A DNA stretch of 64,000 nt, from assembly GCF_900120005.1 (NCBI RefSeq), contig NZ_LT635449.1:310001-374000 (forward strand), read 5' to 3'. The position numbers and the translations under genes were made by a program. The DNA is from Holdemania sp. Marseille-P2844 (GTDB lineage Bacteria > Bacillota_I > Bacilli_A > Erysipelotrichales > Erysipelotrichaceae). Under the pieces are notes generated by a model. The model had not been told where the DNA came from, ran no database searches, and worked only from the letters and a program-made list of their open reading frames with translations. Shown piece after piece: positions 1 through 64,000 of the stretch. Positions within the stretch are counted from its first letter, which is position 1, and every line of letters starts with the position of its first letter.

Positions 1-292
1 TCAGATTCGGGATGTAATCCGCGTCCGCCGAGGACTGCAGGTAGCCGTAGCAATCTTCGCTCATCTTGTTGTCTTCCGCGAATTTAACTACGCCTTCCCA
101 AGTACCCTGGTTGAAGGACTTGTCGTCGATACCGCCCAAGTCGGTAACTAATCCGATGGTAATCGTGCAGCCGGTGTTTTCACCGTCTGTGTTTGCGTCA
201 GCGCTTGGTGTCGGTGTAGCCGTTCCTCCGCCATTGTTGGAACAGCCGGCAACCATCAGCAGCGCTAAAGCAAAGGTCAGCAATTTTTTCAT
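1..292 (-). CDS. BMP-family ABC transporter substrate-binding lipoprotein (N-terminal part, runs off left edge)
   Basis: Only the first 97 codons are in the window. The start ATG at 290-292 follows a GGAGGG ribosome site. The product opens with a lipoprotein signal peptide (KK, hydrophobic core, lipobox VAGC with Cys17), then a Gly/Thr/Pro linker, then the motif GLVTDLGGIDDKSFNQG. That motif is typical of the basic-membrane-protein family (TmpC/Med/NupN), extracellular binding proteins of nucleoside ABC importers. The mature protein should be lipid-anchored on the outer face of the membrane. It has its own promoter behind the terminator of the upstream ftsK gene. The nucleoside ligand is family inference. 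Confidence 0.85.
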   Translation of the reverse strand, partial: MKKLLTFALALLMVAGCSNNGGGTATPTPSADANTDGENTGCTITIGLVTDLGGIDDKSFNQGTWEGVVKFAEDNKMSEDCYGYLQSSADADYIPNL

Positions 293-336
293 TTTCTTTC
301 CCTCCATTGCTTTGTGCAAGCTATGCTTACAGTATA

Positions 337-366
337 ATATTAGACTTTTAAAATGCCATTTGTCAA
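337..366 (-). promoter_or_regulatory. sigma-A promoter of the BMP lipoprotein gene
   Basis: Perfect -35 TTGACA (361-366), 18-bp spacer and -10 TAATAT (337-342), about 45 bases before the start codon. It lies just after the ftsK terminator, so the lipoprotein gene is an independent unit. Confidence 0.7.
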
Positions 367-405
367 CTTAAGGCGTGGTTTTCTTCAGACAATTCCGGCA
401 AGTCA

Positions 406-449
406 GGAAAAAAACCGGTTTTGATTCAGAAAATAATCAATTCCGGTTT
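406..449 (-). terminator. intrinsic terminator after ftsK
   Basis: On the minus strand an AACCGG/CCGGTT stem is extended inside by a second TTGATT/AATCAA pairing and is followed by a run of seven T. It sits about 13 bases past the ftsK stop. Confidence 0.75.
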
Positions 450-461
450 CAATGTGATTTT

Positions 462-2747
462 TCAATCTTCTTCCTCAGCGTCCGCTTCAGCGTTCTTTTT
501 AATGTAAACATCTCTTGGCTTCGAGCCCTGAACCGGACCGATGATGCCGCGTTCTTCCAGCACGTCGATCAGCCGGGCCGCGCGGTTATATCCGATTCCG
601 AACCTTCGCTGCAAGAGCGACGTCGACGCCTTCTGCGTTTCGATGACGTAGTCCTTCACTTCCTCGTACAGCGGATCGTCCTGGGCTGAGACCACAGCCG
701 TGCTCTCGTTGTTATCGACCCCTTCCAGCCGGATAAACGCGTCCTCGTAGCGCGGCTTCATCTGAGCGGAAACAAAGTCGGTGATCCGCTTGACCTCCTC
801 GTCGGTAACATAGACACCCTGCAAGCGCACCGGACTCGGTTCGCCGATCGGGAAATAAAGCATATCGCCGTTGCCCAGCAGCCGTTCCGCTCCGACATGA
901 TCGAGGATCGTCCGGGAATCAATGCCACTGGAAACGGAGAAGGCGATCCGGCTTGGAATGTTGGCCTTGATGATGCCGGTGATGACATCGGTCGAGGGCC
1001 GCTGCGTCGCGACGATCAGATGAATGCCGGCGGCGCGCGCCAGCTGCGTGATCCGCTGGATGCTCATTTCCACTTCCTTGCCGGCCACCGCCATCAAGTC
1101 CGCCAATTCGTCGATGATCACGACGATAAACGGCATCGGCTGCAGGTTCGGCTGCGGTTCTTTGGCGATTTTCTCATTGTAGCCGGCGATGTTGCGCACC
1201 CCGACCTGCGCAAAGACTTCGTAGCGGTTTTCCATCATCATGACGATGACCTTTAACGCGCGGGCTGCCTCGGCGCCGTCGGAAATCACCGGACCGATCA
1301 GATGCGGGATCTCGCGGTAAGGCGTGAATTCCACCTTCTTCGGATCGACTAAAAGCAGCTTTACCTCATCCGGCGAAGTCCGCATCAACAGCGAGGTGAT
1401 GATCGTATTCATACAAACCGACTTGCCGCTGCCGGTCGCGCCGGCGATCAACAGATGCGGCATTTTGTCCAGTTGGCAGAAAATGCCTTTACCCATTAAA
1501 TCCTTGCCCAGCGCCAGAAGCAGCTTTTTGTCTTTTTTATCCTCCGGCAGCTGACGCATCAGCTCCAGCATCTTGACCGGCGTCGTTTCGACATTCGGAA
1601 TTTCGATGCCGACGGCGTTGCGGCCGGGAATCGGCGCTTCAATCCGGATATCGCGGGCTGCCAGCTCCATTTTCAGGTTATCGGAAATCGCGTTGATCTT
1701 CGATACCTTGACGTTGGAATCCGGACGGATTTCAAATTTAGTGACCGCCGGGCCGATATGCGTCGCGACCAGCTGCGCGTTGATACCGAAATTGCCCAGC
1801 ACCTCGATCAGCTTCTTGCCTTTGATCGACGCGGCGTTCTGGTTCAGCACCGAGCGTGACTTGGCCTGAATTTCATCAAGCATCGTCAAGGCCGGCAGCT
1901 TGTAGTCGACCGCTCCCGCGCCGCTGCCCACGGATACCACCTTCGGCAGCTCCTCCGCAGCCGGTTTCTCTTTTTCCTCTTTTTTCTTTTCTTTCTTCAC
2001 GACCGATGACGGCAGCTCTTCTTCAGGCGCCGGTTCGTCATCCGGGGTTAAGAAAATTGATTTCTTCTTCTTTTTGCCCAGCTCCACCGTGCCGATCACC
2101 TTCCGCTCTTCCGCGGCCACTTCCAGCGAATCGCTTTCCGTTTCGCGTTTGGAACGCTTCGGCTTCGTCTTTTTCTCACGATGCAAAGCCCCGGTGAGCG
2201 ACTGCCACAGCGACACATAGACCTCGGTCTTGATCATCAGCAGCGCGGCCAGCGCCAGCAGCGCGAAAATCACCAGCACCGTGCCGGTGCGGGCAAACAA
2301 CAGCGAGCTGAGCGAATACAATAACGCGCCCAGCACGCCGCCCTGAGCCGCGACGGTTGAAGGCGAACTGAAATGCTCGCCGGTATGGGAAAGATACTCG
2401 CTGAACACCTGAAAGCCGCTCAGCTGCGGATCCTGAGGAATCGCCGACCACAAAATCATCGCGACCAACACCGCGCCGATCGCGATCAGCGTCTTAACGG
2501 AGAAAACGGGAAACTTCTGTCCAAACAAGACAGCCAGCCCCCCGAGTAAACACAGCCCGTAGACGACTCCGTAATACGTTCCGAACAAATACCGCGTGAT
2601 CGTAGTCAGAAACTGACCGACGATGCCCAACTGCAGCGCCGCGATCAGCGTCACGGTGATCGCCGCCAACGCGATCACATAACGCAGGATTTCCGAATCC
2701 ACGGTATTCTTATTGCTTTTTTTCTTTTTCTGCTTCGTTTTCGCCAC
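462..2747 (-). CDS. ftsK: DNA translocase FtsK/SpoIIIE
   Basis: 761 residues, the family's usual size. Four N-terminal membrane segments (about residues 20-175) are followed by a charged Lys/Glu linker (about 190-270), then the alpha/beta motor domain with Walker A GATGSGKS near residue 436, and a C-terminal gamma winged-helix domain (about 690-750) that reads oriented DNA motifs. It is an ATP-driven pump moving chromosomal DNA through the septum at division or into the forespore. The start is GTG (2745-2747), preceded by GGAGATGATG. It begins 13 bases after the RNase J stop, so the two are probably cotranscribed. In B. subtilis spoIIIE lies close to rnjB, the same association. Whether it acts as FtsK, SpoIIIE or both cannot be told from sequence. 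Confidence 0.95.
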   Translation of the reverse strand: MAKTKQKKKKSNKNTVDSEILRYVIALAAITVTLIAALQLGIVGQFLTTITRYLFGTYYGVVYGLCLLGGLAVLFGQKFPVFSVKTLIAIGAVLVAMILWSAIPQDPQLSGFQVFSEYLSHTGEHFSSPSTVAAQGGVLGALLYSLSSLLFARTGTVLVIFALLALAALLMIKTEVYVSLWQSLTGALHREKKTKPKRSKRETESDSLEVAAEERKVIGTVELGKKKKKSIFLTPDDEPAPEEELPSSVVKKEKKKEEKEKPAAEELPKVVSVGSGAGAVDYKLPALTMLDEIQAKSRSVLNQNAASIKGKKLIEVLGNFGINAQLVATHIGPAVTKFEIRPDSNVKVSKINAISDNLKMELAARDIRIEAPIPGRNAVGIEIPNVETTPVKMLELMRQLPEDKKDKKLLLALGKDLMGKGIFCQLDKMPHLLIAGATGSGKSVCMNTIITSLLMRTSPDEVKLLLVDPKKVEFTPYREIPHLIGPVISDGAEAARALKVIVMMMENRYEVFAQVGVRNIAGYNEKIAKEPQPNLQPMPFIVVIIDELADLMAVAGKEVEMSIQRITQLARAAGIHLIVATQRPSTDVITGIIKANIPSRIAFSVSSGIDSRTILDHVGAERLLGNGDMLYFPIGEPSPVRLQGVYVTDEEVKRITDFVSAQMKPRYEDAFIRLEGVDNNESTAVVSAQDDPLYEEVKDYVIETQKASTSLLQRRFGIGYNRAARLIDVLEERGIIGPVQGSKPRDVYIKKNAEADAEEED

Positions 2748-2760
2748 GGATCATCATCTC

Positions 2761-4428
2761 CTATTCCGTGACATTGATTTCGACAATCGCCGGTAAAATC
2801 ATCGGCCGCTTGCCGGTTTCCTTCAAGACATATTTCACGATCCGGTCTTTGGCTTCCATCCGCACCGCCATATTCTCATAGCGTTTTTCCTTGACGGCGT
2901 CCTCGACCGTGCGTTCGATAATGTTGCCGATTTCCTTGACGATGTGATCGGCGTCCTTCAGATAGATCACGCCGCGGCTCTGTACATCCGGTCCGCCGAT
3001 GACCTCCTTGGTCTTGTGATTGACGACGATGCCGACGATGATCGCGCCGTCGGTGGATAAAATTTCCCGATCGCGCAAAACCATGCCGCTGACGTCGAGA
3101 TTCTCGTTGCCGTCGATCAAAACGTCTTCCAGCGTCAGCTGATCCGCCGTCGATTTCAGAATGCCGTCTTCAAATTTGGCAATCTGCCCGTTGTCCAGCA
3201 CAAGGATCTTATCCGCGTGATACCCCATGTTCAGCGCGATGTTGGCGTTGGACACCAGCTGGCGGTATTCGCCCTTGATCGGCATGTAATAGGTCGGCTT
3301 AAACAGGTAAAGCATCATTTTCAGATCTTCGATCGACGCGTGCATGGAATACACCTTGCGCCGGTCCAGCGTCACAACGCGGACGTTTTCCTTATACAGT
3401 TCGTTTTCCATATTCGTCGCTTCGCGTTCGGTGCCCGGCACCACCGGCGAGGCAATGACGACGGTATCCTGGCCGTTCAGCCGCAGCATCGCGTCTTCGC
3501 CCAGCGCGACCTTGTGCATCCGCCGGAACACGTGATCGCCTGAACCGGACACGATCACCACGACGCCCTTCAAGTCATTGGTAAACTTGGCTTTCGGGAT
3601 TTCCAGACCGATCGGCATGCGGTAATAGCCCATCTTTTCGACGGCTTTTAAAATCGCGCGCAGATCGTCGTCATAGAAAATCACTTTGCGGTTGTACTTG
3701 TTCGCCAGCTCGATAATCTCGATGATGCGGTATAAATTCTGATGATAAGTCGTAATGATAATCCGGCCTTCCGCGTCTTCAAATGCCGGTTCGACAAACT
3801 CCGTGATCCGGTGATGCGGCGCCGAATGGCCCTCGCGGTCCGCGCCGACCGACTCGGTCATCAACGCCAGCACGCCGCGCTTGCCAATCTCCGCCAAAGC
3901 GGTGATATCGCAGGAAAAGGCGTCGTTATGAATATCGTAGTCGACGATGTATTCGCTCGTGTAGACGATCGCACCCTGCGGCGTTTCGATCGACAGGCCG
4001 AAGCCGTCGGCGATCGACTGGGTCATGCCGAAGGTGCGGATCGGAATTCCGGCGATCTTAAAGCTGGAATTGCGCTTGACGCGGTGCACGCGAATCTCGC
4101 GCAGTCCTTCCTTTTTCAGCATCTCCTCGATCAGCATCGCGGTTAACGGCGTCGAATATACCGGTGCTTTGACATGCCGAAGCAGATTCGGCAGCGCCGC
4201 CATGACGTCGTCATGACCATGCGAAATGAAAATCGCCTGAATCCGGTGTTGGTTCTCAATTAAATATTTGAAGTCCGGAATAATCCGCTCGATCCCCAAC
4301 TGATCGGTGGATTCCGGATATTTTAAGCCCGCTTCAATGACAAAAATGGATTCGCCGACTTCAACCACATACATGTTTTTGCCGTCTTCATCCAGTCCGC
4401 CCAAAGCGAACAGACGTACTTGATCCAT
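2761..4428 (-). CDS. rnjB: RNase J family protein with degenerate active site (RNase J2-like)
   Basis: 555 residues from the ATG at 4426-4428, which has GGAGG eight bases upstream; this equals the usual RNase J length. It has a metallo-beta-lactamase fold with a beta-CASP insert and C-terminal domain. RNase J acts in 5'-to-3' and endonucleolytic mRNA decay and rRNA maturation. The metal motif normally HxHxDH reads HGHDDV here. The expected THSIPDS reads TQSIADG, TGDFKFD reads TSEYIVD, and SGH reads SMH. Several metal ligands are therefore missing, as in B. subtilis RNase J2, which also shows a degenerate motif and lies near spoIIIE. I infer a J2-like, weak or non-catalytic partner of another RNase J encoded elsewhere. 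The frame is open 46 codons further upstream, but the ribosome site and promoter support the shorter start. Confidence 0.88.
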   Translation of the reverse strand: MDQVRLFALGGLDEDGKNMYVVEVGESIFVIEAGLKYPESTDQLGIERIIPDFKYLIENQHRIQAIFISHGHDDVMAALPNLLRHVKAPVYSTPLTAMLIEEMLKKEGLREIRVHRVKRNSSFKIAGIPIRTFGMTQSIADGFGLSIETPQGAIVYTSEYIVDYDIHNDAFSCDITALAEIGKRGVLALMTESVGADREGHSAPHHRITEFVEPAFEDAEGRIIITTYHQNLYRIIEIIELANKYNRKVIFYDDDLRAILKAVEKMGYYRMPIGLEIPKAKFTNDLKGVVVIVSGSGDHVFRRMHKVALGEDAMLRLNGQDTVVIASPVVPGTEREATNMENELYKENVRVVTLDRRKVYSMHASIEDLKMMLYLFKPTYYMPIKGEYRQLVSNANIALNMGYHADKILVLDNGQIAKFEDGILKSTADQLTLEDVLIDGNENLDVSGMVLRDREILSTDGAIIVGIVVNHKTKEVIGGPDVQSRGVIYLKDADHIVKEIGNIIERTVEDAVKEKRYENMAVRMEAKDRIVKYVLKETGKRPMILPAIVEINVTE

Positions 4429-4455
4429 GAAAATTCCTCCTATGATGTTTTCTTT

Positions 4456-4484
4456 ATTATACCCTGTCCAACGTTCCCTGACAA
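4456..4484 (-). promoter_or_regulatory. sigma-A promoter of the RNase J gene
   Basis: -35 TTGTCA (4479-4484), 17-bp spacer, perfect -10 TATAAT (4456-4461). The predicted transcript start is about 20 bases before the RNase J ATG, giving a short leader that just holds the ribosome site. Confidence 0.75.
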
Positions 4485-4500
4485 CCGCGCGCAGCGCAGG

Positions 4501-4527
4501 AAAAACGCTTTCAATCGTTGAAAAGCG
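4501..4527 (-). terminator. intrinsic terminator upstream of the RNase J promoter
   Basis: Minus-strand stem CGCTTTTCAA / TTGAAAGCG (one bulged A) around a three-base loop, followed by TTTTT. It ends the transcript from the upstream promoter at 4588-4616, before the RNase J promoter. Confidence 0.55.
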
Positions 4528-4581
4528 CTTGTCCAGGCGGTTTTGGTCAATCATGATACGGCCCAACAGGGATAGCTTCGT
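4501..4581 (-). ncRNA. candidate small RNA of about 80 nt upstream of the RNase J gene
   Basis: This stretch lies between a good promoter (4588-4616) and an intrinsic terminator (4501-4527), with a second promoter for the RNase J gene immediately after. Such a unit would give a short discrete RNA, or an attenuated leader that partly reads through. A short in-frame ORF (start ATG near 4552) runs across it into the RNase J frame but has no clear ribosome site. I do not recognise the RNA family. Confidence 0.35.
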
Positions 4582-4587
4582 GGGTAA

Positions 4588-4616
4588 ACTATATCATAGC
4601 TCCGGCTGGATTTCAA
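4588..4616 (-). promoter_or_regulatory. promoter upstream of the short RNA/leader
   Basis: -35 TTGAAA (4611-4616), 17-bp spacer, -10 TATAGT (4588-4593). It lies between the miaB terminator and the hairpin at 4501-4527, so it drives a separate short transcript. Confidence 0.55.
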
Positions 4617-4692
4617 TCTTTTTAACAGAATCGCCTTCCAGCCTGGAGAAGGCGTTCACTAAAAAAAGACCGCGGTCTGATAAAAAGCAAAC

Positions 4693-4731
4693 AAAAACCG
4701 CCGGTCTCATTCAGCGAAATTCCGACGGCAG
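4693..4731 (-). terminator. intrinsic terminator after miaB
   Basis: Minus-strand stem CCGTCGG / CCGGCGG (one G-U pair) followed by TTTTTG, 14 bases past the miaB stop. Confidence 0.6.
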
Positions 4732-4744
4732 TTGTCTTTGGGGC

Positions 4745-6199
4745 TCAGGCAGCCTGCGGCTGCGGTTGTTCGATTTTTTCACCGTTCAGCGACCACGAAT
4801 GGATCTCGGTGATCCGCACCTGAACCAGATCGCCCGGTTCGGCATGATCGGCGGTGAAGTTGACCAGCTTGTTGGTCTCGCTGTAGCCGCTGTAAACCTG
4901 TTCGTTTTTCTTGGATGGTCCGTCGACCAGCACGGTCACGATCCGGCCCAGATACGGCTCGTTATTGCGATGGGCATAAAACGCGATCTTTTCATTGAGC
5001 TGCTGCAGGCGGCGGCTTTTGACCTCAGCCGGCACATTGTCCTGCATCCGTGCGGCCGGCGTGCCCTCGCGGGGAGAATAGATGAACGTAAACGCGCCGT
5101 CGTACTGACATTCGTCGACCAGGCTCAGCGTCATCTCAAATTGTTCCTCGGTTTCATTGGGGAAGCCGACGATGATATCGGTCGTGAACGAACAGCCCGG
5201 AATCCGGTCTTTAATCTTATGGAACAGCGTTAAATACTCCTCGCGGGTATAACGCCGGCCCATGATCTTGAGCATTTCGCTGCTGCCGGACTGCACCGGC
5301 AGATGAATCGCGGGCATGATGTTGTCATAGCTGGCGATCACCTCGATCATCTCATCCGTAAAATCCCATGGGTGACTGGTTGTAAAGCGCACCCGTTCAA
5401 CACCGATTTCCGCGGTATCGCGAAGCAGCTGGGCAAAACCGTAGCCGCTGGCGCGGTCTTTGCCATAGGCGTTGACGTTCTGGCCCAGCAGCGTGATCTC
5501 CTTATAGCCCTGTGCCTTGAGTTCGCGCACCTCTGCCAGCACGTCTTCGGGATCGCGCGAACGTTCCTTGCCGCGGGTATACGGCACGATGCAGTACGTA
5601 CAGAACTTGTCGCAGCCGTACATGATATTGACCCACGCCTTATGCTTGCCAAAGCGGCGCACCGGCAGGTTTTCAATGACCTCGCCTTCCTTGGAGAAGA
5701 TCTCCACCGTCCGCTCATGGCTCAGCATGGCCTGCGTCAACAGCTGCGGCAGTCGATGCAGATTGTGCGTGCCGAAGATCAGATCGACCTGATGATATTT
5801 CTTCAGAATCAGATCGACGATGTCTTCCTCCTGCGCCATGCAGCCGCACACCGCGAAAATCAGATCGGGATTTTCCCGCTTCATCCGCTTCAGCGCGCCC
5901 AGCTGGCCGATGACCTTGTCCTCGGCATTTTTGCGCACCGCGCACGTGTTCAGAATGATCAAATCCGCGTCGGCTTCGTTGGCAGCGCTCAAAAAACCCA
6001 TCGTTTCAAGGATTCCGGCGATGGTTTCCGAATCGCGCTCGTTCGCCTGACAACCATAGGTATGGATATAATAACGCCGGCCGACGCCCAGACTGCGCGC
6101 CTGCGGATCCAGGGCGAACAGCGAACGTTCGATCGCCGCTTCCTGCGGCGTCCGTATTTGCGCCGCCTTCAGCGACGGCAGCTTCCAGTCTTTTTTCAT
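4745..6199 (-). CDS. miaB: tRNA-2-methylthio-N6-dimethylallyladenosine synthase MiaB
   Basis: 484 residues. The order is an N-terminal UPF0004 domain with its cluster cysteines ([28 protein letters not shown]), a radical-SAM domain with CDKFCTYC, and a C-terminal TRAM RNA-binding domain (about 410-480). It adds the methylthio group to i6A37 of tRNAs that read UNN codons. Two ATGs are possible. The one at 6197-6199 has AAGGAG seven bases upstream, whereas the one at 6203-6205 would sit almost on the ribosome site, so I chose the shorter form. Its promoter is embedded in the terminator of the ferredoxin gene. In B. subtilis miaB is likewise in the spoVS neighbourhood. Confidence 0.95.
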
Positions 6200-6232
6200 A
6201 GGCATCTCCTTGTCTTTTTCATAACGCGTTTC

Positions 6233-6261
6233 ATTATATCAAAAAGAAGGCTTTTTGTCGC
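6233..6261 (-). promoter_or_regulatory. miaB promoter overlapping the ferredoxin terminator
   Basis: Extended -10 TGATATAAT (core 6233-6238) with a weak -35 GCGACA (6256-6261) 17 bp upstream. The -35 and spacer lie inside the hairpin ending the ferredoxin transcript. Confidence 0.5.
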
Positions 6262-6265
6262 CTTC
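6240..6265 (-). terminator. intrinsic terminator after the ferredoxin gene
   Basis: GAAGGC/GCCTTC stem around an eight-base loop followed by TTTTT on the minus strand, about 30 bases after the ferredoxin stop. Confidence 0.75.
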
Positions 6266-6296
6266 TTTCTGTCTCTCTGCTTATTTCAGGATGGAA

Positions 6297-6470
6297 TTAC
6301 TGCGAAATGGCAGAAACCGGGCAGGTCGAAACGCAGGCACCGCAATCGATGCATGTTCCTTCGTCAACACCCGCTTTTCCATCGTCCTGTAATGCAATGG
6401 CTCCTACCGGGCAAACTCCTGCGCATGCGCCGCAGCCGATGCATGTATCTTTATCTACTTTTGCTGGCAT
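6297..6470 (-). CDS. 2[4Fe-4S] ferredoxin
   Basis: 57 residues with two symmetric clusters, CIGCGACAGVCP (about residues 10-21) and CIDCGACVSTCP (about 39-50), each binding one [4Fe-4S]. It is a clostridial-type cytosolic low-potential electron carrier. The ATG at 6468-6470 follows AGGAGG at eight bases; a longer in-frame reading would lack a ribosome site. Own promoter (6496-6524) and terminator make it monocistronic. The redox partner is not indicated by the neighbours. Confidence 0.93.
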   Translation of the reverse strand: MPAKVDKDTCIGCGACAGVCPVGAIALQDDGKAGVDEGTCIDCGACVSTCPVSAISQ

Positions 6471-6495
6471 TGTTTCATCCTCCTTTATGCTCCCT

Positions 6496-6524
6496 ATTAT
6501 ATCATGGTTGCTTTTTTTCAACAA
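6496..6524 (-). promoter_or_regulatory. promoter of the ferredoxin gene
   Basis: -35 TTGTTG (6519-6524), 17-bp spacer, -10 TATAAT (6496-6501). It lies within the last codons of spoVS. Confidence 0.65.
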
Positions 6525-6768
6525 TAAGTTTTATCGCCGTTCTTTGCTGACCGTCGATCACGATATCCATAAACGCCGGCACGCAGAACAGCTCCAGACC
6601 GATCGGCGCCACAAACCCGCGCGCGATCGCAACCGCCTTGATCGCCTGGTTAATCGCGCCGGCGCCGATCGTATCGACTTCGACCCGATCGTTCTCTTTT
6701 AATAAGTTGGCTAACGCGCCCGCGACCGAATTCGGATTGGATTTCGTTGATACTTTTAATATTTCCAT
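6502..6768 (-). CDS. spoVS: stage V sporulation protein S
   Basis: 88 residues, full length for SpoVS, with the family's conserved core (MEILKVSTKSNPNSVAGALA and GAGAINQAIKAVAIARG). It is a small Alba-like protein needed for spore coat assembly and core dehydration in B. subtilis; its molecular action is unsettled. The ATG at 6766-6768 uses AAAGGGG as ribosome site. That site lies in the 3' arm of a 13-base inverted repeat with the ymdB-spoVS gap, so translation may be gated. It follows rny-ymdB exactly as in B. subtilis. Confidence 0.95.
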   Translation of the reverse strand: MEILKVSTKSNPNSVAGALANLLKENDRVEVDTIGAGAINQAIKAVAIARGFVAPIGLELFCVPAFMDIVIDGQQRTAIKLIVEKKQP

Positions 6769-6773
6769 AAAAT

Positions 6774-6812
6774 ACCCCTTTCTTCTAACAGGATATGTGA
6801 GAAAAAAGGGGT
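6774..6812 (-). promoter_or_regulatory. hairpin covering the spoVS ribosome-binding site
   Basis: Arms 6800-6812 and 6774-6786 pair over 13 bases with one mismatch around a 13-base loop. The 3' arm contains the AAAGGGG ribosome site of spoVS. There is no T-run, so sequestration is more likely than termination. Confidence 0.45.
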
Positions 6813-6817
6813 TTATG

Positions 6818-7588
6818 TTATGGTCTGATCTGAATCCGCTCAACGTGGGAAGCCCGGCCTGTCGTTTCGTCGATTTCCGCCCACACCCCGCATAGCATTG
6901 CCGGTCCTTCCGCGACGGTATACCGGGTTTTGATTCCATGTAGCGTGCGGTCGATAACCTCCTGCTTATCGCGGCCGAGAATGCTGTCAAACGCGCCGCA
7001 CATGCCGACGTCGCTGATGTACGCGCAGCCCCGCATCAGCTGCTCATCGGCGGTCTGAACGTGGGTGTGCGTGCCGACGATCATGACGCACCGATCGGCG
7101 AACACCTGCGCGAACGTTTCCTTCTCGCCGGTCGTTTCGCCATGGAAATCCACGAACCACAGATCGGCGGATATCCGGTTCAGAATTTCGCTCATGCACG
7201 CAAACGGACTGCGCACGACGTTATCCATGAACACCTCGCCGCACAGATTGACCATGCCGATCCACTTCCCGTTAACCCTCGCAATCCGCACGCCCTCGCC
7301 CAGCTCGACCGGAGCCAGGTTGACCGGCCGGATCAGACGGTCGGCTTCCTGAATGAACATTTTCAATTCGCTTTTGGAAAACGTATGGTTGCCCATCGTG
7401 ATGTAGTCCGCCCCGCAGCCTAACAGCTGGTGATAAATCTTTTTGGTGATGCCTTTGCCATGAGCGGCGTTTTCGCCGTTGACGATCGTCAGGTTCGGAC
7501 AGATCTTTTCTTTTAAAGCAGGCAGGTGCTGCTGGAGCATCTGCCTGCCTGGGGAACCGACGATATCGCCGATAAATAAAATTCGCAT
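6818..7588 (-). CDS. ymdB: YmdB-family metallophosphoesterase (TIGR00282)
   Basis: 256 residues. Calcineurin-like dinuclear metal motifs are visible: GDIVGSPGR near the start, NGENAAHGKG, GNHTF, and GTHTHVQTAD near residue 180. B. subtilis YmdB is a 2',3'-cyclic-nucleotide phosphodiesterase influencing the choice between motility, biofilm and sporulation. The ATG overlaps the RNase Y stop by one base (TAATG), so translation is coupled to rny, the conserved arrangement. Cytoplasmic. Family assignment is firm; physiological substrate is by analogy. Confidence 0.93.
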   Translation of the reverse strand: MRILFIGDIVGSPGRQMLQQHLPALKEKICPNLTIVNGENAAHGKGITKKIYHQLLGCGADYITMGNHTFSKSELKMFIQEADRLIRPVNLAPVELGEGVRIARVNGKWIGMVNLCGEVFMDNVVRSPFACMSEILNRISADLWFVDFHGETTGEKETFAQVFADRCVMIVGTHTHVQTADEQLMRGCAYISDVGMCGAFDSILGRDKQEVIDRTLHGIKTRYTVAEGPAMLCGVWAEIDETTGRASHVERIQIRP

Positions 7589-9144
7589 TATTTCGCTAAT
7601 TCGCTGGCGCGGGTTTCTCGAATGACGGTGACCTTGATCTGTCCAGGATAGGTCAGCTCGGCTTCGATCTTATCTTTAATATCGCGCGCTACGCGATGGC
7701 ATGCCACGTCGTCGATCTTATCCGGAATAACCATGACGCGGATTTCGCGTCCGGCCTGAATCGCATACGTCTTATCGACGCCTTCAAAGCCGTTGGCGAT
7801 CGCTTCCAGCTGTTCAAGCCGGTTGATATAGTTTTCAAAGCTCTCAAACCGGGCCCCCGGACGGGCTGCGCTTAACGCGTCCGCCGCTGCGACAAGGTTG
7901 GAGATCAGCGTCGTCGGTTCGACTTCGCCATGATGCGAATGAATCGCGTTGATGACGACAGCGTTTTCGCCGTGCTTCTTCGCAACCTTCACACCCAGCT
8001 CGACATGGCTGCCGTCCATTTCGAAGTCCAGCGCTTTGCCGATATCGTGCAGTAAGCCCGCGCGCTTGGCCAGCGTCTGGTTCAAGCCCAGCTCGGCGGC
8101 CATCATGCCGGACAAATAAGCGACTTCCATGCTGTGCTGCAATACGTTCTGACCATAGCTGTAACGGAACCGCAGACGGCCCAGCAGTCTGACCAGCTCT
8201 TTGTCGATCCGGCCGATCTGCAGCTTGAACACCGCATCCTCGCCGGTTTTCATAATCGTGTCGTTGAGTTCATTGGTCACCTTGCGGACTACGTCCTCGA
8301 TCCGGCCCGGCTGAATGCGGCCGTCGCGGATCAGTGTTTCCAACGCCTGCCGCGCGATTTCGCGGCGGATCGGGTCGAAGCAGGAAACCGTGATCGTTTC
8401 CGGCGTGTCGTCGATGATCAGATCGACGCCGGTCGCCTGTTCGATCGCCTTGATGTTGCGGCCCTCGCGGCCGATGATCCGGCCCTTCATTTCCTCGGAA
8501 GGCAGACCGACGACGGAAACCGTCCGTTCGATCGTTTCTTCCTGAGCATAACGCTGAATCGCCAGCGCGATGATATTGCGGGCGGAATCGGCGGCTTTGG
8601 AACGTGCCTCGTCTTCCCGTTCGCGGATATAAACGCTGACCTCTTTATCCATTTTCTTTTCGACGGCGTCCATCAATTCCTTTTTGGCGTCATCGGCGCT
8701 CATTGACGCGATGCGTTCCAATTCGACAATCTGATTGTCGATCTTGGCCTGCAGCTGAGTTTCCATCTTCTCCAGTACATTCAGTTTATCCGTGATCTGG
8801 CTGTTTTTGTTTTCAATCTGCTTTTCTTTCGCCGTTAAGGTTTCATCACGAAAATTCAGGTTATCTTCCCGACGCGTCAGTTTATTTTCTTTATCCTGAA
8901 GCTCTTGCTTTCTTTCCTTAACTTCTTTTTCAGCGGCCAGCTTCAGCTCGTACGCCTGCGTACGGCCGTCCAGCACAGCCTGTCGGACTAAGTTCTCAGA
9001 TTTAATTTGTGCCTCTTCTAACAGCAATTTTGCCTTTTGCTGATCACGATTTAAGCCCAGCCGGGATGTGATCATCATGATGACGACACCGACAGCTAAA
9101 CCCCCAATACCAGATAAAATGGACAAAACAAGTGAATTCATCAT
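7588..9144 (-). CDS. rny: ribonuclease Y
   Basis: 518 residues. One N-terminal membrane anchor (about 5-25), a long Lys/Glu-rich coiled coil (about 30-190), a KH RNA-binding domain with [10 protein letters not shown] (about 217-280), and an HD nuclease domain with LLHDIGKAL (about 365). It is the membrane-bound endonuclease starting bulk mRNA turnover in Gram-positives. The first of two adjacent ATGs is nine bases from GGAGG. With the RNase J homologue it supplies much of the RNA-decay machinery seen in the window. Confidence 0.97.
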
Positions 9145-9192
9145 ACCTTATTTCCTCCATTATCAGTTGTGTAGAGTTGTGACTCCTTTATA

Positions 9193-9221
9193 ATAATACC
9201 TAATTTTAACCGTTTTCACAA
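9193..9221 (-). promoter_or_regulatory. promoter of rny-ymdB
   Basis: -35 TTGTGA (9216-9221), 17-bp spacer, -10 TATTAT (9193-9198), about 45 bases before the rny start. It lies in the 236-base gap after recA, which otherwise shows only the recA terminator. Confidence 0.55.
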
Positions 9222-9365
9222 TAACAAAGCATGGTTTTTCCAGAAATTCTTTCTTTTTCACCGGCTTTTTCATCCCATTTCCCATTGTTTTATTCTTTAA
9301 AAAGGAAGCCCTTTCACCCAAAGTCTTCCTCTGACGCCCGCCGTTAAGCGCTTTTTCACATCTTG

Positions 9366-9394
9366 AAAAAAAGAACAAGCTTAAGCTTGTTCTT
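9366..9394 (-). terminator. intrinsic terminator overlapping the end of recA
   Basis: A perfect AAGAACAAGCTT / AAGCTTGTTCTT palindrome followed by T7. The recA stop codon (9381-9383) is at its centre, so the 5' arm encodes the last residues of RecA. Confidence 0.8.
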
Positions 9395-10412
9395 CGGCTG
9401 GCGCTTCTTCCTCGTCGCCATGAAAAAGTTTATGTTTGATTTTCGCGGTGATTTCCTCATCCAGCTGCGGATTGGCTTTTAAGAATGCCCGCACCGCCTC
9501 GCGGCCCTGCCCGATCTTCTCTCCGTTATAGGAGAACCAGGCGCCGCTCTTGTTGATGATTTCAAACGATTCGCCCAGGCTGACGACTTCGCCGATATGC
9601 GAAATTCCCTCGCCGTACATGATTTCGATCGCCGCGACCTTAAACGGCGGCGCGACCTTGTTTTTTACGACCTTGACGTTGACCTTGTTGCCGACGATTT
9701 CCGAACCATTCTTAATTGCTTCACTGCGGCGCACGTCCAGGCGCACAGAAGAATAGAACTTCAGCGCCCGGCCGCCCGGGGTCGTTTCCGGATTGCCGAA
9801 CATGATGCCGACCTTTTCCCGCAGCTGGTTGATAAAGATCGCCGTGCACTGGCTGCGGTTCATGACGCCGGCCAGCTTCCGCATGGCCTTCGACATCAAA
9901 CGGGCCTGCAGACCGACCTGGGAATCGCCCATTTCGCCATCCAGTTCGGCCTGCGGAACTAAAGCTGCAACTGAGTCGATGACGATCAGGTCGATCGCTC
10001 CGCTCTTGATCAGCATCTCGGTGATTTCCAGCGCCTGTTCCCCGCTGTCCGGCTGGGATAAGATCAAATCGTCGATCTTGACGCCCAGATTCTTCGCGTA
10101 CATCGGGTCGATCGCGTTTTCTGCGTCGATAAACGCCGCCCGTCCGCCGGCTTTCTGGCACTCGGCGATCGCGTGCAGCGCCAGCGTCGTTTTACCGGAG
10201 GATTCCGGTCCGTAGATCTCGATGATCCGGCCTTTCGGATAGCCGCCGATGCCCAGCGCGTAGTCGATCGCGATCGAACCGCTGCTGATGGCGTCGATGT
10301 CGACGTTGGCCCGGTCGCCCAGTTTCATAATGGACCCCTTGCCGTATTGCTTCTCGATCTGTTTGAGTGTGTCCTGGAGTAGTGCGTCTTTATTCTTCTC
10401 TTTTTCTGCCAT
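9381..10412 (-). CDS. recA: recombinase RecA
   Basis: 343 residues with Walker A GPESSGKT (about 66-73), the Walker B region [12 protein letters not shown], the L2 loop with [20 protein letters not shown], and an acidic C-terminal tail ([10 protein letters not shown]). It forms ATP-dependent filaments on single-stranded DNA for homologous recombination and activates LexA self-cleavage. The ATG follows GGAGGG. It lies 55 bases after cinA, as in the widespread pgsA-cinA-recA cluster. I see no convincing Gram-positive LexA box in the short upstream gap. Confidence 0.98.
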
Positions 10413-10467
10413 AGCTGTCCCTCCGCTACTCTTTATATACGCAAATTTTTTAAAATTCCTTTTTATT

Positions 10468-10947
10468 TTACCGAATCTGTCTTAAAATTGACGAACTTCG
10501 CTCCGCAACCCGCTGAACGATCTGTTCGCGGACTTCCTGACGCGTCCCGGTTAACAGGTCGGTCGCGGTCCAGGTTTGACCGGGAACATGAATTGCCGTG
10601 CAGATCATCCCCGCCGGTTTGTCCTCCATGACGTCCGGTCCGGCGTTGCCGGTAAAGGCCACCGCCATGTCGCAGTTCATTAACAGCGCGCACTGCTCGG
10701 CCATCGCTTTCGCAGTTTGTTCGCTGATCACACCATACTGATCAAGTATCGCCGGATTGACATGCACGACGTCGATCTTCATCGCCGTCCAATAGGTCAC
10801 GACGGCGCCCTTAAAGAAGGCGGACACCCCCGGCACTTCGGTCAGCCGGCTGGCAAACAACCCACCCGTACAGCTCTCGCAGCTGCACAGCGTCCAGCCT
10901 TTCTGACGAACCAGCGCCGCCAGTTCCGCCATGCTACTTGCTTTCAA
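10468..10947 (-). CDS. cinA: CinA C-terminal-type nicotinamide-nucleotide amidase (PncC)
   Basis: 159 residues corresponding only to the PncC domain of CinA; the N-terminal MoCF domain of full CinA (about 410 residues) is absent. Typical motifs are [24 protein letters not shown]-like [13 protein letters not shown], and FTGNAGPD. PncC deamidates nicotinamide mononucleotide to recycle NAD. The chosen start is TTG at 10945-10947 because AAGGAG lies seven bases upstream; the later ATG (10930-10932) has no such site. The start overlaps the pgsA end by 14 bases, so it is probably coupled. Confidence 0.9.
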
Positions 10948-11527
10948 AAATGTACTCCTTCATCTGATTAAAATAGGAAATTCCGCTGGCCAGCGACGTG
11001 AATGCCGCAAACCACAATAAGAAATCCGAGACCGGCAGACGGTACAGCTCAAACGGCAGATTGTTCAGCAGAATCGTTATGATCGAAAGCATCTGCACCA
11101 CCGTTTTCAGCTTGCCCAGATAGCCCGCCGCCATCACGACGCCGTTGCTTGAGGCGATCATGCGGATGCCGTCGACAATCGTATCGCGGGCAACCATGAT
11201 CAGCACCGGCACGACGGGAATCGTGCCCTGCGCCGCGAATAAAATATACATCGTCGTGACTAACAGCTTATCGGCGATCGGATCGGCAAATTTACCGAAG
11301 GTTGTGACCAGATTGTTCTTCCGGGCCAGATAGCCGTCCAGAAAGTCCGTGAAGCTGGCGACGCAGAACAGCACAAGCATCACGATATTGACCGCCGAAA
11401 GCGTCACAAACCCAAACTGCAGCAGAGGAATCTCAATTCCGAATTGCGAATAAGGGAAGATCGCGATCAAAATGATGACCGGAATCATGATGATCCGCAT
11501 CACGGTTAAACGATTAGGTAAATTCAT
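10934..11527 (-). CDS. pgsA: CDP-diacylglycerol-glycerol-3-phosphate 3-phosphatidyltransferase
   Basis: 197 residues with several membrane segments and the CDP-alcohol phosphatidyltransferase signature DGYLAR...GKFADPIADK (DGx2ARx8Gx3Dx3D, about residues 63-85). It makes phosphatidylglycerol phosphate, the committed step to phosphatidylglycerol and cardiolipin. The start lies three bases after the rodZ stop with GGGGAA as ribosome site. The rodZ-pgsA-cinA-recA order is conserved in Bacilli. Confidence 0.95.
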   Translation of the reverse strand: MNLPNRLTVMRIIMIPVIILIAIFPYSQFGIEIPLLQFGFVTLSAVNIVMLVLFCVASFTDFLDGYLARKNNLVTTFGKFADPIADKLLVTTMYILFAAQGTIPVVPVLIMVARDTIVDGIRMIASSNGVVMAAGYLGKLKTVVQMLSIITILLNNLPFELYRLPVSDFLLWFAAFTSLASGISYFNQMKEYIFESK

Positions 11528-11530
11528 AGC

Positions 11531-12412
11531 TTATTCCCCTTTCAGAATGAAGTTGATTTTCTGACCGCTGGTTTTCGCCGCGATCCCGGCGTCCAGCGTC
11601 ACCGCCTCGCCGTTAATTGTGATCGTGTTGTTTTTGACGATGCCGAAATGGATCGTGATCTTTAAATCCTGAGAAGCGGTGCGGGTGATCTCCATCACGT
11701 CGTTGGCATGATAGGTCGTGCTCGCCGGATTGTCGGTCGCAACGTCGTTTTCCAGCACCCGGATCCATGTGTCCTGCGCAAAGGTAACGGCGATCGTAAA
11801 GCTTTCCTGCGCCTTCCAGCCGCGCACCTCGTAGGTTGACGGATCGTTGGCCGCCATCGTCACCGTCAGTGCAGAGGGCTGACCGATCACATCCGGCGTC
11901 TCACTTGGCGTCAGCGATGGCGTCGGCGTGACGTCGGCCGTTGGGAAACTGTCTTTTTTCGGTTCAGATTTAAACCAGTTCGGCGCCGTCTTAAACAACA
12001 CGACGCTTAAGCAGACCAGCATCACCGCAATGACCGCCAGCAGCGACACCAGCGAATAGTCGATCTTTTTCTTTTCTTTTTTCAACGTGCCCGAAGCCCT
12101 GCTGATCTTCTTTTCAATATTCGACTGCATTTCTTCCCGGTCATGAATCGCCTTTAAGCTCATCGTTTCGGTAAACTGATCCAGATCCTGACTCAGCTGA
12201 TCCCGCAGCGGATCAAAATCCAGATACAGCGCCTGACAATAGAACCGGACAAAATACCGGACATAGGAAAGGTCATCCTTAAAGAACTCCAGATCTCCAT
12301 CCTCCAGCGCTTTGAGCTGAGCGACGGAAATCCGCGTTTTATTGCTCATTTCCTCAAGAGTGTAGCCGAGTTCTTCCCGGCGTTTTTTCAATGTAGCACC
12401 AATTTCTTTCAT
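11531..12412 (-). CDS. rodZ: RodZ-like cytoskeletal membrane protein
   Basis: 293 residues. N-terminal HTH_25 helix-turn-helix (about 1-70, LKKRREELGYTLEEMSNKTRIS), a basic juxtamembrane stretch, a single transmembrane helix (about 115-135), a Pro/Thr/Ser linker, and an outer DUF4115 domain. RodZ links MreB to the elongation machinery through its HTH domain. In B. subtilis the equivalent (ymfM) precedes pgsA, as here. Two promoters lie upstream, and the nearer one overlaps a 7-bp inverted repeat. Confidence 0.9.
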   Translation of the reverse strand: MKEIGATLKKRREELGYTLEEMSNKTRISVAQLKALEDGDLEFFKDDLSYVRYFVRFYCQALYLDFDPLRDQLSQDLDQFTETMSLKAIHDREEMQSNIEKKISRASGTLKKEKKKIDYSLVSLLAVIAVMLVCLSVVLFKTAPNWFKSEPKKDSFPTADVTPTPSLTPSETPDVIGQPSALTVTMAANDPSTYEVRGWKAQESFTIAVTFAQDTWIRVLENDVATDNPASTTYHANDVMEITRTASQDLKITIHFGIVKNNTITINGEAVTLDAGIAAKTSGQKINFILKGE

Positions 12413-12437
12413 TCTGCTGCACCTCTTTTTTCATATC

Positions 12438-12463
12438 AGAACAATTATATCAAGTGTTGTTCT
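12438..12463 (-). promoter_or_regulatory. inverted repeat across the rodZ promoter (candidate operator)
   Basis: Perfect 7-bp arms AGAACAA / TTGTTCT separated by 12 bp, overlapping the -10 box and most of the spacer. The geometry fits a dimeric repressor site; no regulator is identified. Confidence 0.4.
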
Positions 12464-12472
12464 AATTGTAAA
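12444..12472 (-). promoter_or_regulatory. promoter of rodZ-pgsA-cinA-recA
   Basis: -35 TTTACA (12467-12472), 17-bp spacer, -10 TATAAT (12444-12449), about 30 bases before the rodZ start. Confidence 0.7.
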
Positions 12473-12555
12473 ACAAGAACTCGCTGAAAGTGGTCGACAA
12501 AGCGTAATGTTTGTCAAACCAGGGTGAACGGAATCCTCTTATGTCGGACAAGCTC

Positions 12556-12584
12556 ACTATAACACAGAGATGAATTATTTTCAA
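12556..12584 (-). promoter_or_regulatory. second, upstream promoter in the rodZ-rnpB gap
   Basis: -35 TTGAAA (12579-12584), 17-bp spacer, -10 TATAGT (12556-12561). A transcript from here would have a leader of about 130 nt before rodZ. The rest of the 258-base gap (12473-12730) shows no recognisable gene. Confidence 0.5.
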
Positions 12585-12730
12585 GTTAAACTCTTTATCG
12601 TCCTCTTTATCCCGACGCCGCTTCCGCAGCACTCCCAACAGTCTGCCCTGATCCCCCACGCTGTCCTTTTCTTTACCGGGCTTTTTTAAGCGGAATTCGC
12701 AGTTTATTGATTTCCTTTTCACGCTGAAAA

Positions 12731-12761
12731 TTAAAGAAAAAGGAGCTGATCGCTCAGCTCC
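12731..12761 (-). terminator. intrinsic terminator of rnpB
   Basis: GGAGCTGA/TCAGCTCC stem with a four-base loop followed by TTTTTCTTT on the minus strand, directly after the closing helix of RNase P RNA. Confidence 0.85.
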
Positions 12762-12763
12762 CG

Positions 12764-13134
12764 GCCTTCTATCGTGTAAGCCATGTTCTGTTCCCGATCC
12801 CTGCGGACCGGGCGGCAACCATTTATCTCCGTCCTTGCGGACGGCTTCCGCGCCCTTCATTTCAGGTCTGGAAGTTCCCCTACCAAATTTGGGTTTCTCG
12901 CTTGCGGGGTTTATCGCGTTCCACTTTCCGGGTTTCCCCGGAAACTCCGTCACTGTGACACTGTTACAGACGTCCGCCATAGTTCAAACGAACCTTAGGG
13001 TTTCGTCAGCCGTCAGCCTTGCGGCTGCCCGGTCTTATTGATTGGGCCGGCGCAAACACTACAATCATCGCAGATTGTGCGAGCATGGACTTTCCTCTAG
13101 CTTTGGTCAAGCCAGCGATTGCCCGGATAGAAGA
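12764..13134 (-). ncRNA. rnpB: RNase P RNA, Bacillus (type B) class
   Basis: About 370 nt. The conserved core is readable: AGAGGAAAGTCCATGCTCGC near the 5' end, TAGTGTT, the GGCAGCCGCAAGGCTG region, the AGGGGAACTTC segment, and GAACAGAACATGGCTTAC near the 3' end. The P1 helix pairs CTTCTAT at the 5' end with ATAGAAG at the 3' end. It is the catalytic RNA that trims tRNA 5' leaders. It abuts the gpsB stop, the same neighbour as in B. subtilis. A TATAAA box inside the gpsB 3' end (13153-13158) may be its promoter. End points are approximate. Confidence 0.95.
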
Positions 13135-13464
13135 CTAATCCATCTGTTTGTTTTTATAGACTTCCTGTTCCAGACGCGACAGCCGCTTCAGAATGTCAAC
13201 CTGATTAAACGAGTTCTGGCCCGCTTCTTCCATGACCTTCTGCCGACTTTCCAGCTCGATGATCCGGGCTTTCAGCGAAGCGTTGGCCCGTTCCTGAGCC
13301 ATCAGCTTTTCACCCAGTTCGCCGATCTTGCGTTCATAGATCTGATAATCCTGAATGACCGAATCCAGAAATTCGTCCACCTCTGCCGGGGAATACCCTT
13401 TGAAGTCAACGTGAAATTCTTTGTCCAGAATTGTCTGGGGATCTAAGTTCAGCTTGTTTTCCAT
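13135..13464 (-). CDS. gpsB: cell-cycle protein GpsB
   Basis: 109 residues with a DivIVA-type N-terminal domain (HVDFKGYSPAEVDEFLDSVIQDY, about 18-42) followed by a coiled coil. GpsB shuttles PBP1 between side wall and septum. Its partner PBP1 (ponA) is encoded divergently just across the intergenic region, an informative link also conserved in B. subtilis (gpsB/rnpB next to recU-ponA). Cytoplasmic, membrane-associated. The DivIVA paralogue at 32.3-32.7 kb is longer. Confidence 0.93.
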   Translation of the reverse strand: MENKLNLDPQTILDKEFHVDFKGYSPAEVDEFLDSVIQDYQIYERKIGELGEKLMAQERANASLKARIIELESRQKVMEEAGQNSFNQVDILKRLSRLEQEVYKNKQMD

Positions 13465-13591
13465 CGTGTCACAACCTTCCGTCTGCTTTTATTTTCGCAG
13501 ATTGAGGGTTAAAAAGCAAGTCATATCCCAAAACGTTTTTTGACAAAGACCGGTCAGACTTTACGATTTTGTTACGAATCCCGGGTATTCC

Positions 13592-13620
13592 TAGAAAAAC
13601 GACGCAATGTTGTATATAAT
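13592..13620 (+). promoter_or_regulatory. promoter of recU-ponA
   Basis: -10 TATAAT (13615-13620), 17-bp spacer and weak -35 TAGAAA (13592-13597). The predicted transcript starts about ten bases before the recU ATG, leaving just enough room for the GGAAGGTGAT ribosome site and excluding earlier starts. Confidence 0.55.
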
Positions 13621-13636
13621 AATGGAAGGTGATGAT

Positions 13637-14224
13637 ATGATCGGTTATCCGAATGGAAAGACTTCCGCGCGCTCAGTCAACGCTCAGCCACTGAAACAGT
13701 CGGCCGGCGGCCGCGGGATGTCTTTGGAAAATGATCTGAATAAGACCAATGAATACTACCTGCAGCTGGACAAAGCGGTGATCCACAAGAAACCCACGCC
13801 GATCCAGATCGTGCAGGTCGATTATCCCAAGCGCAGCGCCGCCAAGATCACGGAAGCGTACTTCAAGGTTCCTTCCACAACCGATTACAACGGTGTCTAC
13901 CGCGGCAAAGCGATTGACTTTGAGGCGAAGGAAACACGCTCGAAAACTTCCTTTCCCTTCTCCCACATCCATCTGCATCAGATCGAGCATCTGGAGCGGG
14001 TGCTGCGGCAGGGAGCGATCGCCTTCGTCATCGTCCGGTTTATCGCCTACGATGAAACCTACTATGTCGACGCCGCGAAAATGATCCGGCAGTATCGTCT
14101 GGCCGAACGGAAATCCCTGCCTTATTCGTGGTTTGTGCAGGAAGGGATTCTGATTCCATATTCGCTGACCCCGCCGGTACATTATCTGCGGGTGATCGAC
14201 GAACTATATTTTAAGGAGAAGTGA
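13637..14224 (+). CDS. recU: Holliday junction resolvase RecU
   Basis: 195 residues from the ATG at 13637, preceded by GGAAGGTGATG. Family motifs include [16 protein letters not shown] near the start, [17 protein letters not shown], and the nuclease core [15 protein letters not shown] (about residues 85-100) with the acidic and Lys catalytic residues. It cleaves four-way junctions in recombination. The stop is three bases before the ponA start, with the ponA ribosome site across the junction: the conserved recU-ponA operon. Confidence 0.95.
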
Positions 14225-14227
14225 GCT

Positions 14228-17218
14228 ATGAATACGACGCAGAAACAGCCGCCGAGGAAAAAACCGGCGGCCAAAAAGAAAACGGTCAAAAGAAGAAAAA
14301 TCAACGCCAAGAACATGGCGACGATCATCGTTTCGGTGATCGTGATCCTGGGGCTGATCGGCGGCAGCGTCGGGATGGTGATGATCGGCAGCATGATCAA
14401 CGATGCGCCGAAGATCGACATCAACAACTTTGAAAGCAAGGAATCGACGCAGATCCTCGACAAGGACGGCAATCTGATCCAGGACATCGGTCAGCAGATC
14501 CGCACCAACGTTTCCTACCAGGATATGCCGACGTCCTTAGTCGACGCGTTTGTGGCGGTTGAAGACAGCCGTTACTTTGAACATAACGGCTTTGACCTGC
14601 CGCGTTTTGCCAAAGCATTTCTGACCAACCTGAAAACGCTGAGCTTTTCGCAGGGCGGCTCAACCTTTACGATGCAGTTAGTGAAAAACACTTACTTTAC
14701 CAACGATGAAACCGGCGAGATGGCGGCCCGCAGCAAGCTGGCCGGCGTCAAGCGCAAGGTTCAGGAAATCTTCCTGGCGATGCAGTTGGAGAAACAGACA
14801 AACAAAAAGCGGATTTTCGAGCTGTATTTAAACAAGCTGAATTTCGGCGGCTCGGGCAACATCCGCGGTGTTCAGAAGGCCGCCGAGTATTACTTCGGCA
14901 AAGACGTCAGCGAGCTGAACCTCAGCGAAAGCGCGCTGCTGGCCGGGATCATCAACCGGCCGAACGCCTACAACCCGTTTAAAAATCTCGATTACGCGAC
15001 CGACCGCCGCAACACGGTGCTCAACCTGATGCAGCGGCACGGCTACATCACAAAACAGGAAGCCGAGCTGGCCAAGTCGATCAAAATTGAAGATCAGCTG
15101 GTCGACAGCTCCGTCAATAAGGGCAGCACCGACGGCGGTACGCCATACCAGAGCTATGTCGACGCGGTCATCGCCGAGGCAAAAGAGCTGACTGGAATGG
15201 ATCCGACCGTCGTGCCGATGAAAATCTACACGTCGATGGATCCTGAAGTCCAGACGCAGATCGACGACATTCAGGCTGGCAAAACCAACGTGGAATTCCC
15301 GGACGACCTGATGGAGATCGCGATCGTCTCGATGAACAACCAGACCGGCGAGATCGTCGGCATCGGCGGCGGACGCAATTACGCCGGCGGTGGCAGTCTG
15401 CTGCTCAACCATGCGACCGATCAGTACAAGCAGCCGGGTTCCGCGGTCAAACCGTTCTTATCCTATGCGCTGGCCTTTGAAAACCTCGGCTGGGCAACGT
15501 CCCACACAGTCACCGACGCCCCGTTTAATTACGCCGGGACGACGAAGGTCGTCAAGAACTTCAACGGCCGCTACTATGGCGATATTCCGCTGGAATACGC
15601 CGTCGGCAACTCGCTGAATACCCCGGCGTTAAAGACGCTGCAGGAAGTCATTGACGCGATCGGAAGCAAGAAGGTCGTGCAGTATCTGCAAAACCTCGGC
15701 TTCAGCCGCGTCACCCAGGATGAATTCAACGTCGGCTATGCGATCGGCGGCTCCACCTACGAAGCCAGTACGGTTGAAATGGCCGGTGCGCATGCCACGA
15801 TGATCAACGGCGGCAGCTACATCAAGCCCCACACGATTACCAAGATTGAATTCAAAGACGGCACCTCGCCGGTCGTTCCGGATTATTCCGGAACCCAGGT
15901 CATCAGCGCCGAATCCGCTTATCTGGCTTCGCATCTGATGTACCAGGCGGTTTATGGCCCGTATTCCAACTACATGCAGATCTTAAAGCGCGGTTATCCG
16001 ATTTATGGCAAGACCGGCACGACCGACTGGGGCAGCGACGGCCTGAAATTCGGCATTCCGCAGGGCGCGGCCAAGGATAAGTGGATGATCGCGTCCAGCT
16101 CGAAATACACCAACGCGGTCTGGGTTGGTTATGAAAAAGGGATTAAAGATAAAGACACTTATTTCGATTCCAAGAAAAGCAAACTGAACATCCCGGGCAA
16201 TATCTCCAAGCTGATGCTCGACGTCCTGCATAAAGACGAGGAGAATCCGCCGGCGATCACCCAGCCTGACGGCGTGACCTCGATTACCCATATCAAGGGC
16301 CTGTATCCGTACACTGCGGTGCTGGAAGGCATGGACGGCAGCTTTGTGACCACCGGCATGATCAAGAAGGAATTCAACAAGCTGGCCGATCCGCTGCAGG
16401 CTTCGGTTCAGGATATCGGAGCCTTCGACGCCAGCCTGAGCACCGACGGCAATCTGCATCTGACCTGGGGCGATTACCCGGACGCAAGCAAGCTCACCGT
16501 CGCGCCGAACACCAAAAATCTCGGCATTGAGGTCGGCGGCAAGTGGTACGATGCGCCGGACTGTGCGGTCGCGTTCGACTGGACATGGGTCTACGGTCCA
16601 ATCCGCTATAAAGCGCAGGTTTCCATTCAGGACTTCTCGTTCGACGTGACCAGCGAACAATCCAGCTTCGATCAGCACATCGACGTCAAGCCGGGCGACA
16701 AGGTCAACGTCTGCGGTTACTACGCGTATGAAAATATGAATTACCGAAGCAATGAGATCTGCAAGGAAATCCAGGTTGAAGATAAGGAGATCCAGCTGAC
16801 GATCCCATCCGACAAAGCGACCAAGGCGGAAATTGAAAGCTGGGCCAGCGCCAACGGCGTCACCGTCAGCTTTACAGAAGTCGCCGACGAAGCGAAGAAA
16901 GGCACTAACGAAATTATTTCCAACGGCGTCAAGGTCAACGGGACGACGATGACGTTCATGCAGTCGACAATCGGGCAGGCCCGCTTCGCTGTCACACTGT
17001 ACGTCGGTCTTGCCTGCGGCGACAACGCGTCCGTCGTCAACGGCGCCTGCGCCTGCAATCAGGGCTATGAGGGCGATCCGATCAAGGGCTGTACGGCAAA
17101 GCCGGCGCCAACGCCGGATCCGACCCCGTCTACTGATCCAAGTCCGGACACCTCGCCTTCTCCGGATCCAACGCCAAGCGAGGATACCCAGGATCAAAAC
17201 GATGAGAACAAGGATTAA
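14228..17218 (+). CDS. ponA: class A penicillin-binding protein PBP1 with C-terminal EGF-like segment
   Basis: 996 residues, bifunctional peptidoglycan synthase. Basic cytoplasmic tail, one membrane anchor (about 34-58), GT51 glycosyltransferase domain with VEDSRYFEHNG and SQGGSTFTMQLVKNT (about 110-280), and a transpeptidase domain with SAVK near 403, SLN near 461 and KTGT near 595. Beyond it lie beta-rich outer domains, a four-Cys segment shaped like an EGF repeat (about 925-955: ACG...GACACNQGYEGD...GC), and a Pro/Thr/Ser-Asp tail likely spanning the wall. The EGF-like unit is unusual for a PBP. Ribosome site AAGGAG. Functional link to GpsB next door. Confidence 0.96.
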   Translation: MNTTQKQPPRKKPAAKKKTVKRRKINAKNMATIIVSVIVILGLIGGSVGMVMIGSMINDAPKIDINNFESKESTQILDKDGNLIQDIGQQIRTNVSYQDMPTSLVDAFVAVEDSRYFEHNGFDLPRFAKAFLTNLKTLSFSQGGSTFTMQLVKNTYFTNDETGEMAARSKLAGVKRKVQEIFLAMQLEKQTNKKRIFELYLNKLNFGGSGNIRGVQKAAEYYFGKDVSELNLSESALLAGIINRPNAYNPFKNLDYATDRRNTVLNLMQRHGYITKQEAELAKSIKIEDQLVDSSVNKGSTDGGTPYQSYVDAVIAEAKELTGMDPTVVPMKIYTSMDPEVQTQIDDIQAGKTNVEFPDDLMEIAIVSMNNQTGEIVGIGGGRNYAGGGSLLLNHATDQYKQPGSAVKPFLSYALAFENLGWATSHTVTDAPFNYAGTTKVVKNFNGRYYGDIPLEYAVGNSLNTPALKTLQEVIDAIGSKKVVQYLQNLGFSRVTQDEFNVGYAIGGSTYEASTVEMAGAHATMINGGSYIKPHTITKIEFKDGTSPVVPDYSGTQVISAESAYLASHLMYQAVYGPYSNYMQILKRGYPIYGKTGTTDWGSDGLKFGIPQGAAKDKWMIASSSKYTNAVWVGYEKGIKDKDTYFDSKKSKLNIPGNISKLMLDVLHKDEENPPAITQPDGVTSITHIKGLYPYTAVLEGMDGSFVTTGMIKKEFNKLADPLQASVQDIGAFDASLSTDGNLHLTWGDYPDASKLTVAPNTKNLGIEVGGKWYDAPDCAVAFDWTWVYGPIRYKAQVSIQDFSFDVTSEQSSFDQHIDVKPGDKVNVCGYYAYENMNYRSNEICKEIQVEDKEIQLTIPSDKATKAEIESWASANGVTVSFTEVADEAKKGTNEIISNGVKVNGTTMTFMQSTIGQARFAVTLYVGLACGDNASVVNGACACNQGYEGDPIKGCTAKPAPTPDPTPSTDPSPDTSPSPDPTPSEDTQDQNDENKD

Positions 17219-17253
17219 TTCGGTATTCTTACAAAAGTCTTAATTTCAATCCC

Positions 17254-17286
17254 GGCAGAGGAATTTCAATTCGCTCTGCCTTTTTT
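17254..17286 (+). terminator. intrinsic terminator after ponA
   Basis: GGCAGAG/CTCTGCC stem around a 13-base loop followed by TTTTTT, 36 bases past the ponA stop. Confidence 0.8.
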
Positions 17287-17316
17287 ATGTTAAAATGAGA
17301 CCAAGGAGCTGATAAC

Positions 17317-20034
17317 TTGAAAATCGAAGAAGAAATTCAGAAATTAGTCGATGAAGATCAGATACAGGAAGCCCTGCTGACGCTCGACGCCAACGAAGCC
17401 AAGGTTCATGATAAAGCCTGGTATTACAGCGAACGCGGTTGGATTCTGGGCATGCTCGAACGCTATCAGGAAGCGTTCTGGAGTTTAAACAAAGCGCTGA
17501 GCTTAGGTCAGGACGACGCCGGCATTCTCTCCCAGCTGGGCTGGGTGCTCAACAAAATGGAAATGCACGAATCCGCGCTGGACTACCTGAATCAGGCGGA
17601 AAAGAAAGGCCGCGACGACGCCTGGCTGTACCGTGAAAAAGGCTGGACCCTGACGCAGCTTGACAAATTCGAGGAAGCCGTCGGCTACTTTGAGGAAGCG
17701 TTGTATTTCGATCAGACCGACGGCTGGTGCCACGCTCAGATCGGCTTTTGTTACAACCGGATGGAACAGCCGGATCAGGCGCTGAGCGAATTAAAAAAAG
17801 CGCTGACGATGAATTACCGCGATCTGTGGGTGATGAAGGAATATGCCTGGAGCTGCTCGCGCGTCAATCAGCTGGAAGACGAATTGGAAATCCTGCAGGA
17901 GCTGATCAAGGACAATCCGGACGATTTGTGGCTGCTCAACGAACTGGGCTTCTGCTGCAACACGCTCGATCATCCCCAACAAGCGCTGCCTTACCTTGAA
18001 AAGTCCGTGGCGATCAACGATCAGGATATCTGGAGTCAATGCGAGCTGGCCCGCTGCTACGCAATGCAGGGCAAGCCTGAAGAAGCCCTGCCGCACTTTC
18101 TTAAAGCCAGGGAATTAGGCCGCGACGACGCCTGGATCGAGGTTCAGATCGGCTATGTCAACGAAGACATGAACAAGCCGGAGGACGCGATCCCGCAGTT
18201 TGAGCTGGCGCTGCAAAAAGATCCGGACAACATCTCCGCCCTGTCGCATTTAGCCTATCAGCTCTCTCAGAAAGGCGATTCCAGACAAGCCCTGCCGCTG
18301 CTGGAAAAAGCCCTGAGCTTAGGCCGCGACGACGCCTGGCTGTATGCTCAGCTGGGTTACGACTATTCAGAGGTCAACGAATATGACAAAGCCGCCGAAT
18401 ATTATGAAAAAGCGGTTGCATCCCACAACGATCCGTTCTGGGTTAAAACCCAGTTAGGCTGGAATCTCGCGGCCGGCGGGCATAAGGAAGAAGCGCTGGA
18501 CGTGTATTTCAAGCTGCTGGAAGAACAGCCGGAAAACGGCTGGGTACTGGCCCAGATTGCCTGGAATCAGGTACGTCTGGACCAGCTGGACGCCGCGCGG
18601 GAAAACTATGAAAAAGCACTGGCGACCGGCATTAACGAAATCTGGATCTGGAGCGACTGCGCCTGGCTGTATCATCGGATCGGGGCTTATGACAAGGAAT
18701 TGGAATACTTGCAGAAAGCGATGGAGATGGGGCGCGACGACGACTGGCTGCATTACCGCAAGGCCGACGCCTTCAGTCAGCTGGACCGCTACGATCAGGC
18801 GCTGGCCGAGCTGGCCGTCGCCGAAAAGAAAGGCAAACAGGACATTGAGCTGTACTCGTTAAGAGCCTGGAACTTCGGCCGGCTGCGGCGCAACGAAGAT
18901 GCGATGGAACAACTGAAAAAAGCTCAGGAGCTGGGCCGCGACGATCTGTGGATCGTCAATGAAATCGGTTGGAATGAAATTCAGCTGGATCACTATGAAG
19001 AAGGCCGCAAGCTTTTCGAACGGTCAATCGAAATGGATCCGGAAGACGGCTGGGCACACGCCCAATTAGGTTACGCCCTGAGCCGCTTAAAGCAGTTCGA
19101 CGAGGCGCTGACCGAGATGGAAAAAGCCAAACAGCTGGATTTTGAAGAACCGTGGAATTTGCGTGAAAAAGCCTGGATTCTCTCGCAATTAAGCCGCTAT
19201 GAGGATGAACTGGCCGTATTGGAGAAACTGAATCTTTCGGAAACCGACGACCGCTGGGTCTTGGGCGAAGCGGGCTACTGCCTGAATCAGCTTGACCGCA
19301 GCGAGGAAGCGATCGGTTATTTGAAGCGGTCGATCGAACTCAAGCCGGATCACGCCTGGACGTATTGTCAGCTGGGGATTTCCTATAAAAATACGAACCA
19401 GCTGGAAGCGGCGGAGGCCAGTCTGAAAAAAGGTCTGGAAATGGGCTACGCGGACAGCTGGCCGCACTATCAGCTGGCCATCGTCTACAACCGCATGGAA
19501 AAATACGAGGACGCATTAAAGGAAGTCCCGCTGGGCTTTGATGAAGATGAAAAAGACTGCAGCGATTACCACTGGATGATGGCGCGCAATCTGGGACCGC
19601 TGGGCGAACATCGTGAAGCAATCGCGCATCTGCGCAAGGCGAACGACCATGATGAAGCCTCCTTGTACGAGGAATTCGGCTGGAATTACAGCGAAATGGA
19701 ACTGTATGACAAGGCGCTGGATTATTATCAGCGGGCCGCGCATCTGCGTGAGGAAAAAAGCGGCTGGCTGCTGGCGCAGTTAGGCTGCACCGAAGACCGG
19801 TTAGGCCACTACCTAAAAGCAGATGCCTTTTTAAAGGAAGCACTGGAAAAAGGCTACGACACGCCGTGGTTCCACACGGTTCTGGCCTACCATTACTGGA
19901 AAACCAGCAAGCGCGAGGAAGCGCTGAAATGGCTGAACAAAGCGAAAGATGAAGGCCGCCATCCGGATTGGATGGATCAGGCGTTCAAAGAACTGGAAAA
20001 GCCGAAAGGCTTCAAGCTGTTCAAGGGCAAATAA
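17317..20034 (+). CDS. giant tetratricopeptide-repeat protein
   Basis: 905 residues made almost entirely of about 25 tandem TPR units of 34-36 residues. There is no signal peptide, membrane segment or catalytic domain, so it should be a soluble cytoplasmic superhelix. Many units open with an unusual signature, GRDDAW or a variant (RDLW, DDLW, EDGW), and end with EALxxLxKAxxLG. The conserved Trp and Asp pair recur at the same repeat position. The start is TTG (17317) with AAGGAG eight bases upstream. It stands alone between terminators. It probably scaffolds protein contacts; no partner can be named. It ends with a basic tail (FKLFKGK). Confidence 0.85.
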   Translation: MKIEEEIQKLVDEDQIQEALLTLDANEAKVHDKAWYYSERGWILGMLERYQEAFWSLNKALSLGQDDAGILSQLGWVLNKMEMHESALDYLNQAEKKGRDDAWLYREKGWTLTQLDKFEEAVGYFEEALYFDQTDGWCHAQIGFCYNRMEQPDQALSELKKALTMNYRDLWVMKEYAWSCSRVNQLEDELEILQELIKDNPDDLWLLNELGFCCNTLDHPQQALPYLEKSVAINDQDIWSQCELARCYAMQGKPEEALPHFLKARELGRDDAWIEVQIGYVNEDMNKPEDAIPQFELALQKDPDNISALSHLAYQLSQKGDSRQALPLLEKALSLGRDDAWLYAQLGYDYSEVNEYDKAAEYYEKAVASHNDPFWVKTQLGWNLAAGGHKEEALDVYFKLLEEQPENGWVLAQIAWNQVRLDQLDAARENYEKALATGINEIWIWSDCAWLYHRIGAYDKELEYLQKAMEMGRDDDWLHYRKADAFSQLDRYDQALAELAVAEKKGKQDIELYSLRAWNFGRLRRNEDAMEQLKKAQELGRDDLWIVNEIGWNEIQLDHYEEGRKLFERSIEMDPEDGWAHAQLGYALSRLKQFDEALTEMEKAKQLDFEEPWNLREKAWILSQLSRYEDELAVLEKLNLSETDDRWVLGEAGYCLNQLDRSEEAIGYLKRSIELKPDHAWTYCQLGISYKNTNQLEAAEASLKKGLEMGYADSWPHYQLAIVYNRMEKYEDALKEVPLGFDEDEKDCSDYHWMMARNLGPLGEHREAIAHLRKANDHDEASLYEEFGWNYSEMELYDKALDYYQRAAHLREEKSGWLLAQLGCTEDRLGHYLKADAFLKEALEKGYDTPWFHTVLAYHYWKTSKREEALKWLNKAKDEGRHPDWMDQAFKELEKPKGFKLFKGK

Positions 20035-20134
20035 GAGTTTCCGACGATCCTTCTGGTCAATTTCCGAGAGGATGACTTTCTGTCGGAAGCTCATTGGTTT
20101 ATCCTATTGGATTTCACTGAATTCAATCGAAAAG

Positions 20135-20165
20135 AAAGGCGCGGGTTTTCATCACCTGCGCCTTT
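20135..20165. terminator. bidirectional terminator between the TPR gene and nth
   Basis: AAAGGCGC/GCGCCTTT stem with inner GGT/ACC pairing, followed by TTGACTTGTTTTTT on the plus strand and CTTTCTTTT on the minus strand. It serves the two converging genes. A weaker stem (TTCCGAC/GTCGGAA) precedes it in the TPR 3' region. Confidence 0.65.
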
Positions 20166-20193
20166 GACTTGTTTTTTCATTTTAACACTTAAT

Positions 20194-20874
20194 TTAAGCT
20201 TTGGCTTTGATCGGGGCCGCTTTCTTGGCAACCAGTTTTTCAGCCTGTTTCTGCTGAGCTTTATACTCGCGGCAGAAAGAAGTAAACGGACAATCTTGGC
20301 ACTGCGGGTTTTTGGCCTTGCAGAAATAGCGGCCGAAGAAAATAAACAGATGGTGCGCGTGCGACCATTCCGCTTTTGGCAGCTTGCGCATCAGTTTCTT
20401 TTCCACCTCCAGCACGGTATCCTTCGGTGCGGCCAGCCCCAGCCGCTTGGAAACGCGTTCCACATGCGTATCGACCGCGATCGCTGGCATTCCGAAGCAC
20501 ACCGACATAATGACGTTGGCGCTCTTGCGGCCAACTCCCGGCAGACTTGTCAGTTCCTCCATCGTCTGCGGCATCACTCCGCCGAACTGCTCGACGACGC
20601 CGCGCGCCAGTCCCTGAATGCTTTTTGCTTTATTATGATATAAACCGATCCGGCGGATACAATCTTCAATGTCTTCCAGCGGCGCTTCCGCCAGCGCCTG
20701 GGGCGTCGGATATTTTTCAAACAGCCGCGGCGTGACCTTATTGACAGACACGTCGGTTGTCTGCGCGGACAGCACGACGGCAACCGCCAGTTCAAACGGG
20801 TTGCGGTGATTCAGCTCGCAATGCGCATCGGGAAACATCGCCGTCAGCGCCGCTAAAATTTCATCCACTTTCAT
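20194..20874 (-). CDS. nth: endonuclease III
   Basis: 226 residues. Helix-hairpin-helix LPGVGRKSANV (about 113-123) with the catalytic Lys, catalytic Asp in VDTHVERVS (about 139), and the C-terminal [4Fe-4S] site CKAKNPQCQDCPFTSFC (Cx6Cx2Cx5C, about 188-204). A Lys/Ala-rich tail follows. It removes oxidised pyrimidines and nicks abasic sites. The ATG overlaps the dnaD end by 14 bases with AGGTAAG as ribosome site; dnaD-nth coupling matches B. subtilis. Confidence 0.97.
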   Translation of the reverse strand: MKVDEILAALTAMFPDAHCELNHRNPFELAVAVVLSAQTTDVSVNKVTPRLFEKYPTPQALAEAPLEDIEDCIRRIGLYHNKAKSIQGLARGVVEQFGGVMPQTMEELTSLPGVGRKSANVIMSVCFGMPAIAVDTHVERVSKRLGLAAPKDTVLEVEKKLMRKLPKAEWSHAHHLFIFFGRYFCKAKNPQCQDCPFTSFCREYKAQQKQAEKLVAKKAAPIKAKA

Positions 20875-21412
20875 GATTTCTTACCTCCCGGCCATCCGGC
20901 CCGATCCAGCCTTTGCGCTGCCATTCTGATAAAATCCGCTGCATATACGCGAAATTCAGCTTCTGATACATACTCGCTTCTTTCAGCACTTTAACCAGGA
21001 CTGACGAGTCATACCGGCTGACCCAATCCTGCAGCGTCATCAGCTCGTTGGAATTCAGCGGCCGCCCGAATTCGCCTTCAAACAAATCGAACACCGGCTG
21101 TTCCATCGCCTTCTGTGATTTCGCCGTGTCCGCGCTGTAAAGTCCGTCCAGACTGAAGCTGACGGAGGAACGGCCCGCTTTCAGTTCCAGATATTTCTTC
21201 GCGCACAACACGCTTAACGCCTGGTCCAGCGCTTCCTTGGTCAATCCCGTCTTTTTTTCAAGCAGCGCCGGCGTGATCGCGATCTGACATGTATTCAGAT
21301 ATTCGATCATCAGCACGACCAATCCTTCCTTCTCGGAAAACCCAAACCATTCGTAATGTTCCAGGATCCATTGCAGCCGATTGATATACGGCTGTTTCCA
21401 CCATGCCTTCAT
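20861..21412 (-). CDS. dnaD: DnaD-family primosomal protein
   Basis: 183 residues, shorter than B. subtilis DnaD (about 230). The N-terminal winged-helix region (about 1-90) is followed by the DnaB/DnaD domain (about 103-170) containing FEGEFGRPLNSNELMTLQDW and ending in the YxxxI-like LNFAYMQRILSEW. DnaD helps load the replicative helicase at oriC and restart sites. The start follows AGAGG at six bases, four bases after the ypmB stop. The operon order ypmB-dnaD-nth mirrors B. subtilis without aspB and asnS. Confidence 0.9.
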   Translation of the reverse strand: MKAWWKQPYINRLQWILEHYEWFGFSEKEGLVVLMIEYLNTCQIAITPALLEKKTGLTKEALDQALSVLCAKKYLELKAGRSSVSFSLDGLYSADTAKSQKAMEQPVFDLFEGEFGRPLNSNELMTLQDWVSRYDSSVLVKVLKEASMYQKLNFAYMQRILSEWQRKGWIGPDGREVRNHESG

Positions 21413-21415
21413 CCT

Positions 21416-21886
21416 TTACCTCTTTTCATACAACATTAATTTTTCCAGCGTTGCAGCGTCAAGCGCCAGCTCACGGTTTTGGTCCTCAACAATGATCGCC
21501 GGACGGTCCTTGACCCAGCCGAATTGAATTGCCGAAGCCGCGATCCCGTTTTGTTCTCCGATCGCTAAAGCCTGCGCTGCGTCGATCTGCGCTTCTTCCA
21601 TCTGCGCCTTGATGTTCAGCTGATCGTCGTACCACACGATCCATTGCTTCGACAGCGAGGTGACGCGCGATATATACGTTACCTCATTCAGCGCGTAGCG
21701 GTTGACCAGCTCGCCCTCAGGCGCACGCATCGCTTCCATTAACTGCCGATGCAGCCGCAGATCTGCGCTGCGCTCCTTGATGTACGGCCCCTGAACAAAT
21801 ATCGACCGGCTGATAAACCAGCTAAAAAATAAAACGAAAAGCAGCGCCGCTGACAGTAGCAGCGACCGGATCCGCTTAGAATTCAT
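21416..21886 (-). CDS. ypmB: YpmB-like membrane-anchored protein (DUF5590)
   Basis: 156 residues from the ATG at 21884-21886 (AGAGGTG six bases upstream). A single N-terminal transmembrane helix (about 8-28) is followed by two PepSY/YpmB-like alpha-beta repeats outside the membrane (VNRYALNEVTYISRV..., then AAQALAIGEQNGI...). The identification rests on fold pattern plus synteny with B. subtilis ypmB upstream of dnaD-nth. The function is unknown; YpmB-like domains are thought to act at the cell surface. Its promoter contains a perfect 14-bp palindrome. Confidence 0.75.
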   Translation of the reverse strand: MNSKRIRSLLLSAALLFVLFFSWFISRSIFVQGPYIKERSADLRLHRQLMEAMRAPEGELVNRYALNEVTYISRVTSLSKQWIVWYDDQLNIKAQMEEAQIDAAQALAIGEQNGIAASAIQFGWVKDRPAIIVEDQNRELALDAATLEKLMLYEKR

Positions 21887-21908
21887 GGTCTTCACCTCTG
21901 TGGTCCTT

Positions 21909-21937
21909 ATTATACCAAATTCAGCCGGCTGAAACAA
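21909..21937 (-). promoter_or_regulatory. ypmB promoter with palindrome in its spacer
   Basis: -35 TTGTTT (21932-21937), 17-bp spacer, -10 TATAAT (21909-21914). The spacer holds the perfect palindrome TTCAGCCGGCTGAA (21920-21933), a position where a bound repressor would block polymerase. Confidence 0.65.
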
Positions 21938-21981
21938 TGAACCTGACCCCTCTTTGCCGTAAAGGTAAAGATTCACAGTGC

Positions 21982-22004
21982 TTGTTTCAGCGGGGCTGAA
22001 TTTG
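21982..22004. promoter_or_regulatory. second copy of the palindromic site, inverted, at the divergent promoter
   Basis: TTGTTTCAGC then GGG then GCTGAATTTG. It repeats the ypmB-side sequence (21915-21937) in opposite orientation with 21 of about 23 bases alike. The two copies lie 44 bp apart, and this one abuts the -35 of the plus-strand promoter. Confidence 0.5.
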
Positions 22005-22030
22005 CAAAACCAGATGAAACATGATATGAT
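22002..22030 (+). promoter_or_regulatory. promoter of the thioredoxin-like protein gene
   Basis: -35 TTGCAA (22002-22007), 17-bp spacer, -10 TATGAT (22025-22030), with the palindromic site overlapping the -35. Confidence 0.55.
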
Positions 22031-22057
22031 GATTGGGCATTTGAGGAGCGTGATGAT

Positions 22058-22636
22058 GTGTTAAAGAAACTGATGATCGGATCCATGGGATTCCTTTTTC
22101 TCAGCAGCGCTACGTTGTTTTCTTATCGGGCGCTGGAACCGAAAGCCGCCACGGGCATTGAGGAAAGCTATTTAAGCGCTGCCCAGTCGACGGATAATCT
22201 TCGCTCCGTGGAACCCGCTGACAACGCAGCGCCCGCAGCGGCTTCTGCCCAACCGGCATTGGAACCCGGACTGCATCATATCTATTTCTGCCGTCCGGAC
22301 AACGACGATTGCGCTTATATCAACGAATATGTCTTCAAGCCGTTGGCGCAGGAGCTGAAAACAACCGCGCTGGACGCATTTGAATTTTATGATCTGACCA
22401 GCCTGGGTGAAAATTACCCAGCCGCCAAGCTGAAGAGCCAGTGGGGCTTTGAAAGCTATCCGGCGTTTGTTTCTCTGAGTGTCGCCGACGATGGCGTACA
22501 GACGGTTAACAGCGTTCTCAGCTGGAACAAGGAAGATCCGATCGACGCCCAGAGCTTGAAGCTGTGGATGATCGACAACGGCATCTGGACCGGCGAAATT
22601 GAAGATCAGGGAGAATTGATCGAACAACCGGAATAA
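22058..22636 (+). CDS. exported thioredoxin-fold-like protein, function unknown
   Basis: 192 residues starting at GTG (22058) with GAGGAG nine bases upstream. A hydrophobic N-terminal anchor or signal (about 3-25) and an Ala/Pro/Glu-rich linker precede a domain resembling a thioredoxin fold: a beta strand IYF, then a Cys pair six residues apart (CRPDNDDC, about 79-86), a helix, FYDLTS, and a strand after WGFESYPAF with the cis-Pro-like YP. The Cys spacing is not the usual CxxC, so redox activity is uncertain; it may be a substrate-binding or peroxidase-like variant. Monocistronic. I do not recognise a named family. Confidence 0.7.
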   Translation: MLKKLMIGSMGFLFLSSATLFSYRALEPKAATGIEESYLSAAQSTDNLRSVEPADNAAPAAASAQPALEPGLHHIYFCRPDNDDCAYINEYVFKPLAQELKTTALDAFEFYDLTSLGENYPAAKLKSQWGFESYPAFVSLSVADDGVQTVNSVLSWNKEDPIDAQSLKLWMIDNGIWTGEIEDQGELIEQPE

Positions 22637-22664
22637 GTCCTGAATTTCAGGACTTTTCTTTTTT
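22635..22664 (+). terminator. intrinsic terminator after the thioredoxin-like gene
   Basis: AAGTCCT/AGGACTT stem followed by TTTCTTTTTT; the 5' arm begins at the stop codon. Confidence 0.75.
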
Positions 22665-22671
22665 CCGGCGC

Positions 22672-22700
22672 TTGTTTTTTTTGTAAGAATAGTCTAAACT
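22672..22700 (+). promoter_or_regulatory. promoter of the ZTP-riboswitch transcript
   Basis: -35 TTGTTT (22672-22677), 17-bp spacer, -10 TAAACT (22695-22700). It places the transcript start a few bases before the aptamer. Confidence 0.5.
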
Positions 22701-22706
22701 TTTTGG

Positions 22707-22800
22707 TGGATGTGCAACTGGCGGATCAGTGGAATAACCACAGGGAGCACAATTCTGAAACAGCCGACCGCCTGGGCCGGGAGTCATTCCCGTTGAATTT
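22707..22800 (+). promoter_or_regulatory. ZTP (pfl-motif) riboswitch
   Basis: The layout matches the ZTP aptamer: an outer helix GTGC (22712-22715) / GCAC (22747-22750), the internal-loop segment AACTGGCGGATCA, the hairpin GTGG-AATAA-CCAC, the AGGGA loop, then a downstream GCC...CCGCCTGGGC hairpin (22768-22777) that forms the pseudoknot. ZTP/ZMP signals a shortage of 10-formyl-tetrahydrofolate. Next comes a CGGGA/TCCCG hairpin without a T-run, just before the AGGGAGG ribosome site, which suggests translational control. The gene it governs acts in the same pathway, supporting the call. Confidence 0.88.
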
Positions 22801-22813
22801 AGGGAGGAAATTT

Positions 22814-23527
22814 ATGCAAAAAATCTCACTCAAAGAGGATCTTCAACAGAACACCTACCCGGGACGGGGCATCGTGCTGGGCAAGACGCCGGACGGCCGC
22901 AAAGCGGCGGCCGCGTACTTCATCATGGGCCGCAGTGAAAACAGCCGCAACCGCATCTTTGTCACAGACGGACAGGGGATCCGCACGCAGGCTTACGATC
23001 CCTCAAAGCTGACCGATCCGTCGCTGATCATTTATGCACCGGTGCGCGTTCTGGGCAACAAGACGATCGTCACCAACGGCGATCAGACCGATACGATCTA
23101 CGCCGGCATGGACAGGCAGCTGACGTTTGAACAGGCGCTGCGCAGCCGGGAATTCGAGCCGGATGGACCGAACTTCACGCCGCGGATCTCCGGGATCCTG
23201 CATATCGAAAACGGCCAATTCAACTATGCGCTGTCGATCTTAAAAAGCAGCGACGGCAATCCGCAGTCCTGCCACCGCTACACCTTCGCATACGAAAATC
23301 CACTGGCGGGTGAAGGTCATTTCATTCACACCTACATGCACGACGGGGATCCGCTGCCCAGCTTTGAGGGCGAACCCAAGCGCGTGGAAATCCCGGATTC
23401 GCTGGACGCACTGACCACGCTGTTGTGGGATAATCTGAATCCGGACAACAAGGTTTCCCTGTTTGTCCGCATGATCGATCTGGAAAGCGGCGAAACGGAA
23501 ACCCGCATCGTCAACAAGCATGCATAA
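22814..23527 (+). CDS. IMP cyclohydrolase (PurO-like family)
   Basis: 237 residues from the ATG at 22814 (GGGAGG upstream). The conserved start YPGRGIVLGKTPDGRKAAAAYFIMGRSENSRNRIF matches the archaeal-type IMP cyclohydrolase family (Pfam IMP_cyclohyd). It closes the ring of FAICAR to IMP, the last step of purine synthesis, done by PurH in most bacteria. The ZTP riboswitch in front senses ZMP-derived nucleotide, the substrate one step earlier, so control and reaction agree. Cytosolic. Not certain: bacterial members are little tested and some may have another activity. Confidence 0.82.
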   Translation: MQKISLKEDLQQNTYPGRGIVLGKTPDGRKAAAAYFIMGRSENSRNRIFVTDGQGIRTQAYDPSKLTDPSLIIYAPVRVLGNKTIVTNGDQTDTIYAGMDRQLTFEQALRSREFEPDGPNFTPRISGILHIENGQFNYALSILKSSDGNPQSCHRYTFAYENPLAGEGHFIHTYMHDGDPLPSFEGEPKRVEIPDSLDALTTLLWDNLNPDNKVSLFVRMIDLESGETETRIVNKHA

Positions 23528-23564
23528 GCGGCCAATTCACCCGGTGATCGCTTAAAACCAAGCA

Positions 23565-23623
23565 AAAGGATGTCTGATTTCCCGGAGAGCGTCTCCGCAG
23601 ATGAAATCAGACATCCTTTTTTT
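23565..23623 (+). terminator. strong intrinsic terminator after the IMP cyclohydrolase gene
   Basis: A 14-bp perfect stem (AGGATGTCTGATTT and its complement) enclosing a second perfect hairpin CGGAGA-GCG-TCTCCG, followed by seven T. Confidence 0.9.
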
Positions 23624-23854
23624 GATCGGCCCGGGTGATTTCCCCCGGTGCTTTGCTTTTCGTTGCTTCTGCTTCAGCGCGAACCGGTTTTCTTTTTCCT
23701 GATCGCGCCGCTGTCGAAGCTGAAAGAACGGAAGACCCGAAGCAGAGAAGGTTACTTCCATCTTGCAATGGAGCCGGGCTGCCTGCCGGCTCTGTAAGCG
23801 GGATCGCTTACGCTGCGTTTTTATCTTTGCGTTTCATTTTAATGAGTTCAGGAT
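23624..23854. other. structured intergenic stretch without a recognised gene
   Basis: No convincing ORF. It holds two adjacent perfect stems, GAGCCGG/CCGGCTC (23771-23792) and GTAAGCG/CGCTTAC (23794-23811), then GCTGCGTTTTT on the plus strand. It is the 3' side of the VTT protein gene. No promoter is visible on either strand. Confidence 0.3.
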
Positions 23855-24454
23855 TCATAATCCGTGCTTCTTGCGAAAATGTGCGGAGATGAGGTACAAC
23901 GCGGCCAAGATCGCAACAGCTAAAATCAGATAGACCGGCCGGGTAAAGGAAATACTCAGGGTTTTGCCGAACAAGCTCAGCCCCAGCATCATAATCAGCT
24001 TGGCGGCGATCAGCGTCTTGATGAACTTCTGTTCGTCAAAATCAGATAAACCGAACGCGATGTTGATAAACGAGCTGGGCGTAAACGGCAGCGACACCAG
24101 AATAAACAGAACGGCGGCGTTGCGCTCAGCCACCCAGTCAAGCGCTTTCTGAATCGACGCCCTGCGGCTGAACCACGGCATCAGCTTGCGTTTGACAATC
24201 CGGCGAAAGAACAAGAAGACGATCAGTGAACCGAGCGTCGTTCCCACCCAGGAATACAAAAAACCTAAAATTGCGCCGTGAGCGCTGATATTGATCGTGA
24301 CAATCGCCACCAGCGGCAGCGCCGGGATCAACGATTCCACTAAGGCCAGGCAGATTGGCGCCAGCGGCCCCAGATCCTTAAACGCCGAGAGCGCCTCGAC
24401 CCAGAACTCCACGGTCATGATCCGCTCAAGCCAAAATCGAAGCGTTTCGCTCAT
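23855..24454 (-). CDS. VTT-domain (TVP38/TMEM64, DedA-like) membrane protein
   Basis: 199 residues with about five membrane or re-entrant segments. The VTT core includes GTTLGSLIVFLFFRRIVKRKL (about 70-90) and the motif SLPFTPSSFINIAFGLSD (about 120-137). Such proteins move or scramble phospholipids or undecaprenyl phosphate across the membrane; the substrate here is unknown. Its ATG overlaps the mtnN stop (ATGA), so it is the last gene of the yqeG-to-mtnN operon. Confidence 0.85.
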   Translation of the reverse strand: MSETLRFWLERIMTVEFWVEALSAFKDLGPLAPICLALVESLIPALPLVAIVTINISAHGAILGFLYSWVGTTLGSLIVFLFFRRIVKRKLMPWFSRRASIQKALDWVAERNAAVLFILVSLPFTPSSFINIAFGLSDFDEQKFIKTLIAAKLIMMLGLSLFGKTLSISFTRPVYLILAVAILAALYLISAHFRKKHGL

Positions 24455-25143
24455 GAGCGCTCAGCCAGCTTCACAACGAGCTTTTCACACCAATCCGCCG
24501 AGCGGACCGACGCTTTCTGCGCGTATTCCTCAAAGGTCATCTCATTGCCTTCCTTGAGCGTGATATCCGACAGAGAGCGAACGACGACAAACGGTACGCC
24601 GTAATGCGCGCACACCTGAGCGATCGAGGCCGCCTCCATTTCCGCGCACAAGGCCTGCGGATAGTCGCGCAGAATCCGCTCGACCTGTTCAGGCGTATTG
24701 ACGAAGCAGTCGCCGGAAGCCACCGGCCCGATCCAGGCCCGGTCCTGTTGCTGAATCACTTCGCCGGCCGCCTGGACATACCGTTCATCGGCGGAAAAGC
24801 AGCACGGGTTATCCGGTCCGAAGCCATGATTCCAGCCCGGCACGTTGACATCGTGATGCGCGATCCGCGTCGAGATGACGACGTCCAGCACTTCCTGATT
24901 TTCCAGTAACCCGCCGGCCGTGCCGATGTTGATTACGCCGTCGACATCGAAATGCTCCAATAACAACGTCGTGCTCATCGCCGCCAGCGTCTTGCCGACG
25001 CCGCTTTGGGTGACGACGACCGGCTCGCCTGCCAGTTTCCCGGTATAAAACGAAATCTTCTGCACCGGACAGGCCTGAACCTCGCTCATCCGGTCCAGCA
25101 GCGCGTCAATCTCAACCTTCATCGCTCCGATAATCGCGATCAT
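24451..25143 (-). CDS. mtnN: 5'-methylthioadenosine/S-adenosylhomocysteine nucleosidase
   Basis: 230 residues, full length. N-terminal IGAMKVEIDALL with the catalytic Glu12, GVGKTLAAMSTTLLLEHF, the purine site EMEAASIAQVC (about 172), and the catalytic Asp in VRSLSDI (about 197). It splits MTA and SAH to adenine plus the thioribose or ribosyl-homocysteine, feeding methyl-cycle recycling and AI-2 precursor formation. The adenine can be salvaged by Apt (51.4 kb). Overlaps the methyltransferase stop (ATGA), consistent with SAH being that enzyme's by-product. Confidence 0.95.
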   Translation of the reverse strand: MIAIIGAMKVEIDALLDRMSEVQACPVQKISFYTGKLAGEPVVVTQSGVGKTLAAMSTTLLLEHFDVDGVINIGTAGGLLENQEVLDVVISTRIAHHDVNVPGWNHGFGPDNPCCFSADERYVQAAGEVIQQQDRAWIGPVASGDCFVNTPEQVERILRDYPQALCAEMEAASIAQVCAHYGVPFVVVRSLSDITLKEGNEMTFEEYAQKASVRSADWCEKLVVKLAERS

Positions 25144-25841
25144 ACTTTCTTCCTCCCTGCGTAAAACAGTTTTTCACCAGGCTGAATACCTGGCTGTGTA
25201 AAATCTGTCATGATTTCCACGTCGAAGCCGGCTTCTTCCATCAGCCGGCGCACGGCCAACGGATCGAAGACCGTCTGGACATGATGTTCCTCGCGCAGTC
25301 CCTGCGGCGTCCAGAACGCGAAATGCTGGTAAATCCGGTCCTCGTCGCTGAGGATCGTCCATTGATACGGCGTATCCCCCAACATCCCCTCTTCAATATA
25401 TTCCTCAGCGAACTCGTTGAGTCGCTCTGGGGTGTGCATATCGAACAACAGCACGCCGCCGTTTTTTAACAAAGCCGCCGCTTTCTGGATAAACTGCGCA
25501 ACCTGATCGAGCGAAGCCAGATAATTCAGACTGTCGCAATAGCACACGATGGCCTGCACCGGTTGCTTCGTTTCCATTTCCAGCATATCCATCACGCGGA
25601 AGGTAATCGAATCCGGATGCGGTTTGACCTGGGCAGCAGCGATCATGGACGGGGATAAGTCCGTGGCGTCGACGGTGTAGCCGGCCCTGGCTAACGCGAT
25701 GGAAATCTCGCCGCTGCCGCACGCCAGCTCCAGCAGCGGGCCAGGCGCACAATAGCGCCGGGTGTAATCCAGCCAGGCGGCCGTCGCTTCCTCATCCTTC
25801 ACCAGCGCGTCGTAATAGGCCGCAAGACTGTCATAGCTCAT
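25140..25841 (-). CDS. yqeM: class I SAM-dependent methyltransferase (YqeM-like)
   Basis: 233 residues with the Rossmann SAM motif LLELACGSGEISIALA (about 36-51), acidic loop DATDLSPSMI, and later motif GGVLLFDMHTPERL. It follows rsfS with an ATGA overlap, the position of yqeM in B. subtilis. The methyl acceptor is unknown. Neighbouring mtnN would clear the S-adenosylhomocysteine it makes. Confidence 0.88.
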   Translation of the reverse strand: MSYDSLAAYYDALVKDEEATAAWLDYTRRYCAPGPLLELACGSGEISIALARAGYTVDATDLSPSMIAAAQVKPHPDSITFRVMDMLEMETKQPVQAIVCYCDSLNYLASLDQVAQFIQKAAALLKNGGVLLFDMHTPERLNEFAEEYIEEGMLGDTPYQWTILSDEDRIYQHFAFWTPQGLREEHHVQTVFDPLAVRRLMEEAGFDVEIMTDFTQPGIQPGEKLFYAGRKKV

Positions 25842-26176
25842 GGCTGAACCTCAACCCGCGGCAGATCGCCCCACAGCTTTTCCAGATTATATACCTGGCG
25901 TTCTTCGCCGACGAAAACGTGCAGTACGATCTCGTACAAATCGACTAACAGCCACCGGCTGCCCTGACCGCCTTCGACGTTGCGCACGGCATAGCCGGCT
26001 TTTTCAGCTTCCTCAATCACGTGATCGACGATCGAATCGGCCATCCGTTCATTCTTCGCCGAGGCGATCACAAAGTAATCGGTAAACGGGCTGTGGCCGC
26101 GGAAATCCAGCACGATCAGATCTTCCGCCAGCCGCTGATCCGCCGCGTGGACGACTTTCTGCAGTAATTCAGACAT
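25838..26176 (-). CDS. rsfS: ribosomal silencing factor RsfS
   Basis: 112 residues, complete RsfS fold: DFRGHSPFTDYFVIASAKNERMA (about 25-47), VEGGQGSRWLLVDLYEIVLHVF (about 67-88) and the C-terminal YNLEKLWGD. It binds uL14 on the large subunit and blocks subunit joining under nutrient limitation. Its ATG (ribosome site AAGGAGG) overlaps the nadD-yqeK end by eight bases. Confidence 0.96.
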   Translation of the reverse strand: MSELLQKVVHAADQRLAEDLIVLDFRGHSPFTDYFVIASAKNERMADSIVDHVIEEAEKAGYAVRNVEGGQGSRWLLVDLYEIVLHVFVGEERQVYNLEKLWGDLPRVEVQP

Positions 26177-27191
26177 TCAATCCCTCCTTGCGTAAATAAG
26201 CTTTCTGTTCTTGCTGGATCAGACGGAAGCCTTGATCCAGATCTTGCAGGCACACCGCTTTCTGGCGGGTAATATCATAACCGCGGCCGGGGTCGATCTT
26301 ATCGGCGATGTAGATGATCTTCGCCAGATCGCTCTTGCCCTCGCCGGTCGTGTGCCACGCCACGGCTTCCAGAATTTCCTGATCGTAAAGATACAGCCGG
26401 GTTTTCAGCCAGGTCGCCCCGATGTACTGATGCCAGATCTTCCACGCCTGATCCCGGGCCTGCGGCCAGTACACTTCGATCCAGCCACGCGCCGTTTCTT
26501 CATCCAGACCTTTGGCGAGATCATGAAGCATGCCCGCAACGTAGGCTTTGCGCGGATTCACCCCATGCGCTTTCGCCAGTTCGACCGCCAGCGCGCTCAT
26601 CGTGACGCAGTGCTGATAGCGGCGTGGGTGACAATACGCCTTCGCAATCTCCTCGACATACAGTCCCGTTTCCAGCATTACCTGCCGGACAGCCTTCGGC
26701 ACATCCTTAAAGGCGCCCTGGCGGACAGCTGTGGACGAAGCGGGATGTGAAAAGTTTTCAACATACAGAAATCCCGGCTGCTTGACCGCGATTCCCTGAC
26801 GGCTGAAGACGGCGAATTGTACGAGCCGGCGCAGTTCGTCGACCGCTTTCCATTGATCGAGATTGGCATATTGATCGTCGCCGATGATCCAGACAAATTC
26901 GTCGTCCGGATATTGTTTTTTCAGCGTCTTCACCGTTGTGATCGTATAGGAGGGCGTCGGCAGATCTTTTTCAATCAGACAGAGCTTCATTTTGCGATAG
27001 GGCCGCAGCGCCTTTTCCATCATCGTCACACGCAGCTCAAAGGGTGTCAGTTCCCGGTCCTTCAACGGCGTTTTCAGCGACGGGACAAACCAGACCTGAT
27101 CCAGTCGCAGGCGTTTGAGCGCGGTTTTCGCGATTGCCAGATGACCGTTGTGAATCGGGTCGAAGGTGCCTCCCAATAAACCGATTTTCAT
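26169..27191 (-). CDS. nadD: NadD-YqeK fusion: nicotinate-nucleotide adenylyltransferase plus HD-domain Ap4A hydrolase
   Basis: 340 residues in one uninterrupted frame. Residues 1 to about 185 are NadD (GGTFDPIHNGHL nucleotide site, WIIGDDQY, and SSTAVR at about 152), which adenylylates nicotinate mononucleotide for NAD. About 190-340 is YqeK, an HD phosphohydrolase (H...HDLAK near 225, later H and D in AWHTTGEGKSDLAKIIYIADKIDP), related to symmetrical Ap4A hydrolases. In B. subtilis these are adjacent separate genes, so this is a fusion of neighbours. ATGA overlap with yhbY; coupled to rsfS downstream. Confidence 0.93.
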   Translation of the reverse strand: MKIGLLGGTFDPIHNGHLAIAKTALKRLRLDQVWFVPSLKTPLKDRELTPFELRVTMMEKALRPYRKMKLCLIEKDLPTPSYTITTVKTLKKQYPDDEFVWIIGDDQYANLDQWKAVDELRRLVQFAVFSRQGIAVKQPGFLYVENFSHPASSTAVRQGAFKDVPKAVRQVMLETGLYVEEIAKAYCHPRRYQHCVTMSALAVELAKAHGVNPRKAYVAGMLHDLAKGLDEETARGWIEVYWPQARDQAWKIWHQYIGATWLKTRLYLYDQEILEAVAWHTTGEGKSDLAKIIYIADKIDPGRGYDITRQKAVCLQDLDQGFRLIQQEQKAYLRKEGLNV

Positions 27192-27481
27192 CGCGGCAGC
27201 TCGATCCTGCGGTGTTCGCGGCTTTCGCGGTACAGCACGATCGTTTTGCCAATGATCTGAACGACTTCGGCATGTGTGCCGCTGGCCAGATCCAGAGCGA
27301 CCTGCCGGACGTCGTCCGGACAGCTCTTTAAGACATTGAGCTTGACTAATTCATGTGCCTCCAGCGCATCGGAAAGCGTATTGATCAGGTTATAGGAAAC
27401 GCCTTCCTTGCCGACCTGAAAGATCGGGCGCAGCGTGTTCGCCATCGAACGCAGCGCGCTTTTTTGTTTGTTCGTTAACAT
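27188..27481 (-). CDS. yhbY: YhbY-type CRM-domain RNA-binding protein
   Basis: 97 residues, a single CRM domain. LTNKQKSALRSMANTLRPIFQVGKEG at the start and the LVKLNVL strand are typical, although the GxxG loop is modified. Family members bind the pre-50S particle, in line with GTPase YqeH upstream. The start directly follows the yqeH stop. B. subtilis yqeI is the positional equivalent. Confidence 0.92.
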   Translation of the reverse strand: MLTNKQKSALRSMANTLRPIFQVGKEGVSYNLINTLSDALEAHELVKLNVLKSCPDDVRQVALDLASGTHAEVVQIIGKTIVLYRESREHRRIELPR

Positions 27482-28543
27482 TTATATCATTGCCTTTCTG
27501 TGTTTGATTTCCAATGTTTGCGGGTGGGTTACGCGAATCTGACCGCATGTTCCGCTTAAGGACATCCAGCCGACGCCCGGAATGACGATGTCTTCCTTCA
27601 CCCCCAGCGGCGTCAGGACGGTGCTCGTCCATTCGGCATACGGCATCCCGGCGGGAATCGGCCGCAGCAGCTCGCCGTAATGTCGATCCCACAGCTCATC
27701 CGCCTTATCTGCGCGGCCGCGGTGCAGCTCAAGAAGATTACTGCAGTAGAACACGGCCGAGACATGTTCGCAGCCGAGTAAATCGATCCGGCACAAACCG
27801 CCCACCGCGAAGCTTTGATCCCCGCGCAGCTGGAAGCCGACCGGTTTGACCGCCTTCGCCGGCAGCACTGTTTTAAGATCTTCTTCGTCCAGGTGCAGCA
27901 GCATCGAATTGCGCGGCGTCAAGCCTGGCGTGTCATACACCGTGACGCCGTGGATGTCAAGCGGATTGAAGTCCAGCGTGGTGCCGGGATAACGTGAGCT
28001 GGTCAGCTGGGGTTTGTCCATCAGGGCGTTGAGCAGCGTACTCTTGCCGGCGTTGGCCATGCCCATCACGACGACGTCCTTGCCTTTGGCCCATTCGATC
28101 GCCCGCAGCACTTCCTCCGGTCCGCCGGGAATATTTTTACCGGTCACGACCAGACCCTTGACATGGATGCCCAGCTCCTTCAGTCGGCCGTACACAAACT
28201 TCGCCAGCTTCTCGCTGCCCACTGTTTCCGGCAGCAGGTCGCGCTTGGTGCCGACGACAATGACGTCCTTGCCGAACAGATGCCGGTTCATGCCTTCCAG
28301 CAAACTTGCTTCAAAATCGAACAGATCAACCACCCACAAAATCAGCGCGTCCATCGCGTGGATCTGCGCCAGAATCCGGTCGGGATCAATCCCTTCCCGC
28401 ATCGAAAACTGCAGGTCGTCGTAATGGGTCAGCCGGAAGCAGCGCTGACACAGCGCACTGCCCGCTTTGGGCGTATACCCAGCCTCCTGGGGACGGTCGT
28501 GCTGCAGCAGCGCGCCGCAGCCCTGGCATCTTTCACTCATCAT
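27482..28543 (-). CDS. yqeH: ribosome-biogenesis GTPase YqeH
   Basis: 353 residues. An N-terminal zinc finger (CQGCG ... CQRC, about 5-35) precedes a circularly permuted GTPase with motif order G4 (GTKRDLLP), G1 (GMANAGKST, about 167) and G3 (DTPG, about 207), then a C-terminal RNA-binding region. It is needed for 30S assembly. Two tandem ATGs (28541-28543 and 28538-28540) follow AGGGGAG; the second has the better spacing, so the true start may be one codon later. It overlaps the yqeG end by 11 bases. Confidence 0.95.
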   Translation of the reverse strand: MMSERCQGCGALLQHDRPQEAGYTPKAGSALCQRCFRLTHYDDLQFSMREGIDPDRILAQIHAMDALILWVVDLFDFEASLLEGMNRHLFGKDVIVVGTKRDLLPETVGSEKLAKFVYGRLKELGIHVKGLVVTGKNIPGGPEEVLRAIEWAKGKDVVVMGMANAGKSTLLNALMDKPQLTSSRYPGTTLDFNPLDIHGVTVYDTPGLTPRNSMLLHLDEEDLKTVLPAKAVKPVGFQLRGDQSFAVGGLCRIDLLGCEHVSAVFYCSNLLELHRGRADKADELWDRHYGELLRPIPAGMPYAEWTSTVLTPLGVKEDIVIPGVGWMSLSGTCGQIRVTHPQTLEIKHRKAMI

Positions 28544-29060
28544 AGTCTCCCCTTTTCAAGATTTCTTCATGCTCCAACAGACGGTACACCTGATTTTCAA
28601 CCACCCGGTTCAGCTTGGTCCAGGGGATATCCCGGGTGACTAAGGGCGTCGTTAAGATCGTCGTCAAGCCCATCCGGCTGCCGCCGAGGATATCCGTCAG
28701 CAGCTGATCGCCGATCACCGCGCATTGATCCGGCTTCAGGCCGGTATCGCGCAACACCTTCTTATACGTCCGCTTCAGCGGTTTCGTTGAAAAATAATAA
28801 TACGGCACATCCAGACTCGCCGCAAACCGGCTGACACGTTCCTTGTTGTTATTCGACATGACAACGGCTTGAATGCCGGCGTCCTTGAGTCTATGGACGA
28901 ATGCTTTGGCTTTGTCGCCGGCGACCTGTTCATCGTGCGCCGCCAGCGTGTTGTCGATATCTAAGATTAAAAGCCGGATCTTCCGCCGCACTAACCAGGC
29001 GGGATCCAGATCTTCATAGCTTTTCAGATAAAGCGCAGGCGTGAAATAGTTCAGCAGCAT
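28533..29060 (-). CDS. yqeG: YqeG-family HAD-IIIA phosphatase
   Basis: 175 residues with HAD motif I LDIDNTLAAHD (about 32-42), motif II VVMSNNN, and motif IV GDQLLTDILGG. First gene of the conserved yqeG-yqeH-yhbY-nadD-yqeK-rsfS-yqeM block, with AAGGAGG six bases before the ATG and an extended -10 promoter. Related to mitochondrial phosphatidylglycerophosphate phosphatase (PTPMT/Gep4), so a PGP phosphatase role pairing with PgsA is possible but not shown. Confidence 0.9.
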   Translation of the reverse strand: MLLNYFTPALYLKSYEDLDPAWLVRRKIRLLILDIDNTLAAHDEQVAGDKAKAFVHRLKDAGIQAVVMSNNNKERVSRFAASLDVPYYYFSTKPLKRTYKKVLRDTGLKPDQCAVIGDQLLTDILGGSRMGLTTILTTPLVTRDIPWTKLNRVVENQVYRLLEHEEILKRGDYDE

Positions 29061-29082
29061 ACGGATCCTCCTTATCTTAATG

Positions 29083-29088
29083 ATTATA
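29083..29088 (-). promoter_or_regulatory. extended -10 element of the yqeG operon
   Basis: TGATATAAT, with no good -35 seventeen bases upstream, 23 bases before the yqeG start. The extended TG can compensate for the weak -35. Confidence 0.5.
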
Positions 29089-29248
29089 TCAGATTCCGCT
29101 GAACAAAGAAATGAAAAAACCGTGGACTTTCGTGCCCTTTTGTCTATCTCTCACCTGCTTTTTTCCGCGGACCGCTCCTGCTTTTTCTGTTCTGACAAAG
29201 CAGGCGTTCACGTTAAGGAATAAAAATTCCATCGTTAGAGAAAGGGAT

Positions 29249-29272
29249 AAAAAAGACCCCGCGAACGGGATC
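29249..29272 (-). terminator. intrinsic terminator after ileS
   Basis: GATCCCG-TTCG-CGGGGTC hairpin with a stable tetraloop followed by TTTTTT, 20 bases past the stop. Confidence 0.88.
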
Positions 29273-29291
29273 TTAAATGAGTGAACAAGAC

Positions 29292-32021
29292 TTACAGGCC
29301 GAGCACCTTGCGGCAGCGCGGACACAGTCCTTCCTCATCGGCCTGATCGGAAATATTCCAGCAGCGCGGGCAGACCGTGCCTTCTGCCTTGACAATTTCA
29401 ACCTGGCAGACGTCATACGGTTTCAGCTCGTCGATTGAGAAGCTGACCTTCGAGACAATCAGCCACTGGTGGAACTGATCGCCGCACAGCTCCGCGATCA
29501 AGGCGCGGTCCTCGTCGCTGACGTTGACCAGCACTTCCGCCTCTAATGACTTGCCAATGACCTTCTCCGCGCGGGCTTCTTCCAACGCTTTAAAGATATC
29601 GGAACGGATCTGCATCAGCCGGCCGATCTTGGCCTTTAAGGCTTCGGCGTCCGCAATGTTAAACGGTTCCGCAAACCGGCCCAGATGAATGCTTTCTTCC
29701 TCACCCTTAAAGAAATCGTTGACCTCCTCCGCAGTATGGACAAGAATCGGCGCCCACAGCCGGACTAAAACGTTGACTGCGTGATACAGCACAGTCTGAA
29801 CCTGACGTCGGCGCGGGGAGTCCTTCTTCTCGATATACAGGATATCCTTGGTGAAATCGAGATAATAAGCCGAGAATTCATTCGTCATCAGGTTTGTCAG
29901 CAGCGTTGTAACGTCGGAGAAGCGATATTCCTGATAGGCCAGCTGGCATTTCGCGTTAACCTCGTCGAGCAGCGCCAGCATGTACTGATCAAGCTTCGGC
30001 AGCTCGCTGACCGCAACGAGGTCGGCTTTTGTGAAGTCATCTTCGTTGTTGATATTTGCCAGTAAGAAGCGGAACGTATTTCTGACCTTGCGGTAGTTCT
30101 CACTGATCTGCTTCAGAATTTCCTCGGACATGCTGCAGTCGGCCTGGTAATCGACGCTGGCTGCCCACAAACGCAGGATATCAGCGCCGTATTTCTTCGT
30201 GATTTCACCCGGCGCAACAGCGTTCCACTGCGACTTGCTCATCTTGACGCCCTTGCCGTCCATGACAAAGCCATGGCTTAACACCTGCTTGTACGGCGCC
30301 TGACCATGCACGGCCGTGCCAACGATCAGCGACGAGTTGAACCAGCCACGGTACTGGTCGCTGCCTTCAAAGTACAGGTCGGCCGGATAGCCCAACCCAC
30401 GCTCGATCATCGCGCCGGTATGCGAGGAACCGGAGTCAAACCAGACGTCCATCGTGTCGGTTTCCTTTGTAAATTCACCGTTCGGGGATGCCGGATTGGT
30501 GTAGCCTTCCGGAAGCAGCTCCTTCGCATCCTTCTCAAACCAGATATTGCTTCCATGCTCGCGGAACAGATCGGCGACATGTTCAAAGACTGCCTTTTCC
30601 ATGATCGGCGTGCCGTCTTCATTATAGAAGATCGGAATCGGAACGCCCCAGGCGCGCTGGCGGGAAATGCACCAGTCGCCGCGGTCGGCGATCATGTTGT
30701 GCATGCGCTGCTGGCCCCACTTCGGAATCCAGTCAACGTTGTCGATCTGCTGAAGCAGCTCGGTGCGGATTTTGTCGATCGAAGCGAACCACTGCGTCGT
30801 GGCACGGAAAATGATCGGTTTTTTCGTCCGCCAGTCATGCGGGTAGGAGTGGGTAATCCATTCCAGCTTCAGCAGTGCGCCCAGCTCGTCCAGGCGGTTG
30901 GCAACGGTCTTGTTGGCGTCATCGACGTACTGGCCCTTCAGCCAGTCCCCGGCATCCTCCATCATGCAGCCGTGCTCATCGACGTTGCAATAAGCCGGCA
31001 GGCCGTATTTCTGACCGACAAAGAAGTCGTCCGCACCGAAGCCCGGAGCCGTATGAACACAGCCGGTGCCGGCGTCGGCGGTGACGTGATCGCCCAGGAT
31101 GACTAACGACTCACGGTCATAGAGCGGATGCTGGCAGGTGATCATCTCCAGCTCTCGGCCCTTGAAGGTCTTGATGATGTCTTTCTTTTCCAATCCGAAC
31201 TTGGCCCACAGCGTGTCGACCAGTTCTTCCAATACGATCAGCTTGCCCTTTTCGCTGTCCACTAACGCGTAGGTCAGCTCCGGATTCAGACAGATCGCCA
31301 GGTTGGCCGGGATTGTCCACGGTGTCGTCGTCCAGATCACAAACGAAGTCTCGTTATCGAGGAGGCCCTTGCCGTCCTTCACCGCAAACTTGACGAAGAT
31401 CGTCGGCGACTTGATGTCCTTGTATTCGATTTCCGCTTCCGCTAAGGCCGATTCGCTGGACGGGGACCAGTAGACCGGCTTTAAGCCCTTGTAGATCAGA
31501 CCGTCCATCGCCATCTGACCGAAGATCTGGATCTGATGCGCTTCAAATTCCTTCTTTAATGTGATGTAAGGATGATCGTAATCACCGACCACGCCCAGCG
31601 CCAGGAAACCAGCCTTCTGCCGTTCAACCTGTTCCAGAGCATAATCGTAACAAAGCTTGCGGAATGCCGACAGCTCCATCTTCTTGCGGTCGTAGCCCAG
31701 CTTGGTGATCGCCGTTTCAATCGGCAGACCGTGGGTGTCCCAGCCCGGAATGTACGGTACCTTGTAGCCGGCCATGTAATGCGAGCGCACAATGACATCC
31801 TTTAAAATCTTGTTTAACGCGTGGCCCAGATGGATATCGCCGTTGGCATACGGCGGCCCGTCATGCAGCACGAACGCTTCGCAGCCCTCGCGCTTCGCCA
31901 GCATTTTTTCGTAGATGTCCTGTTCTTTCCAGCGGGTCTGATAGCCGGGTTCTTTCGTCGGCAGCTTGCCTCTCATCTCGAACTTCGTATTCGGCATCAG
32001 CAGTGTGTTTTTGTAATCCAT
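29292..32021 (-). CDS. ileS: isoleucyl-tRNA synthetase
   Basis: 909 residues, bacterial size. HIGH-type motif PYANGDIHLGHA (about 57-68), editing CP1 insert, KMSKS near residue 595, anticodon-binding domain, and a C-terminal zinc finger CPRCWN...CPRC (about 885-905). Charges tRNA-Ile. A T-box leader with an ATC specifier sits directly upstream, so expression rises when uncharged tRNA-Ile accumulates. It follows divIVA, as in B. subtilis. Confidence 0.98.
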   Translation of the reverse strand: MDYKNTLLMPNTKFEMRGKLPTKEPGYQTRWKEQDIYEKMLAKREGCEAFVLHDGPPYANGDIHLGHALNKILKDVIVRSHYMAGYKVPYIPGWDTHGLPIETAITKLGYDRKKMELSAFRKLCYDYALEQVERQKAGFLALGVVGDYDHPYITLKKEFEAHQIQIFGQMAMDGLIYKGLKPVYWSPSSESALAEAEIEYKDIKSPTIFVKFAVKDGKGLLDNETSFVIWTTTPWTIPANLAICLNPELTYALVDSEKGKLIVLEELVDTLWAKFGLEKKDIIKTFKGRELEMITCQHPLYDRESLVILGDHVTADAGTGCVHTAPGFGADDFFVGQKYGLPAYCNVDEHGCMMEDAGDWLKGQYVDDANKTVANRLDELGALLKLEWITHSYPHDWRTKKPIIFRATTQWFASIDKIRTELLQQIDNVDWIPKWGQQRMHNMIADRGDWCISRQRAWGVPIPIFYNEDGTPIMEKAVFEHVADLFREHGSNIWFEKDAKELLPEGYTNPASPNGEFTKETDTMDVWFDSGSSHTGAMIERGLGYPADLYFEGSDQYRGWFNSSLIVGTAVHGQAPYKQVLSHGFVMDGKGVKMSKSQWNAVAPGEITKKYGADILRLWAASVDYQADCSMSEEILKQISENYRKVRNTFRFLLANINNEDDFTKADLVAVSELPKLDQYMLALLDEVNAKCQLAYQEYRFSDVTTLLTNLMTNEFSAYYLDFTKDILYIEKKDSPRRRQVQTVLYHAVNVLVRLWAPILVHTAEEVNDFFKGEEESIHLGRFAEPFNIADAEALKAKIGRLMQIRSDIFKALEEARAEKVIGKSLEAEVLVNVSDEDRALIAELCGDQFHQWLIVSKVSFSIDELKPYDVCQVEIVKAEGTVCPRCWNISDQADEEGLCPRCRKVLGL

Positions 32022-32041
32022 GTCCTCTACCTCCTCAACAA

Positions 32042-32265
32042 TAAAAAAGCGCCCTTAGAAAAGGACGCAGTTCTGCGCGGTACCACCTTTGTTCACCCTT
32101 CCGCCTTCAGGGGAAGAATGCGCTTCTCTCATAACGCTGAGCCGCGGTCTTTCCTACTCATTTCAAAAAGACAGCTCGCAGGTGATGTCCTGTCCACCCG
32201 GGGTTCTGCGTTTCACCAACCCGCAGACTCTCTGCACTCCCGTTGCCGTGGAACCGGCGCGTCCT
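32042..32265 (-). promoter_or_regulatory. T-box leader of ileS (specifier ATC, Ile)
   Basis: Stem I with AGAGAGTCTGCGG and GGTTGGTGAAACGCAG, a specifier loop carrying ATC at 32184-32186, and the T-box core AAGGTGGTACCGCG (32076-32089). After it comes the alternative terminator hairpin GCGTCCTTTT/AAGGGCGC with T6 (32043-32068). Uncharged tRNA-Ile would stabilise the antiterminator. The leader begins directly after the divIVA stop. Confidence 0.95.
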
Positions 32266-32268
32266 GCA

Positions 32269-32742
32269 TCAAAGCTTTTCCTGATTCAGCCATTCCGATT
32301 TCGGAACCGGCGGAATTTCAAACTGATCCAGCATCCCCATCAGCGAGGACAGCTGTTCCTGCATATCGCCCTTCATCTCCGTCGCCTCCGACGCGATGCG
32401 CGAGAGGTCGTTCAGGATGATCCGGGCGGTCGTCAGCGCTTCGCTCACGATCGCATCCGCGTTGTTCTGTGCGGTTTCGATGATCGTGTTGGCTTCCTTG
32501 AGGGCCAGGCGCGCGATATCATCGGCCGCCTTTTCCTTCACGGTCAGTTCGCTGACCAACGTTTGATAACGCTGACGGATCACCGCCAGCTGTTCGTTGG
32601 CGGATTGAATCTGACGGCTGGTCAGATCCAGCTGTTTTTTCAGAGAATCAATTTCCCGGACATACCGGTCAACCGCGTCGTCGACGGCAAAGCGGTCGTA
32701 TCCGTTTTTCATCACTCGGAATTTCGGTGTTCCCGGTTCCAA
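32269..32742 (-). CDS. divIVA: DivIVA-family septum/pole protein
   Basis: 157 residues. The N-terminal membrane-binding DivIVA domain is divergent (FRVMKNGYDRFAVDDAVDRYVREI, about 8-31) and is followed by coiled coils. It recognises curved membrane at division sites and poles. The start is TTG at 32740-32742 with AAGGAGG seven bases upstream; no alternative ATG fits. It sits at the end of the sepF-ylmH-divIVA-ileS series. Confidence 0.88.
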   Translation of the reverse strand: MEPGTPKFRVMKNGYDRFAVDDAVDRYVREIDSLKKQLDLTSRQIQSANEQLAVIRQRYQTLVSELTVKEKAADDIARLALKEANTIIETAQNNADAIVSEALTTARIILNDLSRIASEATEMKGDMQEQLSSLMGMLDQFEIPPVPKSEWLNQEKL

Positions 32743-32756
32743 AGAAATCCCTCCTT

Positions 32757-33400
32757 TTAAACATACTGTTCGAATTCAGCGACGATCCGGTCGCTGCGGG
32801 TCTGACCGCGCTGGCCTTTCAGCACAAAACGCCCGTACCCGCGCACGGAAATCGTGTCTTCATTATGACACAGAAAGTCGCATTCATCAAGAATTTTGTG
32901 ATTCACCGACACTCTCTGCGCCCGGATCAAATCCTGCGCCTTCGCCCGTGACATCCGGCATAATCCCGCGATCACGCAGTCCAGCCGCAGCGCCGTGACG
33001 ATCACCGTCAGCGCCTGCTTCTTTACGACCGGCTCATACATCATCGACGAGCGTTCCAGACGGATCGACAGCTTATGAATCCGCGTCAGATTCATACAAA
33101 CGTAATCCGCCAGCTCTTCGCTGGTATAGATCACAATCCGGCCCGGCTCAACCCACAGATCCCCAAATTGCGAGCGGTCGAGATCCAGGTTCATCAGCGC
33201 GCCTAAAACATCGGGATGCTTTACCTGCACAAATTTATCCGAAATCCGCGCGGTCAAACAGACGATGTCGCTGACGCACGCGTCTTCCTCCGGAGCCAGG
33301 ATCAGCTTTTTCCGCTCCGCCTCCGCACAGCCGCCGTCCCAGCGGTACGCCAGATCCCACGGCAGAAACGGTTTTAGCGCTTCCTGTTGGGAAGGCGAAA
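32757..33400 (-). CDS. ylmH: YlmH S4-domain protein, 3' exon (interrupted by group II intron)
   Basis: The second part of ylmH, codons 37 to 250, from the intron 3' boundary to TAA. The intact product (250 residues, near B. subtilis YlmH's 257) arises only if 33401-35322 is spliced out; the junction then reads SCFLSPSQQEALKPF, matching the family's FLxPxEQ segment. Conserved parts are GGCAEAERKKLIL (about 56-68), the central RNA-binding fold, and a C-terminal S4 domain (CRMSRAKAQDLIRAQRVSVN). YlmH binds ribosomes and helps rescue stalled 50S-peptidyl-tRNA, and is linked genetically to division genes. It has no proper start of its own. Confidence 0.88.
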
Positions 33401-35322
33401 ATAGGGTAGAGGGAAAATAAATTTCGCCCCTCCCATTGCACCGTACGTACGGATCTCGTATACGGCGCTACATATGTATTGCTGTCACGAATAACTTAGA
33501 TAGTACTCTAAAGGATTGACTAAGCCTTGTCTTTCCTTTTTCTTTATGGCTAGTATTCTGGGATTTAAGATGTAGTTTACCACATTCATTCCACATCTTC
33601 GATACCATCCTAGTCTTGAATTTGCTACTTTAAATATGTCTTCCTCTGTAAAGGAAAAATTTTGCAGTTTATTCAGTCTTTGCAGATTTATATAAATCCG
33701 TTTCGGTATCTTCCATTGCTTAATAATAACCACTCTTATTTTGTGTCTTAACCATTGTCCGAATTTATCCAAGAATTGTTTCATACTTCCGATACGGAAA
33801 TAGTTTATCCATCCTCGTATAATTTGGTTTATTCTTTTAAATGTCTCTGCTAATGGTCTTGCTACTGCGTGTTTCCGTTTTAGTATTTCTTTGATTTTCA
33901 TGCATAACTTCGCTTTCCTGTTATCGCTTGGCCTACACTTCCATCCCATACTTCCTTTCCAGAACGTAAAACCTAGAAAATTACTTTTCGTCGGTCTTAC
34001 GATTTTGGTCTTTGTCGCACTCACTTTTAAGAATAGTTTTCTTTCTAGCCACCATGTGATTGATTTCATTACTCTTTCTGCTGCCATTTCGCTCTTTACG
34101 AAGATGTTACCATCATCAGCGTACCTCACAAAGCGCAGCCCTCTCTCTTCAAGTTCTTTATCAAGCTTATCTAAATATATATTTGATAGTACTGGACTGA
34201 GTGGTCCTCCTTGTGGTACTCCTGCTTCATTTGGACTTACTAGTCCATCTTCCATAACTCCTGCTTTTAAGAACGAACGTATCAGATGCAGTATTTCTCT
34301 TTCATTCACATGTTCTCTAAGTATTGAGATTAACTTGTCATGATGTACTGTATCGAAATATTTTTCTATATCTATGTCAATAACCCATTCGTATCCTTCG
34401 TTTAGATATTCTAATACTTGTTCCATCGCATTATGTGCACTTCTATTGGGGCGAAACCCATAACTGTTTTCACTGAAATGTGGTTCATATATTTCGCTCA
34501 GTATCTGCGCTAATGCTTGTTGTATTACTCTATCTGTTACTGTCGGTATACCTAGCGGTCTTTGCTTTCCATCTGCTTTTGGTATATAGACTCTCCTTAC
34601 TGGCTTTGGTTTATATTTCATATTCATGATTGCGGTTATAATTTCCTCTCCATGTATTTCAAAATATTTGTCAATTTCTTCCACCATCATGTTATCAACA
34701 CCCGGTGCGCCTTTGTTACTCTTGACTTTCTTTATCGCCAGTTCCATATTTCTTTTACTTAGCATCTTTTCTATCAATCTCATTCGCTGTTCCTCCTCTA
34801 CTCGTAGATTTATCCAAGACCATCCCCACTACTTTCCTCATCAATGATTACGATTCATTGTTTCAGAGTATCCTCATTTTCGGATTGCTTGAACATTTTC
34901 TCATAGTGATTCACACTATACATACATTAAGTCCTTCGTTATCTAGGCTGGATAACTAATATGACCTCAGCTGACTTCTTGTGATAAACCTTTTTCGACC
35001 GATGCTACCATCCCTGATTTTAAAGTTTATTGGACTTCATCGTTCACAAGACCTCCCGGGGTAAGACATACATCTCTTTCCTATCTTCACAAGTTCCTGA
35101 TTTACTGTCTTGGTTTTACGTTTACCTTTTGGACTTTGGTTTGTTTCGCAACCTTATCCACCATTTAGCCTCATCAGGTTTCTGTTCGTAACCTCGAAGA
35201 TTTTGCTACACCACTTCCTTCACCCTTAACATCACTGCTAACGACTTGTGGTTCACTACACTTGGCGGTAAATACCCGTGGTTGGATTTTCACCAACTAG
35301 ATGTATGCCATGCCCGGCACAC
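33401..35322 (-). mobile_element. group II intron inserted in ylmH
   Basis: 1922 bases, same strand as the host gene. The 5' end reads GTGTGCC (group II GUGYG). Domain V is visible near 33440-33475 (AGCGCCGTA ... TACGGTGC with the AGC triad). Domain VI has a bulged A seven bases before the 3' end CTACCCTAT. The maturase ORF lies in domain IV; 34784-35322 is the 5' ribozyme part (domains I-III). Base composition is clearly AT-richer than both flanks, indicating transfer. Boundaries are supported by exact restoration of the YlmH frame. Confidence 0.92.
33485..34783 (-). CDS. ltrA: group II intron reverse transcriptase/maturase
   Basis: 432 residues. Reverse-transcriptase blocks are intact: GAPGVDNM, KADGKQRPLGIPTV, YGFRPNRSAH, the GVPQGGPLSPVLSNIYLD block, and the catalytic YADDGNIF (about 218-225). 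The GIIM maturase domain X follows (GWINYFRIG). The protein ends at the FKVANSRLGWYRRCG region with no HNH endonuclease, so mobility would rely on endonuclease-independent targeting. It stabilises the intron RNA for splicing and copies it during retrohoming. ATG with GGAGG upstream. No frameshift seen, so the element may be active. Confidence 0.95.
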   Translation of the reverse strand: MRLIEKMLSKRNMELAIKKVKSNKGAPGVDNMMVEEIDKYFEIHGEEIITAIMNMKYKPKPVRRVYIPKADGKQRPLGIPTVTDRVIQQALAQILSEIYEPHFSENSYGFRPNRSAHNAMEQVLEYLNEGYEWVIDIDIEKYFDTVHHDKLISILREHVNEREILHLIRSFLKAGVMEDGLVSPNEAGVPQGGPLSPVLSNIYLDKLDKELEERGLRFVRYADDGNIFVKSEMAAERVMKSITWWLERKLFLKVSATKTKIVRPTKSNFLGFTFWKGSMGWKCRPSDNRKAKLCMKIKEILKRKHAVARPLAETFKRINQIIRGWINYFRIGSMKQFLDKFGQWLRHKIRVVIIKQWKIPKRIYINLQRLNKLQNFSFTEEDIFKVANSRLGWYRRCGMNVVNYILNPRILAIKKKERQGLVNPLEYYLSYS

Positions 35323-35431
35323 GAAAACAGGAGCGCACCGGCTTGCGGCGCGTCCTGCACTGATCAATCCAGTCTTCCAGCCGGGCCTGCAGCGCGGCTT
35401 CGTCCGACTCCGAAAAATGCGGGGTCCGCAC
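35323..35431 (-). CDS. ylmH: YlmH, 5' exon (36 codons plus one base)
   Basis: Starts at GTG (35429-35431) overlapping the sepF TAG by one base, with GAGGAAT as ribosome site inside the sepF end. It encodes an acidic helical N-terminus (MRTPHFSESDEAALQARLED) running to RKPVRSCF, where the intron begins in phase 1. Joined to the 3' exon it gives a full-length YlmH. Without splicing, translation runs into intron sequence and ends prematurely. Confidence 0.82.
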
Positions 35432-35838
35432 TATTCCTCATCGCTGTCCAGGCTGATTTCACCGTGGACGGCAATGGACTTCGGCGTGCACAAAATGACG
35501 TTGTGGCCGATCTTCTGAATCGTTCCGTCCAGCGCGAACACAACGCCCGTTAAAAAGTCGATCGTGCGCTGCGCGTATTCCCGCTGCAGCCGGTGCAGAT
35601 TGACAACGGCGGCGCGTCTTTCCTTCAAATGCTTCGCGACTTCCTCGGCTTCGTCAAACGAACGCGGCTCAAACAAAACCATTTTCGTATCCGAAGCGAG
35701 CTTGGTTACGCCTTTCGTCTGCGGCTGTTCATATTTGACGGGAACGGCGATCTCGTCTTCTTCTACTTCCAGTTCTTCCTCATCGTAATCATCGTCGACC
35801 GGAGCGATGAAATTCTTCATTTTATCTAATACTCCCAT
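35431..35838 (-). CDS. sepF: cell-division protein SepF
   Basis: 135 residues. The N-terminal amphipathic membrane-binding helix MGVLDKMKNFIA is followed by an acidic linker and the SepF core (VLFEPRSFDEAEEVAKHLKERRAAVVNLHRL...DFLTGVVFALDGTIQKIG, about 55-120). It tethers and aligns FtsZ filaments at the membrane. The ATG at 35836-35838 is eight bases from AAGGAAGG; a GTG three codons earlier is too close to the site. ylmG, normally next, is missing. Confidence 0.95.
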   Translation of the reverse strand: MGVLDKMKNFIAPVDDDYDEEELEVEEDEIAVPVKYEQPQTKGVTKLASDTKMVLFEPRSFDEAEEVAKHLKERRAAVVNLHRLQREYAQRTIDFLTGVVFALDGTIQKIGHNVILCTPKSIAVHGEISLDSDEE

Positions 35839-35866
35839 GGTTTGCACCTTCCTTTAGTTCTCGTTC

Positions 35867-35872
35867 ATTATA
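35867..35872 (-). promoter_or_regulatory. extended -10 element of sepF
   Basis: TGATATAAT 28 bases before the sepF start; no clear -35. Confidence 0.45.
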
Positions 35873-35997
35873 TCATAAATCTGCGCAAGGGAATACCGAG
35901 TTCACAGAAATGAAAGGATTTCAACCGCCTTTTTCACACGAATTTTAGCGAAAAAGAACGAAATTCCGGCTTCTGTTTTCCAAAGCTTTCCAGCCGT

Positions 35998-36264
35998 TTA
36001 CTCCTTCCCCTTGCCGCTCTTGGTCCGCGGATGGATCAGGATCACATCTTCACCGACGCTGACGACCTGATCCAGGCAGACGATGATCCGCGCCGGCGGA
36101 AATAAAAACGCGAACAACGAACGAAGCCAGCCGGTATTCCTGCCGACGAGAAACGATTGAACCTGGTAGTTGGTCAGCGATACGTCCAAATCTTCGACGC
36201 GGCCGATCAGGGTGCCGTCCTGAACATTGACGACCTGTTTGTCCTGCAGTTCACTGAATTTCAT
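35998..36264 (-). CDS. ylmC: YlmC/YmxH-family PRC-barrel protein
   Basis: 88 residues, single PRC-barrel (MKFSELQDKQVVNVQDGTLIGRVEDLDV...). The ATG at 36262-36264 has AGGTG six bases upstream; the GTG three codons earlier is part of that site. It follows sigG as in B. subtilis (sigG-ylmA-ylmC). Related proteins are made during sporulation; exact role unknown. ylmD and ylmE, usually between this gene and sepF, are absent. Confidence 0.88.
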   Translation of the reverse strand: MKFSELQDKQVVNVQDGTLIGRVEDLDVSLTNYQVQSFLVGRNTGWLRSLFAFLFPPARIIVCLDQVVSVGEDVILIHPRTKSGKGKE

Positions 36265-36345
36265 AGTTATCACCTGTTTTCAGTGTATGCCGCCGGCGGA
36301 TTTTTGTGCAAACGATCGAATCGACTCTAAAAAAATCGAAAAGGG

Positions 36346-37119
36346 TCAGAAATTCTTTTTCAGACATTGCAGCGCGCTTTTTTCCAGGCGCGACACCTGG
36401 GCCTGGGAAATTCCCAGTTCAGAGGCGATTTCTGTCTGCGTCTGGCCTTGATAGTAGCGCTTGTTGATAATCTGGGCTTCCTTATCGCTCAAATGCTTCA
36501 TGCTTTCCTTCAGTGCGATCAGACTGGAAAGCTTGCCGATCTCATCGTGATCATCCTTGATCTGATCCAGCAGGTACAACGTGTCGCCGTCGTCGTTGTA
36601 GATCGGCTCAAAGATGCTGACGACGCTCTGCAGCGATTCCAGACTTTCGGCGATCTCTTTTTCCTTGACGCCCATGATCTCCGCCAGTTCCGCCAGCGAA
36701 GGCTCACGCTGATTCGCATGGATGAACGCTTCTTTTTCCTTCAATACCTTGTATGCCAGATCCTTCAGATGCCGCGAGACCCGGATCATCTGGTTGTCCC
36801 GCAGATAACGCTTGATCTCGCCGATGATCATCGGGACGGCGTAGGTTGAAAAGCGGACTTCATGGGAAAGATCGAAATTATCAATCGCCTTGATCAGTCC
36901 GATGCAGCCGATCTGAAACAAATCGTCCATGTTTTCCGTGCGGTGCGCAAAGCGCTGGACGATCGACAGAACAAGCTTGAGATTGCCGTTGATCAGCTTC
37001 TCCTTGGCTGACAAATCGCCGTTTTGCAGCTGAACGAACAGCTCCGTCATCTGCTGACTCTTTAAAACCGGCAGCGTCGCCGTGTTGACGCCGCAGATCT
37101 CTACTTTATATTTACCCAT
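36346..37119 (-). CDS. sigG: sporulation sigma factor SigG
   Basis: 257 residues. The N-terminus KVEICGVNTATLPVLKSQQM is diagnostic of sigma-G. Region 2 (ENMDDLFQIGCIGLIKAIDNFD, core binding and -10 recognition), region 3 and the region 4 HTH (TQTEIASELGISQAQVSRLEK) follow. It directs late forespore transcription. This is the strongest single evidence that the organism forms endospores. The ribosome site AGGAGG is ten bases upstream. sigE, its usual neighbour, is not in the window. Confidence 0.97.
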   Translation of the reverse strand: MGKYKVEICGVNTATLPVLKSQQMTELFVQLQNGDLSAKEKLINGNLKLVLSIVQRFAHRTENMDDLFQIGCIGLIKAIDNFDLSHEVRFSTYAVPMIIGEIKRYLRDNQMIRVSRHLKDLAYKVLKEKEAFIHANQREPSLAELAEIMGVKEKEIAESLESLQSVVSIFEPIYNDDGDTLYLLDQIKDDHDEIGKLSSLIALKESMKHLSDKEAQIINKRYYQGQTQTEIASELGISQAQVSRLEKSALQCLKKNF

Positions 37120-37272
37120 TGACCCGGACCCTCCTGATGTGCGTAATGGAAGTTTTCCCGGCCCGCAGAGGAATATTCCCGCATTCCTCTGGCACTCTTT
37201 GGAAGAAAAGGGATGGTCATCCGGTCTGAAATTCGGTACAATAGATTCCAGAATGAGATCAGGAGGGACATC

Positions 37273-37749
37273 ATGGGTTTTACAATCAGACAGGCGCAGC
37301 CGGAAGACTGCGCGACGATCGGCCGGTTCATCCGGCTGATTGCGGAATATGAAAAAATGAGCGATGAGGTCGTCTGGGACGACGCCACCCTTTACGACCA
37401 GCTGTTCGTCGAACGCCGGGCGGAAGTACTGTTAGGTGAGGAGGACGGTCAGGTCGTTGGCTTTGCATTGTATTTCCACAACTTCTCAACGTTTGTCGGC
37501 CGGAAAGGATTGTATCTGGAAGATTTGTACGTCCTGCAGGAAAAACGCGGCCGCGGCTACGGCAAAGCGTTCTTCAAACGGCTGGCGGAAATCGCCGTCG
37601 AGCGCCGCTGTGGCCGGATGGAATGGGTATGCCTCAACTGGAACGCTCCGTCGATCGCCTTTTATCAAAATCTGGGCGCAGAAGGCCTGACGGAATGGAC
37701 GACCTGGCGGCTAAGCGAAGACAAGATCCGTCAGCTGGCTGGATTGTAA
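37273..37749 (+). CDS. GNAT acetyltransferase of the SSAT/diamine type
   Basis: 158 residues from the ATG at 37273 (GGAGGG upstream). The acetyl-CoA site is EKRGRGYGKAFFKRLAEIA (about 88-106), preceded by GLYLEDLYVLQ; the C-terminal WNAPSIAFYQNLGAE block closely follows spermidine/spermine and thialysine N-acetyltransferases. Probably acetylates a small amine; substrate not provable here. Monocistronic, divergent from sigG, promoter TACAAT box near 37234-37239. Confidence 0.82.
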   Translation: MGFTIRQAQPEDCATIGRFIRLIAEYEKMSDEVVWDDATLYDQLFVERRAEVLLGEEDGQVVGFALYFHNFSTFVGRKGLYLEDLYVLQEKRGRGYGKAFFKRLAEIAVERRCGRMEWVCLNWNAPSIAFYQNLGAEGLTEWTTWRLSEDKIRQLAGL

Positions 37750-37820
37750 GCTGCGAAGTTTCATGATTTAAAATCATGGAGCATTATGAAAGCGGCCTGG
37801 CTGCCGGAAACATAGAAAAA

Positions 37821-37858
37821 AGAACAGAACTTTGATTTCAGAGTTCCGTTCTTTTTTT
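37821..37858. terminator. bidirectional terminator between the GNAT and phosphoesterase genes
   Basis: AGAACAGAACT/AGTTCCGTTCT stem (one mismatch) flanked by T-runs on both strands. Confidence 0.75.
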
Positions 37859-37910
37859 GATTTCCGGTTCAAGGTCGAAGCTGCGGCAAAGCTCGCCGCA
37901 GCCGGACTTC

Positions 37911-38357
37911 TTAGCGGCTAAGATCGATCCGCTCGACCTGCAGCTTCTGATCCTTAATTGTCAATATCATCATCGTCAGCTCCAGATTAAACCGCTTTCG
38001 CCCGCAGCTGCCGGGATTCAGCCAGCGCACCGTTTTAAGCTGCTCGTCGCAAAACTGGTGGGAATGACCGAAAATTTTCAGATCAGCCCGCACGCAATCC
38101 AGCGAACGTCGGCTGTGCGCCATCGCAATATGCAGCCCTCCGCAGTCAAACTCGTCGATAGTAGGCAGCCGTTCAAAAAAAGGATCTTCGTCATTGTTGC
38201 CCTGCACGCCGCGCAGCGGTTTCAGCGCGTTCAGCGCTTCCCAGATTTCCGGTTCGCAGAAATCGCCCGCATGCCAGATTGCATCGCAAGTTTTTAACAG
38301 TTCGATTACCTGCGGACGCAGGACGTTGTGCGTATCCGAGATCAAACCTATCCGCAT
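37911..38357 (-). CDS. YfcE/MJ0936-type metallophosphoesterase
   Basis: 148 residues with the calcineurin-fold metal motifs in order: ISDTHN (about 6-11), HAGDF (30-34), GNND (53-56), MAHS (79-82), and FGHSHQ (95-100). A small cytosolic phosphodiesterase; the physiological substrate is not indicated. Ribosome site GGAGG ten bases before the ATG; -10 TATAAT at 38385-38390. Confidence 0.9.
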   Translation of the reverse strand: MRIGLISDTHNVLRPQVIELLKTCDAIWHAGDFCEPEIWEALNALKPLRGVQGNNDEDPFFERLPTIDEFDCGGLHIAMAHSRRSLDCVRADLKIFGHSHQFCDEQLKTVRWLNPGSCGRKRFNLELTMMILTIKDQKLQVERIDLSR

Positions 38358-38397
38358 TGCCGCTCATCCTCCCTCGTGTCCCTTATTATACGCCAAA

Positions 38398-38450
38398 CCC
38401 AAAAAAAACCGCAGCGAATCCGGCCTTATTTGCGGATTTCTGCGGTTTTT
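38398..38450 (-). terminator. intrinsic terminator of the V-ATPase operon
   Basis: CCGCAG/CTGCGG stem with imperfect inner pairing (AATCCG/CGGATT) followed by T8 on the minus strand, immediately after subunit D. Confidence 0.8.
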
Positions 38451-38456
38451 TACCAT

Positions 38457-39083
38457 TTATTCGACGGCGGTTTCCTTCGCCTTGTTCGCCTTGATGACCT
38501 TCAGGCGGGAGAATTCCTCACGGTCTTTTTCTTCCAGCGATTCTGTGATGAATTTCACGGTCGCTTCCAGATTCGGAATACTGATATTCTTCAGCGCGTT
38601 GGCCCGCTTCTGCGTCTTGCGGATCGCATTAGCCAGCCGGTACACGCTGTTGTCGACCTCCGCCAGGATGATCGTCAGCTCCTTGACGCGGTGAAACTGC
38701 AGGTACGCTTCATCGACACGGGAGTTCGTGCCTTCAAAGCCATACTCCATTTTCGTTTCCGACGGTTCGATGCTGACGGACGGCACCTCAACGCCCATGA
38801 CTGAGCGGTAGGTGACATGCACGCCGGTTTCGACATGCACGCTGGCGGCGATATCGGAGATAATGCCGGTTGAGACGTTGGCCTGCTGCAGAAGATAATA
38901 CGCCGTCGCATAGCTCTGGGTAATCTCGTCACGCAGCATTTTAACTTTATCGACTAACTGCATCATTTCGCGGATCAGCACGTTCCGTTTGCGGTCCAGC
39001 AGATCATAGCCCATCCGGGCCAGCGCCAGCGACTTTTTGGACGCGATCAGGTTGCCCTTGGTCGGGAATACCTTGTTTTCCAT
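38457..39083 (-). CDS. ntpD: V/A-type ATP synthase subunit D (central stalk)
   Basis: 208 residues, long helical hairpin. The conserved start PTKGNLIASKKSLALARMGYDLLDRKRNVLIREM and the C-terminal RLANAIRKTQKRANALKNISIP are diagnostic. It is the rotating axle inside the A3B3 head. Last gene of the operon, five bases after subunit B. Confidence 0.96.
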   Translation of the reverse strand: MENKVFPTKGNLIASKKSLALARMGYDLLDRKRNVLIREMMQLVDKVKMLRDEITQSYATAYYLLQQANVSTGIISDIAASVHVETGVHVTYRSVMGVEVPSVSIEPSETKMEYGFEGTNSRVDEAYLQFHRVKELTIILAEVDNSVYRLANAIRKTQKRANALKNISIPNLEATVKFITESLEEKDREEFSRLKVIKANKAKETAVE

Positions 39084-39087
39084 AAGC

Positions 39088-40500
39088 CTACTCCTGACCG
39101 CTTAGATTCAGCATCCGCGCGGCCCGCTTCGGATCGTAATTTCCCTTGATGACTTCCGGATCCAGACGATCCAGCGCTTCGATCGGCAGCGTGGACAACA
39201 GCGCCCAGCCCAGATCCAGCGTTTCGTTGATCGAACGCTTGGAATCAAAGCCCTGACCGACGAAGACCTTCTCAAACAGCCGGCCGAACGCCATGTATTT
39301 CTTATCCATATCCGACAGCTCATCCTCGCCGATAACCGAAGCCAGCGAGCGCGCGTCCTGCACCTTGGCATAGCAGGCGAACAGCTGGTTGGACACGTCG
39401 GCATGATCCTTGCGGGTATAGCCTTCGCCGATGCCGTCTTTCATCAGACGGGACAAGGAAGCCAACACGCCGATCGGCGGATAAATCCCGGTCTGATGCA
39501 GCGAGCGGTCCAGTACGATCTGGCCCTCGGTGATATAGCCCGTTAAGTCCGGAATCGGATGGGTGATGTCGTCGTTGGGCATCGTCAGGATCGGAATCTG
39601 CGTGACTGAGCCTTCCACGCCCTCGACAATCCCCGCTCTTTCATACAGCGAAGCCAGATCGGAGTACAGATATCCCGGATATCCCTTACGGCCCGGAATC
39701 TCGCCCTTGGAACTGGACACTTCACGCAGCGCCTCACAATATGAGGTCATATCCGTTAAGATGACCAGAATGTGCATGTTCTTTTCAAACGCCAGATACT
39801 CCGCGGCCGTCAAAGCACAGCGCGGGGTCAGCGTCCGTTCGATAATCGGATCGTTGGACAGATTGATGAACATGACGACCTTTTCCATGACGCCGGTTTC
39901 CTCAAAGCTGCGCTTGAAGTAATCGGCGACGTCGTTCTTGACGCCCATCGCGCCGAACACGATGCCGAAGTTCTTCCCATCACCCTCGGCCAGCTGCGCC
40001 TGCCGGACGATCTGAACGGCCAGCTTGTCATGCGGCATACCGGAGCCGGAAAAAATCGGCAGCTTCTGCCCGCGGATCAGCGTGTTTAAACCGTCAATCG
40101 CAGAAATTCCGGTGTTGATATAATTGCGCGGATATTTCCGGGCAACGGGATTGAGCGGCTGACCGTTGATATCCAGACGCTTCTCCGCGTACACCTCGCC
40201 CAAACCGTCGATCGGCTCGCCCGCGCCGTTGAAGATCCGGCCCAGAATTTCCTGGGACACCGCCAGCTCCATCGGATGACCTAACAGACGGGTCTTGTTG
40301 TTGATTTTGGATAATCCGGTCGTGCCTTCAAACACCTGAATGATCGCGCGTCGGCCCTCGATCTGGACGACACGGCCGCTGCGCACGGAGCCGTCGGTCA
40401 GCTCAATTTCAACCATTTCTTCATTGCTGACGTCCTCGACGTTGTCCAGGGCAACAAGAGAACCGTTGATTTCATTCAAACCCATTAATTGAACGCTCAT
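39088..40500 (-). CDS. ntpB: V/A-type ATP synthase subunit B (non-catalytic)
   Basis: 470 residues. Family features are [44 protein letters not shown] in place of a Walker A, and the C-terminal KVFVGQGF...LLSTLP. It alternates with A in the hexameric head. ATG with AGGAGG nine bases upstream, 14 bases after subunit A. Confidence 0.97.
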
Positions 40501-40513
40501 CTGTTTTCTCCTC

Positions 40514-42268
40514 CTATTCCACCTGGGCCAGAGCCTGATCGATCATCTCAAAATAACCGTCCAGAAGCTCCAGCTGATCATTCGGCACGTCGTATTTAAT
40601 CTTGACGACCTTGTCGATAATTCCGGTCTTGGCAATCAGCGATACCGGAATCCGCCTGGCCACCAGCTTTTTGGCCTGTGCGTTGAGATACGAGATAATC
40701 TTCAGCATCTTGAACTGCTTCTCAAACGGCACGTAGGTATCGGCTGGATGGTAAGCATTCTGCTGCAGATAGCCGACGCGGATCACTTTGGCGATTTCCA
40801 TCGTCAGCTTCTGATCTTCCGGCAGCACGTCGGAGCCGATCAGCTTGACGATTTCCATCAGCTGATTCTCTTCATGCAGGATCGCCTGAATTTCCTGACG
40901 CAGCGCGTTGAATTCATGGTCGACGTTCTTGTCGTACCAGCGTGCCAGATCGTCCAGATATTCGGAATAGCTGTCGTTCCAGTTGATCGCCGGATAGTGA
41001 CGGGCATATGCCAGCGACTTATCCAGCGCCCAGAAGCAGCGCACAAACCGCTTGGTATTCTGGGTGACCGGCTCGGAGAAGTCCGCGCCCTGCGGCGAGA
41101 CTGCGCCGATAATCGTGACGGAACCCTCGGCTCCGTTTAAGGTTTCGATATAGCCCGCACGTTCATAGAACTGCGAGATCCGCGACGGCAGATACGCCGG
41201 GAAGCCTTCTTCCGCCGGCATTTCTTCCAGACGTCCAGAAATTTCACGCAGCGCTTCCGCCCACCGGCTGGTGGAGTCGGCCATGATCGCGACGTGATAG
41301 CCCATATCGCGGTAATATTCCGCCAGCGTGATGCCGGTGTAAATGCTCGCTTCACGCGCCGCGACCGGCATGTTGGACGTATTGGCGATCAAGACTGTCC
41401 GCGCCAGCAGCGGCTTGTTGCTTTTCGGGTCGATCAGGTCCGTGAATTCCTCCAGAACCTGAGTCATTTCGTTACCGCGCTCGCCGCAGCCGACATACAC
41501 GATGATGTCGGCGTCGCACCATTTCGCCAGCTGATGCTGGGTCATCGTCTTGCCCGAGCCAAACCCGCCCGGAATGGCGGCTGCGCCGCCCTTGGCGATC
41601 GGGAACAGCGTGTCGATGACGCGCTGACCGGTGATCAGCGGACGGGTGATCGGCTTGCGATAGCCGACCGGCCGCGGATTGCGGATCGGCCATTTCTGAG
41701 TGAGCGTCAGCGCATGTTCTTCGCCCTGATCGTCACGGATCCGCACGATCTCGTCGTTGATATGAAATTGACCGTTTTCAGCGACGAAAATGACCTCGCC
41801 TTCCGGAAGCATCGGACTGAGCATGCAGCGATGCTCGATCAGCTCGGTTTCCGGGCAGGTCGCGTAGATCTGTCCCGGACGCAAACGGTCGTGCAGCTTG
41901 ACCTGCATCGTCACGTCCCACAGTTTTTCTTCATCCAGCGGGGAAACCGTCGTTCCGGCGGCAATGAACGCGCCTTCGGTTTCCATCAGCTCTTTTAACG
42001 GACGTTCGATGCCGTCGAAGATATTTTTCAGAATTCCCGGCCCCAGCGTCGCAGACAACAGAGATCCGGAAGGCCGAACCGGTTCGCCCGGTTTCAGACC
42101 CGTGGTGGATTCGTACACCTGAATCGTCGTGTACTGTTCATCAATGCCGATGACTTCCCCCATCATTTCCTTATTGCCGACAAAGACCATCTCCTGCATG
42201 GAAAAGTCTTTGGAATCCTTGACGGTGACAACCGGTCCGTTGATTGAATAGATCAAATTGTTATTCAA
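40514..42268 (-). CDS. ntpA: V/A-type ATP synthase subunit A (catalytic)
   Basis: 584 residues. The N-terminal barrel is followed by the A-type non-homologous insertion (about 115-190), Walker A GGFGSGKT near residue 233, the [14 protein letters not shown] region and [22 protein letters not shown]. Catalyses ATP hydrolysis or synthesis. Start chosen at TTG (42266-42268), since GAGGTG lies six bases upstream exactly as for subunit E; the GTG three codons earlier falls within that site. Confidence 0.97.
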
Positions 42269-42293
42269 TGTCTTCACCTCGGTTTTTGTCGTA

Positions 42294-42881
42294 TTACAAT
42301 GTGAATCCGGAATTGTTCTGGAACCACTCTTTCTGATTTCTTAATGCGTTGTCCAGCGTTTCGTCGATCTCAAAGCCCTCTGACGGACACATAAAGCGCC
42401 ATCCGCCAAATTCCAGATACGCTGTTTCCACCGACTGAGAAAAGCCCTTGCGCTTTAAGATTTCGCGCATCAGCGCTTCGTCCTGTTCGCGCACGATGAA
42501 CGTTCCGGCCTTGCCGGCGATCTTCGCGTGCTTATCCAGCTTCTTTTCGAGTAAATCCGCGTAAGCGGAGGAAGCCACGAACGCTTTCAGCTCGTCAGCC
42601 ACGTGGTCAAACAGTTCCGCGGCCATCGCCTGGCGCTGCGCCAGCAGATCCCGCTTGATTTTCAGCTTGGCTTGGGAGGTCTTCGTGGCTTGCAGCAGCT
42701 CCAGCTCGCTGATTTCTTTTTCTTCGTAGTGCCCGGTTTCCTTATGCAGCGATTCCGTGAAGAAATGAATCTCCTCGTCCTGCAGCTGCTGCACCTCAGA
42801 ATGAATCTGATCGGTAACCAAGCCGGCCTGATCCTGAATGTCCTCCAGGATAGCCGTGAGCGCTTCTGTCTTCTCTGCCAT
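42294..42881 (-). CDS. ntpE: V/A-type ATP synthase subunit E (peripheral stalk)
   Basis: 195 residues: long N-terminal charged helix (about 1-110) and an alpha/beta head. It pairs with subunit G/H to form the stator. The ATG at 42879-42881 follows GAGGTG; it starts ten bases after subunit F. Assigned from helix pattern, length and operon position. Confidence 0.88.
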   Translation of the reverse strand: MAEKTEALTAILEDIQDQAGLVTDQIHSEVQQLQDEEIHFFTESLHKETGHYEEKEISELELLQATKTSQAKLKIKRDLLAQRQAMAAELFDHVADELKAFVASSAYADLLEKKLDKHAKIAGKAGTFIVREQDEALMREILKRKGFSQSVETAYLEFGGWRFMCPSEGFEIDETLDNALRNQKEWFQNNSGFTL

Positions 42882-42891
42882 TGTTTTCACC

Positions 42892-43200
42892 TCACAATTT
42901 GATGCCGATCGCTTCGCTGATGTAGCGGTCGATCGTTTCTCCGATTTTGGCTGACCCGTGACGATCTGGAATTTCGACCAGCAGCGGCTTGGACAGCCGC
43001 AGCTTGTAATCGGATACCACGTCCGGGCAGGTGTTGACGATTTTCGTCGTCATTAACACGATCGCGATCTCGGGGTTTTCAATCGCTTTGTTCAAAGCGG
43101 CCAGCACCTCGTCCCGTTCGTGGACCACGACGCCTTCGACCCCGGCTAAGCGCATGCCCATCTGGGTATCAATATTGTCACTGATCAAATAAAGTTTCAT
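42892..43200 (-). CDS. ntpF: V/A-type ATP synthase subunit F
   Basis: 102 residues, small Rossmann-like fold (YLISDNIDTQMGMRLAGVEG...IAIVLMTTKIV...LLVEIPDRHG). Binds the central stalk with D and modulates activity. The start follows a modest GGGGAT ribosome site. Confidence 0.93.
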   Translation of the reverse strand: MKLYLISDNIDTQMGMRLAGVEGVVVHERDEVLAALNKAIENPEIAIVLMTTKIVNTCPDVVSDYKLRLSKPLLVEIPDRHGSAKIGETIDRYISEAIGIKL

Positions 43201-43214
43201 GACAATCCCCGATC

Positions 43215-43658
43215 TTACAGCTTATTGATGATCAGGATGGAAATCAGCAGACCGTAGATCGCAACACCTTCGCCCAACGCGACGAAGATGATCGCCTTAC
43301 CAAAGTTTTCCGAATTCTCCGAGATCGCTCCGATCGCTGCCGGAGCCGCGGAAGCCACCGCCCAGCCGGCGCCGATTGCCGAACAGCCCGTCGCCAGCGC
43401 CGCTGCAATAAAGCCCATCCCCTGAGCTAAAGTGCCGGTGATGGAATTGGCGGCCGCCGTACCTTCCGCCAGCGCATGGACGCCGCCGAACTGGAACAGG
43501 ACAGCTAAGACGAAGACGCCGCCGAAGACGCAGATCTGCGCGATCAGCTTGGTTTTCAGGTTTTCAGCGGAAGCGCCCTTTTTGTAGATGAAGAACAGCG
43601 GAGCGATCACCAGGATCACGGCGATCAAAGGCAGCAGCATTTCAAGTAATGTTAACAT
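43215..43658 (-). CDS. ntpK: V/A-type ATP synthase subunit K (proteolipid ring)
   Basis: 147 residues, four membrane helices. The second hairpin is a normal c-subunit (GMGFIAAALATGCSAIGAGWAVASAAPAAIGA and FVALGEGVAIYGLL) with the ion-binding Glu in ALGEG near residue 129. The first hairpin (about 5-65) carries no acidic residue and has a Lys-rich loop. The ring would have one ion site per four helices. Whether it carries H+ or Na+ cannot be decided by eye. Confidence 0.93.
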   Translation of the reverse strand: MLTLLEMLLPLIAVILVIAPLFFIYKKGASAENLKTKLIAQICVFGGVFVLAVLFQFGGVHALAEGTAAANSITGTLAQGMGFIAAALATGCSAIGAGWAVASAAPAAIGAISENSENFGKAIIFVALGEGVAIYGLLISILIINKL

Positions 43659-43673
43659 GGTTTATTTTCCTCC

Positions 43674-45506
43674 TTATGCATTTTCCGATGAGATCATCGT
43701 AAATTTCTTCCCGTTGCCGACAAAGTAGCGGCTGAACATTTCATAATATTCCAGACGCAATGTCTGAATGCCGACGATCAGACCTTCTAAGCCCATGACA
43801 AACAAGTTGCCCAGCACGAAGACGACCGGTCCGGCGTTGCCGGTCATTTTGACCAGCGTCATGACGACGAGCATCATGCCGGCATGGCTCAGAACGAAGC
43901 CGCCGACACGCAGGTAAGACAGGGAATTGGTGACGAAGCTCAGGATGATTTCCAGCACTTCAAACACTTCTTCCAGCACGAAGTTGCCCCAGCCCTGATG
44001 CGGCGTCAGCCCCTCGCCCTTCATTAAGCCGTTTAACGGTTCCTTCATGAAGAACAGGACGACCGGCACGCCGATGAACAAAATCATGAGCGGCTTGCTT
44101 CCCGGATTAAACGGCAGCATATCCGGCATGAACATGCCGATCAAAAACAGAATGATATAGCCGTAGAAAATAAATCCGGCCACGCCGTTCTGCGAGAACA
44201 GCGCTTCCGCCATCTCTTTGCGCTTGATATTCAGATAGATATTGATGATCATCGTCATCAGGATCAGCACTGCGCCGATCGCAACCGCGCCGATCAATAA
44301 CGGCATCGTCGCGCTGGCGTCCATGACCTCAAACAGCTTCTCGCGAACGCCGAACAGGCTCTGATGCACTGGATTGAGCAGTGTTTCCACGCCGAAGACT
44401 GATCCGAACAGGAAGCCGAAGATCATCGACGTCAATCCCGCCCGGCCGACGATGCCGGCCAGCCGGTTATGCTTGATTTTTTCCAGCAGCAGACCGCCGA
44501 TCAGAAGCAGCGCGCCCTGACCGAGATCGCCGAACATGATGCCGAACAACAGGCAGAACGTGACGGCCACAAACGGCGTCGGATCCAGGTCATGATAATT
44601 CGGCAGACCATACATCTCGACGAACATCTCGAACGGACGGAACAGCCAGACGTTGTGCAGCATCGTCGGCGGCACCAGCTGCGGCGCCGTTTCCGGTTCA
44701 GCCAGATCAACGCGGACATTCAGCCCGTCAAACAGCCGGACAAACTGATCCGCTGTTTTTGCCGGCACAAAGCCAGCCAGCTGATAGTCGTCCTGCACCT
44801 GCACGACATAGCGGTACAGCTTACGGATTTCGCTGGTATACGCACAATAGGAATAAACCTCCGTCAGCTTTTCCTTATACTGTTCCAGGATTTTCTTTCC
44901 GTCGATGCGTGGAATTGGAATTTCCTCAATGAACAGGCTTTCCATACATTTTCTGACTTCTTTAACGAAGGTGTTGGACGTCGCATACAGGATCCAGACG
45001 TACTGGCCGCTTTTATGCAGCTCCTCAACGACGAAGTTCTTCTTTTCGATCAGGCTCAGCTTTTTGAAGCTTTCCGCCGGCAGACGGCCCATTCCGAACG
45101 AAATATACTGGCACTCATGCATCGCCTCAAATCCATAGCTCCGCACTTTTTCCAAAGCGATTTCATCGTTGCCCGTCAAGGTCATCAGCTCGTGCGTATC
45201 CGCGATCATCGCAAACTGCTCGTTGACTTCCTTGATAAACGCTTCAATTTCCGCTTCTTCATAGCTGCGGCTGACCGGTCCGGCTTTCAGCTCGAAACCG
45301 ACGCTATGGCCAATATTTTTCAGCTGGTTCAGGTATTCGTTGTAGACATTTTCGTCCTGCAGCGCCTTGCCGCCGTTCTCATCGTTGATCAGATGCGCCG
45401 CCGGTTCCGGATGGAACTGAGCGCAGGATACGCAGCGTTTCAGCACGTCCTGAAACTGATCGGCTCCGGCATGCACCGTCGCCAGCTTCATTTTTACGAT
45501 TGACAT
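43674..45506 (-). CDS. ntpI: V/A-type ATP synthase subunit I (a-subunit)
   Basis: 610 residues. A soluble N-terminal half with two alpha-beta lobes linked by coiled coil (about 1-320), then seven or eight membrane helices carrying the ion half-channels (GIMFGDLGQGALLLIGG, and LSYLRVGGFVLSHAGM with the essential Arg near 528). Start ATG with GGGGGA upstream, 17 bases after subunit C. Confidence 0.96.
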   Translation of the reverse strand: MSIVKMKLATVHAGADQFQDVLKRCVSCAQFHPEPAAHLINDENGGKALQDENVYNEYLNQLKNIGHSVGFELKAGPVSRSYEEAEIEAFIKEVNEQFAMIADTHELMTLTGNDEIALEKVRSYGFEAMHECQYISFGMGRLPAESFKKLSLIEKKNFVVEELHKSGQYVWILYATSNTFVKEVRKCMESLFIEEIPIPRIDGKKILEQYKEKLTEVYSYCAYTSEIRKLYRYVVQVQDDYQLAGFVPAKTADQFVRLFDGLNVRVDLAEPETAPQLVPPTMLHNVWLFRPFEMFVEMYGLPNYHDLDPTPFVAVTFCLLFGIMFGDLGQGALLLIGGLLLEKIKHNRLAGIVGRAGLTSMIFGFLFGSVFGVETLLNPVHQSLFGVREKLFEVMDASATMPLLIGAVAIGAVLILMTMIINIYLNIKRKEMAEALFSQNGVAGFIFYGYIILFLIGMFMPDMLPFNPGSKPLMILFIGVPVVLFFMKEPLNGLMKGEGLTPHQGWGNFVLEEVFEVLEIILSFVTNSLSYLRVGGFVLSHAGMMLVVMTLVKMTGNAGPVVFVLGNLFVMGLEGLIVGIQTLRLEYYEMFSRYFVGNGKKFTMISSENA

Positions 45507-45523
45507 AAGCTCCCCCTTTCTTC

Positions 45524-46561
45524 TTAATAAATCAACAGCCGGTTAATCTTATCGGCCGGGATTCCATAGCGGACACCCTCGATAATATCAACGACGTTTT
45601 GAATTTCCGTTTCCGACAATACCAGATACGCGATCAGCACGATGTCCGGATTGGTCGAAAACATCATGTGCCGCTTGTTCAGGTTATAATTGATCGACTG
45701 CGCGTGATATTCAATGTACGCGAAGTTGGAGGAATCCAGATAGTTGTGATAGGCGGAACGGGCCAGCCGTTCCATGAATTCCTCAGCGTTGCAGTGATCG
45801 ATCATATCCTCCAATTCCCGCTTCGGTATCCGCAGGTAAACCGGATTGATGACTTTTTTGATCTGCGCGGGCGTCGCGTTGAAATACCGTTTGGAACGAT
45901 AGATCCGCGTGATGTTGTCCAATTCGATCTGGGTCAGGAAAATCTCCCGGATCTCCTTTTTCACCTTGCCGCTGAACTCCTGATCGACGATCTTCATGAC
46001 CTGATCATAGAAATACTTCTGCAGGACGCTTTCGCAGGCCGTATAATCAAACTCCTCCATGTCCGTCACGGAGAATGGACGGATCAGATCGGCATACGGC
46101 GTTTTATCCAGCACTTCCAGCAGCGCATTGAAATCGCGCACCTGAGCCAGCGCCCGGATATCGAACGACGTACTCTTTTCGATATACAGCGGCAGCTCGC
46201 CGATCATCTTGTAGTTGTCCTCATCATTAAAGGCGCGGATGCAGGCCATGATCTGCTCAACCTCGCTCATCATGATGCCGTAGCGATAAAACTTATCCCC
46301 ACTGGTACTGGCATACCGTAAAAGCCGGGACAGCCGGGTTCCCAGATCGCGCCGGATCAGCATTTCCAGCTGACCGCGGTGCAGCCCGGTTTCACTGTAT
46401 CCTTCCAGCGCTTCCCGAAACAGCGTTTCGTTTTTAAGATAAGAAGCGATTTCCGGAATTGATTTCTTCTGCAGCAGCTGCTGGTAATCCGAAGCCGTCA
46501 GCCGTTTTCCAAACATCGCCTTGGCTTTGGTCGCCATTGCTGCATTCGATGCGGTTCCCAT
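45524..46561 (-). CDS. ntpC: V/A-type ATP synthase subunit C (d-like)
   Basis: 345 residues, all-helical funnel (three repeats) that couples the axle to the ring. The start GTASNAAMATKAKAMFGKRLT and the YRSKRYFNATPAQIKKVINPVYLRIPK segment are typical. GGAGG six bases before ATG. Confidence 0.93.
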   Translation of the reverse strand: MGTASNAAMATKAKAMFGKRLTASDYQQLLQKKSIPEIASYLKNETLFREALEGYSETGLHRGQLEMLIRRDLGTRLSRLLRYASTSGDKFYRYGIMMSEVEQIMACIRAFNDEDNYKMIGELPLYIEKSTSFDIRALAQVRDFNALLEVLDKTPYADLIRPFSVTDMEEFDYTACESVLQKYFYDQVMKIVDQEFSGKVKKEIREIFLTQIELDNITRIYRSKRYFNATPAQIKKVINPVYLRIPKRELEDMIDHCNAEEFMERLARSAYHNYLDSSNFAYIEYHAQSINYNLNKRHMMFSTNPDIVLIAYLVLSETEIQNVVDIIEGVRYGIPADKINRLLIY

Positions 46562-46599
46562 GGCACCCCTCCTTTTTAACTAGGTCGTATGCTGGACGT

Positions 46600-46911
46600 T
46601 CAAATTTCCAGGCAACGGCGAACCAGTTCTTTCTGCCATTCCTCTTTTTTCTCCAGATAATGAGCCTGAAGCCGCTTCAGCTCCTGCTCATATTCCTTCA
46701 AATTCTCGGATTCCACCTGGCTGATCTGATAATCCAGCTCGGCTTTTTTTGCGTCGACCCGCTGATGAACTTCTTTCCACGCGTCTTCGCTGATCTGCTT
46801 TTCCGTATCGGCAATTTTCCGCTTCAGCTCAAATTTCATCCGATGCGCTTCTTCTACCGCTTTTCGCGTCTTCTGATCCGCTTGAATCAGATCCAGGATC
46901 TCAGATTCCAT
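46600..46911 (-). CDS. V/A-type ATP synthase subunit G/H-like stator protein
   Basis: 103 residues, a single uninterrupted charged coiled coil (IQADQKTRKAVEEAHRMKFELKRKIADTEKQ...). First gene of the V-ATPase operon; partner of subunit E in the peripheral stalk. Assigned from position, length and coiled coil rather than a strong motif. Ribosome site GGAGGGAGG. Confidence 0.8.
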   Translation of the reverse strand: MESEILDLIQADQKTRKAVEEAHRMKFELKRKIADTEKQISEDAWKEVHQRVDAKKAELDYQISQVESENLKEYEQELKRLQAHYLEKKEEWQKELVRRCLEI

Positions 46912-46947
46912 AGCACGACCTCCCTCCTTGTTTAAAGCACGCCACTT

Positions 46948-46976
46948 AGTATATTCCTTTCAAAATCAATTTTCAA
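46948..46976 (-). promoter_or_regulatory. promoter of the V-ATPase operon
   Basis: -35 TTGAAA (46971-46976), 17-bp spacer, -10 TATACT (46948-46953), 37 bases before the first gene. Confidence 0.65.
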
Positions 46977-47112
46977 TCATGGAAAAAATGAAACCTTTAA
47001 TTTTACTGCATTGACTAAAAATCGTACCAATGTTGCGAATGATATCCTTAAAAATTTGGAATGAAATATGACAATTTTGTGAAATTAGTTTCATCTTTCG
47101 TGCGGGATTTGA

Positions 47113-47118
47113 TATAAT
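47113..47118 (+). promoter_or_regulatory. extended -10 element of the DUF3899 gene
   Basis: TGATATAAT 17 bases before the start codon; the -35 (TTCATC) is weak. Confidence 0.5.
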
Positions 47119-47135
47119 AGCCCCCGAGGTAGCGT

Positions 47136-47507
47136 ATGAAAAAAAATCTTAAATCTTTATTGAGCTTCACTTTGGCGGCGTTGATTTTCAGCGCCGGGTG
47201 CGCCTTTTTTTCTGACAATCCGTTATTGATGTTTATCGACGTTCTGTCGATCCTCAGTCTGGTTCTGCTTGTCGTGGGACTGGTGGAGTTTTTGATTCAC
47301 GGTGGTTATTTTGATTTTCTGTCCTATTCGTTTTCGTCGGCGAAGAACCTGTTGATGCGCCATCCCGAAACGCAGCCGCAGCGGTATTTCGATTACGCGC
47401 AGAAACAGAAAGCACGGCGGAAAGACAGCGGACACTTCGTGTTAAAGCTGGCCGGCCTGCTTCTGACGTTGAGTATTTTATTAACGATCTTCTATGAAGT
47501 GATCTGA
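47136..47507 (+). CDS. DUF3899-like small membrane protein
   Basis: 123 residues: two closely spaced helices (about 8-25 and 32-55), a cytoplasmic basic loop (HPETQPQRYFDYAQKQKARRK) and a C-terminal helix (about 100-120). Pattern fits DUF3899; function unknown. Ribosome site GAGGT. Divergent from the V-ATPase operon, with no terminator seen before the tRNA gene. Confidence 0.65.
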   Translation: MKKNLKSLLSFTLAALIFSAGCAFFSDNPLLMFIDVLSILSLVLLVVGLVEFLIHGGYFDFLSYSFSSAKNLLMRHPETQPQRYFDYAQKQKARRKDSGHFVLKLAGLLLTLSILLTIFYEVI

Positions 47508-47619
47508 ATGAGAAGGGAATCGATTCATCGTCATTTTGAACGCCTTTGAATTTTTTTGCATTTCTTTTCATTTAGGACTCGATTTTTTGAAAAGAATTTT
47601 GTATAATAAGAAGGCACAC

Positions 47620-47708
47620 GGAGAAATACCCAAGTGGCCGAAGGGACCAGTTTCGAAAACTGGCAGAGGTGAAAGCCTGCGGGGGTTCGACTCCCTCTTT
47701 CTCCGCCA
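47620..47708 (+). tRNA. tRNA-Ser (anticodon CGA)
   Basis: 89 nt with CCA encoded. Acceptor GGAGAAA/TTTCTCC, D-loop AAGTGGC, anticodon loop TTCGAAA between CAG-T and ACTG arms, a long type-II variable arm (GCAGAGGTGAAAGCCTGC), and T-loop GGTTCGACTCC. Reads UCG. A -10 TATAAT lies at 47602-47607, 12 bases upstream. Confidence 0.96.
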
Positions 47709-47719
47709 TATGTAAATAA

Positions 47720-47742
47720 AGCTCTCATTCGAGAGCTTTTTT
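47720..47742 (+). terminator. intrinsic terminator of tRNA-Ser
   Basis: AGCTCTC-ATTC-GAGAGCT followed by TTTTTTC, 12 bases after the CCA end. Confidence 0.88.
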
Positions 47743-47783
47743 CGTATTTTCCCAAACGCGGGTCCCCGCAGGCGGCAGCGCGA

Positions 47784-48029
47784 TCAGGGATCCTTGAAGC
47801 GGATCATGGCAAAAAAAGAGATTTCCTGCCAACTTTCCTTTACCAAGTTTCGAGCCTGACTTATAGTTTCAATCGCCGGATTTAACTGAAATTTCATCAG
47901 AAGATCAAGCACTCTTCTGGTTGCGGCGGCAGTCTTGAAACCGAAGCATAACCCGTAATGTGATCTGTCCCTTGGCAACAAACTTTCTTCTTTACTTTTA
48001 CCTGTAAAAAAGGACATGGCTTCCCACAT
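47784..48029 (-). CDS. doubtful small ORF (81 codons)
   Basis: An 81-residue reading frame with an ATG but only a weak, badly spaced GG site. No motif, signal or membrane helix is recognised, and codon choice is less biased than in neighbours. It fills the 300-base stretch 47743-48049, which otherwise shows nothing. It could be a gene remnant or chance. Confidence 0.18.
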   Translation of the reverse strand: MWEAMSFFTGKSKEESLLPRDRSHYGLCFGFKTAAATRRVLDLLMKFQLNPAIETISQARNLVKESWQEISFFAMIRFKDP

Positions 48030-48049
48030 CCTTTTATAAAAAATGAAGA

Positions 48050-49117
48050 CTACGCTAACAAGACGGCGCGCAGCGCATTGAGGAAAAACTCCGGCTGGTC
48101 GATCATCGTATTATGTCCGGCATTCGGAATCAGGATCAGCTGCTTCCGCGGCGCTTCGATCCCCGCGAAGTATTCCTGCGCGATCGGATACGGCGTCTGC
48201 CAGTCCTGATCGCCTAACAAATAGTACACTGGGACTTCGTAATGCCGATCCAGTGCTTCCAGATCAAAGCTCATCAGTTCCTGAAGCAACGGCAGCTGCA
48301 GCTTGAAATCAAGGTTGAAGTAGACTGAGAACTCGCCAGGGTTGACATCGGGCGCCACCAGCATTTGCCACAGAGCTTTCAGCGAGATTGGAGCAGCGAG
48401 ATGATATTTCCGCTGCAGCCTGCGCACGGCCATCATTTTATCCATCATTTCCTGATCAAATTGCGTTTGGGGATACGGCGTCAGTGCCAACAGCCGTTGG
48501 ACGTCGTGATCCGCTCCGGCGATCCGCGCTTTCTGCAGCACTTTCTGATAGCCGGTTTCTTCGTTGCGCCGCATACTGACGACCTGACCGACGCCGACGT
48601 AAGCTTTCACGCGGTCAGGATACTTGCGAACAAACATCGTGCCCAGCACGCTGCCCCAGGAATGACCGAGAATGAAAATCTTATCCTGATGATATTGCGC
48701 ACGCAGCACATCGCAGATCTCACGCGTGTCCTCGATCAGCTGATCCAGCGTCAGCGAAGAAGCCAGCTCCTCCTTCTGATCGGCGTTGATCTGCAGCGTC
48801 TTGCCGCACAGCCGCTGATCCCAATTCACCACCGTGAAATACTTTTCCCATTCGCGCTGATACAGATAGCGCGTCGGCATCGCGGATTCGCCCGGCCCGC
48901 CGTGCAGAACTAACAGCACCGGATTTTCATCGTTCTCCGTGCGGTGCACCAGATACTGTTGAATCCCATTGATCATCCGGTATTCCTTCAGCTCAAACCC
49001 GGCGTCTTGATCAAAACGCTGCTTTCGCTGATTAGCCTTGCGCTGCACGGCATACGCCGTTCCCACCGCAGCGGCGGCGCCGAAAGTTGTCAGTAAACAT
49101 TTCGTACTGAGTTTCAT
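48050..49117 (-). CDS. membrane-anchored alpha/beta hydrolase (proline iminopeptidase-like)
   Basis: 355 residues. The N-terminal hydrophobic segment (about 7-24) may be a signal anchor. Hydrolase motifs: oxyanion HGGPGES (about 73-79), nucleophile elbow GHSWGS (about 151-156), Asp in GDQDWQTPY (about 302) and His in NAGHNTM (about 330). HGGPG plus GxSWG is typical of prolyl iminopeptidases and related esterases; substrate unknown. It starts 15 bases after relA, so it is cotranscribed with it. Confidence 0.85.
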   Translation of the reverse strand: MKLSTKCLLTTFGAAAAVGTAYAVQRKANQRKQRFDQDAGFELKEYRMINGIQQYLVHRTENDENPVLLVLHGGPGESAMPTRYLYQREWEKYFTVVNWDQRLCGKTLQINADQKEELASSLTLDQLIEDTREICDVLRAQYHQDKIFILGHSWGSVLGTMFVRKYPDRVKAYVGVGQVVSMRRNEETGYQKVLQKARIAGADHDVQRLLALTPYPQTQFDQEMMDKMMAVRRLQRKYHLAAPISLKALWQMLVAPDVNPGEFSVYFNLDFKLQLPLLQELMSFDLEALDRHYEVPVYYLLGDQDWQTPYPIAQEYFAGIEAPRKQLILIPNAGHNTMIDQPEFFLNALRAVLLA

Positions 49118-49132
49118 GTATGAAGTCCTCCT

Positions 49133-51331
49133 TTACTGGATTACCCGTTCCACGCTGACCACGCTGTTCACCTTTTTCAGATTGGCGATCAGCGTTTTTA
49201 AATGATCGTAATCATCGACCAGCAGCATGATTTTTGTCGATACCGTCAATTCTTCCTGATTGACGGAGGAATTGATATTCTGCAGCGATGCCTTGCATTG
49301 CGAGATGACCGTCATCAAATCAGTTAACAGGAAATTGCGGTCGTGGCTGTAAATCTGAATCGTCGCTTCATATTTGCGCGGTTCGCGGCGGTCGTCCCAT
49401 TCCACGTCGATCAGCCGCGATTTCTCGTTGGCGACGTTCGGACAATCCCGGCGGTGAACCTTGACGCCGTTGCCCTTGGAGATATAACCGACGATTTCAT
49501 CGCCCGGGATCGGGCTGCAGCAGCCGGCCAGCGAAATCATCATCGACTCGATGCCCGGCACGATAATCCCGGATTTGCTCGGCGCTTTGCGGGCTGGAGA
49601 AAACGACCGGCTGACCGTTTCATTATCCAGAATGATCGGTTTTTTCTGATTTGTCAGCTTTTCAATGACGCTGATCACCGAGATCGACTTCACGGCGATC
49701 CCGTACATCAGATCGGTATAGGAGCCGACCTGAAACGCCGTCAGAATGCTTTCAATCTTTTTCCGTTCAAAATAATCCTTTTCCGGATAGCCGCGTTTTT
49801 TCAGCTCGTCGCGGATGATCTGTTCGCCCCGTTCGATAAACTCCTGTTTCTTCTCGACTTCCTTCTTCTGCAGAAAGCCGCGGATCTTGTTTTTCGCATG
49901 GTTGGTCTTGACAAATTTCAGCCAGTCCTCGCTTGGGCCCGCGGACTGCTTGGACGTCTTGATCTGCACGACGTCGCCGGTTTTTAACGGCGTGTTCAGC
50001 GGCACCAGCGTTTCGTTAACCATCGCGCCGACGGTGGAATGGCCGACCTCGGTATGCACACGGTAGGCGAAGTCAATCGGCGTGGAGCCGTTAGGCAGCT
50101 CGATGACCCGCCCTTTCGGCGTCATGACATAGACGTTCGCCTCAAAGATATCCTTCTGCAGCGTATCCATGTATTCGTTGGGATCATCGCTGAGATCGCC
50201 GGTCAGCGCCGACAGATCACGGAACCACGACAGCTTCTGTTCGATTTCACGCTGTTCCTTATGCGGATCATACTTCGTGCCTTCCTTGTAGCGCCAGTGC
50301 GCCGCAATGCCCATCTCGGCGATACTGTCCATCTCCTCGGTGCGGATCTGAATCTCAAAAATGCGCCCTTCATCGCCGACGATCGTCGTGTGCAGCGACT
50401 GGTACATGTTCGATTTCGGCACCGCGATATAGTCCTTCAAGCGACCGGGAATCGGGCGGTAAGCGGCGTGGATATAGCCGAGGATTTCATAACAGTTCAG
50501 CTTGGTCTGAGTAACGATCCGGATCGCTAACAAATCGAGGATTTCCTCAAACCGTTTGTTCTTCGTCTTCATCTTTTTGTAGATGCTGTAAAGATGCTTA
50601 CTGCGGCCGAAAATCCGGAATTCGATGTTTTTTTCCTGCAGCATTTCAGAAATGTCGCGGATCATGTGCTTGACCTGCTCGTCCCGCATCGCCTTTTTCT
50701 CTTCGACCAGATGTGCGATCTCATAGTATTTCTCGCGGTCGAGATAGTAAAAGCTGAGATCCTCCAATTCGTTTTTGATCTCGCTGATACCTAAGCGGTG
50801 GGCGATCGGCGCGTAGACCTGCAGCGTTTCCGCCGCGATCTTCTGCTGCTTTTGCGGCGGCATGTACTGCAGCGTGCGCATGTTGTGCAGCCGGTCGACC
50901 AGCTTGATCACGATTACGCGGATATCGTTGGCCATCGCGATAAAGATCTTACGATGATTCGCCGCCTGATATTCCTTCTCGTCCTTAAATTTCAGATTGC
51001 CGATCTTGGTGACCCCTTCCACCAGCATCGTGATTTCCTCGTCGAAATCCGCGCTCATCTGCTCGGCCGAAACGCCGCAGTCCTCCAGCACGTCGTGCAG
51101 AAGCCCCGCGCAGATCGTCCGCGGTCCGACCTTCATCGTCGCCAGGATATAACCCACCTGGGCGGCGTGGATCATATACGGTTCCCCGCTGCGGCGGAAT
51201 TGCCCCTGATGGTGTTCCTGCGCATAGCGGTACGCCCTTTCGATCAGAGCCAGGCTGTCCGGCTCCTGGATGTAGGTCTTCACCTCATTCATCAGCTCAT
51301 CCAGCGTGATCATCGTATTCCCTTTATCCAC
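49133..51331 (-). CDS. relA: bifunctional (p)ppGpp synthetase/hydrolase RelA/SpoT
   Basis: 732 residues. HD hydrolase domain (H...LLHDVLED, about 50-85, and VIVIKLVDRLHNMRTL), synthetase domain (FGRSKHLYSIYKKMKTK, about 240-256), TGS domain (about 395-455), zinc-finger/helical part with CCSPIPGD, and a C-terminal ACT domain (about 660-732). Makes and degrades the stringent-response alarmone. Start GTG (51329-51331) fits alignment with B. subtilis RelA and has GGGGGA upstream. A terminator-like hairpin sits only 22 bases before it. Confidence 0.97.
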   Translation of the reverse strand: MDKGNTMITLDELMNEVKTYIQEPDSLALIERAYRYAQEHHQGQFRRSGEPYMIHAAQVGYILATMKVGPRTICAGLLHDVLEDCGVSAEQMSADFDEEITMLVEGVTKIGNLKFKDEKEYQAANHRKIFIAMANDIRVIVIKLVDRLHNMRTLQYMPPQKQQKIAAETLQVYAPIAHRLGISEIKNELEDLSFYYLDREKYYEIAHLVEEKKAMRDEQVKHMIRDISEMLQEKNIEFRIFGRSKHLYSIYKKMKTKNKRFEEILDLLAIRIVTQTKLNCYEILGYIHAAYRPIPGRLKDYIAVPKSNMYQSLHTTIVGDEGRIFEIQIRTEEMDSIAEMGIAAHWRYKEGTKYDPHKEQREIEQKLSWFRDLSALTGDLSDDPNEYMDTLQKDIFEANVYVMTPKGRVIELPNGSTPIDFAYRVHTEVGHSTVGAMVNETLVPLNTPLKTGDVVQIKTSKQSAGPSEDWLKFVKTNHAKNKIRGFLQKKEVEKKQEFIERGEQIIRDELKKRGYPEKDYFERKKIESILTAFQVGSYTDLMYGIAVKSISVISVIEKLTNQKKPIILDNETVSRSFSPARKAPSKSGIIVPGIESMMISLAGCCSPIPGDEIVGYISKGNGVKVHRRDCPNVANEKSRLIDVEWDDRREPRKYEATIQIYSHDRNFLLTDLMTVISQCKASLQNINSSVNQEELTVSTKIMLLVDDYDHLKTLIANLKKVNSVVSVERVIQ

Positions 51332-51353
51332 AACCCATTCCCCCTTTTTTGAG

Positions 51354-51378
51354 AAAAACCGAAGAGAATCCTCTTCGG
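51354..51378 (-). terminator. intrinsic terminator between apt and relA
   Basis: Perfect CCGAAGAG/CTCTTCGG stem, four-base loop, then TTTTT. Only 22 bases separate it from the relA start, leaving no room for a promoter, so it probably acts as a partial terminator or attenuator. Confidence 0.75.
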
Positions 51379-51379
51379 C

Positions 51380-51895
51380 TTATTCGTAGGACATCAACGT
51401 AAAGACTTCGTAGCCCGCCAGCGCCTCGCGCCCTTTCAAGCCTTCCAGCTCGATCAGAAACGCACAGCCGACAACCACGCCGCCCAGTTCTTCGATCATT
51501 TTAATCGTGGCCTGAACGGTGCCGCCGGTCGCCAAGAGATCGTCGACGATCAGCACTTTCTGCCCCGGCTTGATCGCGTCCTTGTGCATGTGCAGTTCGT
51601 TGGATCCATATTCCAGATCGTAGCGGTAGCTGATCGTTTCACGCGGCAGCTTGCCCGGCTTGCGGACCGGCACAAAGCCGATATGCAGATTCGCGGCCAC
51701 CGGACAGCCGAAGATGAAGCCGCGGGATTCTGGCCCTGCGATCACTTCCGCGCCGACCTGTTCGGCAAACTTCTGAATTTCTGATGTCGCCGCGTGGAAC
51801 GCTTCGCCGTTGCTCATCAGCGGCGTAATATCGCGGAACAGCACGCCCGGCTGCGGGAAATCAGGAATTGAAGCAATATATTTTTTAAAGTCCAT
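51380..51895 (-). CDS. apt: adenine phosphoribosyltransferase
   Basis: 171 residues with the PRPP motif [13 protein letters not shown] (about 118-130) and the Apt-type [10 protein letters not shown] (about 57-66). Salvages adenine to AMP, including adenine released by MtnN. ATG with GGAGG; -10 TATAAT at 51922-51927. The recJ-apt-relA order is conserved in Firmicutes. Confidence 0.97.
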
Positions 51896-51953
51896 GGATG
51901 GATGCCTCCTATAATACCGTTATTATAACAAATTTTTATCAAATTGAACTGTT

Positions 51954-53558
51954 TTATTCAACAGTTTCCACAAGAATCGAGCACTTTTCCCGCCCGCGGA
52001 AGCGGTTGATCTGCAGCTGACCGATCCAGCTGACCGGATGCGGATTGTCCAGTTCCCGGTTAAAGCTGATCGCGTCGATCAGATCGACGCCGTTGGTCGT
52101 CTGCCATTTAGGATAAACTTCTTTCATTTTGGCGTATTGCAGAATCGTCAGCCCGCTGACCTCAAAGGTCACCGGCTCAAACTGCTGCCCAAACGGAGCC
52201 AACTGATCCAGCTCATGCAGCGCCGTCAGATTGATTTCCTGAGCGCTGACCGGCAATACCTGCAGCGTCGGCTCCTGCAGCGCTAAATTCAGCGTTTTCA
52301 TTTTAGCCAGGATCGCCTGCCTCAACGGTTCCAGCTGATCCGCCGCGACTTCGATGCCGGCTGCCTGAGCATGGCCGCCAAACTGGATCAGATACCCGCG
52401 CAGATCCTCAAAGAAGGTCTGGATATCCAAACCCGGTACGCTGCGCACCGAACCTTTGTAGCCCTGAGCGCTGGGCGCCAGCACCAGCGTCGGCCGATGC
52501 GTTTCGTTCATGATCCGGCCCGCGACCAGACCGACGATGCCTTCGTGGAATTCCCCGTCCGCAATCACATGGAAAGGATCCTCAGGATGCATCTGTTCCA
52601 TCGCCGTTTTGGTCATCTTGTCGCTCATCTGGCGGCGCTTCTGATTAATCTGGCGGATCTGCGCCGCCGCGGATTCGATCTGTGCCGGATCTTCCAGCAG
52701 CAGATAGCGCACGATGTTGTTGATATTGCACAGCTCGGCCAGCCGGCCAGCAGCGTTGAGCTTCGGCACGATCTGGTAGGCGACTTCTTTCTCCGTCCAC
52801 AGCTCGCATTTCTTTTCATTGAGCGCTTCGATCGCCGTAAACTGGCGTTCGTTAAGATATTTCAGTCCCAGCCGCACCAGAATCCGGTTTTCTTCCCACA
52901 GCGGCATCATATCGGCAATCGTCGCGATCGCCGCCAGCATGATCGGACGTTTGCGCGGACCCGTCATCGCCATCGACAGCTGCAGCGCCACCCCGGCTCC
53001 GCAGCAATACTGCCATGGCCTGCCCATCCGCGACGGGTGCAGCAGCGTCAGACATTCAGGCTCCTGCTGGATTACGTGATGATCGGTGACGATCACTTCC
53101 ACGCCCAGCTGCTTCGCCAAGGCCAGCGCGGGATGCGCCGCCACGCCGTTATCCACGGTCAGGATCAGCGAATAGCCCTTTTCCCTGGCCAGCTGCACGG
53201 TCTGCGCAGATAAGCCATAACCCTCGTTGAGCCGGTGGGGAACGTAAAACCCGTTGACAATTCCTGTTCGGTCAAGCGCCTCTTTCATGATTGCGGTCGC
53301 GCACAGGCCATCGGCGTCATAATCGCCGGCGATCAGCACTTTTTCATGCCGCTGACGCGCGGTGTCCAGCCGTTTTAAAATCTGCGTGAGTTCCGGGCTT
53401 TGGCAAGGATGCAGCGTCAGATCCGGATTCAGCACCTGACGGATTTGTTCATCGTCCTGGCAGCGGCAGGCCAGCACCTTCGCGCACAGTTCGCTGACGC
53501 CAAATTCCTGCCGGATCCGTTTTTCTTCGCCGTTGGTTTCAATTCGTTCAATTTTCAT
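51954..53558 (-). CDS. recJ: single-stranded-DNA exonuclease RecJ
   Basis: 534 residues, shorter than B. subtilis RecJ (about 790) and close to the E. coli-type core. DHH-family motifs: IAGDYDADG (about 76-84), TDHH (about 155), and the C-terminal DHHA1 motif GGHAQAAG (about 392-399), followed by an OB-like domain. 5'-3' nuclease in recombination and repair. ATG at 53556-53558 with AGGTGA; the GTG three codons earlier is within that site. Confidence 0.94.
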   Translation of the reverse strand: MKIERIETNGEEKRIRQEFGVSELCAKVLACRCQDDEQIRQVLNPDLTLHPCQSPELTQILKRLDTARQRHEKVLIAGDYDADGLCATAIMKEALDRTGIVNGFYVPHRLNEGYGLSAQTVQLAREKGYSLILTVDNGVAAHPALALAKQLGVEVIVTDHHVIQQEPECLTLLHPSRMGRPWQYCCGAGVALQLSMAMTGPRKRPIMLAAIATIADMMPLWEENRILVRLGLKYLNERQFTAIEALNEKKCELWTEKEVAYQIVPKLNAAGRLAELCNINNIVRYLLLEDPAQIESAAAQIRQINQKRRQMSDKMTKTAMEQMHPEDPFHVIADGEFHEGIVGLVAGRIMNETHRPTLVLAPSAQGYKGSVRSVPGLDIQTFFEDLRGYLIQFGGHAQAAGIEVAADQLEPLRQAILAKMKTLNLALQEPTLQVLPVSAQEINLTALHELDQLAPFGQQFEPVTFEVSGLTILQYAKMKEVYPKWQTTNGVDLIDAISFNRELDNPHPVSWIGQLQINRFRGREKCSILVETVE

Positions 53559-53578
53559 ATTTTTCACCTGTATTGTTT

Positions 53579-53607
53579 ATTTTATCATAAAATACGCTGT
53601 CTGTCTG
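53579..53607 (-). promoter_or_regulatory. promoter of recJ
   Basis: -35 CAGACA (53602-53607), 17-bp spacer, extended -10 TGATAAAAT (core 53579-53584). Confidence 0.45.
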
Positions 53608-53629
53608 GGCTCGCGCTCCTTTCTAATGC

Positions 53630-53653
53630 ACAAAAGGCGGCTCGCGCCGCCTT
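53630..53653 (-). terminator. intrinsic terminator after secDF
   Basis: AAGGCGGC-GCGA-GCCGCCTT hairpin followed by TTG on the minus strand; strong stem, short T-run. Confidence 0.7.
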
Positions 53654-53661
53654 CCTGATGG

Positions 53662-55956
53662 TTAATCGTTGATGCCTGGAATCGTCAGTTCGTCCAGTTT
53701 TTCTTTTTTGACTTTCTTCTTTTTCTTTTCCTTCGGCTTCACATGGGTGCGAATAGCATACCACATCTGCGGCGCAATGAAGATCGAGGAGAAGGTGCCG
53801 GCGATCAGACCGACGAACATCGCGAAGTTGAACGTGACGATCGCACCCGATCCCATCAACAGCAGCGCGATGATCGGCAGCAGCGTTGTGATCGAAGAGA
53901 AGACGGAACGCACCAGCGTCTTATCCAGCGAGTCGTTGACGATCTGCTTGTAATCTTCGTTTGTCAGCTTCGGCTTGCGGCTTTCCGCCACCGACTCGCG
54001 GACGCGGTCGAAGACGACGATCGAGTTGTTGATCGAATAGCCGATGATCGCCAGAATGACGGAAATCAGCTCGATGTTGATTTCCATTCTGAAGATGGCG
54101 AAGATCGCCAGAACGATTGCAACGTCATGAACCAGCGCAACGATACAGCTGACCGCATAATCCCATTTAAAGCGGATCGTGATGTAGATCAGCATCGCCA
54201 CCCACGCCAGCAAGGACAGTGCGATCGCGTTCTTGACCAACTCGCGGCCGACGACCGGCGTAACGACGTTATCGTTTGGCTCAATTCCATATTTCGCCGT
54301 CAGCGTTTCCTTGATCGAAGTCAGCTGATCCTGTTCCAACGCCTGGTTCAGCGTGACGTAAACAACCTTATCGCCGGAAGCCTGTACGCGGCTCGGCTTG
54401 TAGCCCAGCGCTTCAAAATCGCTGCGGACCTCATTGGTATTCAGCGTTTCATTGGATGAAACGGTAATCTTCGTGCCGCTGGAGAAGTCGATCCCCAAAT
54501 TCAGCGCACCCTTGCCGCCAAAGCCGTTGACGCAGATCATCACGACCGCCGCCGCCAGAATAATCAGGCTGGTTGTAATCAAATACTTCGCTTTGCCGAC
54601 AAAGTCGACCTTCTTAAACGGACCGAAATAAAACTGTTCCTGACGCTTGGCCACATCCGGAATATTCGACTGCTTCACGCCGAACCAGATCTTCTTGTTG
54701 TCCAGCGCGCCGGACTTCACGATCTGATTGACTAAGAAGCGGGAGACATACACGTTTAACACCATCGTGCAGAAAACGGTGACCATCAGCATCGTCGCAA
54801 AGCCCTTGACTGCGCCGGTGCCGAAGATATACATGATCAACGCCGCTAAGAGCGTCGTGAACTGCGCGTCGAAGATCGTCGCAAACGAAGTCGACTGTCC
54901 TTCTTTGACGGCGTTCTGAACGGAACGGCCGGCGTACAGCTCGTCTTTGATGCGTTCGAAGGTGATGATGTTCGCGTCCACGGTCATGCCGACGCCTAAA
55001 ACCAGCGCTGCGATGCCCGGCAGCGTAAAGACGCCGCCCATGCCGCCGTAAATCGCGAAGACCGCGAAGATATACAGCGCCAGCATCACGTCGGCAATCA
55101 CGCCCGCGAAACGGTAGACGACCAACATGAAGACCATGACTAACGCCACGCCGACGATGCCCGCCGTCGCAGTCTTGTTAAACGCGCCGATGCCATAGTC
55201 GGCACTGACGACGTTGGAGTAAATTTCTGTCATCTTGACAGGCAGACTGCCGGAATTGATCAGCTCCGCCAGCTCGCGCGCTTCGCTTTCCGTAAAGCCG
55301 CCGCTGATGACGCAGTCGCCGGAAATTGCCGACTTGACCTGCGCCGCGCTGATATACTTCGCTTCGCCCCCGGCCTGCGCTACGGCCGCTTCCTTGACAT
55401 AGGAATCGCCGTCTTCATAATCCAGCCAGACAATCATAATGTTGTTGCCGGTTCCCATTTCGGAAACCTTCTGCGTGATTTCCGCAAACTTCGCCTGATC
55501 GGCAATCTTCAAGCTGACGACCGGCGCGCCGTTTTCATACCCTAAAGAAGCGCCGCCTTCCTTGATGATGCTTGCATCGGAAAGCAGGTTGTCGTTGACG
55601 TCGCGGAACGTTAAGTTCGCGGTCGAGGAAATCACCCGCCGGGCTTCCTCCTGATCCTTGACCCCCGCCAGCTGCACGCGGATGCGGTCGTTGCCTTCAA
55701 TCAAAATCTGAGGTTCGCTGACCCCCAGTACGTTAATGCGCTTGCTGACGCTTTCCGCCACCGCGGACATCGCCGGCAAATCTTTGCCTTCCTGCAGCGG
55801 GCTGATCTGATAGACGATCTCAAAGCCGCCCTGCAAATCCAAACCCAGCGTCGTGTTTCTGGCGACATCCTGCGCGAAGATGCCGATCATTGCAAAGATG
55901 GCAACAACAGTCACGATGAAGACCGTTAAACGACTTGTTCTTGTCCCCTTTTTCAT
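53662..55956 (-). CDS. secDF: fused protein translocase subunit SecDF
   Basis: 764 residues joining SecD (about 1-430: TM1, GLDLQGG near 35, large external P1 domain, five membrane helices) and SecF (about 450-750: TM, GIDFSSGT, five helices). It uses the proton gradient to pull exported proteins through SecYEG. The Lys-rich C-terminus is cytoplasmic. ATGA overlap with comN upstream; same neighbours as in B. subtilis. Confidence 0.97.
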   Translation of the reverse strand: MKKGTRTSRLTVFIVTVVAIFAMIGIFAQDVARNTTLGLDLQGGFEIVYQISPLQEGKDLPAMSAVAESVSKRINVLGVSEPQILIEGNDRIRVQLAGVKDQEEARRVISSTANLTFRDVNDNLLSDASIIKEGGASLGYENGAPVVSLKIADQAKFAEITQKVSEMGTGNNIMIVWLDYEDGDSYVKEAAVAQAGGEAKYISAAQVKSAISGDCVISGGFTESEARELAELINSGSLPVKMTEIYSNVVSADYGIGAFNKTATAGIVGVALVMVFMLVVYRFAGVIADVMLALYIFAVFAIYGGMGGVFTLPGIAALVLGVGMTVDANIITFERIKDELYAGRSVQNAVKEGQSTSFATIFDAQFTTLLAALIMYIFGTGAVKGFATMLMVTVFCTMVLNVYVSRFLVNQIVKSGALDNKKIWFGVKQSNIPDVAKRQEQFYFGPFKKVDFVGKAKYLITTSLIILAAAVVMICVNGFGGKGALNLGIDFSSGTKITVSSNETLNTNEVRSDFEALGYKPSRVQASGDKVVYVTLNQALEQDQLTSIKETLTAKYGIEPNDNVVTPVVGRELVKNAIALSLLAWVAMLIYITIRFKWDYAVSCIVALVHDVAIVLAIFAIFRMEINIELISVILAIIGYSINNSIVVFDRVRESVAESRKPKLTNEDYKQIVNDSLDKTLVRSVFSSITTLLPIIALLLMGSGAIVTFNFAMFVGLIAGTFSSIFIAPQMWYAIRTHVKPKEKKKKKVKKEKLDELTIPGIND

Positions 55957-56243
55957 ACGTTTCTTCCTCCTATTAAATCGCTAAACTCTGATAATTCTTG
56001 ATGATACCCTTCAATGATCGCCTGCTTTGACAAAAAGCGGACAATCTGATCTGCCGATAAAGATAATATATCATTTACAGCCTCGTGTAAAGTCTTCGGT
56101 TGATTCCTTTTCCACACCAGCTTCTGCATGACATCCTCAAGATTTTTATAGTTTAGGCCGGGAAGCTGTTCACGCTGCAGCTGCTGCAGCTTCAGCATCA
56201 GAGTGAGCTGAATCTGCTTATTTTTCAGATCCAGGGATTCCAT
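55953..56243 (-). CDS. comN: ComN-like post-transcriptional regulator
   Basis: 96 residues, helical. The core LPGLNYKNLEDVMQKLVWKRNQPKTLHEAVNDILSLSADQIVRFLSKQAI matches the Post_transc_reg pattern. In B. subtilis ComN acts on the comE mRNA and lies between spoVB and secDF, as here. Ribosome site GGGGAG. Call rests on pattern plus synteny. Confidence 0.78.
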   Translation of the reverse strand: MESLDLKNKQIQLTLMLKLQQLQREQLPGLNYKNLEDVMQKLVWKRNQPKTLHEAVNDILSLSADQIVRFLSKQAIIEGYHQELSEFSDLIGGRNV

Positions 56244-56264
56244 CTGAACTCTCCCCTTTCTTAA

Positions 56265-56293
56265 TCATACTTATTTATTATAAATCATACTTT
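56265..56293 (+). promoter_or_regulatory. candidate sigma-E promoter of spoVB
   Basis: TCATACT (56265-56271), 14-bp spacer, CATACTTT (56286-56293). The sigma-E consensus is about KMATATT-N14-CATACANT, matched at 6/7 and 7/8 positions. The predicted start is about 16 bases before the spoVB ATG. spoVB is sigma-E-dependent in B. subtilis. Confidence 0.6.
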
Positions 56294-56315
56294 ATAAAAA
56301 GTGGAGGAAAAAGTA

Positions 56316-57638
56316 ATGAAAAAAGAAATCATTCGATCAACTGTCCATCTCCTTACCCTTTCATTGATCGCAAAAATCCTTTCCTTTTTTGTTCGGATCG
56401 CCTGCGCGCGCGTTCTCAGCGCCGAGGCGATGAATTATTACAGTCTGACGATGCCGACGACGGTGTTCCTCATCACGCTCGGCCAGATGGGGCTGCCCAG
56501 CGCCGTCAGCAAGATCATCGCTTCGCGTCAGGACTACACGCCGGTATTAAAAGCGTCCGTTCTGCTTTCGGTGATCAACAACCTGCTTCTGACAGTCTTT
56601 TTCATCCTCGTGATCCCGTTGCTGGCGGCCGTCGTCTTGAAGCAGCAGGTTCTGATTCCGGTACTGCGCGCGGTCGTACCGATCATTCCGCTGGTCAGTA
56701 TCTCAGGGCTGCTGAAAGGTTATTTCATGGGCCGGCAGGAAATTATCCCGCCCACGGCCTGCCAGATCAGCGAGGAAATCACACGGATTCTCTTTCTGAT
56801 CGGCTGCTTCACACTGGCGCCGACGACCGATCCGGTTAAAATGGCGTCGATCGCGGTGTTTTCGATGTCAGTTGGAGAAATGGGCAGCATCGTCCATCTG
56901 CTGATCGCGCTCAAACGTAAAAAAAGGGTGCTGCATCACGTCAGCACCTTAACCGATTCCCTGCATTGGCAGACCGTCAACGAATTGCTCAGCCTGTCGC
57001 TGCCGATGACCGGCAGCCGTTTAATCGGTTCCCTGACGAGTTTTCTGGAACCGATGTGCCTCGTGCTGTTCGCGGGCGTCCTGCTTCAGCAGCAGCTGAT
57101 CACAACCTATGGCCAGCTTAACGGCTACGTCATGCCGTTATTGACGCTGCCCAGCTTTGCGACAATCGCTCTAAGCAACTGGCTGCTGCCCTCGTTTACC
57201 TACCAGGCCAGCCGTCACCGCATGGATCATGCCCGCAAACAATTCTTTCAGATCGGCTTGTGCTGTCTGGGCATCGGCTGCGCCAGCGGACTGACGTTGT
57301 TCTGCTTCGCCGAGCCGATCTGTCAGCTGCTCTATCACCAGACGCAGATGGTCGGCTTGCTGCGCTCGCTGGCGCTGCCGTTTATTCTGTATTCGATCCA
57401 GCCCTGCTTAAGCAGCGTGCTGCACGCGCTCGGCCAGAGTCAGAAGGCGATGATCGACACGACCTGCGGCTGTCTGACGCGCTTAGCCTGCATCAGCTTT
57501 CTGACGATTCCCTTAGGCACGCAGGCTGTCGGAATCGCGTTAGTCAGCGGGATGCTGGTGACGACCGTGCTGCATCTCGGCCGGGTTCTGCGCTGTCTTT
57601 TTCAGGACGAAAAAGCCATTTTTCTGCCACAGGCATAA
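56316..57638 (+). CDS. spoVB: SpoVB-like polysaccharide/lipid flippase
   Basis: 440 residues with about twelve membrane helices of the MOP/PST fold. The N-terminal RSTVHLLTLSLIAKILSFFVRI and QMGLPSAVSKIIASR fit SpoVB/MurJ-like flippases. SpoVB is needed for spore cortex synthesis, presumably moving a lipid-linked precursor. ATG at 56316 with GGAGG. The last 99 bases overlap the end of the opposite DUF421 gene. Synteny with comN-secDF and yrzE supports spoVB over a general polysaccharide flippase. Confidence 0.88.
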   Translation: MKKEIIRSTVHLLTLSLIAKILSFFVRIACARVLSAEAMNYYSLTMPTTVFLITLGQMGLPSAVSKIIASRQDYTPVLKASVLLSVINNLLLTVFFILVIPLLAAVVLKQQVLIPVLRAVVPIIPLVSISGLLKGYFMGRQEIIPPTACQISEEITRILFLIGCFTLAPTTDPVKMASIAVFSMSVGEMGSIVHLLIALKRKKRVLHHVSTLTDSLHWQTVNELLSLSLPMTGSRLIGSLTSFLEPMCLVLFAGVLLQQQLITTYGQLNGYVMPLLTLPSFATIALSNWLLPSFTYQASRHRMDHARKQFFQIGLCCLGIGCASGLTLFCFAEPICQLLYHQTQMVGLLRSLALPFILYSIQPCLSSVLHALGQSQKAMIDTTCGCLTRLACISFLTIPLGTQAVGIALVSGMLVTTVLHLGRVLRCLFQDEKAIFLPQA

Positions 57639-58226
57639 GAACACGTCCGCCGGATCTGAGATGCCTTCGGTTTCAAGCTGTTCGCGCAGCCATGCCTCAT
57701 CCTTGCCGATGGCCTGAAGCACCTGCTGCTGCACGATGCCGTCGGAGATCAGCGGGTCTTTCCACTTCAGCTTGCTGGCATCTTTTTTTAACACCGTCAG
57801 CGTGCCGCTGTTTTCCAGAATCGCAAACTGAACCTCCTCCGGCGTTGAAATGTCCTTATCACGCAGCTGATACATTAAATCGTCGATCGTATAGCGCTGC
57901 TTCTTCATCTCCATCTGGTCGATCATACCGTTATAGATGATCAAACTCGGCTTACCTTCAAAAAAGTCGCGCCATTTCTTCTTTTTCAGGCAGGCCCAGG
58001 CGATGAGGATCTGCAGCACCGTCAGCGTCAGGATCGCAATCAGTGCTTTCCAGATACTCTGGTCCGGTTCGGATATGGACAGGGCGTAAACCTCCGACAT
58101 GACGAAATAAATGACGATATCCAGCACGCTCAGTTCGCCGACCTCGCGCTTGCCCATCACCCGCAGCGAGATGATGATGATCAGATAGAAAAAAATACAT
58201 TTTGAAATGAGTTCAACATATTCCAC
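57540..58226 (-). CDS. DUF421 (YetF/YrbG-type) membrane protein
   Basis: 228 residues. Three N-terminal helices (about 5-75) including LRVMGKREVGELSVLDIVIYFVMSE, then a cytoplasmic DUF421 domain with KPSLIIYNGMID and YTIDDLMYQLRDKDI. Start GTG (58224-58226) with AGGAGG eight bases upstream. Its 3' end overlaps spoVB by 99 bases tail to tail; the final residues (QNPAEMQHGRHQHPAD) are low-complexity and outside the domain. The positional equivalent yrbG neighbours spoVB in B. subtilis. Function unknown. Confidence 0.85.
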   Translation of the reverse strand: MEYVELISKCIFFYLIIIISLRVMGKREVGELSVLDIVIYFVMSEVYALSISEPDQSIWKALIAILTLTVLQILIAWACLKKKKWRDFFEGKPSLIIYNGMIDQMEMKKQRYTIDDLMYQLRDKDISTPEEVQFAILENSGTLTVLKKDASKLKWKDPLISDGIVQQQVLQAIGKDEAWLREQLETEGISDPADVFLCLWQKNGFFVLKKTAQNPAEMQHGRHQHPAD

Positions 58227-58289
58227 TTTGACTTCCTCCTGTTGACATAATTCAGCATTTCCAGCGTAAGATGGGAGTGAGGTGACATC

Positions 58290-58640
58290 ATGAAACACTT
58301 GCTTGACCCCTATCTCAGACTGGCCGCCGTCTTTCTCGGCGGTTCCCTCTTAGTTTCGTTCTTATTCAGCGTTTTATACTATTTTAACTGGATGGGAACG
58401 CCGATTTATCAAATTGGCTGTCTTTTATGCGGCGTGCTGCTGTACGCAGTGTGCGGAATTCTATTTGCTCAGAAAGCCAAGCGCAAGGTGCTGCTGCAGG
58501 CGTTGGTGCTGTTAATCGTGCTGGTGGTGCTGGGCGTGCTGTTAATGGAAGAGAAAAGCTGGGCTGCTCTGGGCGCGTTGGCGGCGAAGGGAATCTGTTT
58601 TCTGGCCGGCTGCGTCGTGATGATCAGCAAACATAATTAA
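58290..58640 (+). CDS. yrzE: TIGR04086/YrzE-like membrane protein
   Basis: 116 residues, four membrane helices, no charged motif. Length, topology and position beside spoVB and a DUF421 gene match YrzE. Ribosome site GAGGTG. Function unknown. Confidence 0.72.
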   Translation: MKHLLDPYLRLAAVFLGGSLLVSFLFSVLYYFNWMGTPIYQIGCLLCGVLLYAVCGILFAQKAKRKVLLQALVLLIVLVVLGVLLMEEKSWAALGALAAKGICFLAGCVVMISKHN

Positions 58641-58658
58641 ACTCTTTTCCCTTTGGAC

Positions 58659-58686
58659 GGCGATGAAAATGCCCATCGCCTTTTTT
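58659..58686 (+). terminator. intrinsic terminator after yrzE
   Basis: GGCGATG/CATCGCC stem followed by TTTTTT. Confidence 0.8.
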
Positions 58687-58917
58687 ATTGTTTGATCGCG
58701 GTCATCCTAAAAAACAGGGCGTGCGGCTCCGGGATTCCAGACTTGGATGATCCTACCTTAAAAAAGAAAAAATTGTGAACTGATCTTTCTCCTCTTCTAT
58801 TTCAAGCTTTTCACCTGCCGGCGGATTTTCAGACAACTTTACCTTGTTGAAGCACAGAAACGCCTATGACTTTTCGCGATCAATCGTTTTAATTAGAATG
58901 GATTAAGGTTATCGCAT
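58687..58917. other. intergenic stretch with nothing recognised
   Basis: About 230 bases between two terminators. No ORF with a ribosome site, no clear promoter or structured RNA seen. Confidence 0.4.
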
Positions 58918-58954
58918 AAAAAAAGGAAACATCAGGTTCGCTGATCTTTCCTTT
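58918..58954 (-). terminator. intrinsic terminator after the cysteine desulfidase gene
   Basis: AAAGGAAA/TTTCCTTT outer and ATCAG/CTGAT inner pairing, then a T-run on the minus strand, about 95 bases past the stop. Confidence 0.75.
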
Positions 58955-59049
58955 ATCGTTCTGCTTTCTCTTTTTATCTGGAATTTCCAGCTTTATTCTT
59001 TCCACCGAAAGGCCGGTAATTCAACCCGCGCTGCACTGAACTGGGAACG

Positions 59050-60321
59050 CTAGTCGTTGATCATCATATTTAAAATGACCTGATCGGTGATCCGCATTCC
59101 ATCCCGGCTCAGCTTGCCGACGGCGTCGATCGTCTGTTCGATATCATGCTTGATGATGCCGGTATCTTCCTCAAACGCGATGTTGTTGAGCGCCATCTGA
59201 TGCGCGATCACGCCGCAGCTTAAAGCGGAAGCGATCTTGCTGGCGCAGGAAGGCTTTGCCCCGTCGCAGATCATGCCGGAAATTGTCCCGGCTAAATTCG
59301 TGATTGTCATCTCGATCTGACGCAGATTGCCGCCGGCCAGCCAGGTGATCGCGCTGAACGCGCCGCACGCCGCGCTGACGGCGCCGCAATAGGCCGACAG
59401 CCGGCCAATCCCGGTCTTTAAATGCACGGTGATCAGATTGCTTAAGGCCAGCGCCTGGAACATTTTTTCCTCGCTGATGCCTTTTTCCCGGGCGTACACG
59501 ACGACCGGGACCGAGCAGGTCATGCCCTGATTGCCGCTGCCGGAATTGACGACGACCGGCAGGTTGCAGCCGCTCATCCGCGCGTCGGAACCGCTGGCGG
59601 CGTACGCGATGACCTTCGTAAACAAATCGTTGGGATTGTTTTTCATCATAATCCGGCCGACCTGCGAACCGAATGGATTCTTTAAGCCTTCCTCGGCGAT
59701 CGCCATGTTGCATTCCACCTGCTTTTCAAGCAGCGGCCGGATTTCGCTGAGATCTTCATTTTCGACATAAGCGACGATCGATTCCACGGTCAGCCGGCTG
59801 CGGTCAATCGCGCTGACCGGCTGACTGGAACAATCATCCTTATCCAGCAGAACTTCTCCGTTCTTTATAATTTTCGTAATGTTGGTATGCTCGCGCTTGA
59901 TCTGCAGCTGAACCTGATTTTCAGCCTGTTCCAGAACCGCCCAGATCTGCAGGTTTTCCTCGCCTTCAATCAGTTCCACCTTGCATAAATCGCTCTTTAA
60001 CAGCTCCTTGACCCGCGCGACGTCCTGCGCCGTGCTGCCGGCGATGACCTGCAGCCCTTTTGACGCGTCGCCGCAGACGACGCCCATCAGCGCCGCGGTC
60101 TTAATTCCTTTTAAATTCACGGTGTTGGGAACGACGACGCCTTTCACGTTCTTCACAATGTTGCCGGAACAGCGCACCGTCATTTTCTCCGGGAACGCTC
60201 CCAGCACTTCTTTGGCCTTCGCGCAGGCATAAGCGATCGCGATCGGCTCAGTGCAGCCCAGCGCCGGAATCAGTTCTTCTTTTAATATCGGATAGACAAG
60301 CTCTTTAATCCCTTCTGGCAT
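59050..60321 (-). CDS. cyuA: L-cysteine desulfidase family protein (UPF0597, CyuA/YhaM)
   Basis: 423 residues. ALGCTEPIAIAYA near the start and GMICDGAKPSCASKIASALS (about 337-356) hold the Cys residues expected to bind a [4Fe-4S] cluster, as in serine dehydratase alpha relatives; GNQGMTCSVPVVVYA is also conserved. Breaks cysteine to pyruvate, ammonia and sulfide, so likely an anaerobic catabolic enzyme. ATG with GAGGAGG. The 5' leader is about 95 nt with a weak AAAACC/GGTTTT hairpin but no known riboswitch. No dedicated transporter is adjacent. Confidence 0.88.
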   Translation of the reverse strand: MPEGIKELVYPILKEELIPALGCTEPIAIAYACAKAKEVLGAFPEKMTVRCSGNIVKNVKGVVVPNTVNLKGIKTAALMGVVCGDASKGLQVIAGSTAQDVARVKELLKSDLCKVELIEGEENLQIWAVLEQAENQVQLQIKREHTNITKIIKNGEVLLDKDDCSSQPVSAIDRSRLTVESIVAYVENEDLSEIRPLLEKQVECNMAIAEEGLKNPFGSQVGRIMMKNNPNDLFTKVIAYAASGSDARMSGCNLPVVVNSGSGNQGMTCSVPVVVYAREKGISEEKMFQALALSNLITVHLKTGIGRLSAYCGAVSAACGAFSAITWLAGGNLRQIEMTITNLAGTISGMICDGAKPSCASKIASALSCGVIAHQMALNNIAFEEDTGIIKHDIEQTIDAVGKLSRDGMRITDQVILNMMIND

Positions 60322-60421
60322 GGATATTCCTCCTCGTTTCTTTTCTGCTTCCTGGGTCGTATTCCCCGCAGCTTTTTTACGGTATCAAAACCGGATTGAT
60401 CTGGTTTTTTACTCTGCTTTC

Positions 60422-60427
60422 ATTATA
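60422..60427 (-). promoter_or_regulatory. -10 element of the cysteine desulfidase gene
   Basis: Perfect TATAAT without a good -35, 100 bases before the start codon. Confidence 0.4.
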
Positions 60428-60531
60428 CCGTGTTCCCAACGGAAATTCATCCAGAAATTCGACCGGAACTCCGATTTATTTCCCATGTTTTTCTGCAAGC
60501 TGAAAACACTGACTTAACTCCACTTTTCCGC

Positions 60532-60557
60532 AAAAAAACCGGACAGGTCATCCGGTT
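60532..60557 (-). terminator. intrinsic terminator after the HEAT-repeat gene
   Basis: AACCGGA/TCCGGTT stem, seven-base loop, T7 on the minus strand. The 125 bases between it and the gene (60558-60682) show no further gene. Confidence 0.8.
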
Positions 60558-60682
60558 AGGTTCTTACCCGAAATTGGACAAAGAAAAAAGTCACGCAGGA
60601 TAAAGCTTCATTTAACGCTTACTCCTGCCAGCTTCTTTGTATGGACATTCTATGTCTGCTCGAAACCGAGTAAGAGCCTCAG

Positions 60683-61159
60683 TTACAGAGATTCGTTTCG
60701 GTTTTCCTCTGCGGATTGGGTTTGAATTGCCTGCAGCGTCTTTTGAATATCCTTCGCGATCAACCGCTGCATCGTTTCCGGCACATCCTGGATCTGCGCG
60801 CCGGTTAAAGCAGCGAGGATCGAAGGCTTGAGCGAGGGATGCGCGGCGCTCAGAGAAGGCAGGGCCTGAATGCACTGACGGCGTGTGATCGGTTTGGGAT
60901 CCTGAATCAACGCCAGGCAGAAAGGCAGTGCGGCAGCGCAGGTCTTCTCCTCTACCCAGCGGGCATTGGCCCCGATCAAAAGCAGGCCGCGGGTGCGGAC
61001 ATAAGACTGAGGATCCTGAAGCAGCGCCACGAACCTGTCAAAATAGTATGAAACCTCCGCGCGGGTCTCACTGATCGCCAACAGGTGCTTTAACGCCTGA
61101 TACGCGGTCTTCTGATCTTTATTTTTCAATTCTTCAATCTGAGCTTCAATCGGATTCAT
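60683..61159 (-). CDS. small HEAT-like repeat protein
   Basis: 158 residues of paired helices resembling HEAT/armadillo repeats (SYVRTRGLLLIGANARW, KPITRRQCIQALPSLSAAHPSL, QRLIAKDIQKTLQAI). Similar Firmicutes proteins are often labelled SufBD protein without support. No catalytic motif; probably a binding scaffold. Ribosome site GAGGTG. Monocistronic. Confidence 0.72.
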   Translation of the reverse strand: MNPIEAQIEELKNKDQKTAYQALKHLLAISETRAEVSYYFDRFVALLQDPQSYVRTRGLLLIGANARWVEEKTCAAALPFCLALIQDPKPITRRQCIQALPSLSAAHPSLKPSILAALTGAQIQDVPETMQRLIAKDIQKTLQAIQTQSAEENRNESL

Positions 61160-61276
61160 CTGCGATCACCTCGTTCTCATTAGACCATTCTGACCTCGTC
61201 CCGTCAACTCTTTTTCGCTGATGGATTCAAGCGTTCTTGCCTCCGGTCTTTGTGTGATCAGATAAGTCCGTTTTGA

Positions 61277-62257
61277 TTATTCGCAGAATAACGGTTCAAT
61301 CTGACCGCGGATAAAGTCGATCCGGTCTTTGACCCGCGGCACAAACGTGGACGCGATCGCGACGACCAGGTTTTTCTGCGGATTGACGTAGATCGCATTG
61401 CCGCCGTCGCCCAGCGCCGCAAACGAAGGCTCCGCTTCCTCCACGATCCACCACAGATAGCCGTAGTTCAAATTTCGTTTTTCCCAGCAGCTCTGCGTGC
61501 GGGTGCTTTCCTTCAGCCAGGCTTGGGGGATGATCTGTTTTCCGTCCACTTGACCACCATGGATGCAGCACTCGCCGATCGCCGCCATTTCCCGCGCCGA
61601 AAGCGTCAGACCCCATCCGGCAGTATTGATCTTGTTCGGTCCGCAGACCCAGCAGCTGTTTGTCGCCGCCTTGTAGAAGTCCATCTGTTCTTCTTTCGTT
61701 TCAAAGAAAAGACTTTTCTCTATGGCAATGCCCAGCGGATCAAACAAGTGTTCCCGGGCATAGTCGAGCACCGTTTTTCCGGTTGCGCGTGTCAGGATTC
61801 CGGTCAGTATATCCGGACCGATGATCGGCGCATAGCGAAATTCACCTAATTGTCCCCGCCCGCCGATCTGATTTAACGCGAAGCTGACCCAGTCGTCGCT
61901 TGTAAAATATTTCGTATAGGGATTAAAGCGAAAACGATACGGAACCGTCATCGTCAGGCAGTGCTTCAGCGTGACCTCACGCAGCAGCTCATGTCCTTTG
62001 CGGACTGGAAATTCGGGAAAGAAATCGAGAATTTTCTGATCCACTCCGGTAATTTCCCCGCGTTCCAGAGCGATTCCGATCAACAGGGAAACGATGCTTT
62101 TGGTCACGGAGAAGACGTGAAATTGATGTTCAGCGGTAAAGTCGTTGTAATACGCTTCCAGTTCGCGCCGGCCATTATGGCAGACGACCAGTCCGGCGAG
62201 ATTCGGATAGTCTGTTTTGATGATTTTGTCGAGAGCGGACAGTTTTTTCGGATCCAT
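61277..62257 (-). CDS. class C beta-lactamase-like serine hydrolase
   Basis: 326 residues with SxxK as SVTK (about 51-54), a Tyr motif region around YAPIIGPDIL, and C-terminal GDGGNAIYVNPQ in place of KTG. No signal peptide, so cytosolic and more likely an esterase or peptidase than a resistance enzyme. Starts 20 bases after the MerR regulator; the pair forms an operon, suggesting the regulator's inducer relates to its substrate. Confidence 0.83.
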   Translation of the reverse strand: MDPKKLSALDKIIKTDYPNLAGLVVCHNGRRELEAYYNDFTAEHQFHVFSVTKSIVSLLIGIALERGEITGVDQKILDFFPEFPVRKGHELLREVTLKHCLTMTVPYRFRFNPYTKYFTSDDWVSFALNQIGGRGQLGEFRYAPIIGPDILTGILTRATGKTVLDYAREHLFDPLGIAIEKSLFFETKEEQMDFYKAATNSCWVCGPNKINTAGWGLTLSAREMAAIGECCIHGGQVDGKQIIPQAWLKESTRTQSCWEKRNLNYGYLWWIVEEAEPSFAALGDGGNAIYVNPQKNLVVAIASTFVPRVKDRIDFIRGQIEPLFCE

Positions 62258-62277
62258 ATTCTTCCTCTTTTCCTTGT

Positions 62278-63090
62278 TTATTTTCTAACCGGATAATAGA
62301 CTTCGGCGTAAAACGCCTGCGGATCATCCCGCGGATCAGAACGATAGACCTCAAACAACGCATCCGCATTGTGATATCCTTCCGCCTCAGCCCATTGAAT
62401 CTGGCGGGCGTAGACCGCCGGGAAATCCGCGTCCGGACCGCTGACTACAGTTTTTAAACAGAGACCTGGCTGGAAAAGCCGGGTTTCCTCCGTGGTTTCC
62501 CGTACAGGAATCGCAAATTCCGTGTCCAATCCTTCCTCGCTGAATTCATCGTCATGAAATAAGGTCATCGGCGATCCGTCCATCGTCAGCAGTTGTTTTT
62601 GAAGTTTATCCAGCAAGATGCCGAAGCTTTGTTGATAGGCCAGCGGGAAATCGCCTTCCCGTACTTTTAAACGCCGCGAAAGCAGCGTCATCGCCGGCAT
62701 TTCCGTCAACTCCACCACAATCTCATCCCCGGCGTTGACCAGCGGACAGCCTTGCCGGAGATTTTCAATGTCCCCGTCCAGCTGCTGCAGCCGTTGATTC
62801 AGGAGCGTTTTCTGACGCAGAAGTTCCTGCTTTTTTTCCTGCAGCGCCGCGCTCAGACTGCTTCGCTCGCCATTGAACGTGACGACGAGCAGCTTGATTT
62901 CTTCCAGCGTAAAGTTGTAGGCCTTAAGCCGGTTGATCAGCCGCATTGTCCCAAGCTGATCTGCGGTATAGAACCGATACCCGGTCGCAGGATTGACAAG
63001 CCAAGGCTGAAGTAGACCCATCGTTTCGTAATAGCGCAGTGTTTTCGTTGAAACCCGGCAGATCCTTGAAAATTCGCCGATCGTCAGCAT
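62278..63090 (-). CDS. MerR-family regulator with GyrI-like ligand domain
   Basis: 270 residues. An N-terminal winged HTH (IGEFSRICRVSTKTLRYYETMGLLQP), a dimerisation coiled coil (about 75-120), and a C-terminal effector domain of the BmrR/GyrI type (about 125-270), which usually binds lipophilic or drug-like molecules. Its promoter has the 19-bp spacer and dyad of MerR targets, implying autoregulation together with the hydrolase gene. Confidence 0.9.
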   Translation of the reverse strand: MLTIGEFSRICRVSTKTLRYYETMGLLQPWLVNPATGYRFYTADQLGTMRLINRLKAYNFTLEEIKLLVVTFNGERSSLSAALQEKKQELLRQKTLLNQRLQQLDGDIENLRQGCPLVNAGDEIVVELTEMPAMTLLSRRLKVREGDFPLAYQQSFGILLDKLQKQLLTMDGSPMTLFHDDEFSEEGLDTEFAIPVRETTEETRLFQPGLCLKTVVSGPDADFPAVYARQIQWAEAEGYHNADALFEVYRSDPRDDPQAFYAEVYYPVRK

Positions 63091-63122
63091 CTTTTTTCCT
63101 CCTTTTTCCTGTGTCTGGCTTC

Positions 63123-63153
63123 AGGATACACCTTGTCCTTAGGGCAAAGTCAA
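63123..63153 (-). promoter_or_regulatory. MerR-type promoter with 19-bp spacer and dyad
   Basis: -35 TTGACT (63148-63153), 19-bp spacer, -10 TATCCT (63123-63128). The spacer holds the dyad CTTTGCCCT / AGGACAAGG (7 of 9 symmetric), the layout that MerR proteins untwist to activate transcription. Confidence 0.75.
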
Positions 63154-63183
63154 GCGATCAATTCTGGAAATTTTAAACAAAGG

Positions 63184-63208
63184 AAAAGCGGCGCTGAAAC
63201 AACGCCGC
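63184..63208 (-). terminator. intrinsic terminator after the FAD-binding reductase gene
   Basis: GCGGCG/CGCCGC stem with a nine-base loop followed by TTTTCC on the minus strand. Confidence 0.7.
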
Positions 63209-63291
63209 AAAACAGACAAAACTTTTCTTTTATTTCCTCATCCGGATCAGAATTCAGTCCGGACAAATTTCTGAGATCCGGCTCCTTTCGG

Positions 63292-64000
63292 TTAAGCTTC
63301 CTCGGCCAGATATTTTCCAGTCAGATAGCCGAACGTCAGGCAGGTGGAACCTAAATTATGTCCCGGGAAGTGGGTGGAATAGCAGTTGCAGTACATATCG
63401 CCGACCATCGAACCGACGCAGTACAGCCCTTCTATCGTTTCATTATTTTCATTGAGCACCTGCATCTTGTTATTGCAGCGGATGCCGCCGACGGTGGACA
63501 GGAACCACGGCGTACACTTAATCCCATAGAACGGGCCGGTCTTGATCGGAAGCAAAAGTTCCTTGCGCTTGTAGAAGTCTTCGTCCACTCCCTTTTCGCA
63601 GAAACCGTTATAGCGCTCGATCGTCGCAATCGCCGTTTCCTTCGGCAGTCCCAGCTTTTCAACCAGCTCCTCGATCGTGTCGGCTTTGACCATCTTGACG
63701 TCGATCGAACCGGAGCCGTTCATTTCAATGGTGCCGGAGCTGGCAACGATCTCATCCCAATATTGAATGACTTCCTGTTCGTTCTCAAATACCTTCGGTC
63801 CGTCGACATAGCGGTGATTCTGCCACTGCGGTTCGGAGGCATAAGCGGTATCCCAGATCGCATAGGCGTGATGGCCTTTTTCATGCATCAGCGACAGACC
63901 GCCGTGAGAAATAACATTGTCTTCGTTGATGTAGCGCACGCCGTCGCTGTTGACCATCAATCCCTGGAACGCCCGGACCTGACGGGTGATGCTGCGCCAT
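63292..64000 (-). CDS. FAD-dependent fumarate-reductase-like protein (C-terminal part, runs off right edge)
   Basis: About 236 C-terminal residues are in the window; the frame stays open to base 64000. GLMVNSDGVRYINED, a capping-domain stretch, and the final FAD-binding block GLYCVGSMVGDMYCNCYSTHFPGHNLGSTCLTFGYLTG fit the flavocytochrome c/succinate dehydrogenase flavoprotein family (FAD_binding_2). Such enzymes reduce fumarate-like or other unsaturated acids. The N-terminal half and any FMN-binding domain are outside, so substrate and location are open. Confidence 0.9.
   Translation of the reverse strand, partial: WRSITRQVRAFQGLMVNSDGVRYINEDNVISHGGLSLMHEKGHHAYAIWDTAYASEPQWQNHRYVDGPKVFENEQEVIQYWDEIVASSGTIEMNGSGSIDVKMVKADTIEELVEKLGLPKETAIATIERYNGFCEKGVDEDFYKRKELLLPIKTGPFYGIKCTPWFLSTVGGIRCNNKMQVLNENNETIEGLYCVGSMVGDMYCNCYSTHFPGHNLGSTCLTFGYLTGKYLAEEA

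Follow-up and report, generated by a model that had tools for sequence, protein, structure and literature searches.

We find that purO, a gene for a PurO-type IMP cyclohydrolase in the 64,000-nucleotide stretch of Holdemania sp. Marseille-P2844 analysed here (the window), is preceded by a ZMP/ZTP riboswitch aptamer, and that a stand-alone AICAR formyltransferase elsewhere in the genome has an aptamer of the same class. We favour, with a probability of roughly 0.8, the reading that purO is a single-gene unit under a ZTP riboswitch, with its partner formyltransferase under a switch of its own and both answering one signal. A shortage of 10-formyl-tetrahydrofolate would cause AICAR (ZMP) and ZTP to accumulate, and their binding to the purO aptamer would raise PurO expression. 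The stand-alone formyltransferase, on another contig behind its own riboswitch, would convert AICAR to FAICAR, and PurO would close the FAICAR ring to give IMP. Control would be exerted at translation for purO and at transcription termination for the formyltransferase, and purO may have come from a Lachnospiraceae-like donor and replaced an older PurH2. Since the formyltransferase lies behind its own ZTP switch, the two activities that are usually combined in one bifunctional PurH would answer the same signal from two places.

The aptamer is located at positions 22704 to 22784 of the forward strand, where a whole-window Rfam scan matches the full RF01750 model (1-86 of 86) at 59.1 bits, above its gathering score of 39 (E = 4.7e-7). 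Sequence and Rfam alignment place the two strands of its pseudoknot on the forward strand at 22720-22724 (GGCGG, 5′ strand) and 22768-22772 (CCGCC, 3′ strand). The core is intact, with the 3′ conserved block CCGACCGCCTGGGC ending at base 22777, and an alignment of 26 aptamers from relatives shows that the pseudoknot and the invariant core columns are retained. With only two RF01750 sites in the 3.68 Mb genome, one in the purO leader and one in the formyltransferase leader, a chance match at purO is excluded, and this count together with the score also rules out a mis-called aptamer.

By score and alignment, a genuine ZTP riboswitch aptamer precedes purO, so that the Rfam check bears out the aptamer claimed by a sequence-only reading of this DNA. 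That reading began its region at 22672, about 30 nt 5′ of the aptamer, in a leader or promoter stretch. The spacing between aptamer and purO is 30 nt, an arrangement kept in all four genomes of the genus.

Control of purine genes by ZTP goes back in the literature to the description of the pfl motif, a class which controls purH, fhs, pfl, glyA and folD (PMC2864571). The purO leader resembles this class in having a full-length aptamer, an intact pseudoknot core and a purine gene, but here purO takes the place of purH and the platform near it has no terminator.

The purO gene occupies positions 22814 to 23527 of the forward strand and encodes a protein of 237 aa that matches PF07826 with 231.3 bits (cut-off 28.1). 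It starts with an ATG at 22814, 6 nt downstream of an AGGGAGG Shine-Dalgarno sequence (22801-22807, forward strand), and its end agrees with the end coordinate given by the sequence-only reading. Upstream lies a 192-aa open reading frame (22058-22636) with an intrinsic terminator at 22635-22666 on the forward strand, a 9-pair stem followed by TTTTCTTTTTT, which sets purO apart from it. A strong intrinsic terminator follows purO at 23564-23623 on the same strand, with an 18-pair outer stem, a run of seven T and a folding energy of -32.6 kcal/mol including flanking bases. Bounded by these two terminators, purO constitutes a single-gene unit. Elsewhere in the window, a group II intron is found at 33485-35241 on the reverse strand (Rfam D1-D4 matches at 35068-35241 and 34931-34995); it carries a 432-aa reverse transcriptase-like open reading frame (33485-34783) and is flanked by small housekeeping-type open reading frames.

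Domain searches place PF07826 once in the genome, in purO, and PF01808 also once, as a stand-alone AICAR formyltransferase (G000:C16:487-1659, minus strand; model positions 75-311). The latter covers the complete NF005492 equivalog (1-390 of 390) with 695 bits against 415, and sits on a different contig from purO, with its own ZTP aptamer (49 bits) just upstream. The same searches of the contigs found neither PurH nor a PurH2 cyclohydrolase domain, nor PurP, as read from a draft assembly of 17 contigs that is 96.6% complete. The sole MGS domain sits in a 1064-aa open frame, whose length fits the large subunit of carbamoyl-phosphate synthase and which is not a PurH. SAICAR synthetase (PurC) is present on contig C14 with 296 bits; a second, weaker homologue of this enzyme is found at G000:C16:182888-183517 on the forward strand (133 bits).

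No gene in the genome other than purO is known to be capable of purine ring closure, and, as far as domain content in the draft genome shows, the purine end-step is split between purO and the stand-alone formyltransferase. The sequence-only reading had suspected a split or alternative end-step; the separate ZTP-controlled formyltransferase confirms this, and the search for purH and purP that it proposed found neither in the draft assembly. Bifunctional PurH (TIGR00355) is a single fused protein whose cyclohydrolase domain is unrelated to PurO and which was not found in this genome; PurO and the formyltransferase would together cover the same steps, from AICAR through FAICAR to IMP.

We compared 60 genomes of relatives, the window's own included. 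PurO is found in six of them, namely all four of the genus and two other genera of the same family (G021 and G026), and none of the six contains a PurH2 domain. Both ZTP switches, on purO and on the formyltransferase, are present in every genome of the genus. Among the 60 relatives, a lone PurH2 (about 195 aa) accompanies the same formyltransferase in seven genomes and a full PurH does so in two, while 33 possess just PurH. Across the wider class PurO is uncommon, with 2 of 149 genomes carrying it, again counting the window's own.

Gene order is informative in this sample. G021 and G026 have adjacent purO-formyltransferase pairs, and in G021 the order is purN, purO, formyltransferase, with a ZTP site heading the operon. 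A lone purH2 is located directly 3′ of purN in G036 and G004, as purO is in G021, so that PurO takes the PurH2 slot. A purH cut to its cyclohydrolase half (about 195 aa) beside a stand-alone formyltransferase is seen in G055, G036, G004, G039, G041, G042 and G047; at G055:C158:9723-9974 the purH match extends through four stop codons, which looks like continuing decay of the other half.

Across 84,980 species genomes scanned, at least 592 PurO loci were found. The best 80 of these are nearly all from Lachnospiraceae, with identities of 71-81%. In 77 of these best 80 loci the formyltransferase is directly 3′ of purO; as to the remaining three, the contig ends there in L079 and L136, while L101 has the formyltransferase elsewhere. 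A ZTP aptamer lies 45-419 nt 5′ of purO in 32 of the same best 80 loci. In one uncultured Lachnospiraceae genome, a second ZTP-like aptamer (L120:5330-5409, reverse strand, 43.5 bits) lies on the opposite strand, some 3 kb beyond the purO-formyltransferase pair. Thirty genomes with a Lachnospiraceae-type PurO, reached through their loci, were tested whole: PF01808 is present once in each, always in stand-alone form, and PurH was found in none of the 30. The split pathway is thus widespread in gut Lachnospiraceae, and is under-described rather than strange.

The Lachnospiraceae operon (PF07826 with NF005492/PRK07106) encodes the same two proteins as found here, often with one ZTP switch ahead. 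In the window's genome the genes are instead split between two contigs and have a ZTP switch apiece, and the formyltransferase affiliates with the organism's own order. In the tree, the formyltransferase of the genus falls among those of order-mates lacking PurO (support 95/97), and its mean identity is 65% to the Lachnospiraceae set and 61-66% within the family. PurO groups with Lachnospiraceae, apart from the family members G021 and G026 (99/95), and the window's protein has a mean identity of 75% to the Lachnospiraceae set versus 45-57% within the family. In a rate-calibrated identity test for gene transfer, which decided the matter only in part, the query genus lies within 0.7 sd of the Lachnospiraceae line, and G021 and G026 fall 6 to 7.5 sd below it.

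The simplest reading that these trees and identities suggest is that purO arrived later from a Lachnospiraceae-like donor and displaced a PurH2; this is suggested rather than shown, because the PurO sample for the tree was chosen by likeness to the query. Adjacent pairs in G021, G026 and Lachnospiraceae would also fit the inheritance by the genus of a one-switch purO-formyltransferase operon that later broke apart with duplication of its leader, with no separate import of purO. We consider this unlikely, as the two genes have different tree placements, the high PurO identity to Lachnospiraceae has no counterpart in the formyltransferase, and the two leaders differ in type. The window also contains a class B RNase P RNA (12772-13130, reverse strand, 294 bits), a form expected of a Bacilli-type lineage rather than of Lachnospiraceae.

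The difference between the leaders lies in their expression platforms. The sequence-only reading had proposed a translational platform formed by a CGGGA/TCCCG hairpin next to the ribosome site. This hairpin (22778-22792, forward strand) is directly 3′ of the aptamer and is a candidate part of the platform. It is found in three of the four genomes of the genus, with seven pairs in G002, and is absent in G001, whose purO leader must work without it. A second element, UUCCC at 22787-22791 on the forward strand, is a candidate anti-Shine-Dalgarno sequence that appears in the predicted folds of G003 and partly in those of the window's genome. It shares bases with the hairpin's 3′ arm, and its pairing with GGGAG at 22802-22806 competes with the hairpin. 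From these folds, the UUCCC/GGGAG pairing is the likelier candidate for blocking the ribosome site than the hairpin itself.

Neither a terminator nor a T-run was found by scanning and folding in the purO leaders of the four genomes of the genus. The formyltransferase leaders of all four, meanwhile, contain an aptamer strand, AGCCG, that can pair with a downstream CGGCT preceding a run of six or seven T; this stem was missed by a simple terminator scan with a loop limit of 8 and was revealed by folding. The pfl switch of Clostridium beijerinckii likewise has a terminator, one that displaces P3 together with the pseudoknot (PMC10085676). Among the aptamer-bearing Lachnospiraceae purO leaders in the best 80 of at least 592 loci, 26 of 32 have terminator T-runs. 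ZTP switches are ON switches (PMC2864571). Folding with the aptamer closed off gives a ribosome site that is predicted to be more accessible in all four purO leaders, by 0.05 to 0.34, a rise that is small in two of them.

Translational control of purO is plausible because its leader has no terminator, in contrast to the formyltransferase leaders and the majority of Lachnospiraceae purO leaders with an aptamer, and the predicted folds make such control the probable mode. The earlier proposal remains plausible as to the kind of platform, but the ribosome site lies outside the CGGGA/TCCCG hairpin itself. Could that hairpin instead act by transcription attenuation? A terminator-like scan lists it (22778-22792), and terminators are used by most of the aptamer-bearing Lachnospiraceae purO leaders counted above. 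Nevertheless its tail is TTGAATTTAG and not a T-run, it has no overlap with a pseudoknot strand, unlike known ZTP terminators (PMC10085676), and it is missing from G001, all of which makes attenuation improbable. With translational control of purO retained as the preferred mode, we propose, tentatively and at somewhat less than even odds, that the genus combines a formyltransferase of its order's type with a PurO acquired from a Lachnospiraceae-like donor, each under a ZTP switch of its own and with a different output, termination and translation respectively. If true, a single signal would tune two consecutive enzymes relative to each other within the same cell.

The assignment of the protein to PurO draws on family, fold and genomic context. 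MTH1020 PurO is its best solved relative by sequence. An AlphaFold model built from 36 bacterial sequences (pLDDT 89.7) has MTH1020 PurO (2ntk) as its top match, with Z 21.5 and 2.6 Å over 196 residues, compared to Z 11.8 and below for other NTN-hydrolase folds. R45, Y74 and E115 are invariant among the 36 sequences and align with the archaeal catalytic Arg, Tyr and Glu. These residue types are the catalytic ones of archaeal PurO, and for TK0430 complementation of an E. coli ΔpurH strain has been carried out (PMC6797443). The bacterial protein thus shares with archaeal PurO (MTH1020, MJ0626, TK0430) the PF07826 family, the NTN-hydrolase fold and the Arg/Tyr/Glu residues; the bacterial branch differs in being about 35 residues longer and only about 18% identical in structural alignment. 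The archaeal PurO equivalogs are not reached (TIGR01922, 40.4 versus 158.35 bits; NF003167, 45.8 versus 150 bits), and missing these cut-offs by far means that activity is not proven by sequence alone.

Judging from family and fold scores, the protein is a member of the PurO family (PF07826) in a separate bacterial branch, and the PurO-like cyclohydrolase gene called by the sequence-only reading is upheld at 231 bits and Z 21.5. Its description as archaeal-type in a bacterium overstates the oddity, because the branch, which scores under the archaeal equivalogs, is widespread in Lachnospiraceae. The strongest evidence that bacterial PurO would be the cyclohydrolase is its complementarity with PurH across genomes. 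We know of no bacterial PurO member that has been assayed, and the low identity to characterised archaeal PurO and the missed equivalog cut-offs would suit a protein that had drifted to another role, with an unknown enzyme closing FAICAR and the switch controlling a folate-stress side activity, but invariant catalytic residues, pairing with the formyltransferase in 77 of the best 80 of at least 592 loci, strict PurO/PurH2 complementarity in the 60 relatives and the 30 Lachnospiraceae-type genomes, and occupation of the purH2 slot in a pur operon make this very unlikely.

The ZTP-purO observation is real and mostly ordinary. ZTP control of purine genes is already known, and PF07826 and NF005492 name both proteins; what is added is a modest variation, with two switches and two kinds of platform on two steps of a short pathway. 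A literature search, which left out the 2015 ZTP paper, found no paper joining a ZTP riboswitch with IMP cyclohydrolase, and an earlier notice of the pairing is quite possible. PurO has been described as exclusive to Archaea (PMC4177761) and was reported in 22 of 1266 bacteria (PMC6797443).

Based on our data, PurO appears to be the usual IMP cyclohydrolase in many Lachnospiraceae of the gut, replacing PurH and often under ZTP control, which makes the bacterial enzyme worth an assay. The genus would be a naturally occurring case of two ZTP switches acting, within the same cell, on consecutive steps of a single pathway. Finally, a gut genome without purH need not mean purine auxotrophy.
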